From contig PNKH01000052.1 in the NCBI GenBank assembly GCA_013822345.1, positions 1-51,900 of the forward strand: a DNA stretch of 51,900 bases. Reading direction: 5' to 3'. Position 1 is the stretch's first letter, and each line of letters starts with the position of its first letter. Shown here piece after piece: positions 1-51,900 of this stretch. The notes under the pieces are model-generated. The model worked only from the letters and a program-made list of their open reading frames with translations. It had not been told where the DNA came from and searched no databases. This stretch comes from Isosphaera sp. GTDB taxonomy: Bacteria > Planctomycetota > Planctomycetia > Gemmatales > Gemmataceae. The translations under genes and the position numbers were made by a program.

Positions 1-16
1 GCCGGCGCCTCGCCGG

Positions 17-48
17 CGAGTCCCACCACGAGGCGCAGGTGGGACTCG
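17..48 (-). terminator. Inverted repeat downstream of the helicase gene
   Basis: Arms 17-27 and 38-48 (11 bp, CGAGTCCCACC / GGTGGGACTCG) are perfectly complementary around a 10-nt loop. The hairpin lies about 26 nt past the helicase stop codon, so a terminator role is plausible, but no T-run follows. It may also be the edge of a larger palindromic element cut by the window start. Confidence 0.4.
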
Positions 49-73
49 GCCGCAGAGCCGGCCTCGGCCCACC

Positions 74-2257
74 CTACCCCGCCCCGTCCGCCTCCTCCCA
101 CACGCTCCGGTACGCCCCGGTCGCCTCGAAGTGCGTCAGCATCCGGGCGTAGAACGGGTGGTTCGACAGGGTCGCGCTGTCGCCGATCACCGTCAGGCTG
201 CGGCGCGCGCGGGTCAGGGCGACGTTCGTCCGCCGCACGTCGCCCAGGAACCCGATCCCGCCCTCCGGGTTCGACCGCACCAGCGACACCACCACCGCCT
301 CCTTCTCCCGCCCCTGGAACCCGTCCACGCTGTCGACCTCCAGCCCGTCCACGTCGGCGAGCAGTTCGCGCAGGTGCCGCACCTGCGCCCGGTACGGCGT
401 GATGACCCCGACCTGCCCGGCCGTCAGCCCGGCGGCGAGCAGCTGCCGCACCACCCGCGCCGCCAACCCCGCCTCCTGGACGTTCCGCCGGCTGCCGGTG
501 TCCTCCTCCAACTCCTCGTCGTACCCGGCCCCGGCGGTGTCGACGAACCGCACCGGCGTCTCGGTCAGCGGCTCGGCCCGCACCCCGGGGAGGTCGCACA
601 ACCGGTGACCGGCGACCGACTCGTGGGCGACCAACTCCCCGCCGTAGAACTCGGCGTTCGAGAAGCCCATGATCGCCGCGTGCATCCGGTGCTGGACCGT
701 CAGCAGCCGGGCACAGTCCGGGCCGAGCAAGGCGACGAGTCGTTCCATCAGGCTGACCGACAACCCCTGCTCCGCGGCCTCCTGTGACAGGACGGTCGGC
801 GGGAGTTGGCAGTGGTCGCCGGCGAGGACGACGCGGTCCGCCCGGAGCAGCGGGAGCCAGCACGCCGGCTCCGTCGCCTGGCACGCCTCGTCCAGCACCG
901 CCAGGGCGAACCGCCGCCGGCCGAGCACCTGGCTGTCGAGCCCGGTGAGCGTGGCGCACACCACCCTGGCCTCGTCGAGCACCCGCTCGACCGCCAACGC
1001 TTCGAGTCGCCGCACCTCGCCGAGCATCTCGCGGGCCTCCTTGCGGAGCGCCGCCTTCTCGCCGGGCTGCGGCTTCTCCTTCGTCCACTTGTCGGCCCGC
1101 CGGAACAGGGCGAACGCCTCCTTCGCCAACTTCCGGGCCTGGCGGGCGTCCGGGTGCTTTTCGGCGAGCAGGTCGACGGCCCGGGCGCGGAGGTCCGGGG
1201 CGACCCGCGCCGGGTGGCCGAGCCGCACCGGCAGTTCCCCCGCCGCGAGCAGCTTCTCCAGCAGGTTGTCGACGGCGTGGTTGCTCGGGGCGCACGCCAG
1301 CACCGCCTCGCCGCGGGCCATCGCCTGCCGGATCAGCTCGACAACCGTCGTCGTCTTCCCGGTGCCGGGCGGGCCGTGGACGATGGCCACGTCCTTCGCC
1401 GCCAGGCACAGCTCGACGGCCGCGACCTGCGGCGGGTTGAGGTTCCCAAGGGAGGGCGAGGCTCCCGCCGAGCCGCTGATGTCCGGCTCGGCGGGAGCCT
1501 CGCCCTCCCGGTCGGCGAACCCCGGCGGCGTCTCCCCGAGCAGCACCGCCCGCAGCTCCGCCAACCGGTCGCCGGCCGCCGCCGCGACGCGCCGCAAGCC
1601 GTCCTGCTGCCGCAGCCGCGACACCTCGTCCGGCGACAGGTCGAGCCGCCACGCCGCGTCGTCCGGCAACTCGTCGTCCGGCGGGTCGATGGCCACGCCG
1701 ATCGAGGCGGCGTCGCGGTCGTACACCACCCCGCGGTACGCCGGCACCCGGCGGTTGACGTTCGTCTGCGTGAGCACGACGGGAGACCCCGGCTGCAGCC
1801 GGGTCGGCGGGAGGGGGTCGCGGGTCTTGCGGGTGAAGGTGAGGAGGAGCCGGCCGCCGAGGCCGAACTCGGCGTCGCGGAGGGCCAGGCCGGTGAGGGT
1901 GGCGCCGTCGCCGAGCGGCGAGCCCTCCTCCGCGCGGGCGCGGCGGCGGGCGTCTTCCTCCTCGGCCTTCGCTTCGAGGTCGAGCAGCCGCGACAGCCGG
2001 CCGAAGTGGTCGGCGTCGGTGAAGTCGGCCTTGCCGGCGAACCGCACCCGGACCGGCTTGTCCCGGAACGTCGCCCCGTCGAGGGCGGCGACGAGCGCGG
2101 CCGCCTTCGCGTCCGGCACCTCGACCGTGGCCCCGCGGCCGACGAAGGCGATCTTCCCGACGTGCTTGCCGTCGAGTCCGCCGCGGGCGGCGACGAACCG
2201 GAGCACCTCGCCGGGCGGGCAGCGGAACGGGACCGGGTCGATGTGGAGGACGGCCAT
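74..2257 (-). CDS. Superfamily 1 (UPF1/IGHMBP2-like) helicase
   Basis: A 727-residue ATP-dependent nucleic-acid helicase. Visible motifs are Walker A GPPGTGKT near residue 293, the Walker B-like DEACQATEP near 453, QHRMH (motif IV region), GVITPYRAQV, and a C-terminal block with DSVDGFQGREKEAVVVS (motif V) and TNVALTRAR (motif VI). This order is that of the UPF1/SMUBP2 (IGHMBP2) branch of SF1B; whether the substrate is DNA or RNA cannot be told from sequence. The first 200 residues hold a beta-rich N-terminal domain. An oddity is a 20-codon in-frame palindromic repeat at about residues 250-269, just before the first RecA domain (separate entry). The small gene upstream ends 19 nt before this start, so the two may be co-transcribed. 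Confidence 0.95.
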   Translation of the reverse strand: MAVLHIDPVPFRCPPGEVLRFVAARGGLDGKHVGKIAFVGRGATVEVPDAKAAALVAALDGATFRDKPVRVRFAGKADFTDADHFGRLSRLLDLEAKAEEEDARRRARAEEGSPLGDGATLTGLALRDAEFGLGGRLLLTFTRKTRDPLPPTRLQPGSPVVLTQTNVNRRVPAYRGVVYDRDAASIGVAIDPPDDELPDDAAWRLDLSPDEVSRLRQQDGLRRVAAAAGDRLAELRAVLLGETPPGFADREGEAPAEPDISGSAGASPSLGNLNPPQVAAVELCLAAKDVAIVHGPPGTGKTTTVVELIRQAMARGEAVLACAPSNHAVDNLLEKLLAAGELPVRLGHPARVAPDLRARAVDLLAEKHPDARQARKLAKEAFALFRRADKWTKEKPQPGEKAALRKEAREMLGEVRRLEALAVERVLDEARVVCATLTGLDSQVLGRRRFALAVLDEACQATEPACWLPLLRADRVVLAGDHCQLPPTVLSQEAAEQGLSVSLMERLVALLGPDCARLLTVQHRMHAAIMGFSNAEFYGGELVAHESVAGHRLCDLPGVRAEPLTETPVRFVDTAGAGYDEELEEDTGSRRNVQEAGLAARVVRQLLAAGLTAGQVGVITPYRAQVRHLRELLADVDGLEVDSVDGFQGREKEAVVVSLVRSNPEGGIGFLGDVRRTNVALTRARRSLTVIGDSATLSNHPFYARMLTHFEATGAYRSVWEEADGAG
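1450..1509. repeat. 60-bp palindromic element inside the helicase gene (family A)
   Basis: Two perfectly complementary 26-bp arms (1450-1475 and 1484-1509) flank an 8-nt loop. The total of 60 bp is a multiple of three, so the helicase frame is kept and the element encodes a REGEAPAEP...SGSAGASPS peptide. A second copy of the same family is intergenic at 26709-26787. The element sits in a linker between domains, where an insertion would be tolerated. Confidence 0.95.
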
Positions 2258-2276
2258 GCCCCATCGTACCGCCGGG

Positions 2277-2495
2277 TCAGCGGCGGATCACCACCTGCCG
2301 CCACCAGTGCCCGGCCTGGTTCGACCGGAAGTGGGTGGCGGCCTCGTCGTACGTCCCGCCGGGGCGGTCCGCCGCCGGGCCGGCGGTGACCACGTCGAGC
2401 CCCGGCGCCCGGGCTCCGACCTCGGCCGGGCGGGACCACGCCCAGACCGACAGCCCGAACACCGCCGCCACCCCGAGAACCGTGTTCCGCAGCAT
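2277..2495 (-). CDS. Small membrane-anchored or secreted protein, unknown
   Basis: A 72-residue protein starting MLRNTVLGVAAVFGLSVWAW, which looks like a signal peptide or signal anchor, followed by a polar tail ending in WWRQVVIRR. A GGGGAG sequence about 6 nt upstream of the ATG serves as ribosome binding site. It is followed after 19 nt by the helicase gene and preceded by a 74-nt gap from the Nif3-like gene, all on the minus strand. I recognise no domain. It is probably a lineage-restricted gene, but its short length leaves some doubt. Confidence 0.55.
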   Translation of the reverse strand: MLRNTVLGVAAVFGLSVWAWSRPAEVGARAPGLDVVTAGPAADRPGGTYDEAATHFRSNQAGHWWRQVVIRR

Positions 2496-2569
2496 CGTCG
2501 CTCCCCCCCGGCATCCGTGCCGTGGCCGCGCCCATACCCGCCGGCCGCGGGAAAATCAACCGCCCCCGG

Positions 2570-3670
2570 TCACCCCGCCGCGAGCGGGTCCCGCTCGACC
2601 CGGCTCGCCCACACCTCGACCCCCGGCCAGTTCGCGGCGAGCCACCCGGCCAAGGTCTCGACCCCCGGCCGCTCGGTGGCGTAATGCCCCGGTAGCAGGA
2701 CGGCGATGCCGGCGTCCCGGGCCGCGAGGGCGTCGTGGAAGCGCAGCTCCCCCGTGACGAAGACATCGGCACCCGACCGGACCGAATCTGACAAATATTC
2801 GCCCGCCGCCCCGCACGCGACCGCCACTTTCTTCACGGGCCGGCTCAAGTCGCCGACCACCTGGACCGAAGCCGCCTTCAGCTCCCGCTTCGCCCGGTCG
2901 GCCAGTTCGCCCAGCGTCGTCGGCACTGCCAACTCGCCGACCCGGCCCTCGCCGCCGGCCGCCGTCGGCTTGAGCGGGTACACGTCGAACGCCGGCTCCT
3001 CATAGCTGTGAGCCCTCCGCATCGCGGCGACCGCCGCCGGCACGGCCCGCTCCGGCACCACCACCTCCAGCCGCCACTCGTCCACGTCCTCGCGCCGCCC
3101 CTTCTCCCCGACCGCCGGGTTCGCCGCGTCGGTCCCGAAGAACGTCCCCTTGCCGGTCAGCCGGAAGCTGCACTCGCGGTACTGGCCGATCACCCCGGCC
3201 CCGGCCGCGAACAGGGCGTCCGACACCTTCCCGAGGTCGGCGTCCGGGACGAACACGACGAGCTTGCACTGCCCGGCCGCCGGCCGCGGCCGGAGGGGTT
3301 CGGGGGAGGCGACGCCGAGCAGCCGGCAGAGGGTGTCGTTGGCCCCGCCGGGGCAGTTGTCGAACGCGGTGTGCGGGGAGTACACGGCGACCCCGGCCCG
3401 CAGCAGCGGGAGGACGACCTTCCCGTCCGGGGTGCCGGCGGTCAGCCGCTTCGCCGCGCGGAACAGCACCGGGTGGTGCGTGACGACGAGGTTCGCCCGC
3501 TCGGCCACCGCCTCGGCAGCCACGTCCGGGGTGAGGGTGAGGCAGGTCATGACCCGGTCGGCCGGGTCGGCCGGGTCGCCGAGCAGCAGCCCGACGTTGT
3601 CCCAGTCGGCGGCGGTGGCGGGCGGGGCGAACCGGTCCAGGTGGGCGACTAGGTCGGCGACGGCGGGCAT
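2570..3670 (-). CDS. Nif3-like dinuclear metal centre protein (YqfO/YbgI family)
   Basis: A 366-residue Nif3/DUF34 family protein. Members form toroidal hexamers with a two-metal site; some are annotated as GTP cyclohydrolase I type 2, but the true function is unsettled. Metal-ligand motifs are visible: VVTHHPVLF near residue 65, SPHTAFDN near 100 and the C-terminal PGHYATERPG. The length and the middle insertion (about residues 125-240) match the long bacterial form carrying a PII/CutA-like domain. I chose the ATG at MPAVADLVAHLDRFAP because this matches the family N-terminus; the frame is open further upstream but without homology. The upstream Met-rich gene is divergent. Confidence 0.9.
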   Translation of the reverse strand: MPAVADLVAHLDRFAPPATAADWDNVGLLLGDPADPADRVMTCLTLTPDVAAEAVAERANLVVTHHPVLFRAAKRLTAGTPDGKVVLPLLRAGVAVYSPHTAFDNCPGGANDTLCRLLGVASPEPLRPRPAAGQCKLVVFVPDADLGKVSDALFAAGAGVIGQYRECSFRLTGKGTFFGTDAANPAVGEKGRREDVDEWRLEVVVPERAVPAAVAAMRRAHSYEEPAFDVYPLKPTAAGGEGRVGELAVPTTLGELADRAKRELKAASVQVVGDLSRPVKKVAVACGAAGEYLSDSVRSGADVFVTGELRFHDALAARDAGIAVLLPGHYATERPGVETLAGWLAANWPGVEVWASRVERDPLAAG

Positions 3671-3745
3671 GGCGGGGCTCCGGGGGTGCGGGCACGGTGA
3701 GAGTAGCGGGACCGGGCGGCGGGTGTCCGCCGGTGGGACGGTCGC

Positions 3746-3751
3746 TACAAT
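3746..3751 (+). promoter_or_regulatory. TACAAT -10-like element
   Basis: TACAAT in very GC-rich surroundings, 67 nt upstream of the GTG start of the Met-rich gene. No matching -35 hexamer is seen at 16-18 nt. Similar hexamers occur before several other genes in the window (see findings). Confidence 0.4.
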
Positions 3752-3818
3752 GTGCCGACCTGACCGGCCGGGCCATCCGGACGGCCCCGGGGTCAGGGTG
3801 TACTCAGGAGGAGACAGC

Positions 3819-4424
3819 GTGAAGCGGTTCCTGTTCGCCGCGGCCGTCGCGGCCCTGTTCGCGGTCGACACCGCGGCCCAATCCCCGGCCCCGGTCGCGG
3901 CCGCCCCGGCGGCCCCGGTCGTGGTCCCCGGCCCGGCGATGAGCACCATGCCGGCCCCGACCACCACCGCCCGCCGCGGCCTGTTCTCCCGCCTCCGCGG
4001 CGGGCGGACGACCTCGATGTCGATGTCCAGCCCGGTGGCCATGCCGTACCCGGGGACGGTGATCACCACCCCGGCGACCGGCACCACCCTGCCGGGGACG
4101 ACCGTCCCGACCCCGATGCCGATGCCGGCCCCGGGCTCGTCTGTCATGCCGGCGGTCACCGGCAGCCCGGTCGTGACGGCCGGCGGCGTCATGGACCGGA
4201 ACATGGTCATGCCGGCCGGCGGGACGGTGATGCCGGCGCCCGGCGCCATGATGGTGATGCCGGCCGGCGGGGTCATGACCACCTCCGGCACGATGGTGAT
4301 GCCGGCGTCGGGCATGGTGATGACCGGGGACGTGCTGATGCCGGCCCCGATGATGATGTCGATGTCGTCCACGTCCTCGACCGGCCGGATGGGGCTGTTC
4401 GCCCGCCTCCGGGCCCGCCGCTGA
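3819..4424 (+). CDS. Methionine/proline-rich exported protein with GLFxRLR motifs
   Basis: A 201-residue protein that starts at GTG with a strong AGGAGGAG site five nucleotides upstream. Residues 1-20 form a signal peptide (KRFLFAAAVAALFAVDTAAQ). The mature part is low-complexity: Ala/Pro/Val/Thr with more than 25 Met, arranged as degenerate VMPAGG / MVMPASG / TVMPAP repeats. The motif RRGLFSRLRGGR near residue 50 recurs as RMGLFARLRARR at the extreme C-terminus. I know no domain of this kind. A structural or wall-associated role, or metal binding by the Met clusters, is inference only. Confidence 0.75.
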   Translation: MKRFLFAAAVAALFAVDTAAQSPAPVAAAPAAPVVVPGPAMSTMPAPTTTARRGLFSRLRGGRTTSMSMSSPVAMPYPGTVITTPATGTTLPGTTVPTPMPMPAPGSSVMPAVTGSPVVTAGGVMDRNMVMPAGGTVMPAPGAMMVMPAGGVMTTSGTMVMPASGMVMTGDVLMPAPMMMSMSSTSSTGRMGLFARLRARR

Positions 4425-4496
4425 GTCCCCCGTCGCCCGCCGCAACGCCGGGGGTCGCAGCCGCGGCCGCCCGGCGTTTCCACGCGTCCCAGCGTT

Positions 4497-4587
4497 GGAA
4501 GAGAAGGGGTGAGGGGGTGAGCGGGTGAAGGGGTGAGAAAGCCGGCTCTGTCTTGTCACCCGCTCACCCCCTCACCCCTTCTCTTCC
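4497..4587. repeat. Long palindrome of GGGTGA units upstream of pyrC (family H)
   Basis: Perfect 32-bp arms (4497-4528 and 4556-4587) flank a 27-nt loop. The left arm and part of the loop consist of near-tandem GGGGTGAG units (GGGGTGAGGGGGTGAGCGGG and so on). It lies 72 nt after the Met-rich gene and ends 17 nt before the pyrC ATG, so its RNA form would sit in the pyrC leader. It could act as terminator of the first gene, as leader hairpin of the second, or simply be a dispersed repeat. Confidence 0.9.
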
Positions 4588-4604
4588 AGAGCCCCGAGCC
4601 CCCG

Positions 4605-5882
4605 ATGCCGACCCTCCTGCTCCGCAACGGCCGGGTGATCGACCCGTCCCGCAGCCTCGACGCGGTGTCCGACCTGTGGCTCGCCGGCGGGGTGATCCTC
4701 GGCGGACCGCCCCCCGGCCCGCCCGACCGCGTCCTCGACTGCACCGGGCTGATCGTCGCCCCGGGGCTGATCGACATGCACGTCCACCTGCGGGAGCCGG
4801 GGCGGGAGGAGGACGAGACGATCGCGACCGGGACGGCGGCGGCGGTCGCCGGCGGGGTGACGTCGGTCGCGTGCATGCCGAACACCGAGCCGCCGCTCGA
4901 CACCCGGATGGCGGCCGAGTTCGTGGTCCAGCAGGCCCGGCGGGCGGGGAACTGCAACGTCTTCCCGGTCGGGGCGGTGACGAAGGGCCGGGAGGGGAAG
5001 GAGCTGGCGGAGCTCGGCGGCCTGGTCGAGGGCGGGGCGGTCGCGTTCACCGACGACGGGGCCCCGGTGTACTCGGCGGAGATCATGCGGCGGGCCTTGG
5101 AGTACTGCCGGATGCTCGACCGGGCGGTGCTGGTGCACGCGGAGGTGCTGGAGCTGACGCAGGGCGGGGTGATGAACGAGGGGCTGGTGAGCACCCAGCT
5201 CGGGCTGCGCGGGATGCCGGCGGTCGCCGAGGACATCATGATCGCCCGGGACGTGATGCTGTCGGGGCTGACCGGCGGGCGGGTCCACATCCTGCACGTC
5301 TCGACGGCCGGCGGGGTGGCGCTGATCCGCGACGGGATCGCGCGCGGCGTGCCGGTGACCGGCGAGGCGTGCCCGCACCACTTCCTCCTGACCGACGAGA
5401 CGCTGCGGTCGTTCGACAGCAACTACAAGATGTCGCCGCCGCTGCGGACGCGGCGGGACGCGGACGCGATCCTGGCGGGGCTGAAGGACGGGACGCTGTC
5501 GGTGCTGGCGACGGACCACGCCCCGCACGCCCCGGAGAAGAAGGAGCGGGAGCTGGACCAGGCCCCGAACGGCATCCTCGGGCTGGAGACGTTCCTGCCG
5601 CTGTGCGTGACGCACCTGATCGAGCCCGGCCACCTGACGTGGCCGCAGATGCTGGCGAAGATGACGGTGAACCCGGCGCGGGTGCTGGGCATCGACCGCG
5701 GGACGCTGCAACCGGGCCGGCCGGCGGACGTGACGGTGATCGACCCGAAGGCGCGGTGGAAGGTCGACAAGTCGGCGTCGAAGTCGAAGAGCCGGAACAC
5801 GCCGTTCGACGGGTGGGAGGTGACCGGCCGGGCGGTGGCGACGGTGGTCGGCGGCGAGGTGAAGATGAGTCTGCTGGGGTGA
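4605..5882 (+). CDS. pyrC: Dihydroorotase (pyrimidine biosynthesis)
   Basis: A 425-residue type I dihydroorotase, which interconverts N-carbamoyl-aspartate and dihydroorotate, step three of UMP synthesis in the cytoplasm. Visible motifs are DMHVHLREPG (H59, H61, metal ligands), AFTDDGAPV (the Asp-containing loop of class I enzymes), VLVHAE, HILHVSTA, GEACPHHFLLT and ATDHAPHAPEEK-like sequence with the catalytic Asp at 304. Its length is normal for the family. The start at MPTLLLRNGRVIDPS matches the family. No aspartate transcarbamoylase is adjacent. A large palindrome lies directly upstream. Confidence 0.96.
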   Translation: MPTLLLRNGRVIDPSRSLDAVSDLWLAGGVILGGPPPGPPDRVLDCTGLIVAPGLIDMHVHLREPGREEDETIATGTAAAVAGGVTSVACMPNTEPPLDTRMAAEFVVQQARRAGNCNVFPVGAVTKGREGKELAELGGLVEGGAVAFTDDGAPVYSAEIMRRALEYCRMLDRAVLVHAEVLELTQGGVMNEGLVSTQLGLRGMPAVAEDIMIARDVMLSGLTGGRVHILHVSTAGGVALIRDGIARGVPVTGEACPHHFLLTDETLRSFDSNYKMSPPLRTRRDADAILAGLKDGTLSVLATDHAPHAPEKKERELDQAPNGILGLETFLPLCVTHLIEPGHLTWPQMLAKMTVNPARVLGIDRGTLQPGRPADVTVIDPKARWKVDKSASKSKSRNTPFDGWEVTGRAVATVVGGEVKMSLLG

Positions 5883-5920
5883 ACCGTTCCGGAGGTGTCT
5901 GAAGTCCCGGAGGGACGGCG

Positions 5921-6041
5921 GACGGTAGCCAGGGGTGGAGCGCAGCGCAACCCCTGGCGGCCTGCGGAGACAACCCCCGGCCCGCCGACGCCCGCCAGGG
6001 GTTGCGCTCGCCTGCGGCTCGCTCCACCCCTGGCTACCGTC
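5921..6041. repeat. Compound palindrome downstream of pyrC (family E)
   Basis: Outer arms 5921-5942 and 6020-6041 (22 bp) and inner arms 5944-5960 and 5992-6008 (17 bp) are perfectly complementary, giving a nested cruciform. The sequence shares GACGGTAGCCAGGGGTGGAG and CGCAACCCCTGGCGG with the element at 41829-42014. It occupies most of the 277-nt gap between pyrC and the POTRA gene, and I see no gene in that gap. Confidence 0.9.
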
Positions 6042-6159
6042 GGTCGCCGCTCCGCGGCTGAACACCGGCCGGGCAAGTCCCGACCTCGGGTTGCCGGCCG
6101 CCCGCGCGGCGGGGTAGCATCCGGCCAGGACGGATTCACCCGCCACCCCGAGGCGAACC

Positions 6160-6711
6160 ATGCTGCGATCGGCTTGGGCGGCCGCGCTCGTCGGACCGGC
6201 CGTCTTGCTCGCACACCCCGCGCCGACGGCCGGCGACGACAAGGGACCGGACCGGGTCGGGCGGCTCATCTTCGAGGGGGGCACGGGTACCCGCGTCCGC
6301 CTCCGGTCCGCCGACGACAAGCCACCGACCCGCGTCGGGCGGGTCATCATCGAGGGGAACACGGTCGTCCCCGACGACCTCATCTGCGCCATGACCGGCC
6401 ACAGGCCGGGCCAGATCCTCGACTTCAAGGAGCTGCCGGCCGCCCCCGCCCGGATCGCCCGGCTCGGCGTCTTCGACCCGGCCGACCCACCGACCGTCGA
6501 GGTGGTGCCGAACGAGTTCGACCCGGTGCTCGTCGACGTCCGCGTGCGGGTGAGGGAGAAGGTGCCGGCCGACCAACCCCGTGACCTGCTCGTCCGCGCC
6601 CGGATCGCCTACGAGGCGATTCTGATCGCCGAGGAGTGCGAACGCCTGTCCGCGCGACTCGCCGACGCCCTGAATCCGTGGCCGCGAACCCGTCCCGCCT
6701 GGGGCCGGTAG
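6160..6711 (+). CDS. Small secreted protein with a single POTRA-like domain
   Basis: A 183-residue protein with a signal peptide (about residues 1-24, ending HPAPTAG). Residues about 60-130 (VGRVIIEGNTVVPDDLICAM, RPGQILDFKEL, ARIARLGVFD, VDVRVRVREK) follow the beta-alpha-alpha-beta-beta pattern of POTRA domains of BamA/FtsQ-type proteins. There is no beta-barrel, and the protein ends about 50 residues later. The segment RVGRLIFEGG near residue 30 looks like an earlier degenerate copy of RVGRVIIEGN. POTRA domains bind unfolded outer-membrane proteins; a periplasmic accessory role is inferred. Confidence 0.75.
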   Translation: MLRSAWAAALVGPAVLLAHPAPTAGDDKGPDRVGRLIFEGGTGTRVRLRSADDKPPTRVGRVIIEGNTVVPDDLICAMTGHRPGQILDFKELPAAPARIARLGVFDPADPPTVEVVPNEFDPVLVDVRVRVREKVPADQPRDLLVRARIAYEAILIAEECERLSARLADALNPWPRTRPAWGR

Positions 6712-6716
6712 CCGGC

Positions 6717-6725
6717 TATATATAT
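6717..6725 (+). promoter_or_regulatory. TATATATAT element upstream of a secreted-protein gene
   Basis: A nine-base alternating TA run directly after the stop codon of the POTRA gene and 33 nt before the next ATG. It stands out in this GC-rich DNA and could contain the -10 of a promoter. No clear -35 is visible. Confidence 0.4.
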
Positions 6726-6757
6726 CGGGGCGCCCCTTCACCCCGGGAGTTGGACCC

Positions 6758-7597
6758 ATGCTCCGCCTGTTCGCCCTCGCCGCCGCGCTCGCGGCTGCCG
6801 CCGTGGCGGTCGCCCAGCCCGCCGCCAAGGACCCGACGTTCCGGGTCGACATCCGGGCCAAGCTGGCGATGCCGTTCGGCGGGCGGGAGGAGAAGGTCGA
6901 CGCCGACGCCGCGTTCGAGTACGCCTGGCGGCGCGACGGGAAGGAGCGGACCCTGGTGGTCGAGGCGGTCGAGTTCCGCGGCGGGTCCGGGGGCAAGGTG
7001 GTCATGGACGCCCGGATGAGCCGGGCCGGGCTGACCACCACCGCCGACGGGAAGACGACCGACGTCCGGACCGCGGACGCCCCGCCGGACTTGAGGCGGA
7101 TGCTGACCGACTCGTTCGGTGCCCCGATCTGCAAGCTCGAGGTCGACGCGACCGGCAAGGAGGTGAAGCGGACCATGCTCGCCGGCCCCGGGGCGGCGGT
7201 CCTGCTGGACAACGGGATGGTCGCCAACGCCACCCTGTTCCACCCCCCGTACCTGGCGGACAAGGACGAGTGGCAGGCCGACGCGGCGGTGAGCACCGGG
7301 AGCGGGCTGGCGGCCGGGAAGCTGACGTACACCAAGGCGCCCGGCGGGACGGGCGGGCAGGGGGTGAAGGTGTCCGGCACCCTGACCGCAGACGGGGCCA
7401 AGCTGGCCGCCGGGCACACGATGAAGGACGGCCGGTACAAGGTGACCGGGGAGCAGACGTACGACCTGGACCGGAAGGAGTGGGTCGCCGGGAAGCTGAC
7501 GATGGGCCTGGCGTTCGCGGTGTCGGACGGGGCCAAGGAGGTCGCCCGGGGGACCGGCACGATGGTGGTCACGTTCGGGGTCAAGCCGGCGAAGTAA
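6758..7597 (+). CDS. Secreted protein of unknown function (DUF6263-like)
   Basis: A 279-residue protein with a signal peptide ending AVAVAQPAA near residue 22 and then a mainly beta sequence. The middle holds regularly spaced KVVMDARMSR, KLEVDATGKEVKR and LLDNGMVANATLFHPPYL, and the C-terminal half contains KYTKAPGG and YKVTGEQTYDLDRKEWVAGKL. This pattern resembles the beta-rich periplasmic DUF6263-type proteins frequent in planctomycetes; the match is from memory and uncertain. GGGAG lies about 10 nt before the ATG. No catalytic residues can be named. Confidence 0.8.
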   Translation: MLRLFALAAALAAAAVAVAQPAAKDPTFRVDIRAKLAMPFGGREEKVDADAAFEYAWRRDGKERTLVVEAVEFRGGSGGKVVMDARMSRAGLTTTADGKTTDVRTADAPPDLRRMLTDSFGAPICKLEVDATGKEVKRTMLAGPGAAVLLDNGMVANATLFHPPYLADKDEWQADAAVSTGSGLAAGKLTYTKAPGGTGGQGVKVSGTLTADGAKLAAGHTMKDGRYKVTGEQTYDLDRKEWVAGKLTMGLAFAVSDGAKEVARGTGTMVVTFGVKPAK

Positions 7598-7609
7598 CCC
7601 GGGCCGTGG

Positions 7610-7615
7610 TACAAT
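7610..7615 (+). promoter_or_regulatory. TACAAT -10-like element
   Basis: TACAAT 25 nt upstream of the DUF4058 start and 12 nt after the preceding stop codon. If it is a -10 element the transcript would have a very short leader. No -35 match is seen. Confidence 0.4.
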
Positions 7616-7640
7616 CCGGGTGCGCCGCGGAGGGCCGCCG

Positions 7641-8444
7641 ATGCCGTCCCCGTTCCCCGGGATGAACCCGTACCTCGAGCGCCCGGACGTGTGGAACGAC
7701 TTCCACGACAGCTTCATCCCGGCCGCCCGGGAGGCGCTGGTCCCGCACCTCCTGCCGCGGTACTACGTCCGAATCGAGGAGCACCTGTTCATCCACGAGC
7801 CGCCGGCCAAGAAGTGGTTCCCGCTCGGCCGGCCGGACCTGTCGGTCCACCCGGCGGCCGGCGCCCCCGCCGCCGGGGTCGGGGCCGCGGTGGTCGCCCC
7901 GGCGTCCGTCGGGATGCCCGTGATCGTCGAGGAGGAGCGGCTGCCGTACCTCGAGATCCGCGACCGGGACCGGAACGAGGCCGTCACCGTGGTGGAGTTG
8001 TTGAGCCCGGCGAACAAGGCGACCGGGCCGCACCGCAACCACCTGGCGAAGGTGCGGCGGATCCTCTCCAGCCGGACCAACTTCGTCGAGGTCGACCTGC
8101 TGAGGGCCGACCCGAAGATGCCGTGGGACCAACTCCCGGCGTGCGACTACTACGCGCTGGTGAGCCGGCACGCCCGGCGGGCGAGCGGCGACCCGCGGGC
8201 CGACCTGTGGCCGCTCCACCTCCGTGACCCGCTCCCGAGCATCCCGATCCCGCTCCGGCCCGGCGAGCCCGAACCGTCCCTCGACCTGCAAGCCCTGCTC
8301 CACCGCGTCTACGACGCCGCCGGGTACGCGATGTTCCTCTACCAAGCCGATCCCGACCCGCCGCTGTCGGGTGCGGACGCCGTGTGGGCCGCGCAGCTGC
8401 TCCACCCGCCCGCCGTCGCCCCGGCGGCCCCGGAACCGTCGTAG
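7641..8444 (+). CDS. DUF4058 family protein
   Basis: A 267-residue protein recognised by its N-terminus MPSPFPGMNPYLERPDVWNDFH and the core block YLEIRDRDRNEAVTVVELLSP.NK, both typical of DUF4058 proteins found in cyanobacteria and planctomycetes. The function of the family is unknown; the acidic core with a VVELLSPANK strand recalls PD-(D/E)XK nuclease folds, but that is inference. I chose the second Met (MPSPF) as start because it begins the conserved block. The protein ends near the end of the family domain. The downstream palindrome begins one nucleotide after the stop codon. Confidence 0.92.
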   Translation: MPSPFPGMNPYLERPDVWNDFHDSFIPAAREALVPHLLPRYYVRIEEHLFIHEPPAKKWFPLGRPDLSVHPAAGAPAAGVGAAVVAPASVGMPVIVEEERLPYLEIRDRDRNEAVTVVELLSPANKATGPHRNHLAKVRRILSSRTNFVEVDLLRADPKMPWDQLPACDYYALVSRHARRASGDPRADLWPLHLRDPLPSIPIPLRPGEPEPSLDLQALLHRVYDAAGYAMFLYQADPDPPLSGADAVWAAQLLHPPAVAPAAPEPS

Positions 8445-8445
8445 T

Positions 8446-8537
8446 CGTAGGGTGCGTCGAGGCCCGCTACGGGCCGACGACGCACCACGCGCCGCCGGTG
8501 CGTCGTCGGCCCGTAGCGGGCCTCGACGCACCCTACG
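8446..8537. repeat. 41-bp-arm palindrome between convergent genes (family G)
   Basis: Perfect arms 8446-8486 and 8497-8537 with a 10-nt loop; the unit begins CGTAGGGTGCGTCGAGGCCC. It fills almost the whole gap between the DUF4058 gene (plus) and the lipoprotein gene (minus), so it could terminate transcription from both sides. Confidence 0.95.
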
Positions 8538-8551
8538 TGAACCCGACGGCC

Positions 8552-8983
8552 TTACCCCGGCGGCACCTCGACCGCGAAGTCGAACACGTTCTCCCGCCCG
8601 GCCTTCACCTCCCGCACCAGGCCGGACAGGTCCGGCCGCGCCAGCTTCGCCGGGAATGCCGGCCCGGCCGCCGGCCCCGGGGCCGCGGCCACCGCCACCC
8701 GATACCACCCCGGCGGGATCGCCGCCTCGCCGTTCAACCGCAATTCGTACCGCCCGTCCGGGCCGACATCCCCGCGGGCCGGCTTCCCCGACCCGCCGCG
8801 GTCCGGGTCCGGGCTGAGCACCACCAGGCCGCCGGCCAGCGGCCGGCCCTGGAACGTCACCGTCCCGCGGACCGCCGCCGGCACCGCATCCGGTCCGCGA
8901 CTGCACCCCCCGGGCAGGGCCACCAGCGTCGCCCCGAGCCCGAGCGCGGCGACCGGGACGAGCAGCCGGGAACGCGGTCGCAT
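8552..8983 (-). CDS. Small lipoprotein with a carboxypeptidase-regulatory/transthyretin-like fold
   Basis: A 143-residue protein whose N-terminus ends in the lipobox ALPGGC near residue 27, so it should be a lipid-anchored envelope protein. The rest (VRGTVTFQGRPLAGGLVVLSP, GDVGPDGRYELRL, IPPGWYRVAV, FAVEVPPG) has the pattern of small beta-sandwich domains that planctomycetes carry in large numbers ('carboxypeptidase regulatory-like' or transthyretin-like). I chose the ATG that gives a clean signal sequence. The next gene is divergent, with a 229-nt spacer in which I see no clear promoter. Confidence 0.85.
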   Translation of the reverse strand: MRPRSRLLVPVAALGLGATLVALPGGCSRGPDAVPAAVRGTVTFQGRPLAGGLVVLSPDPDRGGSGKPARGDVGPDGRYELRLNGEAAIPPGWYRVAVAAAPGPAAGPAFPAKLARPDLSGLVREVKAGRENVFDFAVEVPPG

Positions 8984-9212
8984 CGGGCACCTCGGGGGCG
9001 GGGCGGGACGCGGTTCTTCATCGGCCGTCCGGCCGCCCGGCCCGCACCCGGCATTCCGGTTGACCGGTTCGGGGGGTTGGGGTAGAAGCACCGCCCACGG
9101 CACCGACACAGGGGAAGCGGGGACCGGCGCGGCCGGCGCCCGGCGTCGGTGCGGCGGCGGGCGCGGGACCGGAACCCCGGGCCGCCGGACCGATCCGAGG
9201 AGGCACGGAGTG

Positions 9213-9962
9213 ATGCGCGCGAGAACGTGTCTGGCCGGGGTGCTGGGGTTCGGGGGGATGCTCGCCCTGGCCGGCGGGTCGGCGGCCCAGGGCCCGCCCG
9301 GCGGGACGCCCCCGCCGCCGCCCGCCCCGACCGCCCCCGCCGTCCGCCCGACGGTGGCCGTGTTCAACATGGCCGCGGTCATGCGGGACTACGGCAAGGC
9401 GAAGTACGAGGTGTACCAGCTGAACAAGCGGCGGGCCGAGCTGTCCACCAAGCTGGTGGCCCTCCGGGGCGAGTACACCAAGAAGGCCGACGAGTACCAG
9501 AAGCAGCAGGTGCCGCAGCTCAAGGAGGAGATCGGGCGGCGGATGGTCGACCTCGGCCGGCAGATCGAGGACGAGGACCGGCAGGTGAGCAAGGCCCTGA
9601 GCGACATGGCCACCCGGATCATCTCGTCCCTGTACGACGAGATCAAGACGGTGGTCGACAAGACGGCCGAGATGAACGGGTACCACATCGTGTTCGCGTA
9701 CCCGGACGCGGCCACCGAGGAGGAGATGAAGGCGCCGTGGGCCAAGGAGCTGAAGCTGAAGCCGCCGGCCGCCCAGCCGTTCTACGTGGCCAGGCACGTC
9801 GACATGACCGGGGTGGTGGTCCAGACGCTGAACGCCTGGTACCCGGCGAAGGACGAGAACGGGAAGCCGGTGGACGTGTCGAAGCTGGCCGACCCGACCC
9901 CGGCCACCCCGACCAACGGTCCGGCCCCGGGGCCCGGCACGATCCCCGGCAAGGGGCCGTGA
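9213..9962 (+). CDS. OmpH/Skp-like periplasmic chaperone
   Basis: A 249-residue exported protein. Residues 1-26 are a signal peptide, followed by a Pro-rich linker. The OmpH-like domain begins near residue 45 with VAVFNMAAVMRDYGKAKYEV and runs through a long charged helical region (about 70-140: KRRAELSTKLVALRGEYTKK, YQKQQVPQLKEEIGRR) that should form the coiled-coil arms of Skp. The C-terminus is a Pro/Gly tail that Skp lacks. GAGGAGG lies 9 nt before the ATG; a GTG one codon upstream is an alternative. Lying directly before lpxC matches the skp-lpx neighbourhoods of other Gram-negatives and points to outer-membrane assembly. Confidence 0.85.
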   Translation: MRARTCLAGVLGFGGMLALAGGSAAQGPPGGTPPPPPAPTAPAVRPTVAVFNMAAVMRDYGKAKYEVYQLNKRRAELSTKLVALRGEYTKKADEYQKQQVPQLKEEIGRRMVDLGRQIEDEDRQVSKALSDMATRIISSLYDEIKTVVDKTAEMNGYHIVFAYPDAATEEEMKAPWAKELKLKPPAAQPFYVARHVDMTGVVVQTLNAWYPAKDENGKPVDVSKLADPTPATPTNGPAPGPGTIPGKGP

Positions 9963-9975
9963 GACGGGTCAACCC

Positions 9976-10015
9976 GGGCGGGCCGGCGGGACGATAACTG
10001 TCCCGCGGCCCGCCC
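9976..10015 (+). terminator. GC-rich hairpin after the OmpH gene
   Basis: Arms 9976-9992 and 10000-10015 pair over 16 bp with one bulged base around loop GATAACT. It starts 14 nt after the stop codon of the OmpH-like gene and ends 60 nt before lpxC. No U-tract follows, so it may attenuate rather than fully terminate. Confidence 0.5.
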
Positions 10016-10075
10016 CGCGGGCCACACCTGGGACGAGACCGGAACCCCCGGCAGGACGCCGGGAGAGGCGGACCC

Positions 10076-10996
10076 GTGCGACTGATCGGTCACCGGCACC
10101 AGCGGACGCTGGCCGCCGACGCGGAGGTGGAGGGCGTGGGCTTCGTCACCGGGGCCCGCGTCCGGGTCCGGCTGCGGCCGGCCCCGCCCGGGACCGGGCG
10201 GGTGTTCCGCCGGGCCGACCGGCCCAACGCCCCCGCCGTACCGGCCCTGGCCGGGTTCGTCACCGACACCCGCCGGCGGACCACCCTCGGCCCCGCCGGG
10301 TGCGGGGTCACCCTGGTCGAACACCTCCTCGCCGCCCTCGCCGGCCTCCGCGTCGACAACTGCCGGGTCGAGCTCGACGGCCCCGAGCCGCCCGGGCTGG
10401 ACGGGTCGGCCGCCGGGTACGTCGCGGCGGTCGCGGCCGCCGGGGTGGTGACCCAGCCGGCCCGCCGCCCGGTGTGGGCGCCGGCCGCCCCGGTGGTGGC
10501 GTCGGCCGGCGGGGCGACGGTCGCCTTCCACCCGTCCGCGGACCCCGGCCTGCGGGTCAGCTACCTCCTCGACTACGGCCCGACCGGCCCGGTCCCGCGG
10601 CAGCGGTTCACGCTGGCCCCCGGGGCCGGGGCGTTCGCCGCCGAGGTCGCCGGGTGCCGGACGTTCGTGACCGCGGCCGAGGCCGACGCCCTGCGGGCGG
10701 AGGGGGTGGGCCGGCACCTGACGCCGGCCGACCTGCTGGTGTTCGGCCCGCGCGGGGTGGTCGGGAACCGCCTTCGGTTCGCGGACGAGCCGGCCCGGCA
10801 CAAGGTGCTGGACCTGGTCGGCGACCTGGCCCTGTGCGGGTTCGACCTCGCCGGGCACGTGGTGGCGTACCGGTCCGGGCACGCCCTGAACGTCGAGCTC
10901 GCCCGGAAGCTCGCGGCCCTGGTTGCCCAGTCGTCACCCCGCCCGGTGCCGGGGACCCGGTCGGCCGGGCGGGCGGCCCTCACCCGCGCGGCGTAA
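10076..10996 (+). CDS. lpxC: UDP-3-O-acyl-N-acetylglucosamine deacetylase
   Basis: A 306-residue zinc deacetylase, the first committed step of lipid A synthesis. Catalytic residues are all visible: E82-H83 in TLVEHLLAAL, H242 and D246 in HKVLDLVGDLAL, and H269 in SGHALNVELA; these match the E78/H79/H238/D242/H265 set of E. coli LpxC. TFVTAAEADALRAEG is the family's second-domain motif. The start is GTG with GGGAGAGG upstream. It follows the OmpH/Skp-like gene and precedes a sugar-nucleotide type oxidoreductase. Its presence argues that this planctomycete makes a lipid A-like molecule. Confidence 0.96.
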   Translation: MRLIGHRHQRTLAADAEVEGVGFVTGARVRVRLRPAPPGTGRVFRRADRPNAPAVPALAGFVTDTRRRTTLGPAGCGVTLVEHLLAALAGLRVDNCRVELDGPEPPGLDGSAAGYVAAVAAAGVVTQPARRPVWAPAAPVVASAGGATVAFHPSADPGLRVSYLLDYGPTGPVPRQRFTLAPGAGAFAAEVAGCRTFVTAAEADALRAEGVGRHLTPADLLVFGPRGVVGNRLRFADEPARHKVLDLVGDLALCGFDLAGHVVAYRSGHALNVELARKLAALVAQSSPRPVPGTRSAGRAALTRAA

Positions 10997-11000
10997 CGAC

Positions 11001-11042
11001 CGGGTCCGTAGCACAAGCGTCCTCGCTTGTGCTACGGACCCG
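11001..11042. repeat. Short palindrome with CACAAGCG core (family C)
   Basis: Perfect 19-bp arms (11001-11019, 11024-11042) around TCCT, beginning four nucleotides after the lpxC stop. It shares the core GCACAAGCGTCCTCGCTTG with the larger element at 22255-22321. It may act as a terminator between lpxC and the oxidoreductase gene. Confidence 0.9.
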
Positions 11043-11072
11043 GGCCTTGCGACTTGAAGATTCGAGGTCGGC

Positions 11073-12173
11073 ATGACGCGCGTGCGGACGGCGGTGATCG
11101 GGGTCGGGCACCTGGGTCAGCACCACGCCCGGATCCTCGCCGGGCTGCCGGACGTGGAGCTGGTCGGGGTCGCCGACAGCAACCCCGACCAGGCCCGGGC
11201 GGTCGCCGCCAAGCTCGGCACCGCGGCGTTCCCGCACCACGCCCCGCTCCTCGGCCGGGTGGACGCGGTCAGCGTCGTCACCCCGACCGTCCACCACCAC
11301 GAGGTCGCGGCCGCGTTCCTGAAGGCCGGGGTGCCGGTGTTGGTCGAGAAGCCGGTCTGCCGGACGGTGGCCGAGGCGGACGAGCTGATCGGCCTGGCGG
11401 CCGCCGCCGGGGTTCCGTTCCAGGTCGGGCACATCGAGCGGTTCAACCCGGCGTTCGAGGAGCTGTCCCGCCGGCCGATCCGGCCGAAGTTCGTCGAGGC
11501 CGAGCGGCACGGGCCGTTCACCGGCCGGTCGGTCGACATCGGGGCGGTACTCGACCTGATGATCCACGACCTGGACCTGCTCCTGTCGCTGGTGCGGTCG
11601 CCGGTGCGGGCGGTGTCGGCGGTCGGGGCGGCGGTGTTCGGCGGGCACGAGGACATGGTGAACGCCCGGCTCGAGTTCGAGAACGGGTGCGTGGCGCACG
11701 TGACCGCGAGCCGGATCACCCGCCACCCGAAGCGTCGGCTCCGGGTGTGGGCCCCGGAGGGGTACGCCGGGATCGACTTCGTGACGCGGAAGCTGAACCT
11801 GGTGCAGCAGAGCGAGGAGGTGCGGCGGCACGGGCTGCGGGTCGACCAACTGGACGCGGCGGCGAAGGCCCGGCTGAAGGACGAGGTGTTCGGCCGCTAC
11901 CTGCAGACGCTGACGCTGGACGGGGACCGCAAGGGCGACCAGTTGACGGCCGAGTTGAAGCACTTCGTGGACTGCGTGCGGACGGGGAACCGGCCGCGGG
12001 TGACCGGCGAGGACGGGCGGGACGCCCTGGCGCTGGCGGAGCGGGTGCTGGCGGCGGTGCGGAGTCACCCGTGGGACGGGGTGGCGGACGGACCGCTCGG
12101 CCCGGGCGGTCTGCCGCAGCCAGCCGGGTACCTGTTCGCCCCGGCGCAACTCGCCCGCCCCGACGCGGCGTGA
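11073..12173 (+). CDS. Gfo/Idh/MocA family NAD(P)-dependent sugar oxidoreductase (GnnA-like candidate)
   Basis: A 366-residue protein. The N-terminal Rossmann fold shows AVIGVGHLGQHHARIL (dinucleotide-binding loop), GVADSNPDQA, VSVVTPTVHHHEVAAAFL and the hallmark VLVEKPVC. The second domain carries GHIERFNPAFEEL and DLMIHDLDLLLSLV, where the His is typical of the catalytic region. Family members oxidise sugars or UDP-sugars. Its place just after lpxC suggests UDP-sugar chemistry in lipopolysaccharide synthesis, for example a GnnA-type UDP-GlcNAc 3-dehydrogenase; that assignment is inference, and no GnnB-type aminotransferase lies next to it. It ends 56 nt before the LRR lipoprotein gene. Confidence 0.9.
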   Translation: MTRVRTAVIGVGHLGQHHARILAGLPDVELVGVADSNPDQARAVAAKLGTAAFPHHAPLLGRVDAVSVVTPTVHHHEVAAAFLKAGVPVLVEKPVCRTVAEADELIGLAAAAGVPFQVGHIERFNPAFEELSRRPIRPKFVEAERHGPFTGRSVDIGAVLDLMIHDLDLLLSLVRSPVRAVSAVGAAVFGGHEDMVNARLEFENGCVAHVTASRITRHPKRRLRVWAPEGYAGIDFVTRKLNLVQQSEEVRRHGLRVDQLDAAAKARLKDEVFGRYLQTLTLDGDRKGDQLTAELKHFVDCVRTGNRPRVTGEDGRDALALAERVLAAVRSHPWDGVADGPLGPGGLPQPAGYLFAPAQLARPDAA

Positions 12174-12229
12174 CGTTTGCCTTCCGGGCGCGGGGCGGGT
12201 AGCCTACCGTCACCCCCCGGAGAACGCCC

Positions 12230-14164
12230 GTGAACTCCCGCCCCTGGCTCGTGGCCGGAATCCTGTGCGCCGGTTGTTCCAAGGCGCCCGACCCGCCCCC
12301 GGAACACTCCGGGCGGCCGGACGAGCCGGCCGCACCGGGACCGGTGGCCGTCGCCCCGGCCCCGCGCGAACCGGTCGGCAAGGGCGGGACCGGGATCGAC
12401 CCGGCGACCGTCGAGGCGTGGAAGAGCCGCGGGTTCGACCTCCGCCCCGCGGACGAGCGCACGGGCGGCGTGCCGACGTTCGCGGCCCGGCAGAAGGACT
12501 ACCGGCCCGGGTCACTCAAAGACCTGCCTCCCGTCGGGGTGCCGTTCGGGATGGACCTGCCGCCCGAGGCGGGGACGCCGGCCGAGCTGGCGGACCTCGC
12601 CGGCCTGGCGAACCTGACCTACCTCAGCCTGTCCGGCTGGAAGGTGACGGACGCCGCGCTCGAGCACCTCGCCGCGCTCCCGGACCTGACCCGCCTCGAC
12701 CTGGGGGAAACCGGCGTGACGGACGCGGGGGTCAAGCACCTCCTCGGCCTCCGCCGCCTCACCGCGGTAAGCCCCTGGGACACCCGGGTCACGGACGCTG
12801 GCATCACGGACCTCCTCTCGCTGCCGGCCCTCACCCGGGTCGACATCGCCGGCCGACAGGTCACGGACCGGGTGCTCGCCGCCTTCCGCGCCGCCGACCG
12901 GCTGCACGTCCTCGGGCGGGCGAAGGCCGCGGGCGGCGGGCGGCCGGCCTCCGCCGCGGACGTCGCCGCCCTCAACCTGGAGTGGTCCCCGGTGACGGCC
13001 GCCGGGCTGAAGGAGTTGGCCGGGCTGCCGAACCTGACCGCCCTCCGGCTCTACCACTCGAAGAAGGTCGGCGACGCCGGGCTGCGGGCGTTGGCCGCTT
13101 GCCGCAAGCTCACCGACCTGAACGCGGACGCCGTCGGGGCGTCGGGCACCGGGCTGAAGGACCTGGCCGGGTTGCCCCACCTGACCACCCTGGACCTGTC
13201 GACCAACGTCCTCTCGGAGGACGGCGCCCGCGCCCTGGCCGGGCTGACCCGCCTGACCACGCTCCGCCTCGCCGACACCCGGCTGACGGACGCCGGGCTG
13301 AAGGGACTCCGCCCGCTCGCCGGCCTCACCACCCTCGACCTGCGGGGCACGGCGGTGACCGCCGCCGGGCTGAAGGAACTGGCCGCGTTCCCCCGCCTCC
13401 ACACCCTGGACGTGGGTAGGCCATCGGACCAGGCGCTCGCCGCGCTGGCCGCGGTCGATCGGCTGTACGCCGTCACCGCCGCCGCCGGGGCCGCCGGGCG
13501 GCCGCGGTCGGCCGCCGAGGTGGTCGCGTTCGAGCTGACCGGCCCGACCGGGTTCAAGGCCGACGGGAAGCCGGAGCCGGGCATATCCGACGAGGGGGTC
13601 ATGGCCCTCACCGGGTTCAAGAACCTCGCCCGGCTCCGGCTTTCGTACGCGGACCTGACGGCCGCCGGGCTGAAGGAGATCGCCCGGCTCGAGCACCTCA
13701 CGGACCTGGGCTTCTTCTCCGCCCGCGTGACGGACGCCGGGGTGGGGGAGCTCGCCCCGCTGAAGAAGCTCCGGTCCCTCAAGCTGACCGCGACGCTGGT
13801 GACCGACGACGGGCTGAGGGCGTTGGTCCGGGACCACCCCCGCCTCGTCAAGCTCGAACTGAACGGCACCAAGGTGACCGACGACGGGCTGAAGGAACTC
13901 GCCGCCCTCAAGGACCTCACGGGGCTCTTGATCGGGGAGGACGACGGGGCGGTGACGGATCAGGGGCTGAGGCACCTCGCCCCGCTGAAGAACCTCACCG
14001 ACCTCGGCCTCGTCGGCACCCGGTTCACCGACGCCGGGCTGAAGGAACTGGCCCCCCTCACGGGGCTGAAGAAGCTACTGCTCTGGCGGACTCGGGTGAC
14101 GGACGCGGGCGTCAAGGAACTGAAGGCGGCGCTGCCGGGGTGCGCGGTGGAGGGGGGCCCCTGA
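12230..14164 (+). CDS. Leucine-rich-repeat lipoprotein
   Basis: A 644-residue protein starting at GTG (CCGGAG upstream) with a short signal and lipobox LCAGC near residue 15, so an envelope lipoprotein is likely. After a Pro-rich linker and a short domain (about 60-105), residues 110-640 are LRRs of about 24 residues, with the repeat core LTxLDLxxTxVTDAGLKELAxL, the ribonuclease-inhibitor/GALA-like type common in Gemmataceae. Two non-repeat inserts (about 220-245 and 400-440) both contain a DRL(H/Y)xx...AAxAxGxxRPxSAAxVxAxxL pattern, which suggests the protein arose from duplication of an LRR block. It ends in the cap LKAALPGCAVE. Ligand and role are unknown. Confidence 0.9.
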   Translation: MNSRPWLVAGILCAGCSKAPDPPPEHSGRPDEPAAPGPVAVAPAPREPVGKGGTGIDPATVEAWKSRGFDLRPADERTGGVPTFAARQKDYRPGSLKDLPPVGVPFGMDLPPEAGTPAELADLAGLANLTYLSLSGWKVTDAALEHLAALPDLTRLDLGETGVTDAGVKHLLGLRRLTAVSPWDTRVTDAGITDLLSLPALTRVDIAGRQVTDRVLAAFRAADRLHVLGRAKAAGGGRPASAADVAALNLEWSPVTAAGLKELAGLPNLTALRLYHSKKVGDAGLRALAACRKLTDLNADAVGASGTGLKDLAGLPHLTTLDLSTNVLSEDGARALAGLTRLTTLRLADTRLTDAGLKGLRPLAGLTTLDLRGTAVTAAGLKELAAFPRLHTLDVGRPSDQALAALAAVDRLYAVTAAAGAAGRPRSAAEVVAFELTGPTGFKADGKPEPGISDEGVMALTGFKNLARLRLSYADLTAAGLKEIARLEHLTDLGFFSARVTDAGVGELAPLKKLRSLKLTATLVTDDGLRALVRDHPRLVKLELNGTKVTDDGLKELAALKDLTGLLIGEDDGAVTDQGLRHLAPLKNLTDLGLVGTRFTDAGLKELAPLTGLKKLLLWRTRVTDAGVKELKAALPGCAVEGGP

Positions 14165-14191
14165 CCGGCTGGGCCGGGGCCCGCCCCTCGG

Positions 14192-14773
14192 TCACTTCCC
14201 GTCGCTGATCCGGATGTTCTTGTAGCTGATCGGGCCGAACTCGGCCCGCAGGGTGAACGGCCCCTTGTCCCCCTTCGTCTTCTGCGTCGCCACCTTCTCC
14301 CCGTTCACCACGAAGTCCGCCGACCCGCCCTTCACCGCGATCTCCAGCTTGTTCCACTCGCCGAGCTTCACCCCCTTCACCGCGTCCTTCGTCTTCTCAC
14401 CCGCCTTGATGTCGAACTTCGTGCCCAGGAACAGCAGGTCGTTGTTGCACCCCTCGCCCGGCTTGAAGTCGAACCGGACGGTGAAGTCCCCGCCCACCGG
14501 AGTCACGGTCTCGATGTACCGGTCGCCCTTCACCGCCGGGTCGATCACCAGCTCCCCGCCGGCCACCTTGAACCGCCCGCCGAACGCCTCCGTCTTCCCG
14601 GCCAGCGGCTCCGGCTTCGCCTCCTTGTCCTTCTTCGCGTCGGCCTTCGTCTGCCACCCGTCCAGGTTCTTGCCGTTGAAGATCAGCCGGTACCCCGGCT
14701 CGGGCTTGAAGTCGTCGGCCGCGGCCACCAGGCCGGCGGAGAGGACGAACAGGACGCAGGGGAGGGAGCGCAT
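14192..14773 (-). CDS. Secreted DUF1080 (3-keto-disaccharide hydrolase-like) protein
   Basis: A 193-residue protein with a signal peptide (1-18) and a single DUF1080 concanavalin-like beta-sandwich. The hallmark opening is YRLIFNGKNLDGWQTK, followed by FKVAGGELVIDP, DFTVRFDFKPGEGCNNDLLF, WNKLEIAVKGGSADFVVNGE and the closing GPISYKNIRI. This domain is greatly expanded in planctomycetes and is linked to sugar binding or 3-keto-glycoside hydrolysis; the activity here is inferred. A TACAAC -10-like hexamer lies at 14821-14826 on the minus strand. The gene converges with the LRR gene, leaving a 27-nt gap. Confidence 0.93.
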   Translation of the reverse strand: MRSLPCVLFVLSAGLVAAADDFKPEPGYRLIFNGKNLDGWQTKADAKKDKEAKPEPLAGKTEAFGGRFKVAGGELVIDPAVKGDRYIETVTPVGGDFTVRFDFKPGEGCNNDLLFLGTKFDIKAGEKTKDAVKGVKLGEWNKLEIAVKGGSADFVVNGEKVATQKTKGDKGPFTLRAEFGPISYKNIRISDGK

Positions 14774-14878
14774 GGGGACCTCGCAGGGGTAGGGGGTTCG
14801 CGTCGCGGCGGGCCACCGCTGTTGTACGACGGCGGGGGCGGGGCGGTCGCCGTTCGGCCCGGGCGGGCCGGAGTACGC

Positions 14879-16189
14879 CTACTTCCCGCCCGGCGGGGCG
14901 TCGCCGCCGGGCTGCGGGATCCGGACCAGCGTGAACTGCTGGGCCTTCTCCTTCGAGAAGTGGACGAGCATGGTCGTCTCGTCCCTCGTCAGGTTGGCGA
15001 CCCCGGCCTCGTACACCGGGAACTTGCGGTCGCCGACGGTCCACGCCGCCCGCTGCGTCTTCGCGTCCACCGACCCGCGGACCGGGGACGTCTCGTCGGT
15101 CAGGGCGTTGTAGTACTCGCCGGCGATCACCCCCGCCTTGTTGACGGCGAGCTGGAACAGGTTGGTGGACTTCTCCTCCCCCTCGCCGACCATGGCGAAC
15201 ACCCCGAGCTGCTGCCACTCCCCCTGCTTCGGGTCCGGCTTCGCCGCCTCACCGGCCGCCGCGATCTCGACCGCCTGCTGGGCGTACTGCTCGGCGGTGC
15301 CGACCGACTGGCCGTTCGCGAACACCGTGTCGCCCAGGTACATCACCGTCGTCCCGTAGTCGTAGTACACCGGCTCGGCGACGTACGTGCCGTACCCGGC
15401 CCACCCGGCGAGCACGGCCCAGGTGACCGGGCGGTAGGTCGGGCCGAGCCACCGGGCGGTGAGCACCGGGTACTGCCGGGCGAAGGTGCGGAAGTTCTGG
15501 CGGACCGCGTACCCCTGGGCGGTGACGGCGGCGGCCGAGCGGTAGTACGTGCCGCCCGCCCCGGCCGCGGCGGCGGTCCGGCCGGCCGCGGCGCCGTACG
15601 GGCCGACCGCGACCGCCCCGCGGGCCGCGCCGGAGACGGTGTTCCCCGCGGGACCGGTCGCGGTCCCGACCCGCCCGCCCGCGGCGGCTACACCCTGTGG
15701 GCCGACGGCCACCCCGCCGTGGTAGGCGGTGCCGAACGACCCGCCGCCGGGGCCGCTCCCGGTGGTCACCCCGGCCCGCCCGCCGACGGCGTTCCCGCCC
15801 GGCCCGACGGCCCCTCCGGCGGTCCCGACCTTGGTCAGCTCCTTGCCGCCCGGGGTCGTCACCTGCACCCCGCCGACGCCCCGCCCGTAGCTGACCCCGC
15901 CGGGGGTGGTCCCGCCCCGCCCGGCCCCGGCGTAGTCGATGGTGGTCCCGCGCTGGGTGGTGTACGAGCCGCTCGCGGTCCCGGCGGTCCGGGTCCCGCC
16001 GGCCGGGCCGACCACGGTCCCGGTCGACCGCGCGCCGACCCCGGCACCGCCGTACGGCCCGCCGATCGCCCCGCCGCCGACCCGAGCGGCCCCACCGCCG
16101 ACCCGGCCGCCCCGCTGGGCCAGGCCGTCGTGCCCGGCGGCCAGCAGGACCGCGGCCGCCACCCCGAACCCGAACGTCGTCCGACGCAT
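14879..16189 (-). CDS. Gly/Ala-rich exported surface protein ('mu-protocadherin-like')
   Basis: A 436-residue protein. Residues 1-24 are a signal peptide. Residues 25-225 are low-complexity Gly/Ala/Thr sequence with recurring TTPGG, VGPGGNAVGG and VAVGPYGAA phrases. From about 225 a conserved domain follows (YAVRQNFRTF, GWAGYGTYVAEPVYYDYGTT, VMYLGDTVFANGQSVGTAEQ, NLFQLAVNKAGVIAGEYYNAL, RAAWTVGDRKFPVYEAGVAN). I recall this domain from planctomycete proteins named 'mu-protocadherin, putative cell-surface protein'. The function is unknown; secretion and the glycine-rich part suggest a surface or matrix component. It has its own start 58 nt past the preceding minus-strand gene. Confidence 0.85.
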   Translation of the reverse strand: MRRTTFGFGVAAAVLLAAGHDGLAQRGGRVGGGAARVGGGAIGGPYGGAGVGARSTGTVVGPAGGTRTAGTASGSYTTQRGTTIDYAGAGRGGTTPGGVSYGRGVGGVQVTTPGGKELTKVGTAGGAVGPGGNAVGGRAGVTTGSGPGGGSFGTAYHGGVAVGPQGVAAAGGRVGTATGPAGNTVSGAARGAVAVGPYGAAAGRTAAAAGAGGTYYRSAAAVTAQGYAVRQNFRTFARQYPVLTARWLGPTYRPVTWAVLAGWAGYGTYVAEPVYYDYGTTVMYLGDTVFANGQSVGTAEQYAQQAVEIAAAGEAAKPDPKQGEWQQLGVFAMVGEGEEKSTNLFQLAVNKAGVIAGEYYNALTDETSPVRGSVDAKTQRAAWTVGDRKFPVYEAGVANLTRDETTMLVHFSKEKAQQFTLVRIPQPGGDAPPGGK

Positions 16190-16220
16190 GGCTGAGTCCT
16201 CCGGGTGTGGTGGGAGTCCG

Positions 16221-17156
16221 CTACTTGCCCTTCACGCGGGTCACCTTGACCGGGGCCAGGTCGGGCGCCGGCTCGCCGTCGACCGTCCGCTCGACCGCCT
16301 GCCACAGGAACGTGTCGGCGTCGACCGGGGTCATGATGTTGGTCGCGGTGATCACCCGCCCGTCGGCGGTCGACCCGCGGGCCGCGAACACCCACCGCTT
16401 CCCGTCCCGGGTGACGTCCGCGTCCCCGATCCCGCCCTCGTCCTCGAACGTCCAGACGTGCAGCCCGCCGGTGGACGGCATCTTCCCGATCATCTGCGTC
16501 CCGGTGTGCGTCTCCCCGTCCCGGGCGATCGACAGGTGGCAGCGGATGAACGTCTTGTTCTTCGTCCACTCGTACTTCGTGGTCACGGTCGTCCCGTCCC
16601 GCTTCGCCTCCCAGGTGCCGATCAGCCACTCCAGGTCGCGGAGGGACAGCCCGTCCCCGGGCCACTCCCGGGCGATGGCGATCAGCCACGCCCCGTCCTC
16701 CCGGGCGTACAGGAAGCTGCACCGGCTGACGGCCAGGTCCTTCTTCGGCCCGGTCCGGAGCTTAAAGTGCCCCTCGACGACGGCCGCGTCCTTGGCCGGG
16801 AACCGGACCGAGTCGACCTCCACCTCCAGGGCGTTCTCCGGGTTCTTGTTGAAGAACGCGGCGTAGTCCTTCTCGACCGCCGCCCGGCCGCGGATCGCGG
16901 TCCCGTCGTCGCCGACGTACTCGCCCTCGGTCGTGAACAGGGCGGCCACGGCCTTGCCGTCGCCCTTCCGGAACGCGGCGGTGAACTGGTCGAGCGCCTG
17001 GCGGACGGCGGCCCGGTCGGCGGGGCGGTCCTCGGCCCTCGCGGCGGCCGGCTGGCCCGCGGCCTCCCGGCGGTCGCCGGGGAGCGCCAGCCAGGCCGCG
17101 GCGGCGAGGCACCCGGCCAGGGCGACGGGCGCGGCCGGGGTTCGTGGCAGGTTCAT
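16221..17156 (-). CDS. Exported SnoaL-like (SgcJ/EcaC) protein
   Basis: A 311-residue protein with a signal sequence to about residue 34. Residues about 45-165 form an NTF2/SnoaL-like domain of the SgcJ/EcaC type (RAAVRQALDQFTAAFRKGD, AALFTTEGEYV, IRGRAAVEKDYAAFF, DAAVVEGHF, SFLYAREDGAWLI). The second half (170-311) contains LEWLIGTWEAKRDGTTVTT and is a lipocalin-like beta region often fused to this domain in planctomycetes. No catalytic site is evident, and these domains often bind small molecules. A GGAGGA Shine-Dalgarno sequence precedes the ATG. It lies upstream of the Gly-rich gene on the same strand with a 31-nt gap, so the two may be co-transcribed. Confidence 0.85.
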   Translation of the reverse strand: MNLPRTPAAPVALAGCLAAAAWLALPGDRREAAGQPAAARAEDRPADRAAVRQALDQFTAAFRKGDGKAVAALFTTEGEYVGDDGTAIRGRAAVEKDYAAFFNKNPENALEVEVDSVRFPAKDAAVVEGHFKLRTGPKKDLAVSRCSFLYAREDGAWLIAIAREWPGDGLSLRDLEWLIGTWEAKRDGTTVTTKYEWTKNKTFIRCHLSIARDGETHTGTQMIGKMPSTGGLHVWTFEDEGGIGDADVTRDGKRWVFAARGSTADGRVITATNIMTPVDADTFLWQAVERTVDGEPAPDLAPVKVTRVKGK

Positions 17157-17227
17157 GTCGTCCTCCTGGTGGGACCGCTGTCGGGCCTGTTCTACCGGAT
17201 CCGGCGGGCCGTCGACGGGGGTGCCAC

Positions 17228-18295
17228 TCACCCGGGAGTTCCGCCCAGGCCCAGCACCCGCCGGGCGTGGGTCGCGATCATCCGCTCCTCGTCCGTCGGG
17301 ATCACGTGCACCCGGACCGGCCCGAGCCACGCCGCGTCGCGCACGACCCGGTCCCGGACGGCCGCCGCGTTCTCGCCGATCCCGCCGGTGAACACCAGGG
17401 CGTCGAGCCCGCCGAGGGCCGCGGCGAGCGACCCGAGCTCCCGCCCGATCCGGTACACGAACAGGTCGACCGCCTCGGCCGCCCGCGGGTCGTCACTCGC
17501 CAGCAGGTCCCGCATGTCGGCGGACACCCCGGACACCCCGAGCAACCCCGACTCGTGGTTGACCAGGTGCTCGATCGCGGCGGCGTCCATCCCGTGCCGG
17601 GTCATCAGGTCGAGCACCACCCCGGGGTCGAGGGACCCGCACCGGGTCCCCATCACCAGCCCGTCGGCCGGGGTGAAGCCCATCGTCGTGGCGGCGCTCC
17701 GGCCGCCGAGCATGGCGCACATGCTCGCCCCGTTTCCGAGGTGCGCGACGACCGTCCGCCCGGCCGCGGCGGCGGGGTCGATCCCCGGCAACACCGACGC
17801 GACGTACTCGTAACTCAGCCCGTGGAACCCGTACCGCCGGACGCCCCCGTCGGTGAACCGCCGCGGCAGGCCGAACCGCTGGGCGACCTCCGGCTGGGTG
17901 CGGTGGAACGCGGTGTCGAAGCACGCCACCTGCGGCCACTCCGGCGCGAGCCGCGCGACGGTCCGCGCCGCCGCCAGGTTGTGCGGCTGGTGCAGCGGGG
18001 CGAGCGGGACCAGCGCGTCCAGCTCGGCCAGCACCCGGTCGTCGATCCGGACCGGCGCGGCGAACCGCACCCCGCCGTGCACGACCCGGTGCCCGACGGC
18101 GACCACCCGGTGGCCGGCGAGCCGCTCCCGGAGCTGGTCGAGGACCGACGCCAGCGCCCGCTCGTGGGTCGCGTCGTCGGTGCCGAGCGACTCGACCTTC
18201 CCCCGGGCCAGCACGCCGCCGTCGCCCCCGGTCGCGAAGGCCGAGAACTTCAGGCTCGACGAGCCGGCGTTCAGGACCAAGACGGCGTCGGCCAT
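17228..18295 (-). CDS. ackA: Acetate kinase
   Basis: A 355-residue acetate/propionate kinase, cytoplasmic; it makes ATP and acetate from acetyl phosphate. Motifs are VLVLNAGSSSLKF at the N-terminus, GHRVVHGG, FDTAFHRT, RRYGFHGLSYEYV, VAHLGNGASMCAM, TPADGLVMGTRCGSLDPG and FTGGIGENAAAVRD, all from the ASKHA-fold family. It is shorter than the usual 390-400 residues. The start at MADAVLVLNAG has GGGGTGA five nucleotides upstream. It follows the phosphoketolase gene after 66 nt containing a hairpin; together they convert sugar phosphates to acetate with ATP gain. Confidence 0.95.
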   Translation of the reverse strand: MADAVLVLNAGSSSLKFSAFATGGDGGVLARGKVESLGTDDATHERALASVLDQLRERLAGHRVVAVGHRVVHGGVRFAAPVRIDDRVLAELDALVPLAPLHQPHNLAAARTVARLAPEWPQVACFDTAFHRTQPEVAQRFGLPRRFTDGGVRRYGFHGLSYEYVASVLPGIDPAAAAGRTVVAHLGNGASMCAMLGGRSAATTMGFTPADGLVMGTRCGSLDPGVVLDLMTRHGMDAAAIEHLVNHESGLLGVSGVSADMRDLLASDDPRAAEAVDLFVYRIGRELGSLAAALGGLDALVFTGGIGENAAAVRDRVVRDAAWLGPVRVHVIPTDEERMIATHARRVLGLGGTPG

Positions 18296-18308
18296 CGGTG
18301 TCACCCCG

Positions 18309-18357
18309 GCGCTACGCCGCAAGCGGCGATCCCCACCCGCCGCTTGCGGCGTAGCGC
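18309..18357. repeat. Palindrome between xfp and ackA (family F)
   Basis: Perfect 20-bp arms (18309-18328, 18338-18357) around a 9-nt loop. It starts 13 nt upstream of the ackA ATG and ends four nucleotides from the xfp stop. In RNA it would form a strong stem between the two cistrons. The core CGCTTGCGGCGT recurs at 32047-32094. Confidence 0.92.
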
Positions 18358-18361
18358 ACCC

Positions 18362-20818
18362 TCAGTACGGCCACTTCCAGTTCGCCGCCTCCGGCTTGTC
18401 GACCCCGTGCTCGTGCGCGTAGCTCACGCACGCGATCTGCTCGTTCCGGAACCTCTCCTTCGCGTGCGCCCCCGCCACCTTCAGCCGCGGCACCCGGTCG
18501 ACCACGTCCATCGCCAGGCTGAACCGGTCGATCTTGTTCTGGATCGCCAGCTCCAGCGGGGTGTTGATGTTCCCCTTCTCGACGTACCCGCGGACGTGCA
18601 GGTTCGGGTGGTTCGCCCGCCGGTACGCCAGCCGGTGGATCAGCCACGGGTACCCGTGGAACGCGAAGATGACCGGCCTGTCCGCCGTGAAGAGGCTGTC
18701 GAAGTCGCGGTCGGTCAGCCCGTGCGGGTGGTCGGTCGCCGGCTGCAGCTTGAACAGGTCGACCACGTTCACGAACCGCAGCCTCAGGTCCGGGAACTCC
18801 TGCCGGAGCAGGTCGGTGGCGGCCAGCGCCTCCTTCGTCGGGATGTCGCCGGCGCAAGCCATGACCACCTCCGGCTCCCCGCCCTGGTCGGTGCTCGCCG
18901 GCGGCCAGATGCTCAGCCCCTTGGTGCAGTGGGCGATCGCCTTGTCCATGTCCAGGTACTGGAGGTGGTTCTGCTTGTCGGACACGATCACGTTGATGTA
19001 GTTCTCGCTCCGCAGGCAGTGGTCCGCGACCGACAGGAGCGAGTTCACGTCCGGCGGCAGGTAGATGCGGGTGACGGCCGCGCTCTTGTTGCACACCACG
19101 TCCAGGAACCCCGGGTCCTGGTGGGTGAACCCGTTGTGGTCCTGCCGCCACACGGTCGAGGTGATGAGCAGGTTCAGGGACGCGACCTTCGCCCGCCACG
19201 CCAGGTGGTTGCAGATGGTCAGCCACTTGGCGTGCTGGTTGACCATCGAGTCGATGACGTGGGCGAACGCCTCGTAGGTGCTCAGGAACCCGTGCCGGCC
19301 GGTCAGCAGGTACCCCTCCAGCATCCCCTCCAGGGTGTGCTCGCTCAGCATCTCGACCACCCGCCCGTCCGGGGCCAGCTCGCCCCCGTCCGCGTCCTCC
19401 GGGAAGTACTCCCCCAGCCACAGCTTCTTCGACGCCTCGTACACCGCGGTCAGCTTGTTCGACGTGGTCTCGTCCGGGCCGAACACCCGGAAGTTGGTCA
19501 TGTTCGCCTTCATCACGTCCCGGAGGAACACCCCGAGCGGCCGGCAGTTCTCGGCCTCGGTCGTCCCCGGCTTCTCGACCTTCACCCCGTACTTCCGGAA
19601 GTCCGGCATCCGGAGTGCCTTCGTCAGCCGGCCGCCGTTGGCGTGCGGGTTCGACCCGATCCGCCGGGTGCCGGTCGGGGCGATGGCCTTCAGCTCCGGC
19701 TTGAACCGCCCCTGCTCGTCGAACAGCTCCTCCGGCTTGTAGCCCCGCATCCAGCCTTCGAGTTCCTTAAGGCGGGCGGGGTCCTTCTCCACGTTCCCCA
19801 TCGGGACCTGGTGCGACCGCCACGAGCCCTCGAGCTTGTGCCCGCCGGATTCCCCCGGACTCGTCCAACCCTTCGGGGTGCGGAGGACGATCATCGGCCA
19901 CCGGGGGCGGGACGCGGTGCCGCTCGCCCGGGCCTGGTCCTGGGCCGCCCGGATGTCGCCCACGCACTGGTCGAGGGTGGCGGCCATCGCCTGGTGCATG
20001 GTCTCCGGGTCGGACCCCTCGACGAAGTACGGGGTCCACCCGGTGCCGCGGAAGAACGCCTCGACCTCGGCGTGCGGCACCCGGGCCCAGATCGTCGGGT
20101 TGTTGATCTTGTACCCGTTCAGGTGGAGGATCGGGAGGACGGCCCCGTCCCGGACCGGGTTCAGGAACTTGTTGACGTGCCAGCTCGTCGCCAGCGGCCC
20201 GGTCTCCGACTCGCCGTCCCCGACCACCGCCGCGACGATCAGCCCGGGGTTGTCGAACGCCGCCCCGCAGGCGTGGGACAACACGTACCCGAGCTCCCCG
20301 CCCTCGTGGATCGAGCCGGGCGTCTCCGGGGTGCAGTGGCTGCCGACCCCGCCGGGGAACGAGAACCGCTTGAACAGCCGGAGCAGCCCCTCCTCGTCCT
20401 CGCTGCAGTCCGGGTACACCTCCGAGTACGACCCCTCCAGGTAGCACGGGCCGAGGACGCCGGGGGCGCCGTGCCCGGGGCCGGCCATGAACACCACGTC
20501 GAGGTCGCGGGCCTTGATCACCCGGCTCAGGTGTGTGTAGCAGAACGCCAGGCCCGGGCTCGCCCCCCAGTGCCCGAGCAGCCGGTCCTTGACGTGCTCC
20601 GGCTTCAGCGGCTCCCTCAGGAGCGGGTTCGCCTTCAGGTACGTCATCCCGAGGGCGAGGTAGTTGGCGGCCCGCCAGAACGCGTCCAGCCTCCGGACCT
20701 CGTCCGGGCTCAGCGGGCGGCCCGGGACCGTGGCCCGGGCCGCCCCGAACGCGCTGATCGAGGCCGCCGCCGGGCCGCCGGCGGGCGGCGCCTCCGCGGC
20801 GACGGTCGGGGGGGTCAT
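18362..20818 (-). CDS. xfp: Xylulose-5-phosphate/fructose-6-phosphate phosphoketolase
   Basis: An 818-residue thiamine-diphosphate enzyme that cleaves xylulose 5-P or fructose 6-P with phosphate to acetyl phosphate plus a shorter sugar phosphate. Motifs: [63 protein letters not shown] (ThDP/Mg site), [51 protein letters not shown] and [16 protein letters not shown]. The length is normal for the family. I chose MTPPTVAAE as start; upstream in-frame sequence is low-complexity and unlike the family. Its product acetyl phosphate feeds the downstream acetate kinase gene. Confidence 0.96.
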
Positions 20819-21398
20819 CTGGCGCGTCCTCCCGGGTGCGGTGGGGGTGCTCCGGCTCACCCCCGGGCCGGTCCGGGTCCGACCCCGACCCGCCGGTGAC
20901 GGTGGTGTTGGTCGGGGCGGAGGCCCCGCCGAACACGGCGACGCCACCCGGGAAGGCCGCCGGCGGGCGAGCCGGGAGGGAACTCGACCTGGGGGAAGAC
21001 CCGCCCCGGAAGATTGAAGGTACGGGGGCGGTTGCCGGGCCGCAACGGGGAACCGCGGCCGGTCGCGGGGGGGAAGACGGGACGAGGCGGAGCGTAACGT
21101 TGCGCCTGCGGTCGCACGATTTTATTATCATTATTTTGACAACCACACAACATGTACCGATCTTGCTGAATTTGACGGTTGGCGCCCGGGTCCTCGGTTC
21201 TTTAAGATGTTCCTTTGGAAACGAGCCTGGGTCGCGCCCAACCCACGTCGCCCGTCGCACCTCCCCCGTGCGTCCGATCCGGGCGGCGCGGTCGAACCGA
21301 GACACAACCTCGTTTCTGGTTTCCCGGCGTGGGACGTCATCCGGCACGGTGCTCGGGGGCGTTCAATCCCGCCCCACGCGGGAACACGGAGGTGCGTC
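20819..21398. other. 580-nt divergent intergenic region with an AT-rich island
   Basis: The region separates xfp (minus) from the PEP-CTERM gene (plus), and I see no gene in it. From 21118 to about 21185 the composition shifts sharply to AT (TTTTATTATCATTATTTTGA). TTGACA at 21136-21141 and TTGACG at 21172-21177 on the plus strand are good -35 candidates 36 nt apart, but neither has a convincing -10 at 16-18 nt. Another AT-rich patch, TTCTTTAAGATG, is at 21198-21209. This is the likely regulatory region for one or both genes. Confidence 0.6.
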
Positions 21399-22190
21399 AT
21401 GATCCGCAACGTGTTCAAGGCCGCCCTGGTGGCGGTGGCGGCGCTGGCCGCCGGGTCCGGGACCGCCCGGGCCGACTTCATCAACGGCGGGTTCGAGTCC
21501 GGCAACTTCAACGGGTTCCAGGTGATCGGGGACGCGGATGTCCTGACGGGGGCCGCCTTCCCGGTCGGCGCCGGCGTCCCCCCGCCGGGTGGGACGTTTG
21601 CTGCCCGGATCACGACCGGTGCCATCGCCCCGGTCACCACGGGCAGCGCGGCCCCGGTGTCCGCCGCCGCCCTGGCGACCTTCCTCGGGGTCACCGAGGC
21701 GCAGATCGAAGCGGCCCTCGGGATCGACGCGACCGAGGGGTCGGGGATCCGGCAGACCGTCACCGTGAACGCCGGGGACGTGCTGACGTTCCAGTTCAAC
21801 TTCATCACCAACGAGGCGACGCCCGGGGTCAACGACACCGCGTTCGTCACGATCGTCCCGTCCGTCGGCAGCCCGGTGGTCGAGCTCGCCGACACCAACA
21901 GCGCCGGTTTCGTGCTCGCCCCCGGCACCCTGCCGGCCGAGCCGCCCTTTAGCTCGCCGACCGAGATGACCGGGTTCCGGACGTTCTCGTTCACGTTCAC
22001 CACCGGCGGCGTGTTCACCATCGGCGTCGGCGTGGTGGACGCGGGCGACACCCTCGTCACCTCGGCCCTGGTCGTCGACAACTTCCAGATCGTCGCCGCC
22101 GTCCCGGAGCCGGCCAGCCTGACCCTGCTCGGGCTGGGCGCTGCCGGGGTCGTCGGGTACCGCCGGCGGAAGGCGGCGAAGGTCGCCTGA
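21399..22190 (+). CDS. PEP-CTERM sorting domain protein
   Basis: A 263-residue exported protein. Residues 1-25 are a signal peptide ending TARADF. The body is beta-rich (FINGGFESGNFNGFQVIGD; VTVNAGDVLTFQFNFITNE), like carbohydrate-binding-type NPCBM/choice-of-anchor domains. The C-terminus has the full PEP-CTERM signal: VPEPASLTLLGLGAAGVVGY followed by RRRKAAK, that is the PEP motif, a membrane span and a basic tail. Such proteins are processed by an exosortase (EpsH/XrtA family) and delivered to the surface or exopolysaccharide; no exosortase is in this window. GGAGG lies 7 nt upstream of the ATG. A long AT-rich leader region precedes the gene. Confidence 0.93.
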   Translation: MIRNVFKAALVAVAALAAGSGTARADFINGGFESGNFNGFQVIGDADVLTGAAFPVGAGVPPPGGTFAARITTGAIAPVTTGSAAPVSAAALATFLGVTEAQIEAALGIDATEGSGIRQTVTVNAGDVLTFQFNFITNEATPGVNDTAFVTIVPSVGSPVVELADTNSAGFVLAPGTLPAEPPFSSPTEMTGFRTFSFTFTTGGVFTIGVGVVDAGDTLVTSALVVDNFQIVAAVPEPASLTLLGLGAAGVVGYRRRKAAKVA

Positions 22191-22210
22191 GCCAAGCTCA
22201 CCGCAACGCG

Positions 22211-22240
22211 AGCGGGGGCACCGGTGTCGGTGCCCCCGCT
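22211..22240 (+). terminator. Intrinsic-type terminator after the PEP-CTERM gene
   Basis: Perfect 12-bp arms AGCGGGGGCACC (22211-22222) and GGTGCCCCCGCT (22229-22240), loop GGTGTC, followed by TCCGTTTGGG. It lies 20 nt past the stop codon. Confidence 0.7.
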
Positions 22241-22254
22241 TCCGTTTGGGTCGG

Positions 22255-22321
22255 TCGTGGCACAAGCGTCCTCGCTTGTGCCCCTCTCAGCGTGGCACAA
22301 GCGAGGACGCTTGTGCCACGA
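22255..22321. repeat. Palindrome with CACAAGCG cores (family C)
   Basis: Perfect 28-bp arms (22255-22282 and 22294-22321) with an 11-nt loop. Each arm is itself a small palindrome (GGCACAAGCG / CGCTTGTGCC), so the element can fold as one long hairpin or two short ones. It lies between a plus-strand terminator and the stop codon of the minus-strand protease-like gene. Confidence 0.93.
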
Positions 22322-22332
22322 GTCACGGCCGG

Positions 22333-23352
22333 TCAGCGGCGCGGGAACTCCGGCGGGCCGAGGACCGGCGGCGGGTAGTCCGGGGCGACCGCCGGGCGGG
22401 GCGTCGTCGGGCGGCCGACCGGCTCGGCGTCCGGGGCGGTCCCGCGGGCGGCCCGCACCGGCGGCTCCAGCACCGGCACGGCCGGGGCCGCGGACGACCG
22501 GAGTTCGGTCCGGGCGGCGGCAGCGGCGGCGGTGGTCGCGGCGGGCCGGGCGGGCGCGGCGTCCCGGGCGACGGCCCGGGTCGGCGGCGTCCGCAGGGCC
22601 TCCAGCCACCCCTTCTCCAGGGCGTCGACCGAGTCGAACCCGTACACCGTCCGGGCCGCGGCGTCCCAGCTCTCGGGGGTGTTCCCGCGCATCCCGGCCC
22701 CGAGGAACTGGAGCAGCTTGCCGCGGCCGTCCCGCCCGTCCCCGCCCCGCCGGACCAGGTAGTCGGTGACCGAGTACCCCTGGGCGTACAGGACGTGCAT
22801 GTCCCGCGGGTACTCGACCATCCGGAACAGGGTGGCCAGCCGGAACGCCTTGCCGGCGTTCAGGATCTCCCGGCACCGGACGTCGTGGCTGAACCGCTCG
22901 GCCTCGTTCTCGCTCAGCACGCTCCCGCCCTCGTCCGCCCACCGCGGGACCGGCCGGCCGAAGTGGTGGGCGAGCACGGTGTGCGTCACCTCGTGCGGCA
23001 GGACGCTGTTGAGCAGCTGCTGGGCGTCGCCGCGGATCTCCATCCGCTGGGAGGTGACGGCCGGGCGGTTGTTGGCGTCGCCCCCGAAGGTGAAGTGGGT
23101 GGCCCCGCCGGCCGACCCCATGGTCACCTCGACCCGGAGCGGGCACCGCCGCGGCCACGGCGGCATCTCCCGCCCGAGCCACTGCTCCGCCTTCTCCCGC
23201 CGGTACGCCTCGGCCGCCTCCCCGAACCGCCGTGCGAGTTCGGCGGTCGGGGCGTCGACGACGAAGTTCGGGGTCTCGTAACTGGCGGCCCGGGCGGCGG
23301 GGGCCTGGGTGGCGACGAGCGCAGCGACGGCCAGGAGCCGACGAAGAGTCAT
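22333..23352 (-). CDS. Exported HExxH putative metallopeptidase with Pro/Ala-rich tail
   Basis: A 339-residue protein. The signal peptide ends near residue 22 (APAARA). The zinc motif HEVTH is at 120-124 in SVLPHEVTHTVLAHHFGR and the likely third ligand is E141 in RWADEGGSVLSENE, giving the HExxH plus glutamate pattern of gluzincin (peptidase MA) folds. The first part (SYETPNFVVDAPTAELARRF) is typical of planctomycete 'DUF1570-like' peptidases. From about residue 245 the sequence is low-complexity Ala/Pro/Arg, with PPPV and RPTTPRPAV, perhaps a wall-spanning tail. The substrate is unknown. The protease gene and the ApbE gene diverge from a 358-nt spacer. Confidence 0.85.
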   Translation of the reverse strand: MTLRRLLAVAALVATQAPAARAASYETPNFVVDAPTAELARRFGEAAEAYRREKAEQWLGREMPPWPRRCPLRVEVTMGSAGGATHFTFGGDANNRPAVTSQRMEIRGDAQQLLNSVLPHEVTHTVLAHHFGRPVPRWADEGGSVLSENEAERFSHDVRCREILNAGKAFRLATLFRMVEYPRDMHVLYAQGYSVTDYLVRRGGDGRDGRGKLLQFLGAGMRGNTPESWDAAARTVYGFDSVDALEKGWLEALRTPPTRAVARDAAPARPAATTAAAAAARTELRSSAAPAVPVLEPPVRAARGTAPDAEPVGRPTTPRPAVAPDYPPPVLGPPEFPRR

Positions 23353-23710
23353 TCCCTTGACCTCCGTTGGGGGTGACGCCGGACCGGCGGGGCCGGTCGT
23401 GGTGCGGAACTAGAGGCGTCGGAAGTCTAATCGCAACCGGTGTGCCGGGGTGCGGAACCCGGCCGGGCGCGGGGAAATCGCCCGGCCTAACGTGCGCTCC
23501 GGGCGGGCGTTCGGGATCGGGCCGGGTGCGCCGGCCGGCGCGGCGCCCCGGACGAAAGGTGTAAAGTGTACAGCCGGGCGCGGCCGGCCCCCGCGGCGTG
23601 TAAGTGTTACAACGCCCGGTGAGTCCGCGGTGCTCTCATGCCGACCTCACCCCGACCGCATACCCTTCCCTTTGGCCCTCCCCGCTCGCGGCACCGATCA
23701 GGAGTCCCGC
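23353..23710. other. 358-nt divergent spacer before the apbE gene
   Basis: No gene is seen. The right half contains two operator-like palindromes (separate entry). The left part contains GGAACTAGAGGCGTCGGAAG and AAGTCTAATCGC, slightly AT-richer than the surroundings, where a minus-strand promoter for the metallopeptidase gene may lie; no confident hexamer pair can be assigned. Confidence 0.5.
23560..23611 (+). promoter_or_regulatory. Pair of similar palindromic operator-like sites
   Basis: TGTAAAGTGTACA (23560-23572) and TGTAAGTGTTACA (23599-23611) are nearly identical 13-mers. The second is a perfect inverted repeat (TGTAA-GTG-TTACA), and the first has TGTA-N5-TACA symmetry. Their starts are 39 nt apart, and the second ends 99 nt before the apbE ATG. 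The spacing and symmetry suggest a dimeric repressor or activator binding twice. Which family is unknown; BlaI/MecI- or CopY-type sites have related TACA/TGTA cores. Confidence 0.55.
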
Positions 23711-25234
23711 ATGTCGCTCCACGCGGCCGGCCGGGTTGCCGTCGCCCTGGCCCTCGGGTGCGCCTTCGCCCCCGCCGGCCCGGCGGCGCCCGCCGCCGAG
23801 TTCGCCTTCCACCACGACCACGTCCTCGGCACGTCCCTCGACCTGGTCGTCGTCGCCCCGGACGAGGCGGCCGCCGACGCGGCCGACCGGGGGGCGCTCG
23901 ACGAGGTCGAGCGGCTGCGGCTGGTGTTCAGCACCTACGACCCGGCGAGCGAGGTGAGCCGGCTGAACCGGACGCGCGGGCCGGCGCGGGTGTCGGCCGA
24001 GATGGCCGAGGTGCTCCGGGCGTACGAGCACTGGCAGCGGGAGACCGGGTTCGCGTTCAGCGGCCAGGTCGGCGAGTTGGTGCGGCTGTGGAAGCAGGCC
24101 GAGGCCGACGGCCGGGAGCCGCCGGCGGCGACGCTGGCCCGGGTCGCGGCGGACCTCCGCAAGCCCGGCTGGGAACTCGATTCGGCGACCAACACGTTCA
24201 CCCGGCTGACCGACCAGCCGCTGAACCTGAACGCGGTCACCAAGGGGTACATCGTGCGGAAGGCGGCGGACGCGGCCCGGCGGCAGGCGCCCGGCGTCAC
24301 CGGGCTGCTGGTGAACCTCGGCGGCGACATCCTGGCGTGGGGCGCCCCGTCGGGCGGGACCGGGTGGGCGGTCGGGGTGCAGGACCCGTTCCGCCACCAC
24401 GACAACGCCGCCCCGCTCGCCGGCCTGCGGCTGTCCGGGCGGGCGGTGGCGTCGAGCGGCGGGTATCAGCGGTTCTACACGGTCGGCGGGCGGCGGTACT
24501 CGCACCTCCTCGACCCGCGGACCGGCCGGCCGGCGGACGGGGTCGCCGGGGCGACGGTGGTGGCGGCGGACAACGTGACCGCGAACGCCCTGGCCACGTC
24601 GCTGTGCGTGCTGTCGCCGGAGGAGGGCTTGAAGCTCGTCGCCGGGGTGCCGGGGGCGGAGTGCCTGATCGTCGCCGCCGACGGGACGCGGCACCGCAGC
24701 CCCGGGCTGAAGCTGTTCGAGGTGTCCGCGGTCCGGACCCCCGCCCCGCAGGACAAGGCGGACGCGAAGAAGGGCGAGCCGTGGCCGGACGGGTTCCGGG
24801 TGACCGTGGCGGTGGAGCTGCCGGCGATCGACGCGAAGCGGTACCGGAAGCCGTACGCGGCGGTGTGGGTGGAGGACGCGAAGGGGACGGCGGTGCGGAC
24901 GCTGGCGGTGTGGGGGAACGCCCCGAAGTACCTGAAGGACCTGACCGACTGGTGGAGGATCGGCAAGGGGGACGCGGACCTGGTGAAGGCGGTGACCCGG
25001 GCGACCCGCGGGCCGGGGAAGTACGAACTCGTGTGGGACGGGAAGGACGACAAGGGGACCGCCCTGCCGCGGGGGGCGTACACGGTGCGGGTGGAGGTGC
25101 ACCGGGAGTTCGGGTCGCACCTGCGGCAGTCGGGGAAGATCGAGTGCGGGGCCGCCCCGGCGACCGTGAAGTTCGAGAAGAACTCCGAAACCGGGGAGAC
25201 GGTGGTGGAGTTCAACAAGCCGGAGAAGAAGTGA
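23711..25234 (+). CDS. apbE: FAD:protein FMN transferase fused to a DUF2271-like domain
   Basis: A 507-residue exported protein. Residues 1-30 are a signal peptide. Residues about 35-345 are an ApbE domain, which covalently attaches FMN from FAD to Thr/Ser of target flavoproteins: GTSLDLVVVAPDE, STYDPASEVSRLNR, LNAVTKGYIVRKAADAAR, LLVNLGGDILAWG, VASSGGYQRFY, HLLDPRTGRPADG and NVTANALATSL. After a Lys-rich linker, residues 365-507 resemble DUF2271/FlgD-like beta domains (FRVTVAVELPAIDAKRYRKP, YAAVWVEDA, KYELVWDGKDDKGTALPRGA). AGGAG lies 7 nt upstream of the ATG. The next gene encodes a PepSY-type membrane protein, so the pair probably works in periplasmic flavin-based electron transfer. Confidence 0.92.
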   Translation: MSLHAAGRVAVALALGCAFAPAGPAAPAAEFAFHHDHVLGTSLDLVVVAPDEAAADAADRGALDEVERLRLVFSTYDPASEVSRLNRTRGPARVSAEMAEVLRAYEHWQRETGFAFSGQVGELVRLWKQAEADGREPPAATLARVAADLRKPGWELDSATNTFTRLTDQPLNLNAVTKGYIVRKAADAARRQAPGVTGLLVNLGGDILAWGAPSGGTGWAVGVQDPFRHHDNAAPLAGLRLSGRAVASSGGYQRFYTVGGRRYSHLLDPRTGRPADGVAGATVVAADNVTANALATSLCVLSPEEGLKLVAGVPGAECLIVAADGTRHRSPGLKLFEVSAVRTPAPQDKADAKKGEPWPDGFRVTVAVELPAIDAKRYRKPYAAVWVEDAKGTAVRTLAVWGNAPKYLKDLTDWWRIGKGDADLVKAVTRATRGPGKYELVWDGKDDKGTALPRGAYTVRVEVHREFGSHLRQSGKIECGAAPATVKFEKNSETGETVVEFNKPEKK

Positions 25235-25245
25235 CGCTGGAATGA

Positions 25246-25310
25246 CCGGGTGGGGCAGGCATTCCTGCCTGCCCCGGCCGGCGGCAGGCAGGAATGCCTG
25301 CCCCACCCGG
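25246..25310. repeat. Palindrome with GGCAGGCATTCCTGCCTGCC core (family B)
   Basis: Perfect 28-bp arms (25246-25273, 25283-25310) around CCGGCCGGC. It fills the gap between the apbE gene and the membrane protein gene. A second copy of the family is at 34942-34999. Confidence 0.95.
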
Positions 25311-25343
25311 ACCATCACGCCCCGCCCCACCCCGCACCCGCCC

Positions 25344-25988
25344 ATGTCCCGCTTCCGCCGCTGGCTGCTGAAGACCGCCCGCACGGTCCACGTCTACGTC
25401 ACCCTGTTCGGGCTGACGCTGATCCTGTTCTTCGCCGTCACCGGGTTCATGCTGAACCACATCGAGTGGTTCCTGCCGGACGAGCCGCGGACCGTCCGGG
25501 AGGCGCGGCCGCTGCCGCTCGACAGGCTCCCCGGCGGGCGGCTGCCGGAGGCCGGCGAGGTGACCGGGGACCAGAAGCTGGCGGTGGTGGAGGCGCTGCG
25601 GAAGGAGTTCGGGATCGCCGGCGAGCTGTGGTCGTTCGACAACGGGGACGAGGCGCAGATCGTGGTGGGCTTCCGGCGGGCGGGCGGCGAGACGGAGGCG
25701 CGGGTGCGGCGGGACGGGGCGGCGGAGGTGGAGCGGCGGTCGCAGGGGTGGGCGGTGGTGCTGACCGACCTGCACCGGGGGAACCGCGGGAACGTGTCGG
25801 GCGAGCCGCGGCTGACCGGGGCGGCGTGGTCGTGGGTGATCGACGTCACCTGCGTGCTCTTGCTGGTGATCTCGGCGACCGGGCTGTTCCTGTGGTGGTC
25901 GCTGAAGGCGCGGGGGAAGTGGGGGGCGGTGCTGCTGCTGCTCGGCGGCGGGGCCGCGTCCGCGGTGTACTACTGGTGGGTGCCGTGA
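25344..25988 (+). CDS. PepSY-associated-type membrane protein, likely ApbE partner
   Basis: A 214-residue inner-membrane protein. RRWLLKTARTVHVYVTLFGL begins the first membrane span (about 12-36, ending FAVTGFMLNH); the His-containing TARTVHVYV segment followed by VTGFMLN is typical of PepSY-TM proteins that bind haem in related reductases. Residues 40-150 form a periplasmic loop (DEAQIVVGFRRAGGETEARV; WAVVLTDLHRGN). Two more spans follow (about 160-182, VIDVTCVLLLVISATGLFLW, and 190-210). It follows the ApbE-DUF2271 gene and likely forms a transmembrane electron-transfer unit with it. Its last 19 nt overlap the convergent DUF4291 gene. Confidence 0.88.
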   Translation: MSRFRRWLLKTARTVHVYVTLFGLTLILFFAVTGFMLNHIEWFLPDEPRTVREARPLPLDRLPGGRLPEAGEVTGDQKLAVVEALRKEFGIAGELWSFDNGDEAQIVVGFRRAGGETEARVRRDGAAEVERRSQGWAVVLTDLHRGNRGNVSGEPRLTGAAWSWVIDVTCVLLLVISATGLFLWWSLKARGKWGAVLLLLGGGAASAVYYWWVP

Positions 25989-26632
25989 GGCGGGTCGGCG
26001 GCCGCCAGCCCGAGCCGGGCGGCCACCGCGGGGTCAGCCGGGAGGTAGACCCGCTCACGCGGGGTCGCGAGGGCGGAGACGCCGCCGGCCAGGGCGGCCC
26101 GCTGCTCGGCGACGAACGGCGACAGGTCGATCACCTCCAGCAACTCCTCGTTGCCGAAGGCGTCCAGCACCGGGCCGCGCAGCCCCAGTTGAATGGCGCG
26201 GCGGTCGAGCTTCGCGCCGGACGGGTGGTGGTCCGGGTCCCACTGGAGGCGGACCGACGACCGCCCGACCTCGCGCGCCCACTCCTCGCGGGTGGCGAAC
26301 ACGCCGGGGTCCCACGAGGACGGGACGGCCTGCGCCAGCAGCGACTCGAAGAACGGCCGCCGCAGCCGGAGGCCGAGCGTCACCTCCTGATTCTCCTTCG
26401 TGCCCCACCCGGACCGGTACATCATCCACAGGAAGTTCGGCTTCACCCAGCTCATCCGCGAGAAGCTGAAGCCCCCGCCGAACCGGCCGTGCGCGGCGGC
26501 GTACCCGCCGATGGCGGCGTTGTACGCCTGGTACACGACGACGCTCTCGTCGTCGAACTGCGCGAGGATGTGCCGCCCGGCCTTCGGCCAGACCTCCAGC
26601 TGGGCGGCGTACGGTTCGCAGTCGAGTCGCAT
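25970..26632 (-). CDS. DUF4291 family protein
   Basis: A 220-residue soluble protein recognised as DUF4291 by FDDESVVVYQAYNAAIG, SRMSWVKPNFLWMMYRSGW (family hallmark), VRLQWDPDHHPSGAKLDRRAIQLGLRG and the late FVAEQRA. The function of the family is unknown. The start ATG is the only good one in frame. Its 3' end overlaps the end of the convergent PepSY-type gene by 19 nt. A large nested palindrome separates it from the aminotransferase gene upstream. Confidence 0.93.
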   Translation of the reverse strand: MRLDCEPYAAQLEVWPKAGRHILAQFDDESVVVYQAYNAAIGGYAAAHGRFGGGFSFSRMSWVKPNFLWMMYRSGWGTKENQEVTLGLRLRRPFFESLLAQAVPSSWDPGVFATREEWAREVGRSSVRLQWDPDHHPSGAKLDRRAIQLGLRGPVLDAFGNEELLEVIDLSPFVAEQRAALAGGVSALATPRERVYLPADPAVAARLGLAAADPPHGTHQ

Positions 26633-26652
26633 GTGACCGGGTGGGTTCGGCT

Positions 26653-26787
26653 CCAGAATCGCGCGGTCCCTTCCCCGTCGCGTACGCCTCCTGGGACGCG
26701 GCGATTCTGGGAGGGCGAGGCTCCCGCCGAGCCGAGGGCGTCGCGGGGTCGGCCACGCCGGCGGCTCGGCAGGAGCCTCGCCCTCCC
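26653..26787. repeat. Nested palindrome (family A with an outer CCAGAATCGC pair)
   Basis: Inner arms 26709-26734 and 26762-26787 (26 bp, one mismatch) are the same family as the element inside the helicase gene. A further pair CCAGAATCGC (26653-26662) / GCGATTCTGG (26701-26710) overlaps the inner element. It occupies nearly all of the 166-nt gap between the aminotransferase and DUF4291 genes. Confidence 0.9.
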
Positions 26788-26798
26788 GAAACGGGGCT

Positions 26799-27935
26799 TC
26801 ACTTCCCGGCGGCGCACGCCTTCTGGAACGCGGCGACGCCGGCCCCGGCCTCCAACTTGAACCCGCCCTCGATCAGCACCAACTCCAGCGCCGCCAGCGC
26901 CCCGAGCACGTCGAACGCGTCGGCGTACCCCATGTGCGACAGCCGCCAGATCTTCCCCTTCATGCTGTCCTGCCCGTCGGCCAGCTTGAACCCGTGCTGC
27001 TTCTCCAGCTTCTTCAGCGTCCCGGACCCGTCCACCCCGGCCGGCACCGTGATCACCGTCAGCGCGCTGTTCGGCCGCTCCGCGAACAGCTCCAGGCCCA
27101 TCGCCTTCACCCCGGCCCGGCAGGCGGCGGCGATCCGGGCGTGCCGGGCCCACAGGTTCTCGATCCCCTCCGCCCGGATCCGCTTCAGGCTCGCCCGCTG
27201 GGCCCGGATCAGCGTGTTCGCCGGGGTGAACGGGGTGTCGCTGTCGGCCAGCGACTTCCGGTACCGCCGCAGGTCGAGGTAGAACCCGCGCGGCGGGAGG
27301 GCGTCGATCCGCCGCCACGCCTTCGGGGAGGCGCTCACGAACGCCAGGCCGGGCGGCAGCATCAGCGCCTTCTGCGACCCGGTGACGCACACGTCCACGC
27401 CCCACGCGTCGACCCGGCACTCCATCGCCCCCAGCCCGCTGATCCCGTCGAGGATCAGGAGCGCGTCGGTCTTCGCCACCAGCTTCCCGAACGCCTCGAT
27501 GTCGTGGCCCACCCCGGTGCTGGTCTCGCTCAGGGTGGCGAACACCGCCTTCGCGTCCGGGTGTTGGCCGAGCGCCTGGTCGAGCATCTCCGGGGTGACG
27601 GCCTTGCCGTAGTCGACCTTGACCGCGACCGTCTCGACCCCGAACGCCTTGAGGACCCCCTGCCACCGCTCGCCCCACCGGCCGGCGGTCAGCAGGATCG
27701 CCTTGTCGCCGGCGGCCAGGGTGTTGGCGACCGCCGCCTCCATCCCGCCGGTGCCGGAGCAGGTGAGGGTGAACACCGGGTGGGCGGTCTGGAAGACGTA
27801 CTTCAGGTCCTCGGTCACCTCGGCGAGGACGGCCTTCGCCTCGGCCGACCGGTGGTACGTGACCGGGCGGGCGAGCTCGAGCAGCGTCTCTTCGGGGACG
27901 GGGGTGGGGCCGGGGGTGAACAGGCGTGGCTTCAT
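26799..27935 (-). CDS. Class V aminotransferase (serine-pyruvate / alanine-glyoxylate type)
   Basis: A 378-residue PLP enzyme. Family features are the N-terminus KPRLFTPGPTPVPEETL, TLTCSGTGGMEAAVAN, LTAGRWGERWQGV, VFATLSETSTGVGHDI, LILDGISGLGAMECRVDAWG (Asp for the PLP ring) and GSQKALMLPPGLAFV with the Schiff-base lysine K189. The closing KGKIWRLSHMGYADAFDVLG is typical of the branch with serine-pyruvate/alanine-glyoxylate transaminases and soluble-hydrogenase '42-kDa' subunits. The exact substrate cannot be assigned; glyoxylate/serine metabolism is most likely. A TACAAC hexamer at 27970-27975 on the minus strand is a possible -10, 34 nt upstream of the ATG. Confidence 0.93.
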   Translation of the reverse strand: MKPRLFTPGPTPVPEETLLELARPVTYHRSAEAKAVLAEVTEDLKYVFQTAHPVFTLTCSGTGGMEAAVANTLAAGDKAILLTAGRWGERWQGVLKAFGVETVAVKVDYGKAVTPEMLDQALGQHPDAKAVFATLSETSTGVGHDIEAFGKLVAKTDALLILDGISGLGAMECRVDAWGVDVCVTGSQKALMLPPGLAFVSASPKAWRRIDALPPRGFYLDLRRYRKSLADSDTPFTPANTLIRAQRASLKRIRAEGIENLWARHARIAAACRAGVKAMGLELFAERPNSALTVITVPAGVDGSGTLKKLEKQHGFKLADGQDSMKGKIWRLSHMGYADAFDVLGALAALELVLIEGGFKLEAGAGVAAFQKACAAGK

Positions 27936-27998
27936 CGCGGGTCCTTGTCGGAAAACGGTCGGTGGGGCTGTTGTATCACCGGCGCCGCGGCCGCGTCC

Positions 27999-29723
27999 TC
28001 ACCTCCCGGGTCCGAGGTCGGCCCGCACCGCCCGGAGGGCGTCGGCGGCCTTCCGGAGCCGGTCCCGGACATCCGGCGCGGCGGGGCCCCCGCCCGCGTC
28101 CTCCCACGCCGTCAGGGCCGCGGCGACCTCGTCGGCCTGCTTCCAGAGGGTGCTGTCCTGGGCTTCTTTCAGCGTACCGCCGGGGGCGAGCAGCACCACC
28201 CCGCTGCCGTACACCCGCCAGAACGCGACCCGGTGCGGGCGGGCGTCGGCCAGCGGCTTCCCGGCCGCCGCCGCCTCGGCGAGCTTCTCCGCGGCGTCGG
28301 CCGCCTGGCCCACCACCCCCGGGCGGATCTGCCCGAGGGCGGCCCGCGTGTCCGCGACCACGATGTACTTCCAGAGGTACTCGGACACCGTCCGCAGGGC
28401 CCTGACCCGGGCCCGGAGGTCCGCGGCCGTCATCCCGTCCACCGGCGGGCCGCCGGTGAGGAGGTCGAACTCCTCCTTGTGGCCGGGGTCGAACGGGTTC
28501 GTCGGGTCGGGCCGCTGGCGGCCGAAGAACTGGTCGAACCAGTCCCCGCCCTTGGGGTCCTCGGCCAACTGCCGCCGGAGGCGGTCCCAGTTCCCCCGGG
28601 CCGCCTCCCAGGTCTTCGGGTTGCGGGCGAACACCACCTGCCGGACGGTCTGGAGGAGGAGCAGCTTCCGGGCGGCGTGGACGGCCGCCTCCTTACTCTC
28701 GTCCTGCAGGAGGGTGGCCAGGGCCAGGAACGAGATGCCCTGGGCCGACCCGTCCAACTCGACCATCTCGGCCAGCGTCTCGGCCTCGCGGCGGGCCGCG
28801 TCGGCCGCCCGCCGCGCCCGGATCTCGAACACCAGCAGGACCACGGCCACCGCCCACCCGGCGGCGGCGAACCCGGCGAGCGTCCGCCACGCCCGCTTCC
28901 ACCGCCGGTCGGCCGCCGCCGTCGCCAGCCGCCGGCCCTGCTCCGCCAGGCTGGCGGCCACGTACTCCCGCTCGGCCGGGTTCCGGTCGTGGTACCGCCG
29001 GGCGTCCTCCAGCGGGTCGCCGTCGGCCAGCACCCCGGGCGGGCGGTCGGCCCCGGCCCACGCCCCGACCCCGTCCCGGAACCGGACCCGCTCGGACATC
29101 GCGTCCGCCAGCGGCCGCCACGTGGCCATCAGCCCCGGCGCGCGGAGCGAGAACACGTCCAACTCCGGCGCGTCCCCGGGCTTCCGCCGCACCACCCCCG
29201 CGGCCGCCAGCCGGGCCAGCACCGCGTCGACCGCCTCCGGCGCGTCCAGGTCGTACAGGGCGGCCCGCACCACCGGGACGGCGTCGAACTCGGCCCCGGC
29301 CGGCCGCATCCGGACCAGCCGCAGGAGCACCCGGCGGGCGAGCCGCCGCTCGTCCGGGGACGCCGCGGCCAGCCACGCGTCGGCGACGGCCGCGGCGGCC
29401 GCCACCTCCCCCGGGTCGAACGGGGCCAGGAGGGTGTCGCCGAGGTCCGGGACGGACAGCGGCCGGCCGTCCCGCCCCGCCCCCCGGACGGACGCCGACA
29501 GCCGGGAGACCCAGAAGTTGATCAGGCTTTGGGCGGCGGCCCGGTCCTCCCGGGCGTCGAGGACGGCCCCGGTCGCCGCCGCCCGGCGGACGAACTCCTC
29601 GACCGCGGCCAGGTGGTCCGGGGCGGACACGTCCTTCCCCACCCGGTGGGAGACGGCCGCGTGCCGGTCCTGCAGCTCGGCCAGGGACCGGAAGGCGGCG
29701 GGGGTCGGGGCGGCGGCGGTCAC
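27999..29723 (-). CDS. Membrane protein resembling a STAND protein without its NTPase core
   Basis: A 574-residue protein, last gene of the putative conflict operon. It starts at GTG overlapping the previous stop (GTGA), so translation is coupled. Residues 8-62 (LAELQDRHAAVSHRVGKD, FVRRAAATGAVLDAREDR, AAQSLINFWVSRL) and the DTLLAPFDP segment resemble the module that precedes nSTAND1 NTPases. Directly after it comes what looks like the post-NTPase winged-helix part (about 100-200: SPDERRLARRVLLRLVRM; VDAVLARLAAAGVVRR; LDVFSLRAPGLMATWRPL). No Walker A or B motif is present. A membrane span lies at about 285-308 (AGFAAAGWAVAVVLLVFEIR), followed by a charged helix and about 250 residues of helical sequence. 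The assignment is from remembered family patterns. Confidence 0.85.
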   Translation of the reverse strand: MTAAAPTPAAFRSLAELQDRHAAVSHRVGKDVSAPDHLAAVEEFVRRAAATGAVLDAREDRAAAQSLINFWVSRLSASVRGAGRDGRPLSVPDLGDTLLAPFDPGEVAAAAAVADAWLAAASPDERRLARRVLLRLVRMRPAGAEFDAVPVVRAALYDLDAPEAVDAVLARLAAAGVVRRKPGDAPELDVFSLRAPGLMATWRPLADAMSERVRFRDGVGAWAGADRPPGVLADGDPLEDARRYHDRNPAEREYVAASLAEQGRRLATAAADRRWKRAWRTLAGFAAAGWAVAVVLLVFEIRARRAADAARREAETLAEMVELDGSAQGISFLALATLLQDESKEAAVHAARKLLLLQTVRQVVFARNPKTWEAARGNWDRLRRQLAEDPKGGDWFDQFFGRQRPDPTNPFDPGHKEEFDLLTGGPPVDGMTAADLRARVRALRTVSEYLWKYIVVADTRAALGQIRPGVVGQAADAAEKLAEAAAAGKPLADARPHRVAFWRVYGSGVVLLAPGGTLKEAQDSTLWKQADEVAAALTAWEDAGGGPAAPDVRDRLRKAADALRAVRADLGPGR

Positions 29724-30895
29724 GAGTACCTCGCGAGGACCGGGTCGAGGGCGGCGGTGGCGAGCAGGAGCTGGTTGGTCACCTTCAGCAGACCCTTGTC
29801 GGTGTACAGGAACAGGTCGGCGAACTGCTCGGCCAGGGCGGCGAACGCGTCGGCCGCGGCCCCCGGCGGGGCGGCCTCGAACGCCCGGGCGGCGGCCAGC
29901 GCCCGGGCCGCCCGGAAGTCCCCGGGCCGGTGGGCGGCCAACTCCCCGAGCCGGCCCGCCACGTCCGCCCAGTCGGCCAGCCCGGCGGCCGTCACCTCGC
30001 GCAGCCCGGCCGCCTCCCGCAGCCCGTCCTCCGCCTGCTGGCACAGGTCGTGGTCCCGGATCAGCCCGTGGAGCTGGTCGCACAGCAGCCGGAACCGGGC
30101 GACCGCCGCCCGCAGGTCCGCGGTCCCGGCCTTCGCCGGCTCCGCCCCGGCGGCGGCCAGCACCCCGTCGAGCAGGACGACCAACTCGGCCGCCCCGAGC
30201 CGGCGGGCGCATTTCACCAGCTCCGCGTTCAGCTCCCCCTGGGCCCGGGCCGGCAGGACGGCGAGCCGCTCGGCCGCCCGGGCGGCCTTGGCCGGGTCCG
30301 GCCCGGTCACGTCCGCGACGGCGGCGGCGAACTTACCGACCCAGGCCGGCGGGTCGTCCGGGAACTCGGTCTCGCGGGCCGCCCGCCGCACGTCCTCCAC
30401 CCACCCGGTCAGGGCCAGGCACACGTCCTCGGGGAGCGCCGCCCCGGCCGGGCGGGCGGCCGCCTCCTCGACCCGCGGCTGGTACCCGTGGAGGTCGTGG
30501 AGGATGTCGTGCAGCTCCTTGTACGCGTTCAGGAACCGGAACTGCCGCCGCCGGTCGTCGTCGTGGAACGCCTCGGCGAACCGGCGGACGGCCTCCCGGA
30601 CGTGGTCGGCCGGCGGCCCGCCGAGTTCCTCGCAGAACCGCCCCAGGTCGGGGTTGTTCGGCCGCTCCTTCCGCAGCCCGCGGAGCAGGTCCGGGGTGCG
30701 GTCCTCGCGCTCCGCCCAGGCGATCAGGTCGAACGCCACGTCCCGCCCCGGCCCGCCGGTCCCGACCACGTCGTCCAGGGTGACGTCCAGGGCGAACCGC
30801 GCCACCCGGACCAGGCCGGGGCGGTCGAACGCCAGCCGCACGATCGCCCACAACCTCTCGAACCGCTCGCCGGAGAGCCGGGGCATGGTCGTCAC
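29720..30895 (-). CDS. EAD1-domain adaptor/effector protein, all-helical
   Basis: A 391-residue protein. Residues about 6-85 (LSGERFERLWAIVRLAFDRP, ARFALDVTLDDVVG, RDVAFDLIAWAERED) match effector-associated domain 1 (EAD1), a death-like helical adaptor of bacterial conflict systems. They align with the N-terminus of the upstream trypsin protein (shared pattern DR..L...RF.LD..LDD.V..G..R.V.FDL.A.AER). The rest is helical, with RQFRFLNAYKELHDILHDLH near 110-130 and several long Ala/Leu-rich helices, and I cannot assign it to a domain. The start is GTG at 30895; an ATG three codons on, with GGTGA upstream, is equally possible. The gap to the upstream gene is 27 nt, and the stop overlaps the downstream GTG. 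Confidence 0.85.
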   Translation of the reverse strand: MTTMPRLSGERFERLWAIVRLAFDRPGLVRVARFALDVTLDDVVGTGGPGRDVAFDLIAWAEREDRTPDLLRGLRKERPNNPDLGRFCEELGGPPADHVREAVRRFAEAFHDDDRRRQFRFLNAYKELHDILHDLHGYQPRVEEAAARPAGAALPEDVCLALTGWVEDVRRAARETEFPDDPPAWVGKFAAAVADVTGPDPAKAARAAERLAVLPARAQGELNAELVKCARRLGAAELVVLLDGVLAAAGAEPAKAGTADLRAAVARFRLLCDQLHGLIRDHDLCQQAEDGLREAAGLREVTAAGLADWADVAGRLGELAAHRPGDFRAARALAAARAFEAAPPGAAADAFAALAEQFADLFLYTDKGLLKVTNQLLLATAALDPVLARYS

Positions 30896-30922
30896 CGTGG
30901 TGTGCCGGTCCGCGAGGTCCCG

Positions 30923-32014
30923 CTACCCGCCCAGGGCGGCGGCCTTGCCGGCGGCCGCGACCCGGGCCCGGACCTTGTCGATCGGGACGCCCTGGTTGTA
31001 CGCCGGCGGGTGGTCGTACGCCGGGTCCCCGAGGTGGTGCAGGGCGACGAGGTTCCAGTCCAGGTCGAACACCGGTGACCCGCTCGACCCGGCCTCGGTG
31101 GTGGTCGCGTACCGGACCCGCAGCCCGCCGGCCGTCACCCCGATCACCGCCTCGGTGTCGACCGCCAGCTTCAGCGGCTTGCCGTCCGGGTGCTGGGCGA
31201 TCATCAGCGGCATCTTCGGGACGAGCGCCGGGGCGGCCGCCGGCAGCGGCAGCCACCCGCGGCGCGGGCCGCCGGCCCCGCCCTTCGGGGCGGCCGGCTC
31301 GTCCCCGACCGGCCGGGCCAGGCGGACCAGGGCGTAGTCGAGCTGGTCGGCCGTCGGCGGCGGGTTGTCGGGGGTGCGGGTGGTCTCGGCCGGGGAGTAC
31401 GGGCTGGCGTCGAGCTGCCAGTCCGTCGGGCGGAGGCCGACCGTCACCCCCTCGGCCCGCGACCCGTCGACCAGAACCTTGTAGTCGAACCGGCAGGCGA
31501 CGTTCGCCGCCGGGGCCGTCCCCCTCAGCACCGCCTCCAGGACGTGGTAGTTGGTCAGGACGGCGTCCGGGCCGACGAGGAACCCGGTCCCGGCCGCGTT
31601 CCCGCCGACCTCGACCCGGCACACCCGCGCCTCGACTTCGGCCATCTTCTCCCGGAAGACGGCGAAGTCGAACGCCGGCAGGCGGTCCTTGATCGTCTTC
31701 TCGAGCCCGCCGGCGGCCGCGGCCCCGGCCTGCTGGGCGGCCACGTCCGGGGGCGCGCCGTACCTCTGGTACGCCCGCAGGAGGTTCTCGTTCCGCGGGT
31801 TGTACCGGTGGGCCTCGCGGATCAGGTCGACGACCCACCGGTCCCTCTCGGCGGCCGCGAGGAGGTCGAACACGACCTGCCGGAACGGCCCGCGGTCGAC
31901 GAGGTCGTCGAGGACCAGGTCGAGCCGGAACCGGAGCATCGTCCGGAGCGAGTTCCGGTCGTACCCGGACAGGAGGGCGGCGGTCACCTCTTCGAGTTGG
32001 GCGCCGGTCAGCAT
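30923..32014 (-). CDS. EAD1-trypsin-like serine protease fusion
   Basis: A 363-residue protein. Residues 1-80 are an EAD1 domain (MLTGAQLEEVTAALLSGYDR; LRFRLDLVLDDLVDRG; RQVVFDLLAAAERDRW). After a linker (about 85-135), a chymotrypsin-fold protease follows with a complete triad: H157 in LTNYHVLEAV, D226 in QLDYALVRL and S311 in EAGSSGSPVFD; FLVGPDAVLTNYHV is the usual S1-type entry. There is no signal peptide, so it acts in the cytoplasm. I chose the ATG at 32014 because GGGAGG lies 8 nt upstream; an in-frame ATG nine codons earlier touches the upstream repeat. EAD-trypsin fusions are known as effectors of NTPase-regulated conflict systems. Confidence 0.92.
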   Translation of the reverse strand: MLTGAQLEEVTAALLSGYDRNSLRTMLRFRLDLVLDDLVDRGPFRQVVFDLLAAAERDRWVVDLIREAHRYNPRNENLLRAYQRYGAPPDVAAQQAGAAAAGGLEKTIKDRLPAFDFAVFREKMAEVEARVCRVEVGGNAAGTGFLVGPDAVLTNYHVLEAVLRGTAPAANVACRFDYKVLVDGSRAEGVTVGLRPTDWQLDASPYSPAETTRTPDNPPPTADQLDYALVRLARPVGDEPAAPKGGAGGPRRGWLPLPAAAPALVPKMPLMIAQHPDGKPLKLAVDTEAVIGVTAGGLRVRYATTTEAGSSGSPVFDLDWNLVALHHLGDPAYDHPPAYNQGVPIDKVRARVAAAGKAAALGG

Positions 32015-32046
32015 GTCGGTGACCTCCCGGGCGCGTCTCATTTAAG

Positions 32047-32094
32047 GTCCGCCGCTTGCGGCGTTGCGGGCGCCGCAACGCCGCAAGCGCGGAC
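32047..32094. repeat. Palindrome between the protease-PLD and EAD1-trypsin genes (family F)
   Basis: Arms 32047-32069 and 32073-32094 pair over 22 bp with a single bulged C. The core CGCTTGCGGCGT is shared with the element between xfp and ackA. It ends five nucleotides before the stop codon of the trypsin-PLD gene and could modulate read-through into the rest of the operon. Confidence 0.85.
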
Positions 32095-32099
32095 GCGGC

Positions 32100-34772
32100 T
32101 CAGTCCCCGTTCACGACCTCGTCCCACGTCGCCAGCCGGGTGCCGGCCGGCGCCTCCTCGCCCGGCCGGACCGGGCGCGGCGGCCGCCCGCCGACGGCCT
32201 GCCGGGCGAGGTGCTTCCAGTCGAAGTAGAACACCCCCTCGAAGTACCGGGCGATCTCCTCGTCCTCGAACACCAGGCTCGCGTCCCGGTTCACCAGCGT
32301 CCCCTGGTTCGTCCAGTTGTGGCTCCCGACCAGCACCCGGGCCCCGTCCACCACGATCCCCTTGGTGTGGCACCGGTCTTGGAGCCGCACCGCCCGCATG
32401 TCGAACCCGCGCCGCTGCAGCTGCTCCAGCGGCCCGACCGGGTCGAACTCCCCGCGGATGATGACCCGCACGTCCACCCCGTCCCGCTGCTTCGCCACCA
32501 GCGCGTCCACCAGGGCGGCGAACCGCGGCTCGTTCCGGTCCTCCCCGCCCGGCCCCGGCCCGAGCAGGTTCAGCGACTGGTTCTGGAATAGCACCCGCCG
32601 CTCGGCCGACCGGACCAGGGCCAGGGCGTGCTCGTGGTAGTTGTCCGGGGTGAGCAGTGGCATCACCCGCACCTCCCGGGTGACGGTCAGCGGGGCGAAC
32701 CACGTCGGCACCCCGGCCGGTGGCCGCTCCTCGGCCGGGTCGTCGACCAGGAAGGCCGGGGCCGGCGGCGGGGCCTCCGGCCGGGCGTCCGCCTTCGCGT
32801 TCCGCAGGTCGTACAGGAGGAACTTCTCGAACTGCTTCGCCAGTTTGGCGTTCTCGACCACCACGTGCCACTCGCGGTTGTTCCGCCGCAGCGGGCCCCA
32901 CGACGTGTCCCCGGCGGCCGGGGTGCGGGCCGGCTGGTTCGCCGGCTGCCAGTTCCCGCTCGACAGCCAGACCGCCTTCCCGTCCCGGACGGCCACCTTG
33001 ATGTGGTACGCCGACGCGAACTGACGGTCCCGCCCGACCGACGCCGGGGCGTGGTCGAACCGGGCCCCGAGCGCCCGCCGCAACTCGGCCACCACCTCCG
33101 CCTCGTCCCCCTCCCCCTGCAGCACCAAACTGAGCTTCCGGGGGTCGTCCCGGACGGCGGCCAGCACCTCGGCGGCGATGTGTTGGGCGGTGAAGTCGTA
33201 CATCCCGACGGTCAGCCCGGCCCGGGTCTTCCGGAGGAACTCGCACAGGGTCGGCCAGCCGGCGTCCGGGCTGACGTGGGCGGTCACCGTCATCCGCTCG
33301 TGGACCTCCTTCAGCTCGAACTCGGTCGGCTTCCGATACGTTGTCCGCGGCAGCCCCTCCAGGGCGTCCGGCCGGCCGGCGGCCAGGTCCCACGGGCCGG
33401 CCGCCCGGACCTCCACCGGGAACCCGTGCAGCCGGGCCGGCAGGCCGAGGTCCTCCGGGGCGGCCGCCCGGTCGGCGACGACCACCACGGCCGGGTCGGG
33501 GGTGATCCACCCGTCCCGGAACGCGAACCCGTCGCGCACCGCGAGCACGTCGGCCCGGCCGGCCAGCCGACCCCGGGCCGCGGCGAGCGCCTCGTCGACC
33601 CGGCCCGGCGGGGCGCCCACGTCCGCCGGCGTGCCGAGCGTCACCCGGATCTGCAGCGGGACGGTGATCGTGACGGCCGTCCCGTCCGCCGGGACCGACA
33701 CCGGGGCCGGCGCCGCCTGGGGCGGCGGGACGTAGGAGGCAGAGACGCGGGGCGCCGTCGCCTCGGTCGGGCGGTGCGGGCTGAGCACCCGCCCGAGCCG
33801 GGCGGTGACGTACCCGATCGGGACCCCGCGGTTCTCCCGCAGGAACACCCCGGAGAAGTGGAGCCCGACCACCCCGCCGGTGGCCAGGTCGACGATCGGC
33901 GAGCCGGAGTTCCCGCCGAGGGTCGTGCAGTCGTGCAGGACGAGGTCGGCGGCCGGCCGCTGCACCTGCCCGGGGGCCAGCCGCTTCACGTTGTACTTGT
34001 CCCCGAACAGCCGGGACATCAGCTCCTGCTCGGGGATCCGGCTGTCGGCCGCCGGGTATCCGACGGTGGCGACGTACTGGCGGGCGGCGGCCGGGCCGTC
34101 GGCCGGGCGGAGCGGCGGGGAGAGCGGGCCGGCCGGCCCGGCCGCCTCGACCCGGAGGAAGGCGAAGTCCGGGCCGTCGTCGTCCTCGATGTGGAGCACG
34201 TCCCGGACGGCGAACGCCCGCGGGTTGCCGTCCCGCAGCTCCCGCCGGAAGTCGACCCGGGCGGCCATCCGGGCGTCCCGGTCCGGCCACCCGCGGCGGA
34301 ACACGAACCCGCCGGCCGGGCCGCGGGCGGCGAACTCCTCGGCGACGTGCCGGTTGGTCACCACCACCCCGTCGGCGATCAGCCACCCGGTCCCGACCCA
34401 AGTCAGCCCGGGGTGGCGGTCGACCTCGACGCGCCCGACCGACGGGATCACCCGGCGGAGGGCCGCGCGGACGGCCGCCGCCCCGAGCCGGTCCGCCCAG
34501 ACGGCGGCCTCCGACCCGTCGACGGTGTAGTCGTCGCCGGCCACCTCCAGGACCGGCCGCCCGACCCGGTTGACGATCGTCTCCAGGGCGAGGGCCGAGT
34601 CTGCCCCGATCCCCTCCAGCGCCCCGACCCGGTCGCGGACGCCTTCGAGCGTCTTGCGGAGTTCCGGGGCGGCGGCCAGGCCGCGGAGGGCGTCCCGGCG
34701 GGCGGCCAGCTCGCCGTCGGCCTCCAGGATGCGGCGGGCGGACTCCCGCAGCAGGTCGCGCTCGTCTGCCAC
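32100..34772 (-). CDS. Trypsin-like protease fused to tandem phospholipase D (HKD) domains
   Basis: An 890-residue protein, first gene of the putative conflict operon. The start is GTG with GGAGG 5 nt upstream. Residues 1-100 are a helical leader domain ending in ALETIVNRVGRPVLEVAGDD. Residues 105-350 form a serine protease with triad H142 (TNRHVAEEF), D202 (GPDFAFLRV) and S289 (TLGGNSGSPIVD). After a Pro-rich linker and a domain starting VTITVPLQIRVTL, two PLD modules follow: H590-x-K592-x4-D with SSGNW, and H802-x-K804-x4-D with GSHNW. Together they form one HKD active site for phosphodiester cleavage of nucleic acid or lipid. There is no signal peptide. I recall relatives in which the same leader-protease half is fused to a DNA/RNA non-specific endonuclease. 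Confidence 0.92.
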   Translation of the reverse strand: MADERDLLRESARRILEADGELAARRDALRGLAAAPELRKTLEGVRDRVGALEGIGADSALALETIVNRVGRPVLEVAGDDYTVDGSEAAVWADRLGAAAVRAALRRVIPSVGRVEVDRHPGLTWVGTGWLIADGVVVTNRHVAEEFAARGPAGGFVFRRGWPDRDARMAARVDFRRELRDGNPRAFAVRDVLHIEDDDGPDFAFLRVEAAGPAGPLSPPLRPADGPAAARQYVATVGYPAADSRIPEQELMSRLFGDKYNVKRLAPGQVQRPAADLVLHDCTTLGGNSGSPIVDLATGGVVGLHFSGVFLRENRGVPIGYVTARLGRVLSPHRPTEATAPRVSASYVPPPQAAPAPVSVPADGTAVTITVPLQIRVTLGTPADVGAPPGRVDEALAAARGRLAGRADVLAVRDGFAFRDGWITPDPAVVVVADRAAAPEDLGLPARLHGFPVEVRAAGPWDLAAGRPDALEGLPRTTYRKPTEFELKEVHERMTVTAHVSPDAGWPTLCEFLRKTRAGLTVGMYDFTAQHIAAEVLAAVRDDPRKLSLVLQGEGDEAEVVAELRRALGARFDHAPASVGRDRQFASAYHIKVAVRDGKAVWLSSGNWQPANQPARTPAAGDTSWGPLRRNNREWHVVVENAKLAKQFEKFLLYDLRNAKADARPEAPPPAPAFLVDDPAEERPPAGVPTWFAPLTVTREVRVMPLLTPDNYHEHALALVRSAERRVLFQNQSLNLLGPGPGGEDRNEPRFAALVDALVAKQRDGVDVRVIIRGEFDPVGPLEQLQRRGFDMRAVRLQDRCHTKGIVVDGARVLVGSHNWTNQGTLVNRDASLVFEDEEIARYFEGVFYFDWKHLARQAVGGRPPRPVRPGEEAPAGTRLATWDEVVNGD

Positions 34773-34890
34773 CGTGGCCTCCGGTGCGGGGGCGGTGCGA
34801 GGTGTCGGACTACTCGTGAAACGCGGCCGCCGCCCCGCGGCGGACGGTTCCGGGCCGAGACGGTGGCCGCGACATGGTGAGGCAGGCGGG

Positions 34891-34919
34891 ATCATACAAA
34901 GGGCGACACGTCGGGTCAA
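34891..34919 (-). promoter_or_regulatory. Sigma70-like promoter of the conflict operon
   Basis: On the minus strand TTGACC (34919-34914) and TATGAT (34896-34891) are separated by exactly 17 nt. The -10 ends 118 nt upstream of the GTG of the trypsin-PLD gene. It is the clearest two-hexamer promoter in the window, in a locally AT-richer stretch (ATCATACAAA, AAAACAAAAC). Confidence 0.6.
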
Positions 34920-34941
34920 AACAAAACGCATCGTTCGCGGC

Positions 34942-34999
34942 GGTGGGGCAGGCATTCCTGCCTGCCACCGCCCGGGCAGGCAGGAATGCCTGCCCCACC
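34942..34999. repeat. Palindrome with GGCAGGCATTCCTGCCTGCC core (family B)
   Basis: Perfect 25-bp arms (34942-34966, 34975-34999) with an 8-nt loop, same family as 25246-25310. It lies just upstream of the conflict-operon promoter, within the 374-nt spacer between that operon and the divergent rbfA-like gene. Confidence 0.93.
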
Positions 35000-35076
35000 G
35001 GCCTGAGACGCGCCGCGAACCTCCCGCGCGGCCAGCGGTGTCCGTGCCACGCCCCAACCCGGAAGGGAGGTGACCC

Positions 35077-35175
35077 GTGCGACCGAGTGCGACCGACCCC
35101 CGCGAGGCGTCGTGTGGGTCCCTTTCATACCGAGGCGAAGACTCCGATGAGTCGCAGGCGGCGGAAGGCGGATGA
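35077..35175 (+). CDS. Possible 32-codon leader reading frame overlapping rbfA
   Basis: The sequence AAGGGAGGTGA (35063-35073) is the best Shine-Dalgarno match in the window and is followed after 3 nt by a GTG that opens a 32-codon frame ending TGA at 35175. It runs out of frame across the ATG of the rbfA-like gene (35147), whose own ribosome site is weak. It may be a translated leader for coupling; alternatively rbfA starts at an in-frame GTG (35087) 13 nt past the same site. The peptide has no recognisable features. Confidence 0.3.
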   Translation: MRPSATDPREASCGSLSYRGEDSDESQAAEGG

Positions 35176-35539
35176 CGTGTTCGGTCTGGCGGCCGAGGTC
35201 GGCGGCGAGGACGGGGCCGACCCGAAGGAATTCCACGCGAAGCCGTGGGACGCCGCGAAGCAGGCCGGGCGGAAGGGTCGGCAGTTGTGCGGGCAGGTGA
35301 GGGACGCCCTCCACCTGGCCCTCGGCGGGTGCGGCGACGGGGTGTTGCAGGGGCTGGCGGTTGCGGCGGTGGAGCCGGCCCCGCACACCGGCCGGCTGCG
35401 GGTGGTGGTCGCCGCCGGCGGCGCGGACCGTGCCGCTGCGGCGGCCGCGCTGGCCCGGGCGGTCGGGTTGCTCCGGGCGGAGGTGGCCCGGGCGGTGAGC
35501 CGGCGGCACGCCCCCGAGTTGGTGTTCGAAGTCGTGTGA
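35147..35539 (+). CDS. rbfA: Ribosome-binding factor A-like protein
   Basis: A 130-residue small basic protein. After a MSRRRRKADDVF start and a divergent segment (residues 10-45), the pattern GRQLCGQVRDALHLAL, DGVLQGLAVAAVEPAPHTGRLRVVV and LRAEVARAVSRRHAPELVFEVV follows the KH-fold RbfA family, which binds 16S rRNA in late 30S maturation. The N-terminal extension is longer than in E. coli. No infB or nusA is adjacent, which would be the usual company, so the call rests on sequence pattern alone. Translation start is discussed in the leader entry. It is convergent with the Uma2 gene. Confidence 0.65.
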   Translation: MSRRRRKADDVFGLAAEVGGEDGADPKEFHAKPWDAAKQAGRKGRQLCGQVRDALHLALGGCGDGVLQGLAVAAVEPAPHTGRLRVVVAAGGADRAAAAAALARAVGLLRAEVARAVSRRHAPELVFEVV

Positions 35540-35542
35540 GCC

Positions 35543-35576
35543 CCGCGGGCCGCCGGAACCGTCCGGCGGCCCGCGG
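35543..35576. terminator. Bidirectional hairpin between rbfA-like and Uma2 genes
   Basis: Perfect 15-bp arms CCGCGGGCCGCCGGA (35543-35557) and its complement (35562-35576), loop ACCG, followed by CCGTTTC. It lies between two convergent stop codons (35539 and 35582) and can serve both. Confidence 0.75.
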
Positions 35577-35581
35577 CCGTT

Positions 35582-36280
35582 TCACGGGGATGCGGGCGGC
35601 GGGGGCGCCGCGACCCGCTGCTTGACCCACGCCCGGAACGCCCGTGTCGTGACGTTCTCGTCGGCGCTCCCGCGGGCCTGCTTCACGAACGTCATCAGGT
35701 CGGCCGGGGTGATCCCGGCGAACGTCGGGCTGGTCGGCACCTCCGTGTACTTCTTCCGGCCCCGGACGTGGAACCTCAGGTCGTCGCCGTCGAGCCGCCA
35801 CAGCTCGCCGATTCCCAGAGCGGCGTAGATCCGGAACCGGTTCAGTGAGCTGCTCGTCACGTCGACCTCGATCGCGATGTCCGGGGCCGGGTGGACCTTC
35901 AGGTCGAGTTTCCGGACCCCGGCGAGCTTGGGGGCGTTCGTGACCCAGAAGCACCGGTCCGGCTCGATCCCCTTGAGCATCCTCTTCCGCTTCAGGGTCG
36001 TGGACCCGCCGCGCCGCAGCGGCAGGCCGAGTTCGTCCGCGAGGATGGCGAGGAGGGCGCCCAGGACGGCCGCGTCGCCGTCGTGCTCGAAGCTCGGGAC
36101 AATGATCTCCAGGTCTCCGTTGTCGTACGCGAGCCGCAGGTTCCGCTTCCGCTCGAACACCTTGAGCAGTCCTTCGTACACCTCCCACTCGACGCACGGG
36201 ATCAGGATCCGGCGGCCGGGCTTGCGGCGGCGCGGCTTCGCCGGCGTGGCGGCGGGCGGGTTGATCGCGGGGGTGGTCAT
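35582..36280 (-). CDS. Uma2 family (DUF820) putative nuclease
   Basis: A 232-residue protein of the Uma2/DUF820 group, PD-(D/E)XK-fold proteins of unknown target that are abundant in cyanobacteria and planctomycetes. Visible features: a basic N-terminal tail (PRRRKPGRRI), VYEGLLKVFERKRNLRLAYDNGDLEIIVPSFEHD, a conserved EPDRCFWV, PAPDIAIEVDVTSSSLNRFRIYAALGI (core acidic residues and following helix) and GELWRLDGDDL. GGAG lies 6 nt before the ATG. A TACAAT hexamer at 36310-36315 on the minus strand is a possible -10 element. Confidence 0.92.
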   Translation of the reverse strand: MTTPAINPPAATPAKPRRRKPGRRILIPCVEWEVYEGLLKVFERKRNLRLAYDNGDLEIIVPSFEHDGDAAVLGALLAILADELGLPLRRGGSTTLKRKRMLKGIEPDRCFWVTNAPKLAGVRKLDLKVHPAPDIAIEVDVTSSSLNRFRIYAALGIGELWRLDGDDLRFHVRGRKKYTEVPTSPTFAGITPADLMTFVKQARGSADENVTTRAFRAWVKQRVAAPPPPASP

Positions 36281-36309
36281 CGGGCACTCCTCGGCCTGGC
36301 GGGCGCCGC

Positions 36310-36315
36310 ATTGTA
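36310..36315 (-). promoter_or_regulatory. TACAAT -10-like element (minus strand)
   Basis: Minus-strand GGTTACAATGC, 29 nt upstream of the Uma2 ATG. No convincing -35 partner. The same GGTTACAATGCC context occurs at 48366. Confidence 0.4.
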
Positions 36316-36397
36316 ACCCGCGGCCGGGGATGGTGTAAGCGCCGGGGGCGCCCCGCGGTATCTCCCGCCACTCGCACGCACCCCCGCCGGACCCGCC

Positions 36398-37750
36398 ATG
36401 CGCCACCTCGCCGCCACGCTCCTGCTCGCCGCCGCCCCGCTCGCCGGGGCCGCCGACTGGCCGCAGTGGATGGGCCCGACCCGGGACGGGGTGTGGGCCG
36501 AGGCCAACGTCCTCCGCACCTTCCCCGACGGCGGGCCGAAGGTGCTGTGGCGGGCCCCGGTCGCGGCCGGGTACTCCGGCCCGGCGGTGGCCGGCGGGCG
36601 GGTGTTCGTCACCGACCGGGTGCTGGCCAAGGGGGCGATGAACCCGGCCGACCCGTTCGACACCAAGACCACCGTCGCCAGCACCGAGCGGGTGCTCTGC
36701 CTGGACGCCCGGACCGGCAAGCCGGTCTGGAGCCGGGAGTACGACTGCCCGTACCGGGTCAGCTACCCGGCCGGACCCCGGTGCACCCCGACGGTCAGCG
36801 GCGGCCGGGTGTTCACCCTCGGGGCGATGGGCGACCTCCGGTGCTTCGAGGCGGCGACCGGCAAGCCGGCGTGGGCGAAGAACTTCCCGCGGGACTACGG
36901 GGCCAAGGTCCCGACCTGGGGGTTCTGCGGGCACCCGCTGGCGTACAAGGACCTGCTCGTCTGCCTCGTCGGCGGGGACGGGGCGGTGGCGGTGGCGTTC
37001 GACCAGGCGACCGGGGAGGAGCGGTGGCGGGCGCTCGACGCCCGGGAGCCGGGGTACAGCCCGCCGACGCTCATCACCGTGAACGGCAAGGACCGGCTCG
37101 TCGTCTGGCACGCCCAGGCGGTCAACGGCCTCGACCCGGCGACCGGGAAGGTGCTCTGGACGGTCCCGCTGGAGCCGATGTTCGGGATGGCGATCATGGC
37201 CCCCCGGCAGGACGGGGACAAGCTGTTCGCGGCCGGGATCGGCGGGGCCGGGGTGGTGCTCAAGCTGAACCCGGACGACACCGTCACCCCGGTCTGGCGG
37301 GAGGCGACGGACAAGGCGAAGGGGATGGCCCCGAAGCCGCGCGGGCTGTACCCGGTGAACTCGACCCCGGTGGTCGAGCACGGGGTGATCTACGGGGTGG
37401 ACCAGCCGGGGATGCTCCGGGCGGTCGAGCTGGAGACCGGGAAGAAGCGGTGGCTCACCTTCCGCCCGGTGGTCGGGCGGGAGGAGCCGGAGGACTACAA
37501 GCAGGCCGGGTCCGGGACCGCGTTCCTGGTCAAGAACGGGGACCGGTTCTTCCTGTTCGGCGAGACCGGGGAGTTGGTGATCGCCAGGCTCACCCCGGAG
37601 AAGTACGAGGAAGTCGGGCGGGCGAAGGTGCTGGACCCGACCGGGGCGGCGTTCGGCCGGAAGGTGGTGTGGAGCCACCCGGCGTTCGCCAACCGGTGCC
37701 TGTTCGCCCGGAACGACAAGGAGCTGGTCTGCGTCTCCCTGGCGGAGTGA
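36398..37750 (+). CDS. Exported PQQ-like beta-propeller protein (BamB-like)
   Basis: A 450-residue protein with a signal peptide (1-18, ending LAGA). WPQWMGPTRDGVW opens the planctomycete PQQ-binding-like propeller family. Blade motifs recur: VLCLDARTGKPVWSREYD, LRCFEAATGKPAWAKNF, AVAFDQATGEERWRALD, VNGLDPATGKVLWTVPL and RAVELETGKKRWLTF, with the A.TGK..W signature of quinoprotein-dehydrogenase-like repeats. No lipobox is present, unlike true BamB. There are no catalytic residues for PQQ enzymes, so a scaffold or binding role in the periplasm is more likely. A terminator-like hairpin begins directly after the stop. Confidence 0.9.
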   Translation: MRHLAATLLLAAAPLAGAADWPQWMGPTRDGVWAEANVLRTFPDGGPKVLWRAPVAAGYSGPAVAGGRVFVTDRVLAKGAMNPADPFDTKTTVASTERVLCLDARTGKPVWSREYDCPYRVSYPAGPRCTPTVSGGRVFTLGAMGDLRCFEAATGKPAWAKNFPRDYGAKVPTWGFCGHPLAYKDLLVCLVGGDGAVAVAFDQATGEERWRALDAREPGYSPPTLITVNGKDRLVVWHAQAVNGLDPATGKVLWTVPLEPMFGMAIMAPRQDGDKLFAAGIGGAGVVLKLNPDDTVTPVWREATDKAKGMAPKPRGLYPVNSTPVVEHGVIYGVDQPGMLRAVELETGKKRWLTFRPVVGREEPEDYKQAGSGTAFLVKNGDRFFLFGETGELVIARLTPEKYEEVGRAKVLDPTGAAFGRKVVWSHPAFANRCLFARNDKELVCVSLAE

Positions 37751-37779
37751 CGCCCCCGCGTCGCCGCGACGCGGGGGCG
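37751..37779 (+). terminator. Hairpin after the BamB-like gene
   Basis: Perfect 13-bp arms CGCCCCCGCGTCG (37751-37763) and CGACGCGGGGGCG (37767-37779) with loop CCG, followed by CTTGCC. It begins immediately after the TGA stop. Confidence 0.65.
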
Positions 37780-37845
37780 CTTGCCCCCCGGGCCCGGCGG
37801 TGGGAGAATATCCCCCGTCCCCTCCCCGACCGGCCCGGGTGCCCC

Positions 37846-38745
37846 ATGCCGCTCGACCTCGACTGCCCGAAGTGCCGCCACGTCTTCCCGGTGGCCGAGG
37901 CCCGCCACCCGGTCGGGGTCGAGTGCCCCGGGTGCGCCGCCGAGCTGACCGCCGAGTTCCGCCGCCTCCCGCTCCCGACCCCCGGCCAGCCGCACTACGA
38001 GCTCCTGGTGTCGGTCGGCCGCCCGCCCGGGTCGGCCCCGCCGCCGCCGGCCGCCAGGCCGCTCAAGCTCGACGACGACGAGGGGGGCCGGCGGAAGGGC
38101 GGGTCGATGGCGGTGGTGGTCTTCGCCGGCCTCGGGGCGCTGGCCGTCACCCTCGCCGGGCTCGGGGCGGTCGGGTACTTCCTGTTCACCAACATGGGCC
38201 GGCCGGAGACGACCTCCGCCCGGCCCGGGGGCGACGCCGGCGGCGACAAGAAGGACCCCACCCCGCCGCCGAAGAAGAAGACCGCCCCGAAGCCCGGCGA
38301 GTACGTGTCGGACGAGTGGGGGTTCGTGGCGAAGTTCCCGGCCGAGCCGAAGGTGCGGCGGGAGCAGGCGGGCGGGGGCTCGTTCACGATGTTCCTCACG
38401 GACAACAAGGACGGCGCGTGCATGGTCATGGCCGCGGACGTGCCCGGGGTCGGGGACAACGAGCCGGCCGCGCAGACCCAGACCCGGCTACTCGGGGCGC
38501 AGAACGGGTCGATCAGCGGGGTCGGCGGGAAGCTGAAGGACGAGAAGGTCATCAAGCTGGCCGGGACGCAGTACCCCGGGCGGGAGTTCTCCGCCGCGAT
38601 CACCAAGCCGGCGACCGGGCTGATGCGGGGCCGGGTCTACATGGTCGGGAAGCGGATGTACACGGTCGTGGTTCAGGGCACCACCGCGTACGCCAACGGC
38701 CCGGAGGCGAAGGCGCTGTTCGACTCGTTCCGGCTGACCGACTGA
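37846..38745 (+). CDS. Zinc-ribbon membrane protein, unknown function
   Basis: A 299-residue protein. The N-terminus is a C4 zinc ribbon (CPKCRHVFPV...VECPGCAAEL, residues 5-35) in the cytoplasm. A Pro-rich linker leads to one membrane span at about residues 88-112 (MAVVVFAGLGALAVTLAGLG). After a charged Lys/Pro linker, an extracytoplasmic domain (150-299) contains GEYVSDEWGFVAKFPAEPKV, GAQNGSISGVGGKL, AGTQYPGREFSAAI and RGRVYMVGKRMYTVVV, an alpha/beta domain I have seen only in planctomycete proteins of this architecture. It may sense an envelope signal and relay it inside; that is inference. No clear Shine-Dalgarno sequence is present. Confidence 0.85.
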   Translation: MPLDLDCPKCRHVFPVAEARHPVGVECPGCAAELTAEFRRLPLPTPGQPHYELLVSVGRPPGSAPPPPAARPLKLDDDEGGRRKGGSMAVVVFAGLGALAVTLAGLGAVGYFLFTNMGRPETTSARPGGDAGGDKKDPTPPPKKKTAPKPGEYVSDEWGFVAKFPAEPKVRREQAGGGSFTMFLTDNKDGACMVMAADVPGVGDNEPAAQTQTRLLGAQNGSISGVGGKLKDEKVIKLAGTQYPGREFSAAITKPATGLMRGRVYMVGKRMYTVVVQGTTAYANGPEAKALFDSFRLTD

Positions 38746-38755
38746 CGGCGGCACA

Positions 38756-38830
38756 GGGCGCGGCGAGCCGGGAGCGTGAGCGACCGGAGGGGCTACCTCC
38801 GGTCGCTCACGCTCCCGGCTCGCCGCGCCC
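38756..38830. repeat. 35-bp-arm palindrome between convergent genes (family D)
   Basis: Perfect arms 38756-38790 and 38796-38830 with a 5-nt loop. The inner 28 bp (GGCGAGCCGGGAGCGTGAGC and on) are identical in type to the element at 44495-44558. It fills the gap between two convergent stop codons (38745, 38833). Confidence 0.95.
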
Positions 38831-38832
38831 GC

Positions 38833-39609
38833 TCACTTCACCCGTCGCGGGTCGACCACCACCGGGACCAGGCCCGGCTCGGCCGCCGGCGGCACCCGCG
38901 GCCGCACCTGCCCGCCCAGCTCGAACGGGTCCGGCACCGCCACCCTCAGGAACCCGGCCCGGGGCGGCGGGACCCTCACCGCCGGCCCGGTGACCGCCGC
39001 GTGCGCGGCCTCCGCCGTCGGGTCGTCGAACGGCACCCGGTCGGCCGGCGGCCGGCCGAGGGTCGGGAGCGGCGGCGGCAGGTTCACGTCGCGGGCCCGC
39101 TCGGTCACCCCGGCCGCGACCGGGAACGTCGGCCGGGCCGGCACGTCCGCCGCCCCGGCCCCCAGGTCGGCCGGCACCCGCTCCCGCGGGGCGGCCGGCC
39201 TCACCGCGACCGCCGTCGGCACCGTGAGCGGCGGCGGGACGTACCGCACCTTCGAGACCGGATCCGGGTCGAGGAGGCGGGCCGGCGGGGTGCGCAGCCG
39301 GGGGGCGGCACCGAACCGCTCGGCCGGGGGCAGCGGCGGGAGGCCGGGGGCGACCACCCGGGCGACCGCCCGCCCGCCGAGGTCGGCCGGGTACTCGAAC
39401 GGCGGCGGGTCGGCCGGCTTCGGCGGCGGCGCGGGGTCCGGCCGGGCCGCGACCGGCACCGCCGGCGGGTCGGGCGTGGGCGCCGGGGCGGCGAGGACGA
39501 CGTTCGGGGCGGCCGGCGCCGGCCCGTCCGCGGCCGGCGGCGAGCAGCCGACCAGGCCGAGGGGGATGAGGACCGAGTACCGAGTACCGAGTCGGAGCTG
39601 CTTCCGCAT
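38833..39609 (-). CDS. Proline/alanine-rich lipoprotein
   Basis: A 258-residue protein with an N-terminal signal and lipobox LVGC near residue 22, predicted to be lipid-anchored. The rest is low-complexity: many PPP, PAAPR and VPPPL segments with regularly placed RV/RVPFDDP motifs, and no recognisable domain. Such Pro-rich chains are usually extended and could span the periplasm or wall. It is the last of a run of five minus-strand genes for exported proteins, 59 nt after the YdjY gene. A strong palindrome follows the stop. Confidence 0.75.
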   Translation of the reverse strand: MRKQLRLGTRYSVLIPLGLVGCSPPAADGPAPAAPNVVLAAPAPTPDPPAVPVAARPDPAPPPKPADPPPFEYPADLGGRAVARVVAPGLPPLPPAERFGAAPRLRTPPARLLDPDPVSKVRYVPPPLTVPTAVAVRPAAPRERVPADLGAGAADVPARPTFPVAAGVTERARDVNLPPPLPTLGRPPADRVPFDDPTAEAAHAAVTGPAVRVPPPRAGFLRVAVPDPFELGGQVRPRVPPAAEPGLVPVVVDPRRVK

Positions 39610-39668
39610 CGCCGCCACCCCTTGAGAGACCGGGCCGCCGCCACCGCCGACTTCCGCACCCACACTTC

Positions 39669-40352
39669 TCACTTCTTCTCCGGCACCTCGATCACCAGCT
39701 TGACGGCCGAGCCCTCCTTGGGCAAGGCGTCCGGGTTCACGTCCAGCTTGAGGAACTTCTCCTCCTTCATCGTCCAGGCGGTCTGCAGCACCACCTCGTC
39801 GGTCACCGGGAACAGGCAGATCAGGCTCCCGGTCAGGTCGGCCCCGTACTTCTTGTCGTCCGGCTTGTTCGGGTCCGGGGCGGTCAGCGCCGACCCGGTG
39901 AACACGAACGTCGGCTTCGGCGGCGGCTTCTTCGTCTTCGGGTCCCAGAGGATCTTCTCCAGCGGGGTCCGCTTGGTCCCGCCGGCCCCGTCCGGGGTCT
40001 CGACGGACACGTTCACCACCGGCCCCTCGGCCTTCGCCCCCTCGCCCTTCGCCGGCTTGCCGGGTTTGAGCCCGAGCTTCTCCAACCCCTTGTGGACCTC
40101 GGACGGGTTCACGTCCACGGACACCACGATCTCGTGCGCCTTCTTCCCCTTCGGGGCGCCCCACCCGGCGACCAGCTCGATCGGGTAGACCTTGTCCAGC
40201 ACCATCCGCGGGGCGACCTTGGCGTCCACCAGGACGCACCGCCTGGCCTCGTCCACGGTCACGCCGGCCGGCCTCGGCGGCTCCTTCTTCTCCTGGGCGC
40301 CGAGGGCCGCGGCGCCCGCGAGCGCCGCGGCGAGGACGAAAACCCTTCGCAT
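39669..40352 (-). CDS. Exported YdjY-domain protein
   Basis: A 227-residue protein with a signal peptide (1-19, ALGAQ). The body matches the YdjY domain: VTVDEARRCVLVDAKVAPR, YPIELVAGWGAPKGKKAHEIVVSVDVNPSEVHKGLEKLGLKPG, FVFTGSAL and DLTGSLICLFPVTDEVV. YdjY domains are of unknown function and are greatly expanded in planctomycetes, often with divergent length and Lys/Pro inserts as here (about 95-150). GGAGG lies 7 nt upstream of the ATG. It lies between the PQQ-propeller and Pro-rich lipoprotein genes on the same strand, with gaps of 43 and 59 nt, so co-transcription is plausible. Confidence 0.92.
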   Translation of the reverse strand: MRRVFVLAAALAGAAALGAQEKKEPPRPAGVTVDEARRCVLVDAKVAPRMVLDKVYPIELVAGWGAPKGKKAHEIVVSVDVNPSEVHKGLEKLGLKPGKPAKGEGAKAEGPVVNVSVETPDGAGGTKRTPLEKILWDPKTKKPPPKPTFVFTGSALTAPDPNKPDDKKYGADLTGSLICLFPVTDEVVLQTAWTMKEEKFLKLDVNPDALPKEGSAVKLVIEVPEKK

Positions 40353-40395
40353 CGTGTTCCTCCACGCTCCGCTTCGCGTCGCGGCTAAACCCGGG

Positions 40396-41811
40396 TCACT
40401 TCGCCCCGATGCACACGACGACCGTCTCCTTGCCGGCGGACGGGCCGTCCAGGTTGCAGGTGGCGGCGACCAGCTTCCCGCCGTGGACCGTCACCCCGCC
40501 GTACACCATGCCCGGGGCGCCGGCCTCCTTCGGGATCGAGAACGTCCACTTCGGGGCCCCGGTCGTCAGGTCGATCGCGTGGACGGTGCCGAGGAGGTCG
40601 GCGGCGTACACCACCCCGCCGGACACCGCCGGCGGGGCGAACACCGGGGCCTTGCAGTCGTACAGCCACGCCCGCTCGCCGTCGGCCAGCTTGAACGCCC
40701 GCACCTTCCCGTCGGTCGCGGTGCAGACCCCCAGCCCGCCCGCCGCGGCCACGCAGCCCAGCACCCCGCCGGTCGGGATCTCCTTCCGCCACCGCACCTC
40801 GCCGGTCTTCAGGTCGAACGCGGTCACGTCACCCTTCGCCCCCTTCAACTCCTTCAGGTAGTACCCGACGGAGCTGCCGGGCACCACCACCACGTCGCCG
40901 ACCACGGTCGCCCCGCCCCACGGGTTGTACGCCAACTCGCGCTTCCAGGCCGTCTCGCCGGTCTTCGCGTTCAGCGCGTACAGCGCCCGCTCCCCGACCT
41001 TCTCCTTGTCGAGGTACGCCGTCGGGACCAGCAGCCGGTCGCCGGCCCCGAGGTTCAGCGGGGCGTCGACGTGCCACTTCCCCGCCCCCTGCTGCCACAC
41101 CCGCTTCGGGGCGAACTTCAGGAGTTGCCCCTCGTCCGGCGGGATCGCGAAGTCGTCCTTCTTCGCCTTCGCCTCCGCGTACTTCGCCTCCAGGTCCTTC
41201 CACCTCTCGGCCTGCAGCTTCGCGACCGCCGGCAGGCCGTACTCCTTGCCGTCGAGCGTCGCGGTCCCGAGTTCGACGCACACCACCCCGGCCGCCCCGC
41301 CGCCGGTGTACACCCGCCCGTCGGCCACGACCGGCGTCCCTTCGAGGTGGATCAGGTCGCCGGGCAGGACGAGCTGCCACAGCGGCTGGCCGGTGGACGC
41401 GGACACGCAGTGGAGCACCCCGCCGGAGTCCTGGTGCATCCCGTCGCCGAACACCAGGTAGTCGCCGGCGACGGCGGGCGAGCTGACCGACGCGAGCTTC
41501 AGGTACGGGGCGGACTTCGTCCACGTCGGCTTCGGCGGACTCGTCGCCGCGAACGGGAACAGGCTCGCGGACGGGCGGTTGAACGCCCCGATCCCGGACA
41601 GGTAGACGCCGCCGCGGACCGGGACCGGGGCGGCGACGAAGTGGTCCTGCGACTTCAGCACCCAGAGCACGGCGGGCTTGTCCGGGCCGGGCTTGTCGTC
41701 GGTGCTGCCGGTGCGCTGGGGGTTCCCGCGGTACGTCGCCCACGGCCCGGGGTCGGTGGCGTGGGCGGGTCCGCAAACAGTGCCGAGCAGCAGAACAGTT
41801 AACAGTCGCAT
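40396..41811 (-). CDS. Exported PQQ-like beta-propeller protein
   Basis: A 471-residue protein with a signal peptide (1-18, GPAHA). WATYRGNPQRTGSTDD and further blade motifs (VLHCVSASTGQPLWQLVL, LYALNAKTGETAWKREL, VTAFDLKTGEVRWRKEI, VRAFKLADGERAWLYDC, VHAIDLTTGAPKWTFSI) identify a quinoprotein-dehydrogenase-like propeller. A helical insertion (about 190-225, KLQAERWKDLEAKYAEAKAK) interrupts two blades, which is unusual. It is a paralogue in architecture of the protein at 36398 but not a close copy. The YdjY gene follows after 43 nt. A 186-bp compound palindrome separates it from the upstream FG-GAP gene. Confidence 0.9.
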   Translation of the reverse strand: MRLLTVLLLGTVCGPAHATDPGPWATYRGNPQRTGSTDDKPGPDKPAVLWVLKSQDHFVAAPVPVRGGVYLSGIGAFNRPSASLFPFAATSPPKPTWTKSAPYLKLASVSSPAVAGDYLVFGDGMHQDSGGVLHCVSASTGQPLWQLVLPGDLIHLEGTPVVADGRVYTGGGAAGVVCVELGTATLDGKEYGLPAVAKLQAERWKDLEAKYAEAKAKKDDFAIPPDEGQLLKFAPKRVWQQGAGKWHVDAPLNLGAGDRLLVPTAYLDKEKVGERALYALNAKTGETAWKRELAYNPWGGATVVGDVVVVPGSSVGYYLKELKGAKGDVTAFDLKTGEVRWRKEIPTGGVLGCVAAAGGLGVCTATDGKVRAFKLADGERAWLYDCKAPVFAPPAVSGGVVYAADLLGTVHAIDLTTGAPKWTFSIPKEAGAPGMVYGGVTVHGGKLVAATCNLDGPSAGKETVVVCIGAK

Positions 41812-41828
41812 GAGCTCATCCCGGTTGT

Positions 41829-42014
41829 AGCCCCGGAGGGGCTGCCGACGGTAGCCAGGGGTGGAGCGACGGCCCGCCCCGGGCCGGAGCGCAACCCCTG
41901 GCGGCGTACGGAGACAAGCCGGGGGTCCCGCCGACGCAGCCGGGATTCCGGCTACGCCGCCAGGGGTTGCGCTGCGCTCCACCCCTGGCTACCGTCGGCC
42001 GCCCCTCCGGGGCT
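41829..42014. repeat. 186-bp compound palindrome (family E)
   Basis: Outer arms (41829 onward and to 42014, AGCCCCGGAGGGGC...GGAGC, near-perfect over about 39 bp) and perfect inner arms 41889-41908 and 41953-41972 (20 bp). It shares both its outer and inner blocks with the element at 5921-6041. The gap between the FG-GAP and PQQ genes (41812-42025) is almost entirely this element. Confidence 0.92.
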
Positions 42015-42025
42015 GAACAACGGCG

Positions 42026-44464
42026 TCAGTTCACCTTCACGCTCACGGGGGCGGCGGCGACGGTCACCGCCTTCGACGCCGCCTTGCCGTCCGGGCCGGT
42101 CACCTCGACCGTGTACGCCCCCGGCGCCAGCACGAACCGCGGGGCCAGCGACCCCTGCCCGCCGCGCCCGTCCCCGCCGGCCACCCGGGCCGACGCCACC
42201 GCCTTCCCGGCCGCGTCCTTCACCACCACCCGCCCGCCGTTCAGCCCGCCCGAGCCGTTCAGCGCGACCACCACCGGGGTCAGCGGCCGGCCCGGCTTCG
42301 CCTCCCCGAACAAGACGCTCGACTCCTGCCCCTCGTTCGCCAGCACGAGGTCGAGCTGGCCGTCGCCGTTCAGGTCGGCGAACGCCGCCGCCTGCGAGTT
42401 GAACACCTTCTGCGTCAGCCCGACCTCGGCCGAGGCGTCGGCGAACGACCCGGTGCCGGTGTTGCGGAAGTAGCGGTTCGCGCCGCGCAGGCAGCAGACG
42501 ACGAGGTCCGGCTTGCCGTCGTTGTCGAAGTCGCCCCAGGTCGCGGCGACGGCCCCCGGGATCGGCTTCGCCAGGTCGCCGGCCTTCGCCGTCGCGTCGG
42601 TGAACTTCCCGCCGCCGGCGTTGCGGTACAGCTTGCACCCGCCGCCCGGCTGCGGGACGAACAGGTCGGTGTCGCCGTCCCCGTCGAAGTCGCCGAGCGC
42701 CGGCCCGACCTTCCCGGCCTTGTAGCTGATGCCGCTGTCGGCCGAGCGGACGAACTTCCCGCCCCGGTTCAGGAACAGCATGCCGGTCCCGGCCCCGTAG
42801 AGGAAGTCGGGCTTGCCGTCCCCGTCGAAGTCGGCGACCGACAGGGAGTCGCCCTTGGCGTCGGCGGCGAGGCCGTCCGGCCCGAGGCCCCAGGCGGCCG
42901 ACACGTCCTCGAACCACGGCCCCGGCGCCCCGGCGCCCTGCGAGAACTCGAACGCGAAGGCGTGCGGCTGGTCGCCGTTCGTCATCTTGACGAGGAGCGT
43001 GTTCTTCCCCGCCTTCAGCGGCAGCGCGACGAGCGTCGGCTCGGCCTTCGGCGCCGCGTCGGAGTGGACTTGCTGCCCGTTCACCCACACCGCCAGGGTG
43101 CCCGCGCTGCCGACCGCCACCCCCACCTCGCCGGCCGCCGGCATCGTCAGCTCGCGGTACAGGTACGTCGCGCAGTTCATCCCGAACTCGGCCAGGTCGT
43201 TCCGCTCGCCGTCCTTGTACGGCTTCGCCGCCCACTTCACCGGCATGTCGCGCTTCCCCTTGTACTCCTTCTCCGGGGTGAACTTCTCCGTCTCGACCGG
43301 GAACGCCGTCTTGGCGTTGTCGGCCGGGTTCGCGGCCCGGAACATGCCGATCGCGTGCCACTCGCCGGGCGTCGGCAGCACCACCTTCTTCCCGGCCTCC
43401 CGGACGTTCCGGTACACGCGCAGCCCGTAGAACCCGTTCGCCATGAGGATGTCGGGCTTGCCGTCCCCGTCGAAGTCGCCCCACCCGGCGGCGGTCGGGT
43501 TGTACGCGACCTCCTTCGGCAGCCGGCGGGTGTCGTCGCGGAACTGGCCCTTGCCGAGGTTGGTGAACAGCCGCGGGCCGGCCGGGGCGGCGAGGAACAG
43601 GTCGGGCAGGCCGTCGGCGTTGAGGTCCGCCCAGACGGCCGCCCGCGCCCCGCCGGTGAACCCGGGGAGGGCGGTTTCGATGAACCCGTCCCCGCCGTTC
43701 TGGAGGAGGACGACCCGGCTCGCCCCGCACAGACAGATGTCGGGCTTGCCGTCGTTATCGAAGTCGACCGCGGTCGCCGCCTGGGCCTCGGCGTCGAGCC
43801 GGGCGAGGGAGGCGTACCGGTCGAACCCGGGCATCCCGCGGAGGGCGACGATCTCCTCCCCGCCCCACCCGACGAAGTCCCGCTTCGGGTTGTAGTCGAG
43901 GTTCTTCAGGCTGGTCTTGAGCCGCTGGATGCGGGCCGTCTTCTTGTGGATCGCCTCCTTGTCCCCGTCCACCATGCACGGGACGACGACCTCCTTGTTG
44001 TCCATGATCTCGGCGACGAACCCGGGCAGCTTGTCCACCTTCCCGGCGTAGCTGCGGAGGAGGAACGGCTCGCCGTGGGACATGCCCCACCACTCCCCCT
44101 GCGGGTACGCCTGGTACCAGGAGGTGCCGAAGTACGTCTCGCTCGCCCCGCCGTTGTGGAAGAAGGTGGCGACCTTGCCGACCTCCGCCCACCGCATGAT
44201 CTCCTCCCACTCCCCCGGCCGCAGCCCGCCGCGGCCGATGTTGTGCTTGATCTCCTGCTGCGGGTGCTTCCCCTTCACGTCCTGGAGCTTGGTGTAGATG
44301 ATCAGGTTCTTCTCGCGGTCCACCTTCGTCACCTGCATCTGGACGACGTTGGTGGACTGCTTGACCATGTCGGCGAGGGTGATCGGCACCTCGACGTAGG
44401 CGGCGGCCGGCCGCGGCAGGGCGGCGAGGAGCAGCGCGGCGAGGGAGAGACGAGAGGCGGACAT
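42026..44464 (-). CDS. Exported FG-GAP/VCBS-repeat protein
   Basis: An 812-residue protein. The signal peptide ends near residue 23 (PRPAAA). Residues 24-210 form a conserved N-terminal domain (YVEVPITLADMVKQSTNVVQMQVTKV; WYQAYPQGEWWGMSHGEPFLL) seen in planctomycete repeat proteins. Residues 220-780 hold at least seven FG-GAP/VCBS calcium-binding repeats, each with a D.DNDGKPD, DLNADGLPD, DFDGDGKPD or DFDGDGDTD loop, as in integrin-like propellers. A beta-sandwich lies at about 370-470 between repeats (VAVGSAGTLAVWVNGQQ), and a small Ig-like domain ends the chain. The ATG at 44464 has GGAGG 9 nt upstream. The role is unknown; adhesion or carbohydrate binding is possible. Confidence 0.92.
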   Translation of the reverse strand: MSASRLSLAALLLAALPRPAAAYVEVPITLADMVKQSTNVVQMQVTKVDREKNLIIYTKLQDVKGKHPQQEIKHNIGRGGLRPGEWEEIMRWAEVGKVATFFHNGGASETYFGTSWYQAYPQGEWWGMSHGEPFLLRSYAGKVDKLPGFVAEIMDNKEVVVPCMVDGDKEAIHKKTARIQRLKTSLKNLDYNPKRDFVGWGGEEIVALRGMPGFDRYASLARLDAEAQAATAVDFDNDGKPDICLCGASRVVLLQNGGDGFIETALPGFTGGARAAVWADLNADGLPDLFLAAPAGPRLFTNLGKGQFRDDTRRLPKEVAYNPTAAGWGDFDGDGKPDILMANGFYGLRVYRNVREAGKKVVLPTPGEWHAIGMFRAANPADNAKTAFPVETEKFTPEKEYKGKRDMPVKWAAKPYKDGERNDLAEFGMNCATYLYRELTMPAAGEVGVAVGSAGTLAVWVNGQQVHSDAAPKAEPTLVALPLKAGKNTLLVKMTNGDQPHAFAFEFSQGAGAPGPWFEDVSAAWGLGPDGLAADAKGDSLSVADFDGDGKPDFLYGAGTGMLFLNRGGKFVRSADSGISYKAGKVGPALGDFDGDGDTDLFVPQPGGGCKLYRNAGGGKFTDATAKAGDLAKPIPGAVAATWGDFDNDGKPDLVVCCLRGANRYFRNTGTGSFADASAEVGLTQKVFNSQAAAFADLNGDGQLDLVLANEGQESSVLFGEAKPGRPLTPVVVALNGSGGLNGGRVVVKDAAGKAVASARVAGGDGRGGQGSLAPRFVLAPGAYTVEVTGPDGKAASKAVTVAAAPVSVKVN

Positions 44465-44494
44465 GAAGGAAACCCTCCACAACGTTCGGTCTTC

Positions 44495-44558
44495 GGCGAG
44501 CCGGGAGCGTGAGCGACCGGAGGACGTTTACTCCGGTCGCTCACGCTCCCGGCTCGCC
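44495..44558. repeat. 28-bp-arm palindrome (family D)
   Basis: Perfect arms 44495-44522 and 44531-44558 around GACGTTTA, same family as 38756-38830. It lies between the TPR gene stop (44567) and the FG-GAP gene start (44464), 30 nt upstream of the latter's ATG, so it would sit in the intercistronic RNA. Confidence 0.95.
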
Positions 44559-44566
44559 ACCACTCG

Positions 44567-47500
44567 TTACTTCTTCGGCAGCTTCTCGAGCCGCTCGGCC
44601 GCGGCCTTCGCCCACTCGCTGTCCTTCGGGGCGTCGCGCAGCACCCGCTCCAGCCGCTTCGCGGCCGTGTCCACGTCCTTCAGCTCGACCAGCACCCGGG
44701 CGTGCTCCAGCATCGCCGGCCACTTCAGCTCCGGGATGTCGTACCCGAGGTACACCGCCTGGAACTCCGCCCCGGCCTCCTTCCACCGGCCTTGCTTCGC
44801 GTGGCACTCGCCGATCTGCAGCCGGGCCCGCCCGGCCCGCTCGTCCTGCGTCGCCTGCACCACCTGAGCGAACGCCCCGATTGCCTCCGCGAACTTCCCC
44901 TGGTTCTGGAACGCCACCCCCACCCCGTACCGGGCGTCGGCCGCCCACGGGCCGTTCCCGTACCGCGCCAGCACCGCCTCGAACGACTGCCGGGCCGGCT
45001 CCCACTGCTTCAGGGCCAGGTACGCGTGGCCGAGCCGCAGCACCGCCCGGTCGCTCACCCCCGGGACGTTGTGGAACGCCCCGTTGTCGCGGAAGATCAC
45101 CAGCTTCTTCGCCGCCTCGTCCGCCTTCCCCTGCGCCAAGAGGCACTCGGCGGAGCGGTACAGCCCCTGCCCGCGGTGCGGCGACTTCTCGTTCGCCGCG
45201 ACCGAGTCGAACTGCCCCTGGGCGGCCGCGTAGTCCTTCTTGTCGAAGAGGGCGGAGCCGAGCCGCAGCCGGACCCGCTCCAGCGTCTCCGGCGGGGTCG
45301 GCCGGTCGGTCGGCTCCTTGTCGATCGCCTCCCGCAACAACTTCACCGCGTCGTCCGGCTTCTTCTCGACGACGAGTTCGGCGAGTTCGAGCCGCCCCTC
45401 GACGGCGAGCGACAGGTCGGGGAACTCGGCGATCAGCTTCGTGTAAGCCGGGGCCGGGTCGGCGGCGACCGCCCGGGCGGCCCACGCCGCGTCGTACAGC
45501 ATCCGGGCGCGGGCCTCGCTCTGCGGGTGCGCGGCCTTGAACTGCTCGGCCGACTGGAGGAAGTGCCCGGCGGCCGCGGCGATCTCGGCCTTCGCCCCCT
45601 TCACCTTGGCGTCGATCTCGGCGACCTGCCCCGGGGTGAGCTTCGGGTTCGCCCTCTCCTTTTCCGCCGCGGCGATCTTCCGCCTCGCGTCCTCGACCTC
45701 GCACTGCGTCCGCTTCAGCGCGGCCTCGACCCGGATCGGCCGGTCCCCGGCGGCGGAGGCCGCGTGGTCGAACGCGGTCCGCGCCTCGGCCGGCCTCCCG
45801 GCCTCGGACAGCGCCACCCCGTGGTGGTAGCGCAGCAGCGCGACCCACTCGACCCGGGCCGGGTCGGTGGCGAGCTGGTTCTCGTACTTCGTCCGGGCCT
45901 GGGCGAGCAGGTCGGCGGCCGGCTGCGGCTGGTTCTGCTCGCGGAGGAAGGTGGCCAGCGCCACGTGGGCGAGCGGGGCGACCGGCGACTTCGCCAGCGG
46001 GTCTTGCGTGAACCCGCGCAGGGCGTTGACCGCGTTCCCCTTGTCCCCCTGCAGCGCGAGCACCTTCGCCCGCTCCAGCGCCGCGTTCCCGACCAGCGGC
46101 GACTTGTTGAAGTTGCCGTCGTTCATCAGCCGCTCGAACGCCGCCCGGGCCTTGTTGAACGCGTCGTTCCGCTCGTTCCCGGGGGCGAGTTGCGCCCCGA
46201 GCCGCTTCTGGCAGACGCCGTACTTGAGCAGGGCGTCCGGGGCCTGCTCGGCCTTCGGGTTCGCCCCGACGAACGCGTCGAGCAGGGCGGCGGCGGCGGA
46301 CAGCTTCTCGCGGAGCATGTTGTCCTGGAGCGCGTCCTCGGCCTTCGCCGGGGCGGTCCGGACCAGGCAGTCGGCCAGGACGTACCCGACCGGGGCGAGG
46401 TCGCCGGTGCGGTCCGCCGGCGGGATCGCCTCCAGCGCCGCGATCGCCTTCTCGAAGTCCTCCTGCGCGAGGAGGCAGAGGGCCATCCCGTACCGGGCCC
46501 GGCTCGCCCGCTCGAATTCCGGATACCCCTTCACCACCGCCGCGTACTTCCCGGCCGCCTCGTCGTAGGCGGCCTTCGCCTCCGGCTTCCTCTCCCTCGC
46601 CACGGCCTCGGCCCGGGCGAACGCGTTCTCGGCGGTGCGGTACAGCACCAGCGGCGACAGCGGGCTGTTCGGGAACTGCTGGCGGAAGGTGGCGACCCGC
46701 GCCTCGGACGCGGCCCCGTCCCCGCCGAGGGCGTGGGCGTCGGCGGCGCGCTGGAGCAGTTCCTCGGCGCGGCCCGACAGCGCCTTCTCGGCGGCCAACT
46801 GATCGTACACGGCCGCCGCCTCCTTCGCCCGGCCGGCCAGGAGCAGGGCGTCGGCGAGTTCGAGCAGCATCCCCGGCCGGCGGGCCTTGGCGTCGGCGTC
46901 GCCGGCGGCCGCCTTGTCGGCCGCGGCCCGGAGCGAGTTGATCGCGGCGGCGAACGCCGGGTTCCGGACGTTCCCGTTGTTCGGGTCGACGGCCAGCGCC
47001 ACCCCGACCTGTGCCTTCCCGAGCCAGAACTGGGCCTGGTCGGCGAGACGGGGGTTGGGCACCAGCGGTTGCAGCACCTTCGCCGCCTCGTCGAACGCCT
47101 TCGACTGGACGAGGCAGAACCCGGCCCGCAGCAGGGCGTCGTCCTTCAGCGGGGAGGCGGCGTACTCCTTGGCGAACGCCTGGAACCGCGGCAGCGCCTC
47201 GCCGAACTTCCCGGCCTCGTAGGCGAGGCACGCCCCGTAGAACGCGGCCCCGGCGACGTGGTCCGGCGAGGGCCCCTTCACCAGCGCTTCGAGCCGGGCC
47301 TTCTCCCACGGGTCGTTCTTGAACCGGTCCGGCTGCTGCAGGGCGGCCTGGGCCGCCTTCTTCTGCTCGTCGTACCCGGTCAGCACGGCGGCGAACGCGG
47401 CGGCGGCCTCGGCCTTCTCGTCGCCCTTCTCGTGGACCCGGCCCATCAGGTACCGGGCGTGCAGCCCGAACGGCTGGTCGAACGGGGCGAGCTGGCCGAG

Positions 47501-48151
47501 CGACCGGCCGGCGGCGGGGAGGTCGTCCTGGAGGAAGGCGGCGAACCCGTGGTAGTACAACCCGAGCGGGCGGTACGCGCTCTTGGCCAGGGCCGGGTCC
47601 TTCACGAACGGTTCCGCGGTCGCACGCGCCTCCTTCACCTTCCCGAGGCGCAGTTCCGTCTCGGCGGTGTCGCACCGGCAGCGGGCGGCCCACTCGGCGT
47701 CGCCCTTCTTCTCGAACGCCTCGCGGGCGGCGGCGAAGGACTTCCCGGCCTCGGCGAAGTGGCCGTCGGCCGGCTGCTTGTCGGCGAGGGCCTTCAGCCC
47801 GAGGCCGCGGCGGCAGGCGGCGGCGTAGTAGAGGGCGAGCGGGCGGTCGGGGAAGTTGGCGTCCCCGGCGGCCGGGGCGAGGGCGTCGAGGGCGGCCTGG
47901 TAGTTCCGGTCCGGGAGGTCCAGCAGCGCGACGCCGAGGCCGAGGCGGGCGGAATGGGCTTCGGGGTGGGCGGGGAACTTCTGGAGGAACTCGCGGAAGC
48001 GGTCCGCGGCGAACGCCGGGTTGGCGTCGGCGTAGGCCTTGCGGGCGACGTTCAGGAGCATCGCCGCCTGCTGGTCCGGGGTCGGCTGGGCGGCGGCGGA
48101 GCCGGCGAGCAGGACGGCGAGGAAAGAGGCGGAGAGGCCGCGGTGGGTCAT
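44567..48151 (-). CDS. Large exported TPR-repeat protein
   Basis: A 1194-residue protein with a signal peptide (1-21, GSAAAQ). The rest is a long array of tetratricopeptide repeats: AAMLLNVARKAYADANPAFA, LYYHGFAAFLQDDLPAAGRS, AAFYGACLAYEAGKFGEALP, MALCLLAQEDFEKAIAALEA, VRLRLGSALFDKKDYAAAQG and ARYGVGVAFQNQGKFAEAIG among others, covering nearly the whole length. The spacing and the recurring 'AQ.W.GKA / A.Y..G..L' patterns are like those of periplasmic YbgF/BamD-type TPRs, but the number is far larger. It probably acts as a protein-binding scaffold in the periplasm. It is the first gene of the minus-strand run of exported proteins. Confidence 0.92.
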   Translation of the reverse strand: MTHRGLSASFLAVLLAGSAAAQPTPDQQAAMLLNVARKAYADANPAFAADRFREFLQKFPAHPEAHSARLGLGVALLDLPDRNYQAALDALAPAAGDANFPDRPLALYYAAACRRGLGLKALADKQPADGHFAEAGKSFAAAREAFEKKGDAEWAARCRCDTAETELRLGKVKEARATAEPFVKDPALAKSAYRPLGLYYHGFAAFLQDDLPAAGRSLGQLAPFDQPFGLHARYLMGRVHEKGDEKAEAAAAFAAVLTGYDEQKKAAQAALQQPDRFKNDPWEKARLEALVKGPSPDHVAGAAFYGACLAYEAGKFGEALPRFQAFAKEYAASPLKDDALLRAGFCLVQSKAFDEAAKVLQPLVPNPRLADQAQFWLGKAQVGVALAVDPNNGNVRNPAFAAAINSLRAAADKAAAGDADAKARRPGMLLELADALLLAGRAKEAAAVYDQLAAEKALSGRAEELLQRAADAHALGGDGAASEARVATFRQQFPNSPLSPLVLYRTAENAFARAEAVARERKPEAKAAYDEAAGKYAAVVKGYPEFERASRARYGMALCLLAQEDFEKAIAALEAIPPADRTGDLAPVGYVLADCLVRTAPAKAEDALQDNMLREKLSAAAALLDAFVGANPKAEQAPDALLKYGVCQKRLGAQLAPGNERNDAFNKARAAFERLMNDGNFNKSPLVGNAALERAKVLALQGDKGNAVNALRGFTQDPLAKSPVAPLAHVALATFLREQNQPQPAADLLAQARTKYENQLATDPARVEWVALLRYHHGVALSEAGRPAEARTAFDHAASAAGDRPIRVEAALKRTQCEVEDARRKIAAAEKERANPKLTPGQVAEIDAKVKGAKAEIAAAAGHFLQSAEQFKAAHPQSEARARMLYDAAWAARAVAADPAPAYTKLIAEFPDLSLAVEGRLELAELVVEKKPDDAVKLLREAIDKEPTDRPTPPETLERVRLRLGSALFDKKDYAAAQGQFDSVAANEKSPHRGQGLYRSAECLLAQGKADEAAKKLVIFRDNGAFHNVPGVSDRAVLRLGHAYLALKQWEPARQSFEAVLARYGNGPWAADARYGVGVAFQNQGKFAEAIGAFAQVVQATQDERAGRARLQIGECHAKQGRWKEAGAEFQAVYLGYDIPELKWPAMLEHARVLVELKDVDTAAKRLERVLRDAPKDSEWAKAAAERLEKLPKK

Positions 48152-48365
48152 GGGGTGCGTCCCAGTCGTGTAGCCGCGACCCGGAGGGGAGCGCGCGGGG
48201 CAGGAGCGGCGGCGGGTCACGTTCCCGGGGCGTGGCAGGCGCCGGCGGGGGTGGAACGTGGCCGGCGGGACCCGTGGCAGCGAGGGGGCGGGCACCGGAC
48301 CGGCGACCGCCATTCTGTTCCGCCGCGGACCCGGCGTCAACCACGACGCCGGGAAATCGGTCGGT

Positions 48366-48371
48366 TACAAT
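48366..48371 (+). promoter_or_regulatory. TACAAT -10-like element
   Basis: GGTTACAATGCC, 23 nt upstream of the PD-(D/E)XK-like gene's ATG, in otherwise GC-rich sequence. The rest of the 243-nt divergent spacer (48152-48394) shows no gene or other clear signal. Confidence 0.4.
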
Positions 48372-48394
48372 GCCGGCACCCGCGGAGGCCCGCC

Positions 48395-49018
48395 ATGGCG
48401 TTCAGCGACTTCCAGTACCCGGCCGTGTTGCAGCAACTGGGCCTGACTCTCACCCCGGCCGTGAACCTGTTCCCGGGCGTCCCGCCGGTCGCCCCGGGAC
48501 CGTTCCTGCGAGCCGGCCAGTCGATCGCCCCCGAACTCGGGGCCGCAGCTCACACCGAGTTGTCCCGGATGATCTGGATGTCCGGGCCGCTGCTCGGGGA
48601 CTTCTGGACCCGGTACCGGGGGACGATCTGCCTGATCGCCGGGGCCGAGTTCGCGGCCGACCCGGCGGCCCGGCTGACCGGGTTCTGCGACTTCCTGATC
48701 TGCCGGGCCCCGCAGCAGTCGGTGATCTTCGCCCCGGTGCTGGTGGTGTTCGAGGCGAAGCGGGACAGCATCCCGGACGGGTACGGGCAGTGCATCGCCG
48801 CGATGGTCGGGGCCCAGCGGTTCAACGCCCGGAACAACACCCCCATCGACCCGGTGTACGGGTGCGTCACCACCGGCACCGCGTGGAAGTTCCTCCGCCT
48901 CTCCGGCACGACGCTGACGATGGACGGGCCGGAGTACGCCCTCGCCGAGGCGGACCGCATCCTCGGCATCCTGACCCACATCGTCGGCCCGCCCCCGGCG
49001 GCCCCGGCCGCCGCCTGA
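48395..49018 (+). CDS. PD-(D/E)XK-like protein of a cyanobacterial/planctomycete family
   Basis: A 207-residue cytoplasmic protein. The central part reads [44 protein letters not shown] and [19 protein letters not shown]. The D99...E120-x-K122 arrangement on consecutive strands, followed by a Gln-containing helix, fits the PD-(D/E)XK nuclease core (Asp, Glu-x-Lys, Gln). I recall the same FCDFL / EAK..... GQCIAEM.AAQ.FN / GTVWKFL pattern in cyanobacterial hypothetical proteins. No experimental function is known to me. GGAGG lies 6 nt upstream of the ATG. tadA begins 13 nt after the stop, so the two are likely co-transcribed. Confidence 0.85.
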
Positions 49019-49031
49019 CCCGGACCCCCGC

Positions 49032-49544
49032 ATGGACCCGTTCTCCCCGCTCGACCTGGCCCTGACCGACCCCCGCCACCCGCTCCACGTCCACCACATG
49101 GAGTTGTGCCTGGCGGAGGCGGAGGCGGCGGCCGCGGAGGACGAGGTGCCGGTCGGGGCGCTGGTCGTCCACCCGGAGCGGGGGGTGATCGGGCTGGCCC
49201 GGAACCAGCGGGAGCAGCTCCACGACCCGACCGCCCACGCCGAGATGATCGCCCTCACCCAGGCCGGGAACGCCCTGCGGTCGTGGCGGCTGGACGGGTG
49301 CATCCTGTACGCGACGCTGGAGCCGTGCCCGATGTGCGCCGGGGCGGTGGTCCAGGCCCGAGTGGCGATGGTGGTGTACGGGGCGGCGGACCCGAAGGGT
49401 GGGGCATGCGAGACACTCTACCGCATCCCGTCCGACCCCCGGCTGAACCACCGGGCGGCGGTCGTCGGGGGGGTGCTGGCCGACCGCTGCGGGGCGGTCC
49501 TGACCGACTTCTTCCGGCGGAAGCGGGCCGACGGGAAGAAGTGA
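49032..49544 (+). CDS. tadA: tRNA-specific adenosine deaminase (TadA-like)
   Basis: A 170-residue zinc deaminase of the CDA fold. The site residues are H69 and E71 in [10 protein letters not shown] and C99, C102 in [68 protein letters not shown] and a late [19 protein letters not shown] match TadA, which converts A34 to inosine in tRNA-Arg(ACG) and is essential in most bacteria. The N-terminus is about 20 residues longer than in E. coli. A less likely alternative is a guanine or generic nucleoside deaminase. It is preceded by the nuclease-fold gene and converges with the kinase-LRR gene after 28 nt. Confidence 0.93.
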
Positions 49545-49572
49545 CGTGGGGCCGGCCCCCCCGCCGCGGCGG

Positions 49573-51900
49573 TTACTTCTTCGGAGGGGCGTCGTCGTAC
49601 TCGACCTTGCACCCCGGGACGGCCGCGCGGAACTCCTCGACCCCCTTCGCCGTCACCTTGGTGTTCCGCACGACGAGGCTCGTCAGTCCCGTGAGGTCCG
49701 TGAGGTGGGCCAGCCCGGCGTCCGTCACCTTCGTACCCGTCAGGTCGAGGGTCTTGAGCCCCTTGAAGTCCCTAAGGTGGGGCAGCCCGGCGTCCGTCAC
49801 CGCCGTCCCGGCCAGGCCGACGGCCGCCAGGTTGGTGAGGTCCGTGAGGTGGGCCAGCCCGGCGTCCGTCACCCGGGCGTTGAGCAGGACGAGACTCGTC
49901 AGCCCGGTGAGGCCCCTCAGGTGGGCCAGCCCGGCGTCGGTCACCTTCGTGTCGTGTAGGGTCAAGTTCGCCAGCCCCTTGCAGTCCCTGAACCGGGCCA
50001 GGTCGGCGTCCGTCACCGGCGCCCCCAGCCGGACCACCACATAGGTCAGGTCGAACCGGCCCTGCGGCAACTCGGCGGCGGCCTTGAAGCCGCGGTTCTC
50101 CCCGTTCACCCGCACCGACCCGCCGAGCGAGAACACCCACTCCGCCGCCCGCCGGTCCGGGTCGATCGGCTCGAGGACGCCGCCGTCGTACCCGACCCGG
50201 CACCTCGGCACGGCCGCCCGGAACGCGTCGATCCCCTTTGCCGTCACCTTCGTGTCCCGCACCACCAGGTCCCGCAGCCCGGCCAGCCCGGCGAGGTGGG
50301 TCAGCCCGCCGTCCGTCACCCCCGTGCCGGTCAGGTCGAGGTCCCGCAGCCCGGTGCAGCCCTTCAGGTGGGCCAGCCCGCCATCCCCCACCCCGGTGGC
50401 GGCCAGGCTGAGGTGCGTCAGCCCGGCGAGGCCGTCGAGGTGGGCCAGCCCGGCGTCCGTCACCGCCGTGCCGCTCAGCGAGAGCTGGGCCAGCCTCCCG
50501 ACCCCGCGGAGGTGGGCCACCCCGGCGTCCGTCACCTTCGTCCCGTGCAGCTGGACGCTGTCCAGCCCCCCGCACTCCCGGAGGTGGGCGAGCCCGGCGT
50601 CGGTCACCGGGGTGAACCCGAGGTTGAGGTACGCCAGCCCGGCGCAGCCCTTCAGGTGGGCGAGCCCGGCGTCACCCACCCGCGTGTGGCTCAGGTGCAG
50701 GACCTTCAGCCCGGTCAGCCCGCCGAGGTGGGCCAGCCCGGCGTCGCCCACCCCGGTGTTGTTCAGGACGAGGTGCGTCAGCCCCTTCAGGTCCTTGAGG
50801 TGCGCCAGCCCGGTGTCGGTCGCCGCCGCGCCCATCAGCCCCGCCCGGGTCAGCTCGAACCGGCCCGGCGGCAGGTCGGCCGGGGCGTGCAGGTCGCGGT
50901 CCGCCCCGCCGACCCGCACCACCCCGCCGAGGGCGAGCACCCACTCCGCCGCCTTCCGGTCGGGGTCGGCGGCCGCGGCCGGCGGAACCCGGGCGGGGGC
51001 CTTCCCGTCCGGCCCCTTGGTCACCGGCGGGTCGGCCGGCCGGTCCTTGCTCTTGACGGCGAAGACGACCCCGACGGCCGCCGCCGCCAGCAGGGCGGCG
51101 GCCCCGGCGGCGACCCACGGCCACCGCCCGCCGGACTTCCTGCGGACGGGCGCCGCGGCGGTCGTCGGCGCCGAGGCCGGCTCGACCTCGGTCGCCGTCA
51201 GGTCCTCGAACGGGTTCGCCTCCGGCCGGGCCGGCACCGGGATCGGGACGTACACGACCTGCGGGGAGGCCGCGGCGGCCGGGGCCGGCCGGAGCCGCCG
51301 CCCCACCTCGTCGGCGGACGCCGGCCGGGCGGCCGGGTCCTTGGCCAGGAGTTGGTGAATGAGGTCGGCGAGCGGGGCCGGGACCGCCGGGTTCAGCTCC
51401 CGGACCGGCCGCGGCTCGGTCGTGGCGAGGGCGGTGAGCACCCCCATCACCGTCGGCGCCTCGAACGGGAGCCGGCCGGTCGCCAGCCGGTAGAGCACCG
51501 CCCCGAGGCTGAACAGGTCGGTCCGGTGGTCCACCCGCTCCCCGCGGGCCTGCTCCGGGGACATGTACGCCGGGGTCCCGACCACCCCCCCGCTGCCGGT
51601 CAACTCGGCCCCGGCGTCGGCCGGCCGGGCCAGCCCGAAGTCGAGCACCTTGACCCGCCCGTGCGGGGCCTCCAGCCACAGGTTGGACGGCTTCACGTCC
51701 CGGTGGACCAGGCCGGCGGCGTGGGCCGCGGCCAGCCCGGCGGCCGCCTCCCGGGCCACCCGCACCACCTGCGGGACGGACAGGTTCCCCTTCTTCTTCA
51801 GGTACTCGTCCAGCGGGTACCCCTGGAGGAGCTGCATGGCGATGTACGGCACCCCGCCCCGCTCGTCCGCCTCGTGGACGGTGACGACGTGGTCGTGGGT
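49573..51900 (-). CDS. Ser/Thr protein kinase with LRR sensor domain (partial, 5' end outside the window)
   Basis: The open frame continues past the window end, so the kinase N-lobe is missing here and the visible part is 775 residues. Kinase motifs present: AMQLLQGYPLDEYL (hinge), GLVHRDVKPSNLWLE (catalytic loop with D and N), VKVLDFGLARP (DFG), GTPAYMSPEQARG (activation segment end) and LLAKDPAARPASADEV. A Pro/Ala linker leads to one membrane span (WVAAGAAALLAAAAVGVVFA). Outside the membrane two LRR blocks each open with a paralogous header (RKAAEWVLALGGVVRVGG and RRAAEWVFSLGGSVRVNG), run as TDAGLAHLxxLxxL repeats, and end in FRAAVP.C.V.YD caps. This is the PknB-type receptor kinase design common in Gemmataceae; targets are unknown. 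Confidence 0.94.
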   Translation of the reverse strand, partial: THDHVVTVHEADERGGVPYIAMQLLQGYPLDEYLKKKGNLSVPQVVRVAREAAAGLAAAHAAGLVHRDVKPSNLWLEAPHGRVKVLDFGLARPADAGAELTGSGGVVGTPAYMSPEQARGERVDHRTDLFSLGAVLYRLATGRLPFEAPTVMGVLTALATTEPRPVRELNPAVPAPLADLIHQLLAKDPAARPASADEVGRRLRPAPAAAASPQVVYVPIPVPARPEANPFEDLTATEVEPASAPTTAAAPVRRKSGGRWPWVAAGAAALLAAAAVGVVFAVKSKDRPADPPVTKGPDGKAPARVPPAAAADPDRKAAEWVLALGGVVRVGGADRDLHAPADLPPGRFELTRAGLMGAAATDTGLAHLKDLKGLTHLVLNNTGVGDAGLAHLGGLTGLKVLHLSHTRVGDAGLAHLKGCAGLAYLNLGFTPVTDAGLAHLRECGGLDSVQLHGTKVTDAGVAHLRGVGRLAQLSLSGTAVTDAGLAHLDGLAGLTHLSLAATGVGDGGLAHLKGCTGLRDLDLTGTGVTDGGLTHLAGLAGLRDLVVRDTKVTAKGIDAFRAAVPRCRVGYDGGVLEPIDPDRRAAEWVFSLGGSVRVNGENRGFKAAAELPQGRFDLTYVVVRLGAPVTDADLARFRDCKGLANLTLHDTKVTDAGLAHLRGLTGLTSLVLLNARVTDAGLAHLTDLTNLAAVGLAGTAVTDAGLPHLRDFKGLKTLDLTGTKVTDAGLAHLTDLTGLTSLVVRNTKVTAKGVEEFRAAVPGCKVEYDDAPPKK

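Follow-up and report, generated by a model that had tools for sequence, protein, structure and literature searches.

Based on analyses of the window, the whole 51,900-nucleotide stretch of DNA studied here and one complete contig of the 226-contig, 7.47 Mb draft genome of Isosphaera sp. (G000), we find that a 60-bp palindrome within a helicase gene is a REPIN-like element, belonging to a dispersed repeat family linked to a REP-associated tyrosine transposase (RAYT). In related genomes the same protein linker is frequently occupied by hairpins of other repeat groups, and comparable recurrence is seen at one loop of UvrA and one loop of squalene-hopene cyclase. We consider it likely that REPINs copied by RAYTs scatter and that those landing in frame persist in a small number of permissive loops.

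The arms of the element are 26 nt each and 100% complementary around an 8-nt loop, and the minus-strand frame of 727 codons runs through them without a stop, confirming the palindrome and its in-frame position in the helicase as described in a sequence-only reading of this DNA (Table 1). Its placement just before the first RecA domain is equally correct, Pfam AAA_11 beginning at residue 272, right after the element. In 200 codon shuffles of the linker region, no hairpin of this strength appeared; as RNA, the element has a predicted fold of -67.6 kcal/mol, while a single arm folded alone gives a weak, broken stem (-4.8 kcal/mol as DNA). The closest solved structure by sequence is SMUBP-2 (4b3f), and near relatives in named records come from Gemmata sp. 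IIL30, Gemmata sp. Bin_69_sub, a Gemmataceae isolate, Zavarzinella formosa and planctomycete MAGs. In an AlphaFold2 model built from 13 sequences (mean pLDDT 70.9, pTM 0.61), residues 250-270, between helices 231-239 and 275-286, fall below a pLDDT of 50, as do other stretches of the protein, e.g. 520-563; the model predicts that the insert forms a disordered link between folded helices. At the level of sequence, the suggestion that such elements can seed new protein linkers holds; the encoded linker is a predicted one, and we infer that the element is neutral in the helicase.

Table 1. Features in the window and in-gene copies of the repeat family at other loci of the source genome.
Feature	Position or locus	Strand	Details
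SF1 helicase gene, IGHMBP2/SMUBP-2 family	74..2257	-	TIGR00376; Pfam AAA_11, AAA_12
REPIN-like element in helicase gene	1450..1509	-	60 bp; codes about residues 250-269, R-EGEAPAEPDISGSAGASPS
Left arm GGGAGGGCGAGGCTCCCGCCGAGCCG, REP-like unit	1450..1475	+	arm edges set by 148 aligned arms
Right arm, left-arm unit inverted	1484..1509	-	arm alignment
Intergenic member of the EGEAPAEP family	26709..26787	.	79 bp
In-gene copy, UvrA	L052		after UvrA_inter 132-242
In-gene copy, DUF1549/DUF1553 protein	L087		
In-gene copy, squalene-hopene cyclase	L101		

The repeat, here called the EGEAPAEP family after the peptide read from its first arm, is abundant in the source genome. A 19-nt arm core with at most two mismatches matches 144 times on the forward and 144 times on the reverse strand (288 in total), against three and zero matches for the reversed-pattern control. 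In 60 stretches of the genome picked for holding the family, together with the window, we collected 79 elements: inverted pairs account for 69 and solo arms for 10. Alignment of their 148 arms shows sharp edges around 26 conserved positions, and the base just before the arm is C or T in 135 cases. A conserved GT[AG]G foot, sought from -6 to +8 at the arm edges, was present in only 43 of the 148, and the family is therefore not filed as a canonical GT[AG]G REP. According to gene calls from a home-made codon-usage model, 70 elements are intergenic, one lies over a gene end and eight, including the window copy, lie within predicted ORFs, an in-gene rate that describes a non-random sample chosen for containing the family. 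The earlier view that relatives of the element are otherwise intergenic is therefore nearly right, the gene-end copy and the in-ORF copies being the exceptions, and its example at 26709-26787 (36-nt arms, 89% complementary) is indeed intergenic. Predicted genes lie on either side of 68 intergenic elements; 55 of these are at most 60 bp from a stop codon and four sit between divergent genes. With the same gene calls, 321,520 bases of the genome, again from stretches picked for the family, contain 128 strong hairpins, 122 outside genes and six inside, although the 314 predicted genes cover 281,868 bases (88%). One of the six in-gene hairpins belongs to another family (L074, 1716-1779; 28-bp arms of the CACAACCGTCCTCGGTTGTGC type).

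The earlier remark that one reading frame of the element is free of stops is incorrect: five of the six frames are open in the window copy, and when 69 paired copies are read on both strands, any one of the three frames lacks stops in 129-134 of 138 readings, so openness does not explain the frame choice. Seven of the eight in-ORF copies read the first arm as EGEAPAEP, for which a simple calculation with equal frames gives p ~0.008 (at least seven of eight alike); the five best-supported copies (the window copy, L052, L053, L087 and L088) all agree, with p ~0.01 if frames are equal. The eighth, L100, is a solo arm near an ORF end with another first-arm reading. The second arm is read as GSAGASPS in the window copy, L098 and L101, and as ARREPRPP in L052, L087 and L088, L053 being a solo arm. 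The EGEAPAEP frame is probably favoured because its product would be soluble and disordered, whereas the first arm yields arginine-rich peptides in its two other frames. A length in multiples of three was considered as the cause and rejected: 36 of 68 pairs of at least 54 bp are such multiples, and of the six in-gene pairs three measure 62 or 65 bp, lengths that cannot by themselves preserve the frame. Arm mismatches number 0, 0, 1, 0, 0 and 1 in these six pairs and average 0.74 in 62 others. Pfam domains flank or span the element in four genes, those of the helicase, UvrA, the DUF1549/DUF1553 protein and squalene-hopene cyclase.

The link to a transposase comes from two genomes. At G000:C40 (L076, also L118), a small RAYT-like gene has four arms before it and four after it; its two pieces, in different frames, score 29 and 47.7 bits against NF047646, the NCBIfam profile of REP-associated tyrosine transposases, below its cut-off of 80 bits. 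The break between the RAYT halves (L118, 1238-1707) may be a draft-assembly error. A relative in the genus, G007, carries an intact homologue (G007:C56, L119) that reaches 84.6 bits, is 62% identical to the G000 gene over the 69 residues searched and has seven EGEAPAEP-family arms in total, distributed over both sides. This protein contains HLH at 73-75, a WDYVVNNPV segment and a tyrosine in WDYVVNNPVRKGL that we take to be the catalytic one; it has no Pfam match up to E 0.1. A search of G000 with Pfam Y1_Tnp (PF01797) yielded five other Y1 genes that are not cognate, the cognate gene being found in the L076 arm cluster. At up to one mismatch, the 19 genomes of the genus hold 274 arms (G000), 50 (G007), nine (G010), eight (G018), one each in three and none in twelve; the two genomes with a close RAYT thus have most arms, and the arms of G010 and G018, which occur there without a close RAYT, count against copying by it. 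The 69-residue query finds matches in six of the 19 genomes, beyond G000 and G007 at 46% identity in G008, where the flanking repeat differs from the EGEAPAEP family, and at 32-43% in G003, G017 and G018. That the element can move or be copied, as earlier claimed, is supported by the dispersed, RAYT-linked family; copying by the cognate RAYT would account for the window element. The only close RAYT found in G000 is frame-broken, a point against present mobility in this genome.

Other palindrome families are present as well. Two other Y1 genes of G000 (L039 and L041) have such families on both sides, and these recur in the window: palindromes GGGGCAGGCATTCCTGCCTGCC at 25246-25310 and 34941-35000, also found on both sides of the Y1/RAYT gene at G000:C14 (L041/L203), and the GCCAGGGGTTGCGCT family at 5944-6043 and 41854-41976, which flanks the L039 transposase gene. 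By eye, the helicase linker of L177 carries an in-frame repeat related to the GCCAGGGGTTGCGCT family. The window further contains 35-bp and 28-bp perfect palindromes GGCGAGCCGGGAGCGTGAGCGACCGGAG (38756-38830 and 44495-44558) and, at 8446-8537, 41-bp perfect arms starting CGTAGGGTGCGTC with a 10-nt loop and GTAG near the edge.

The helicase protein was matched in 17 of the 19 genomes of the genus. Hairpins unmatched by any of 200 codon shuffles occur in 11 of 15 genus linkers, the window's own included, the remaining four being L010, L011, L014 and L019. Among these, L010 and L014 encode family-like peptides and their best hairpins were matched by 21 and three of 200 shuffles, that of L014 extending well beyond the linker; in L019 and L011 no element was recognised, and the linkers measure 16 and 22 residues. 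More distant relatives have linkers of 16-30 residues (16-19 in seven of the eight measured) and no hairpin beyond shuffles; five non-genus loci lacking the linker anchor (L111, L112, L113, L114 and L117) were read by eye with no shuffle test. L116 is partial, and L023 (G006) was left out of the count for having its halves in different frames. In this G006 helicase (L023/L027) the linker element sits at a frame break with a stop, possibly a failed insertion or a MAG error.

The sequence-only reading had named a clean insertion missing from relatives as support for recent insertion. The peptide is indeed absent from the 14 other genus helicases with a measured linker; their linkers are mostly filled, however, 10 of the 14 carrying other hairpins, and an orthologous segment with ordinary divergence was rejected since the linkers differ in kind between relatives. 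Visual inspection sorts the hairpins into about six groups, namely the EGEAPAEP family, AGGVSP/GGLRPPLA (AGG), SQESGVR, LAGEG, LAASP and C/G-run, and the tree places different groups on closely related genomes, for example G090 versus G091 and G017 versus G005. In a second genus, inserts were seen by eye, with no shuffle test, in four of six linkers (L176, L177, L178 and L180, not L104 and L179). Across the helicases, arm separation ranges from 8 to 171 nt. Entry points vary from directly after LLG (L015) to about 16 residues after it (L022), and one fixed insertion point was hence rejected. Single clean elements occupy the linkers of L009 and L015, and composites with several arms and long spacers those of L020, L021, L022 and L024. 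This recurrence suggests a spot that is unusually tolerant of insertions. The AGG family is dispersed too, with 66 arms in G018, 218 in G017, 114 in G008 and 117 in G092. In L236, L237, L134, L136, L015 and L022 two frames are used for its 5' arm, giving AGGVSP or SGGRKPP/SGGRKSP, and its 3' arm is read as GGLRPPLA or GGSRPPLA, in contrast to the EGEAPAEP family with its fixed 5' and variable 3' reading. No RAYT flanked on both sides by AGG, SQESGVR, LAGEG or C/G-run arms was found among 30 of 57 RAYT-profile loci and seven others; L198 has a single AGG arm, and the LAASP arm occurs on both sides of L208.

At the UvrA linker, five of 15 measured loci (L126-L140, partial or second-copy loci left out) contain strong hairpins from at least three groups, each with 0 of 200 shuffles, and ten contain none. 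One loop of squalene-hopene cyclase has strong hairpins, counted with no shuffle test, in six of 19 loci from three groups and none in 13; of these loci, L246 shows an apparent frame break at the loop and is a weak "none", and L240 a repeat-like peptide without a strong hairpin. Here the EGEAPAEP family is found in G000 and G007, each as a 20-residue insert, and the two copies may represent one event. The insert is clean, 20 residues or 60 nt against relatives with a short loop, and the loop falls within a single Pfam domain, away from any domain boundary. For the DUF1553 protein, the insert is absent in all 12 aligned orthologues, five of which have other short inserts; 12 of 19 other loci (L157-L175) could be aligned, the match in the other seven ending before the site, and with one insert in 13 there is no recurrence at this loop. 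Given the low in-gene base rate, the other-species matches at one loop (10/14 in the helicase, 4/14 in UvrA and 5/18 in the cyclase) are far from random placement, with the qualification that the four genes were chosen for their G000 element and that shared ancestry inflates the counts.

In the mechanism we favour, the cognate RAYT, an HUH/Y1 transposase, would have copied the element via single-stranded DNA into the helicase gene. Insertions would be widespread, with those out of frame or in ordered regions purged; such purging is what the rarity of in-gene copies in the hairpin census would reflect. The few tolerant loops, putatively the helicase linker, the UvrA linker after the interaction domain and a helix-helix loop of squalene-hopene cyclase, would then be refilled repeatedly, in each lineage by the REP family that is active there. 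The cause of the same-loop recurrence may be tolerance, a landing-pad effect or a selected hairpin. The landing-pad reading refines the tolerance explanation and does not oppose it: once a first insertion has lengthened the linker, later ones would enter or replace it free of cost, and turnover would be fast. We regard it as a real possibility, though short of probable, with the composite linkers and the different groups on close relatives in its favour; the single clean elements of L009 and L015 are at odds with it, and with the present data it is inseparable from simple tolerance.

That the hairpins themselves are selected, as mRNA or DNA structures between domains which, e.g., slow the ribosome while the first domain folds and which any REP family can supply, is unlikely. 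Long, often perfect hairpins do recur at one place in three genes, the RNA fold of the window element is stable and in-gene arms are at least as perfect as others, but recent insertion accounts for arm perfection equally well, arm separation in the helicases spans the whole range given above, the cyclase loop is at no domain boundary, and 4/15 helicases, 10/15 UvrAs and 13/19 cyclases have no significant hairpin, which marks it as dispensable. A target-site preference of the RAYT for these loci, independent of the protein, could be read from the C or T that usually precedes the arm, but is very unlikely in view of the differing entry points in the helicase linker and the different repeat families that enter it. 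An origin of the palindrome in place by mutation, or as an assembly artefact, is extremely improbable: the element does lie 1.45 kb from a contig end in a draft assembly, yet near-identical copies occur across the genome, and analogous inserts are found at the same place in relatives, some on very long contigs. It is doubtful, though conceivable, that Gemmata proteins share a few insertion-tolerant loops refilled by unrelated REPIN families perhaps because the hairpin is useful, e.g. as a translation pause, with REPINs acting as a natural, genome-wide screen for insertion tolerance.

So far, most accounts of in-frame REPs have dealt with single genes. Three proteins that each have one loop taken by several REP groups across a genus provide a natural measure of loop tolerance for ~20-80 extra residues, and the recurrence opens to testing the question of whether such hairpins have a use or are just tolerated. 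In addition, a planctomycete REPIN family without the usual foot is linked to its transposase.

REPIN/RAYT systems comprise inverted REP doublets in a hairpin, in high copy and mostly extragenic, with repeats flanking the transposase and one repeat family per transposase (PMC3116915; PMC6006769). The repeat family described here shares these features with such systems, and differs in lacking a conserved GT[AG]G foot, as do REP classes 2.6 and 3 (PMC6006769), in its planctomycete host and in its in-gene copies in recurrent loops. Rickettsia palindromic elements, palindromic and mobile-looking, likewise lie in frame in conserved proteins and are apparently tolerated; in the description of PMC2229807 they are 105-146 bp long and Rickettsia-specific, and host and length set them apart from the element reported here, which is 60 bp long, has perfect arms and shares its genome with a RAYT. 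In subclass 2.4, REPs occur in frame inside tnpA-REP genes, in peripheral flexible regions, where flexible linkers or loops may tolerate them (PMC6006769); those insertions are in the transposase gene and ours in host genes. In the open-access literature searched, we found no paper on REPs inside Gemmata genes, on a Gemmata repeat family of this type, or on several groups repeatedly entering one loop, as seen here in three of four genes. A further parallel is provided by GTAG/CGTC REPs: conserved genes, among them uvrA and helicases, carry them in frame, and different REPs occupy about one site in recB of two Xanthomonas species (PMC3733652); their placement is resembled by the intergenic bias toward stop codons seen here. 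In-frame palindromes or REPs and one same-site case are hence already known, and the multi-family recurrence extends them: in the genus studied here the repeat sequence differs from that in PMC3733652, and at least three to about six groups per loop are found across the genus in three of the four genes tested.
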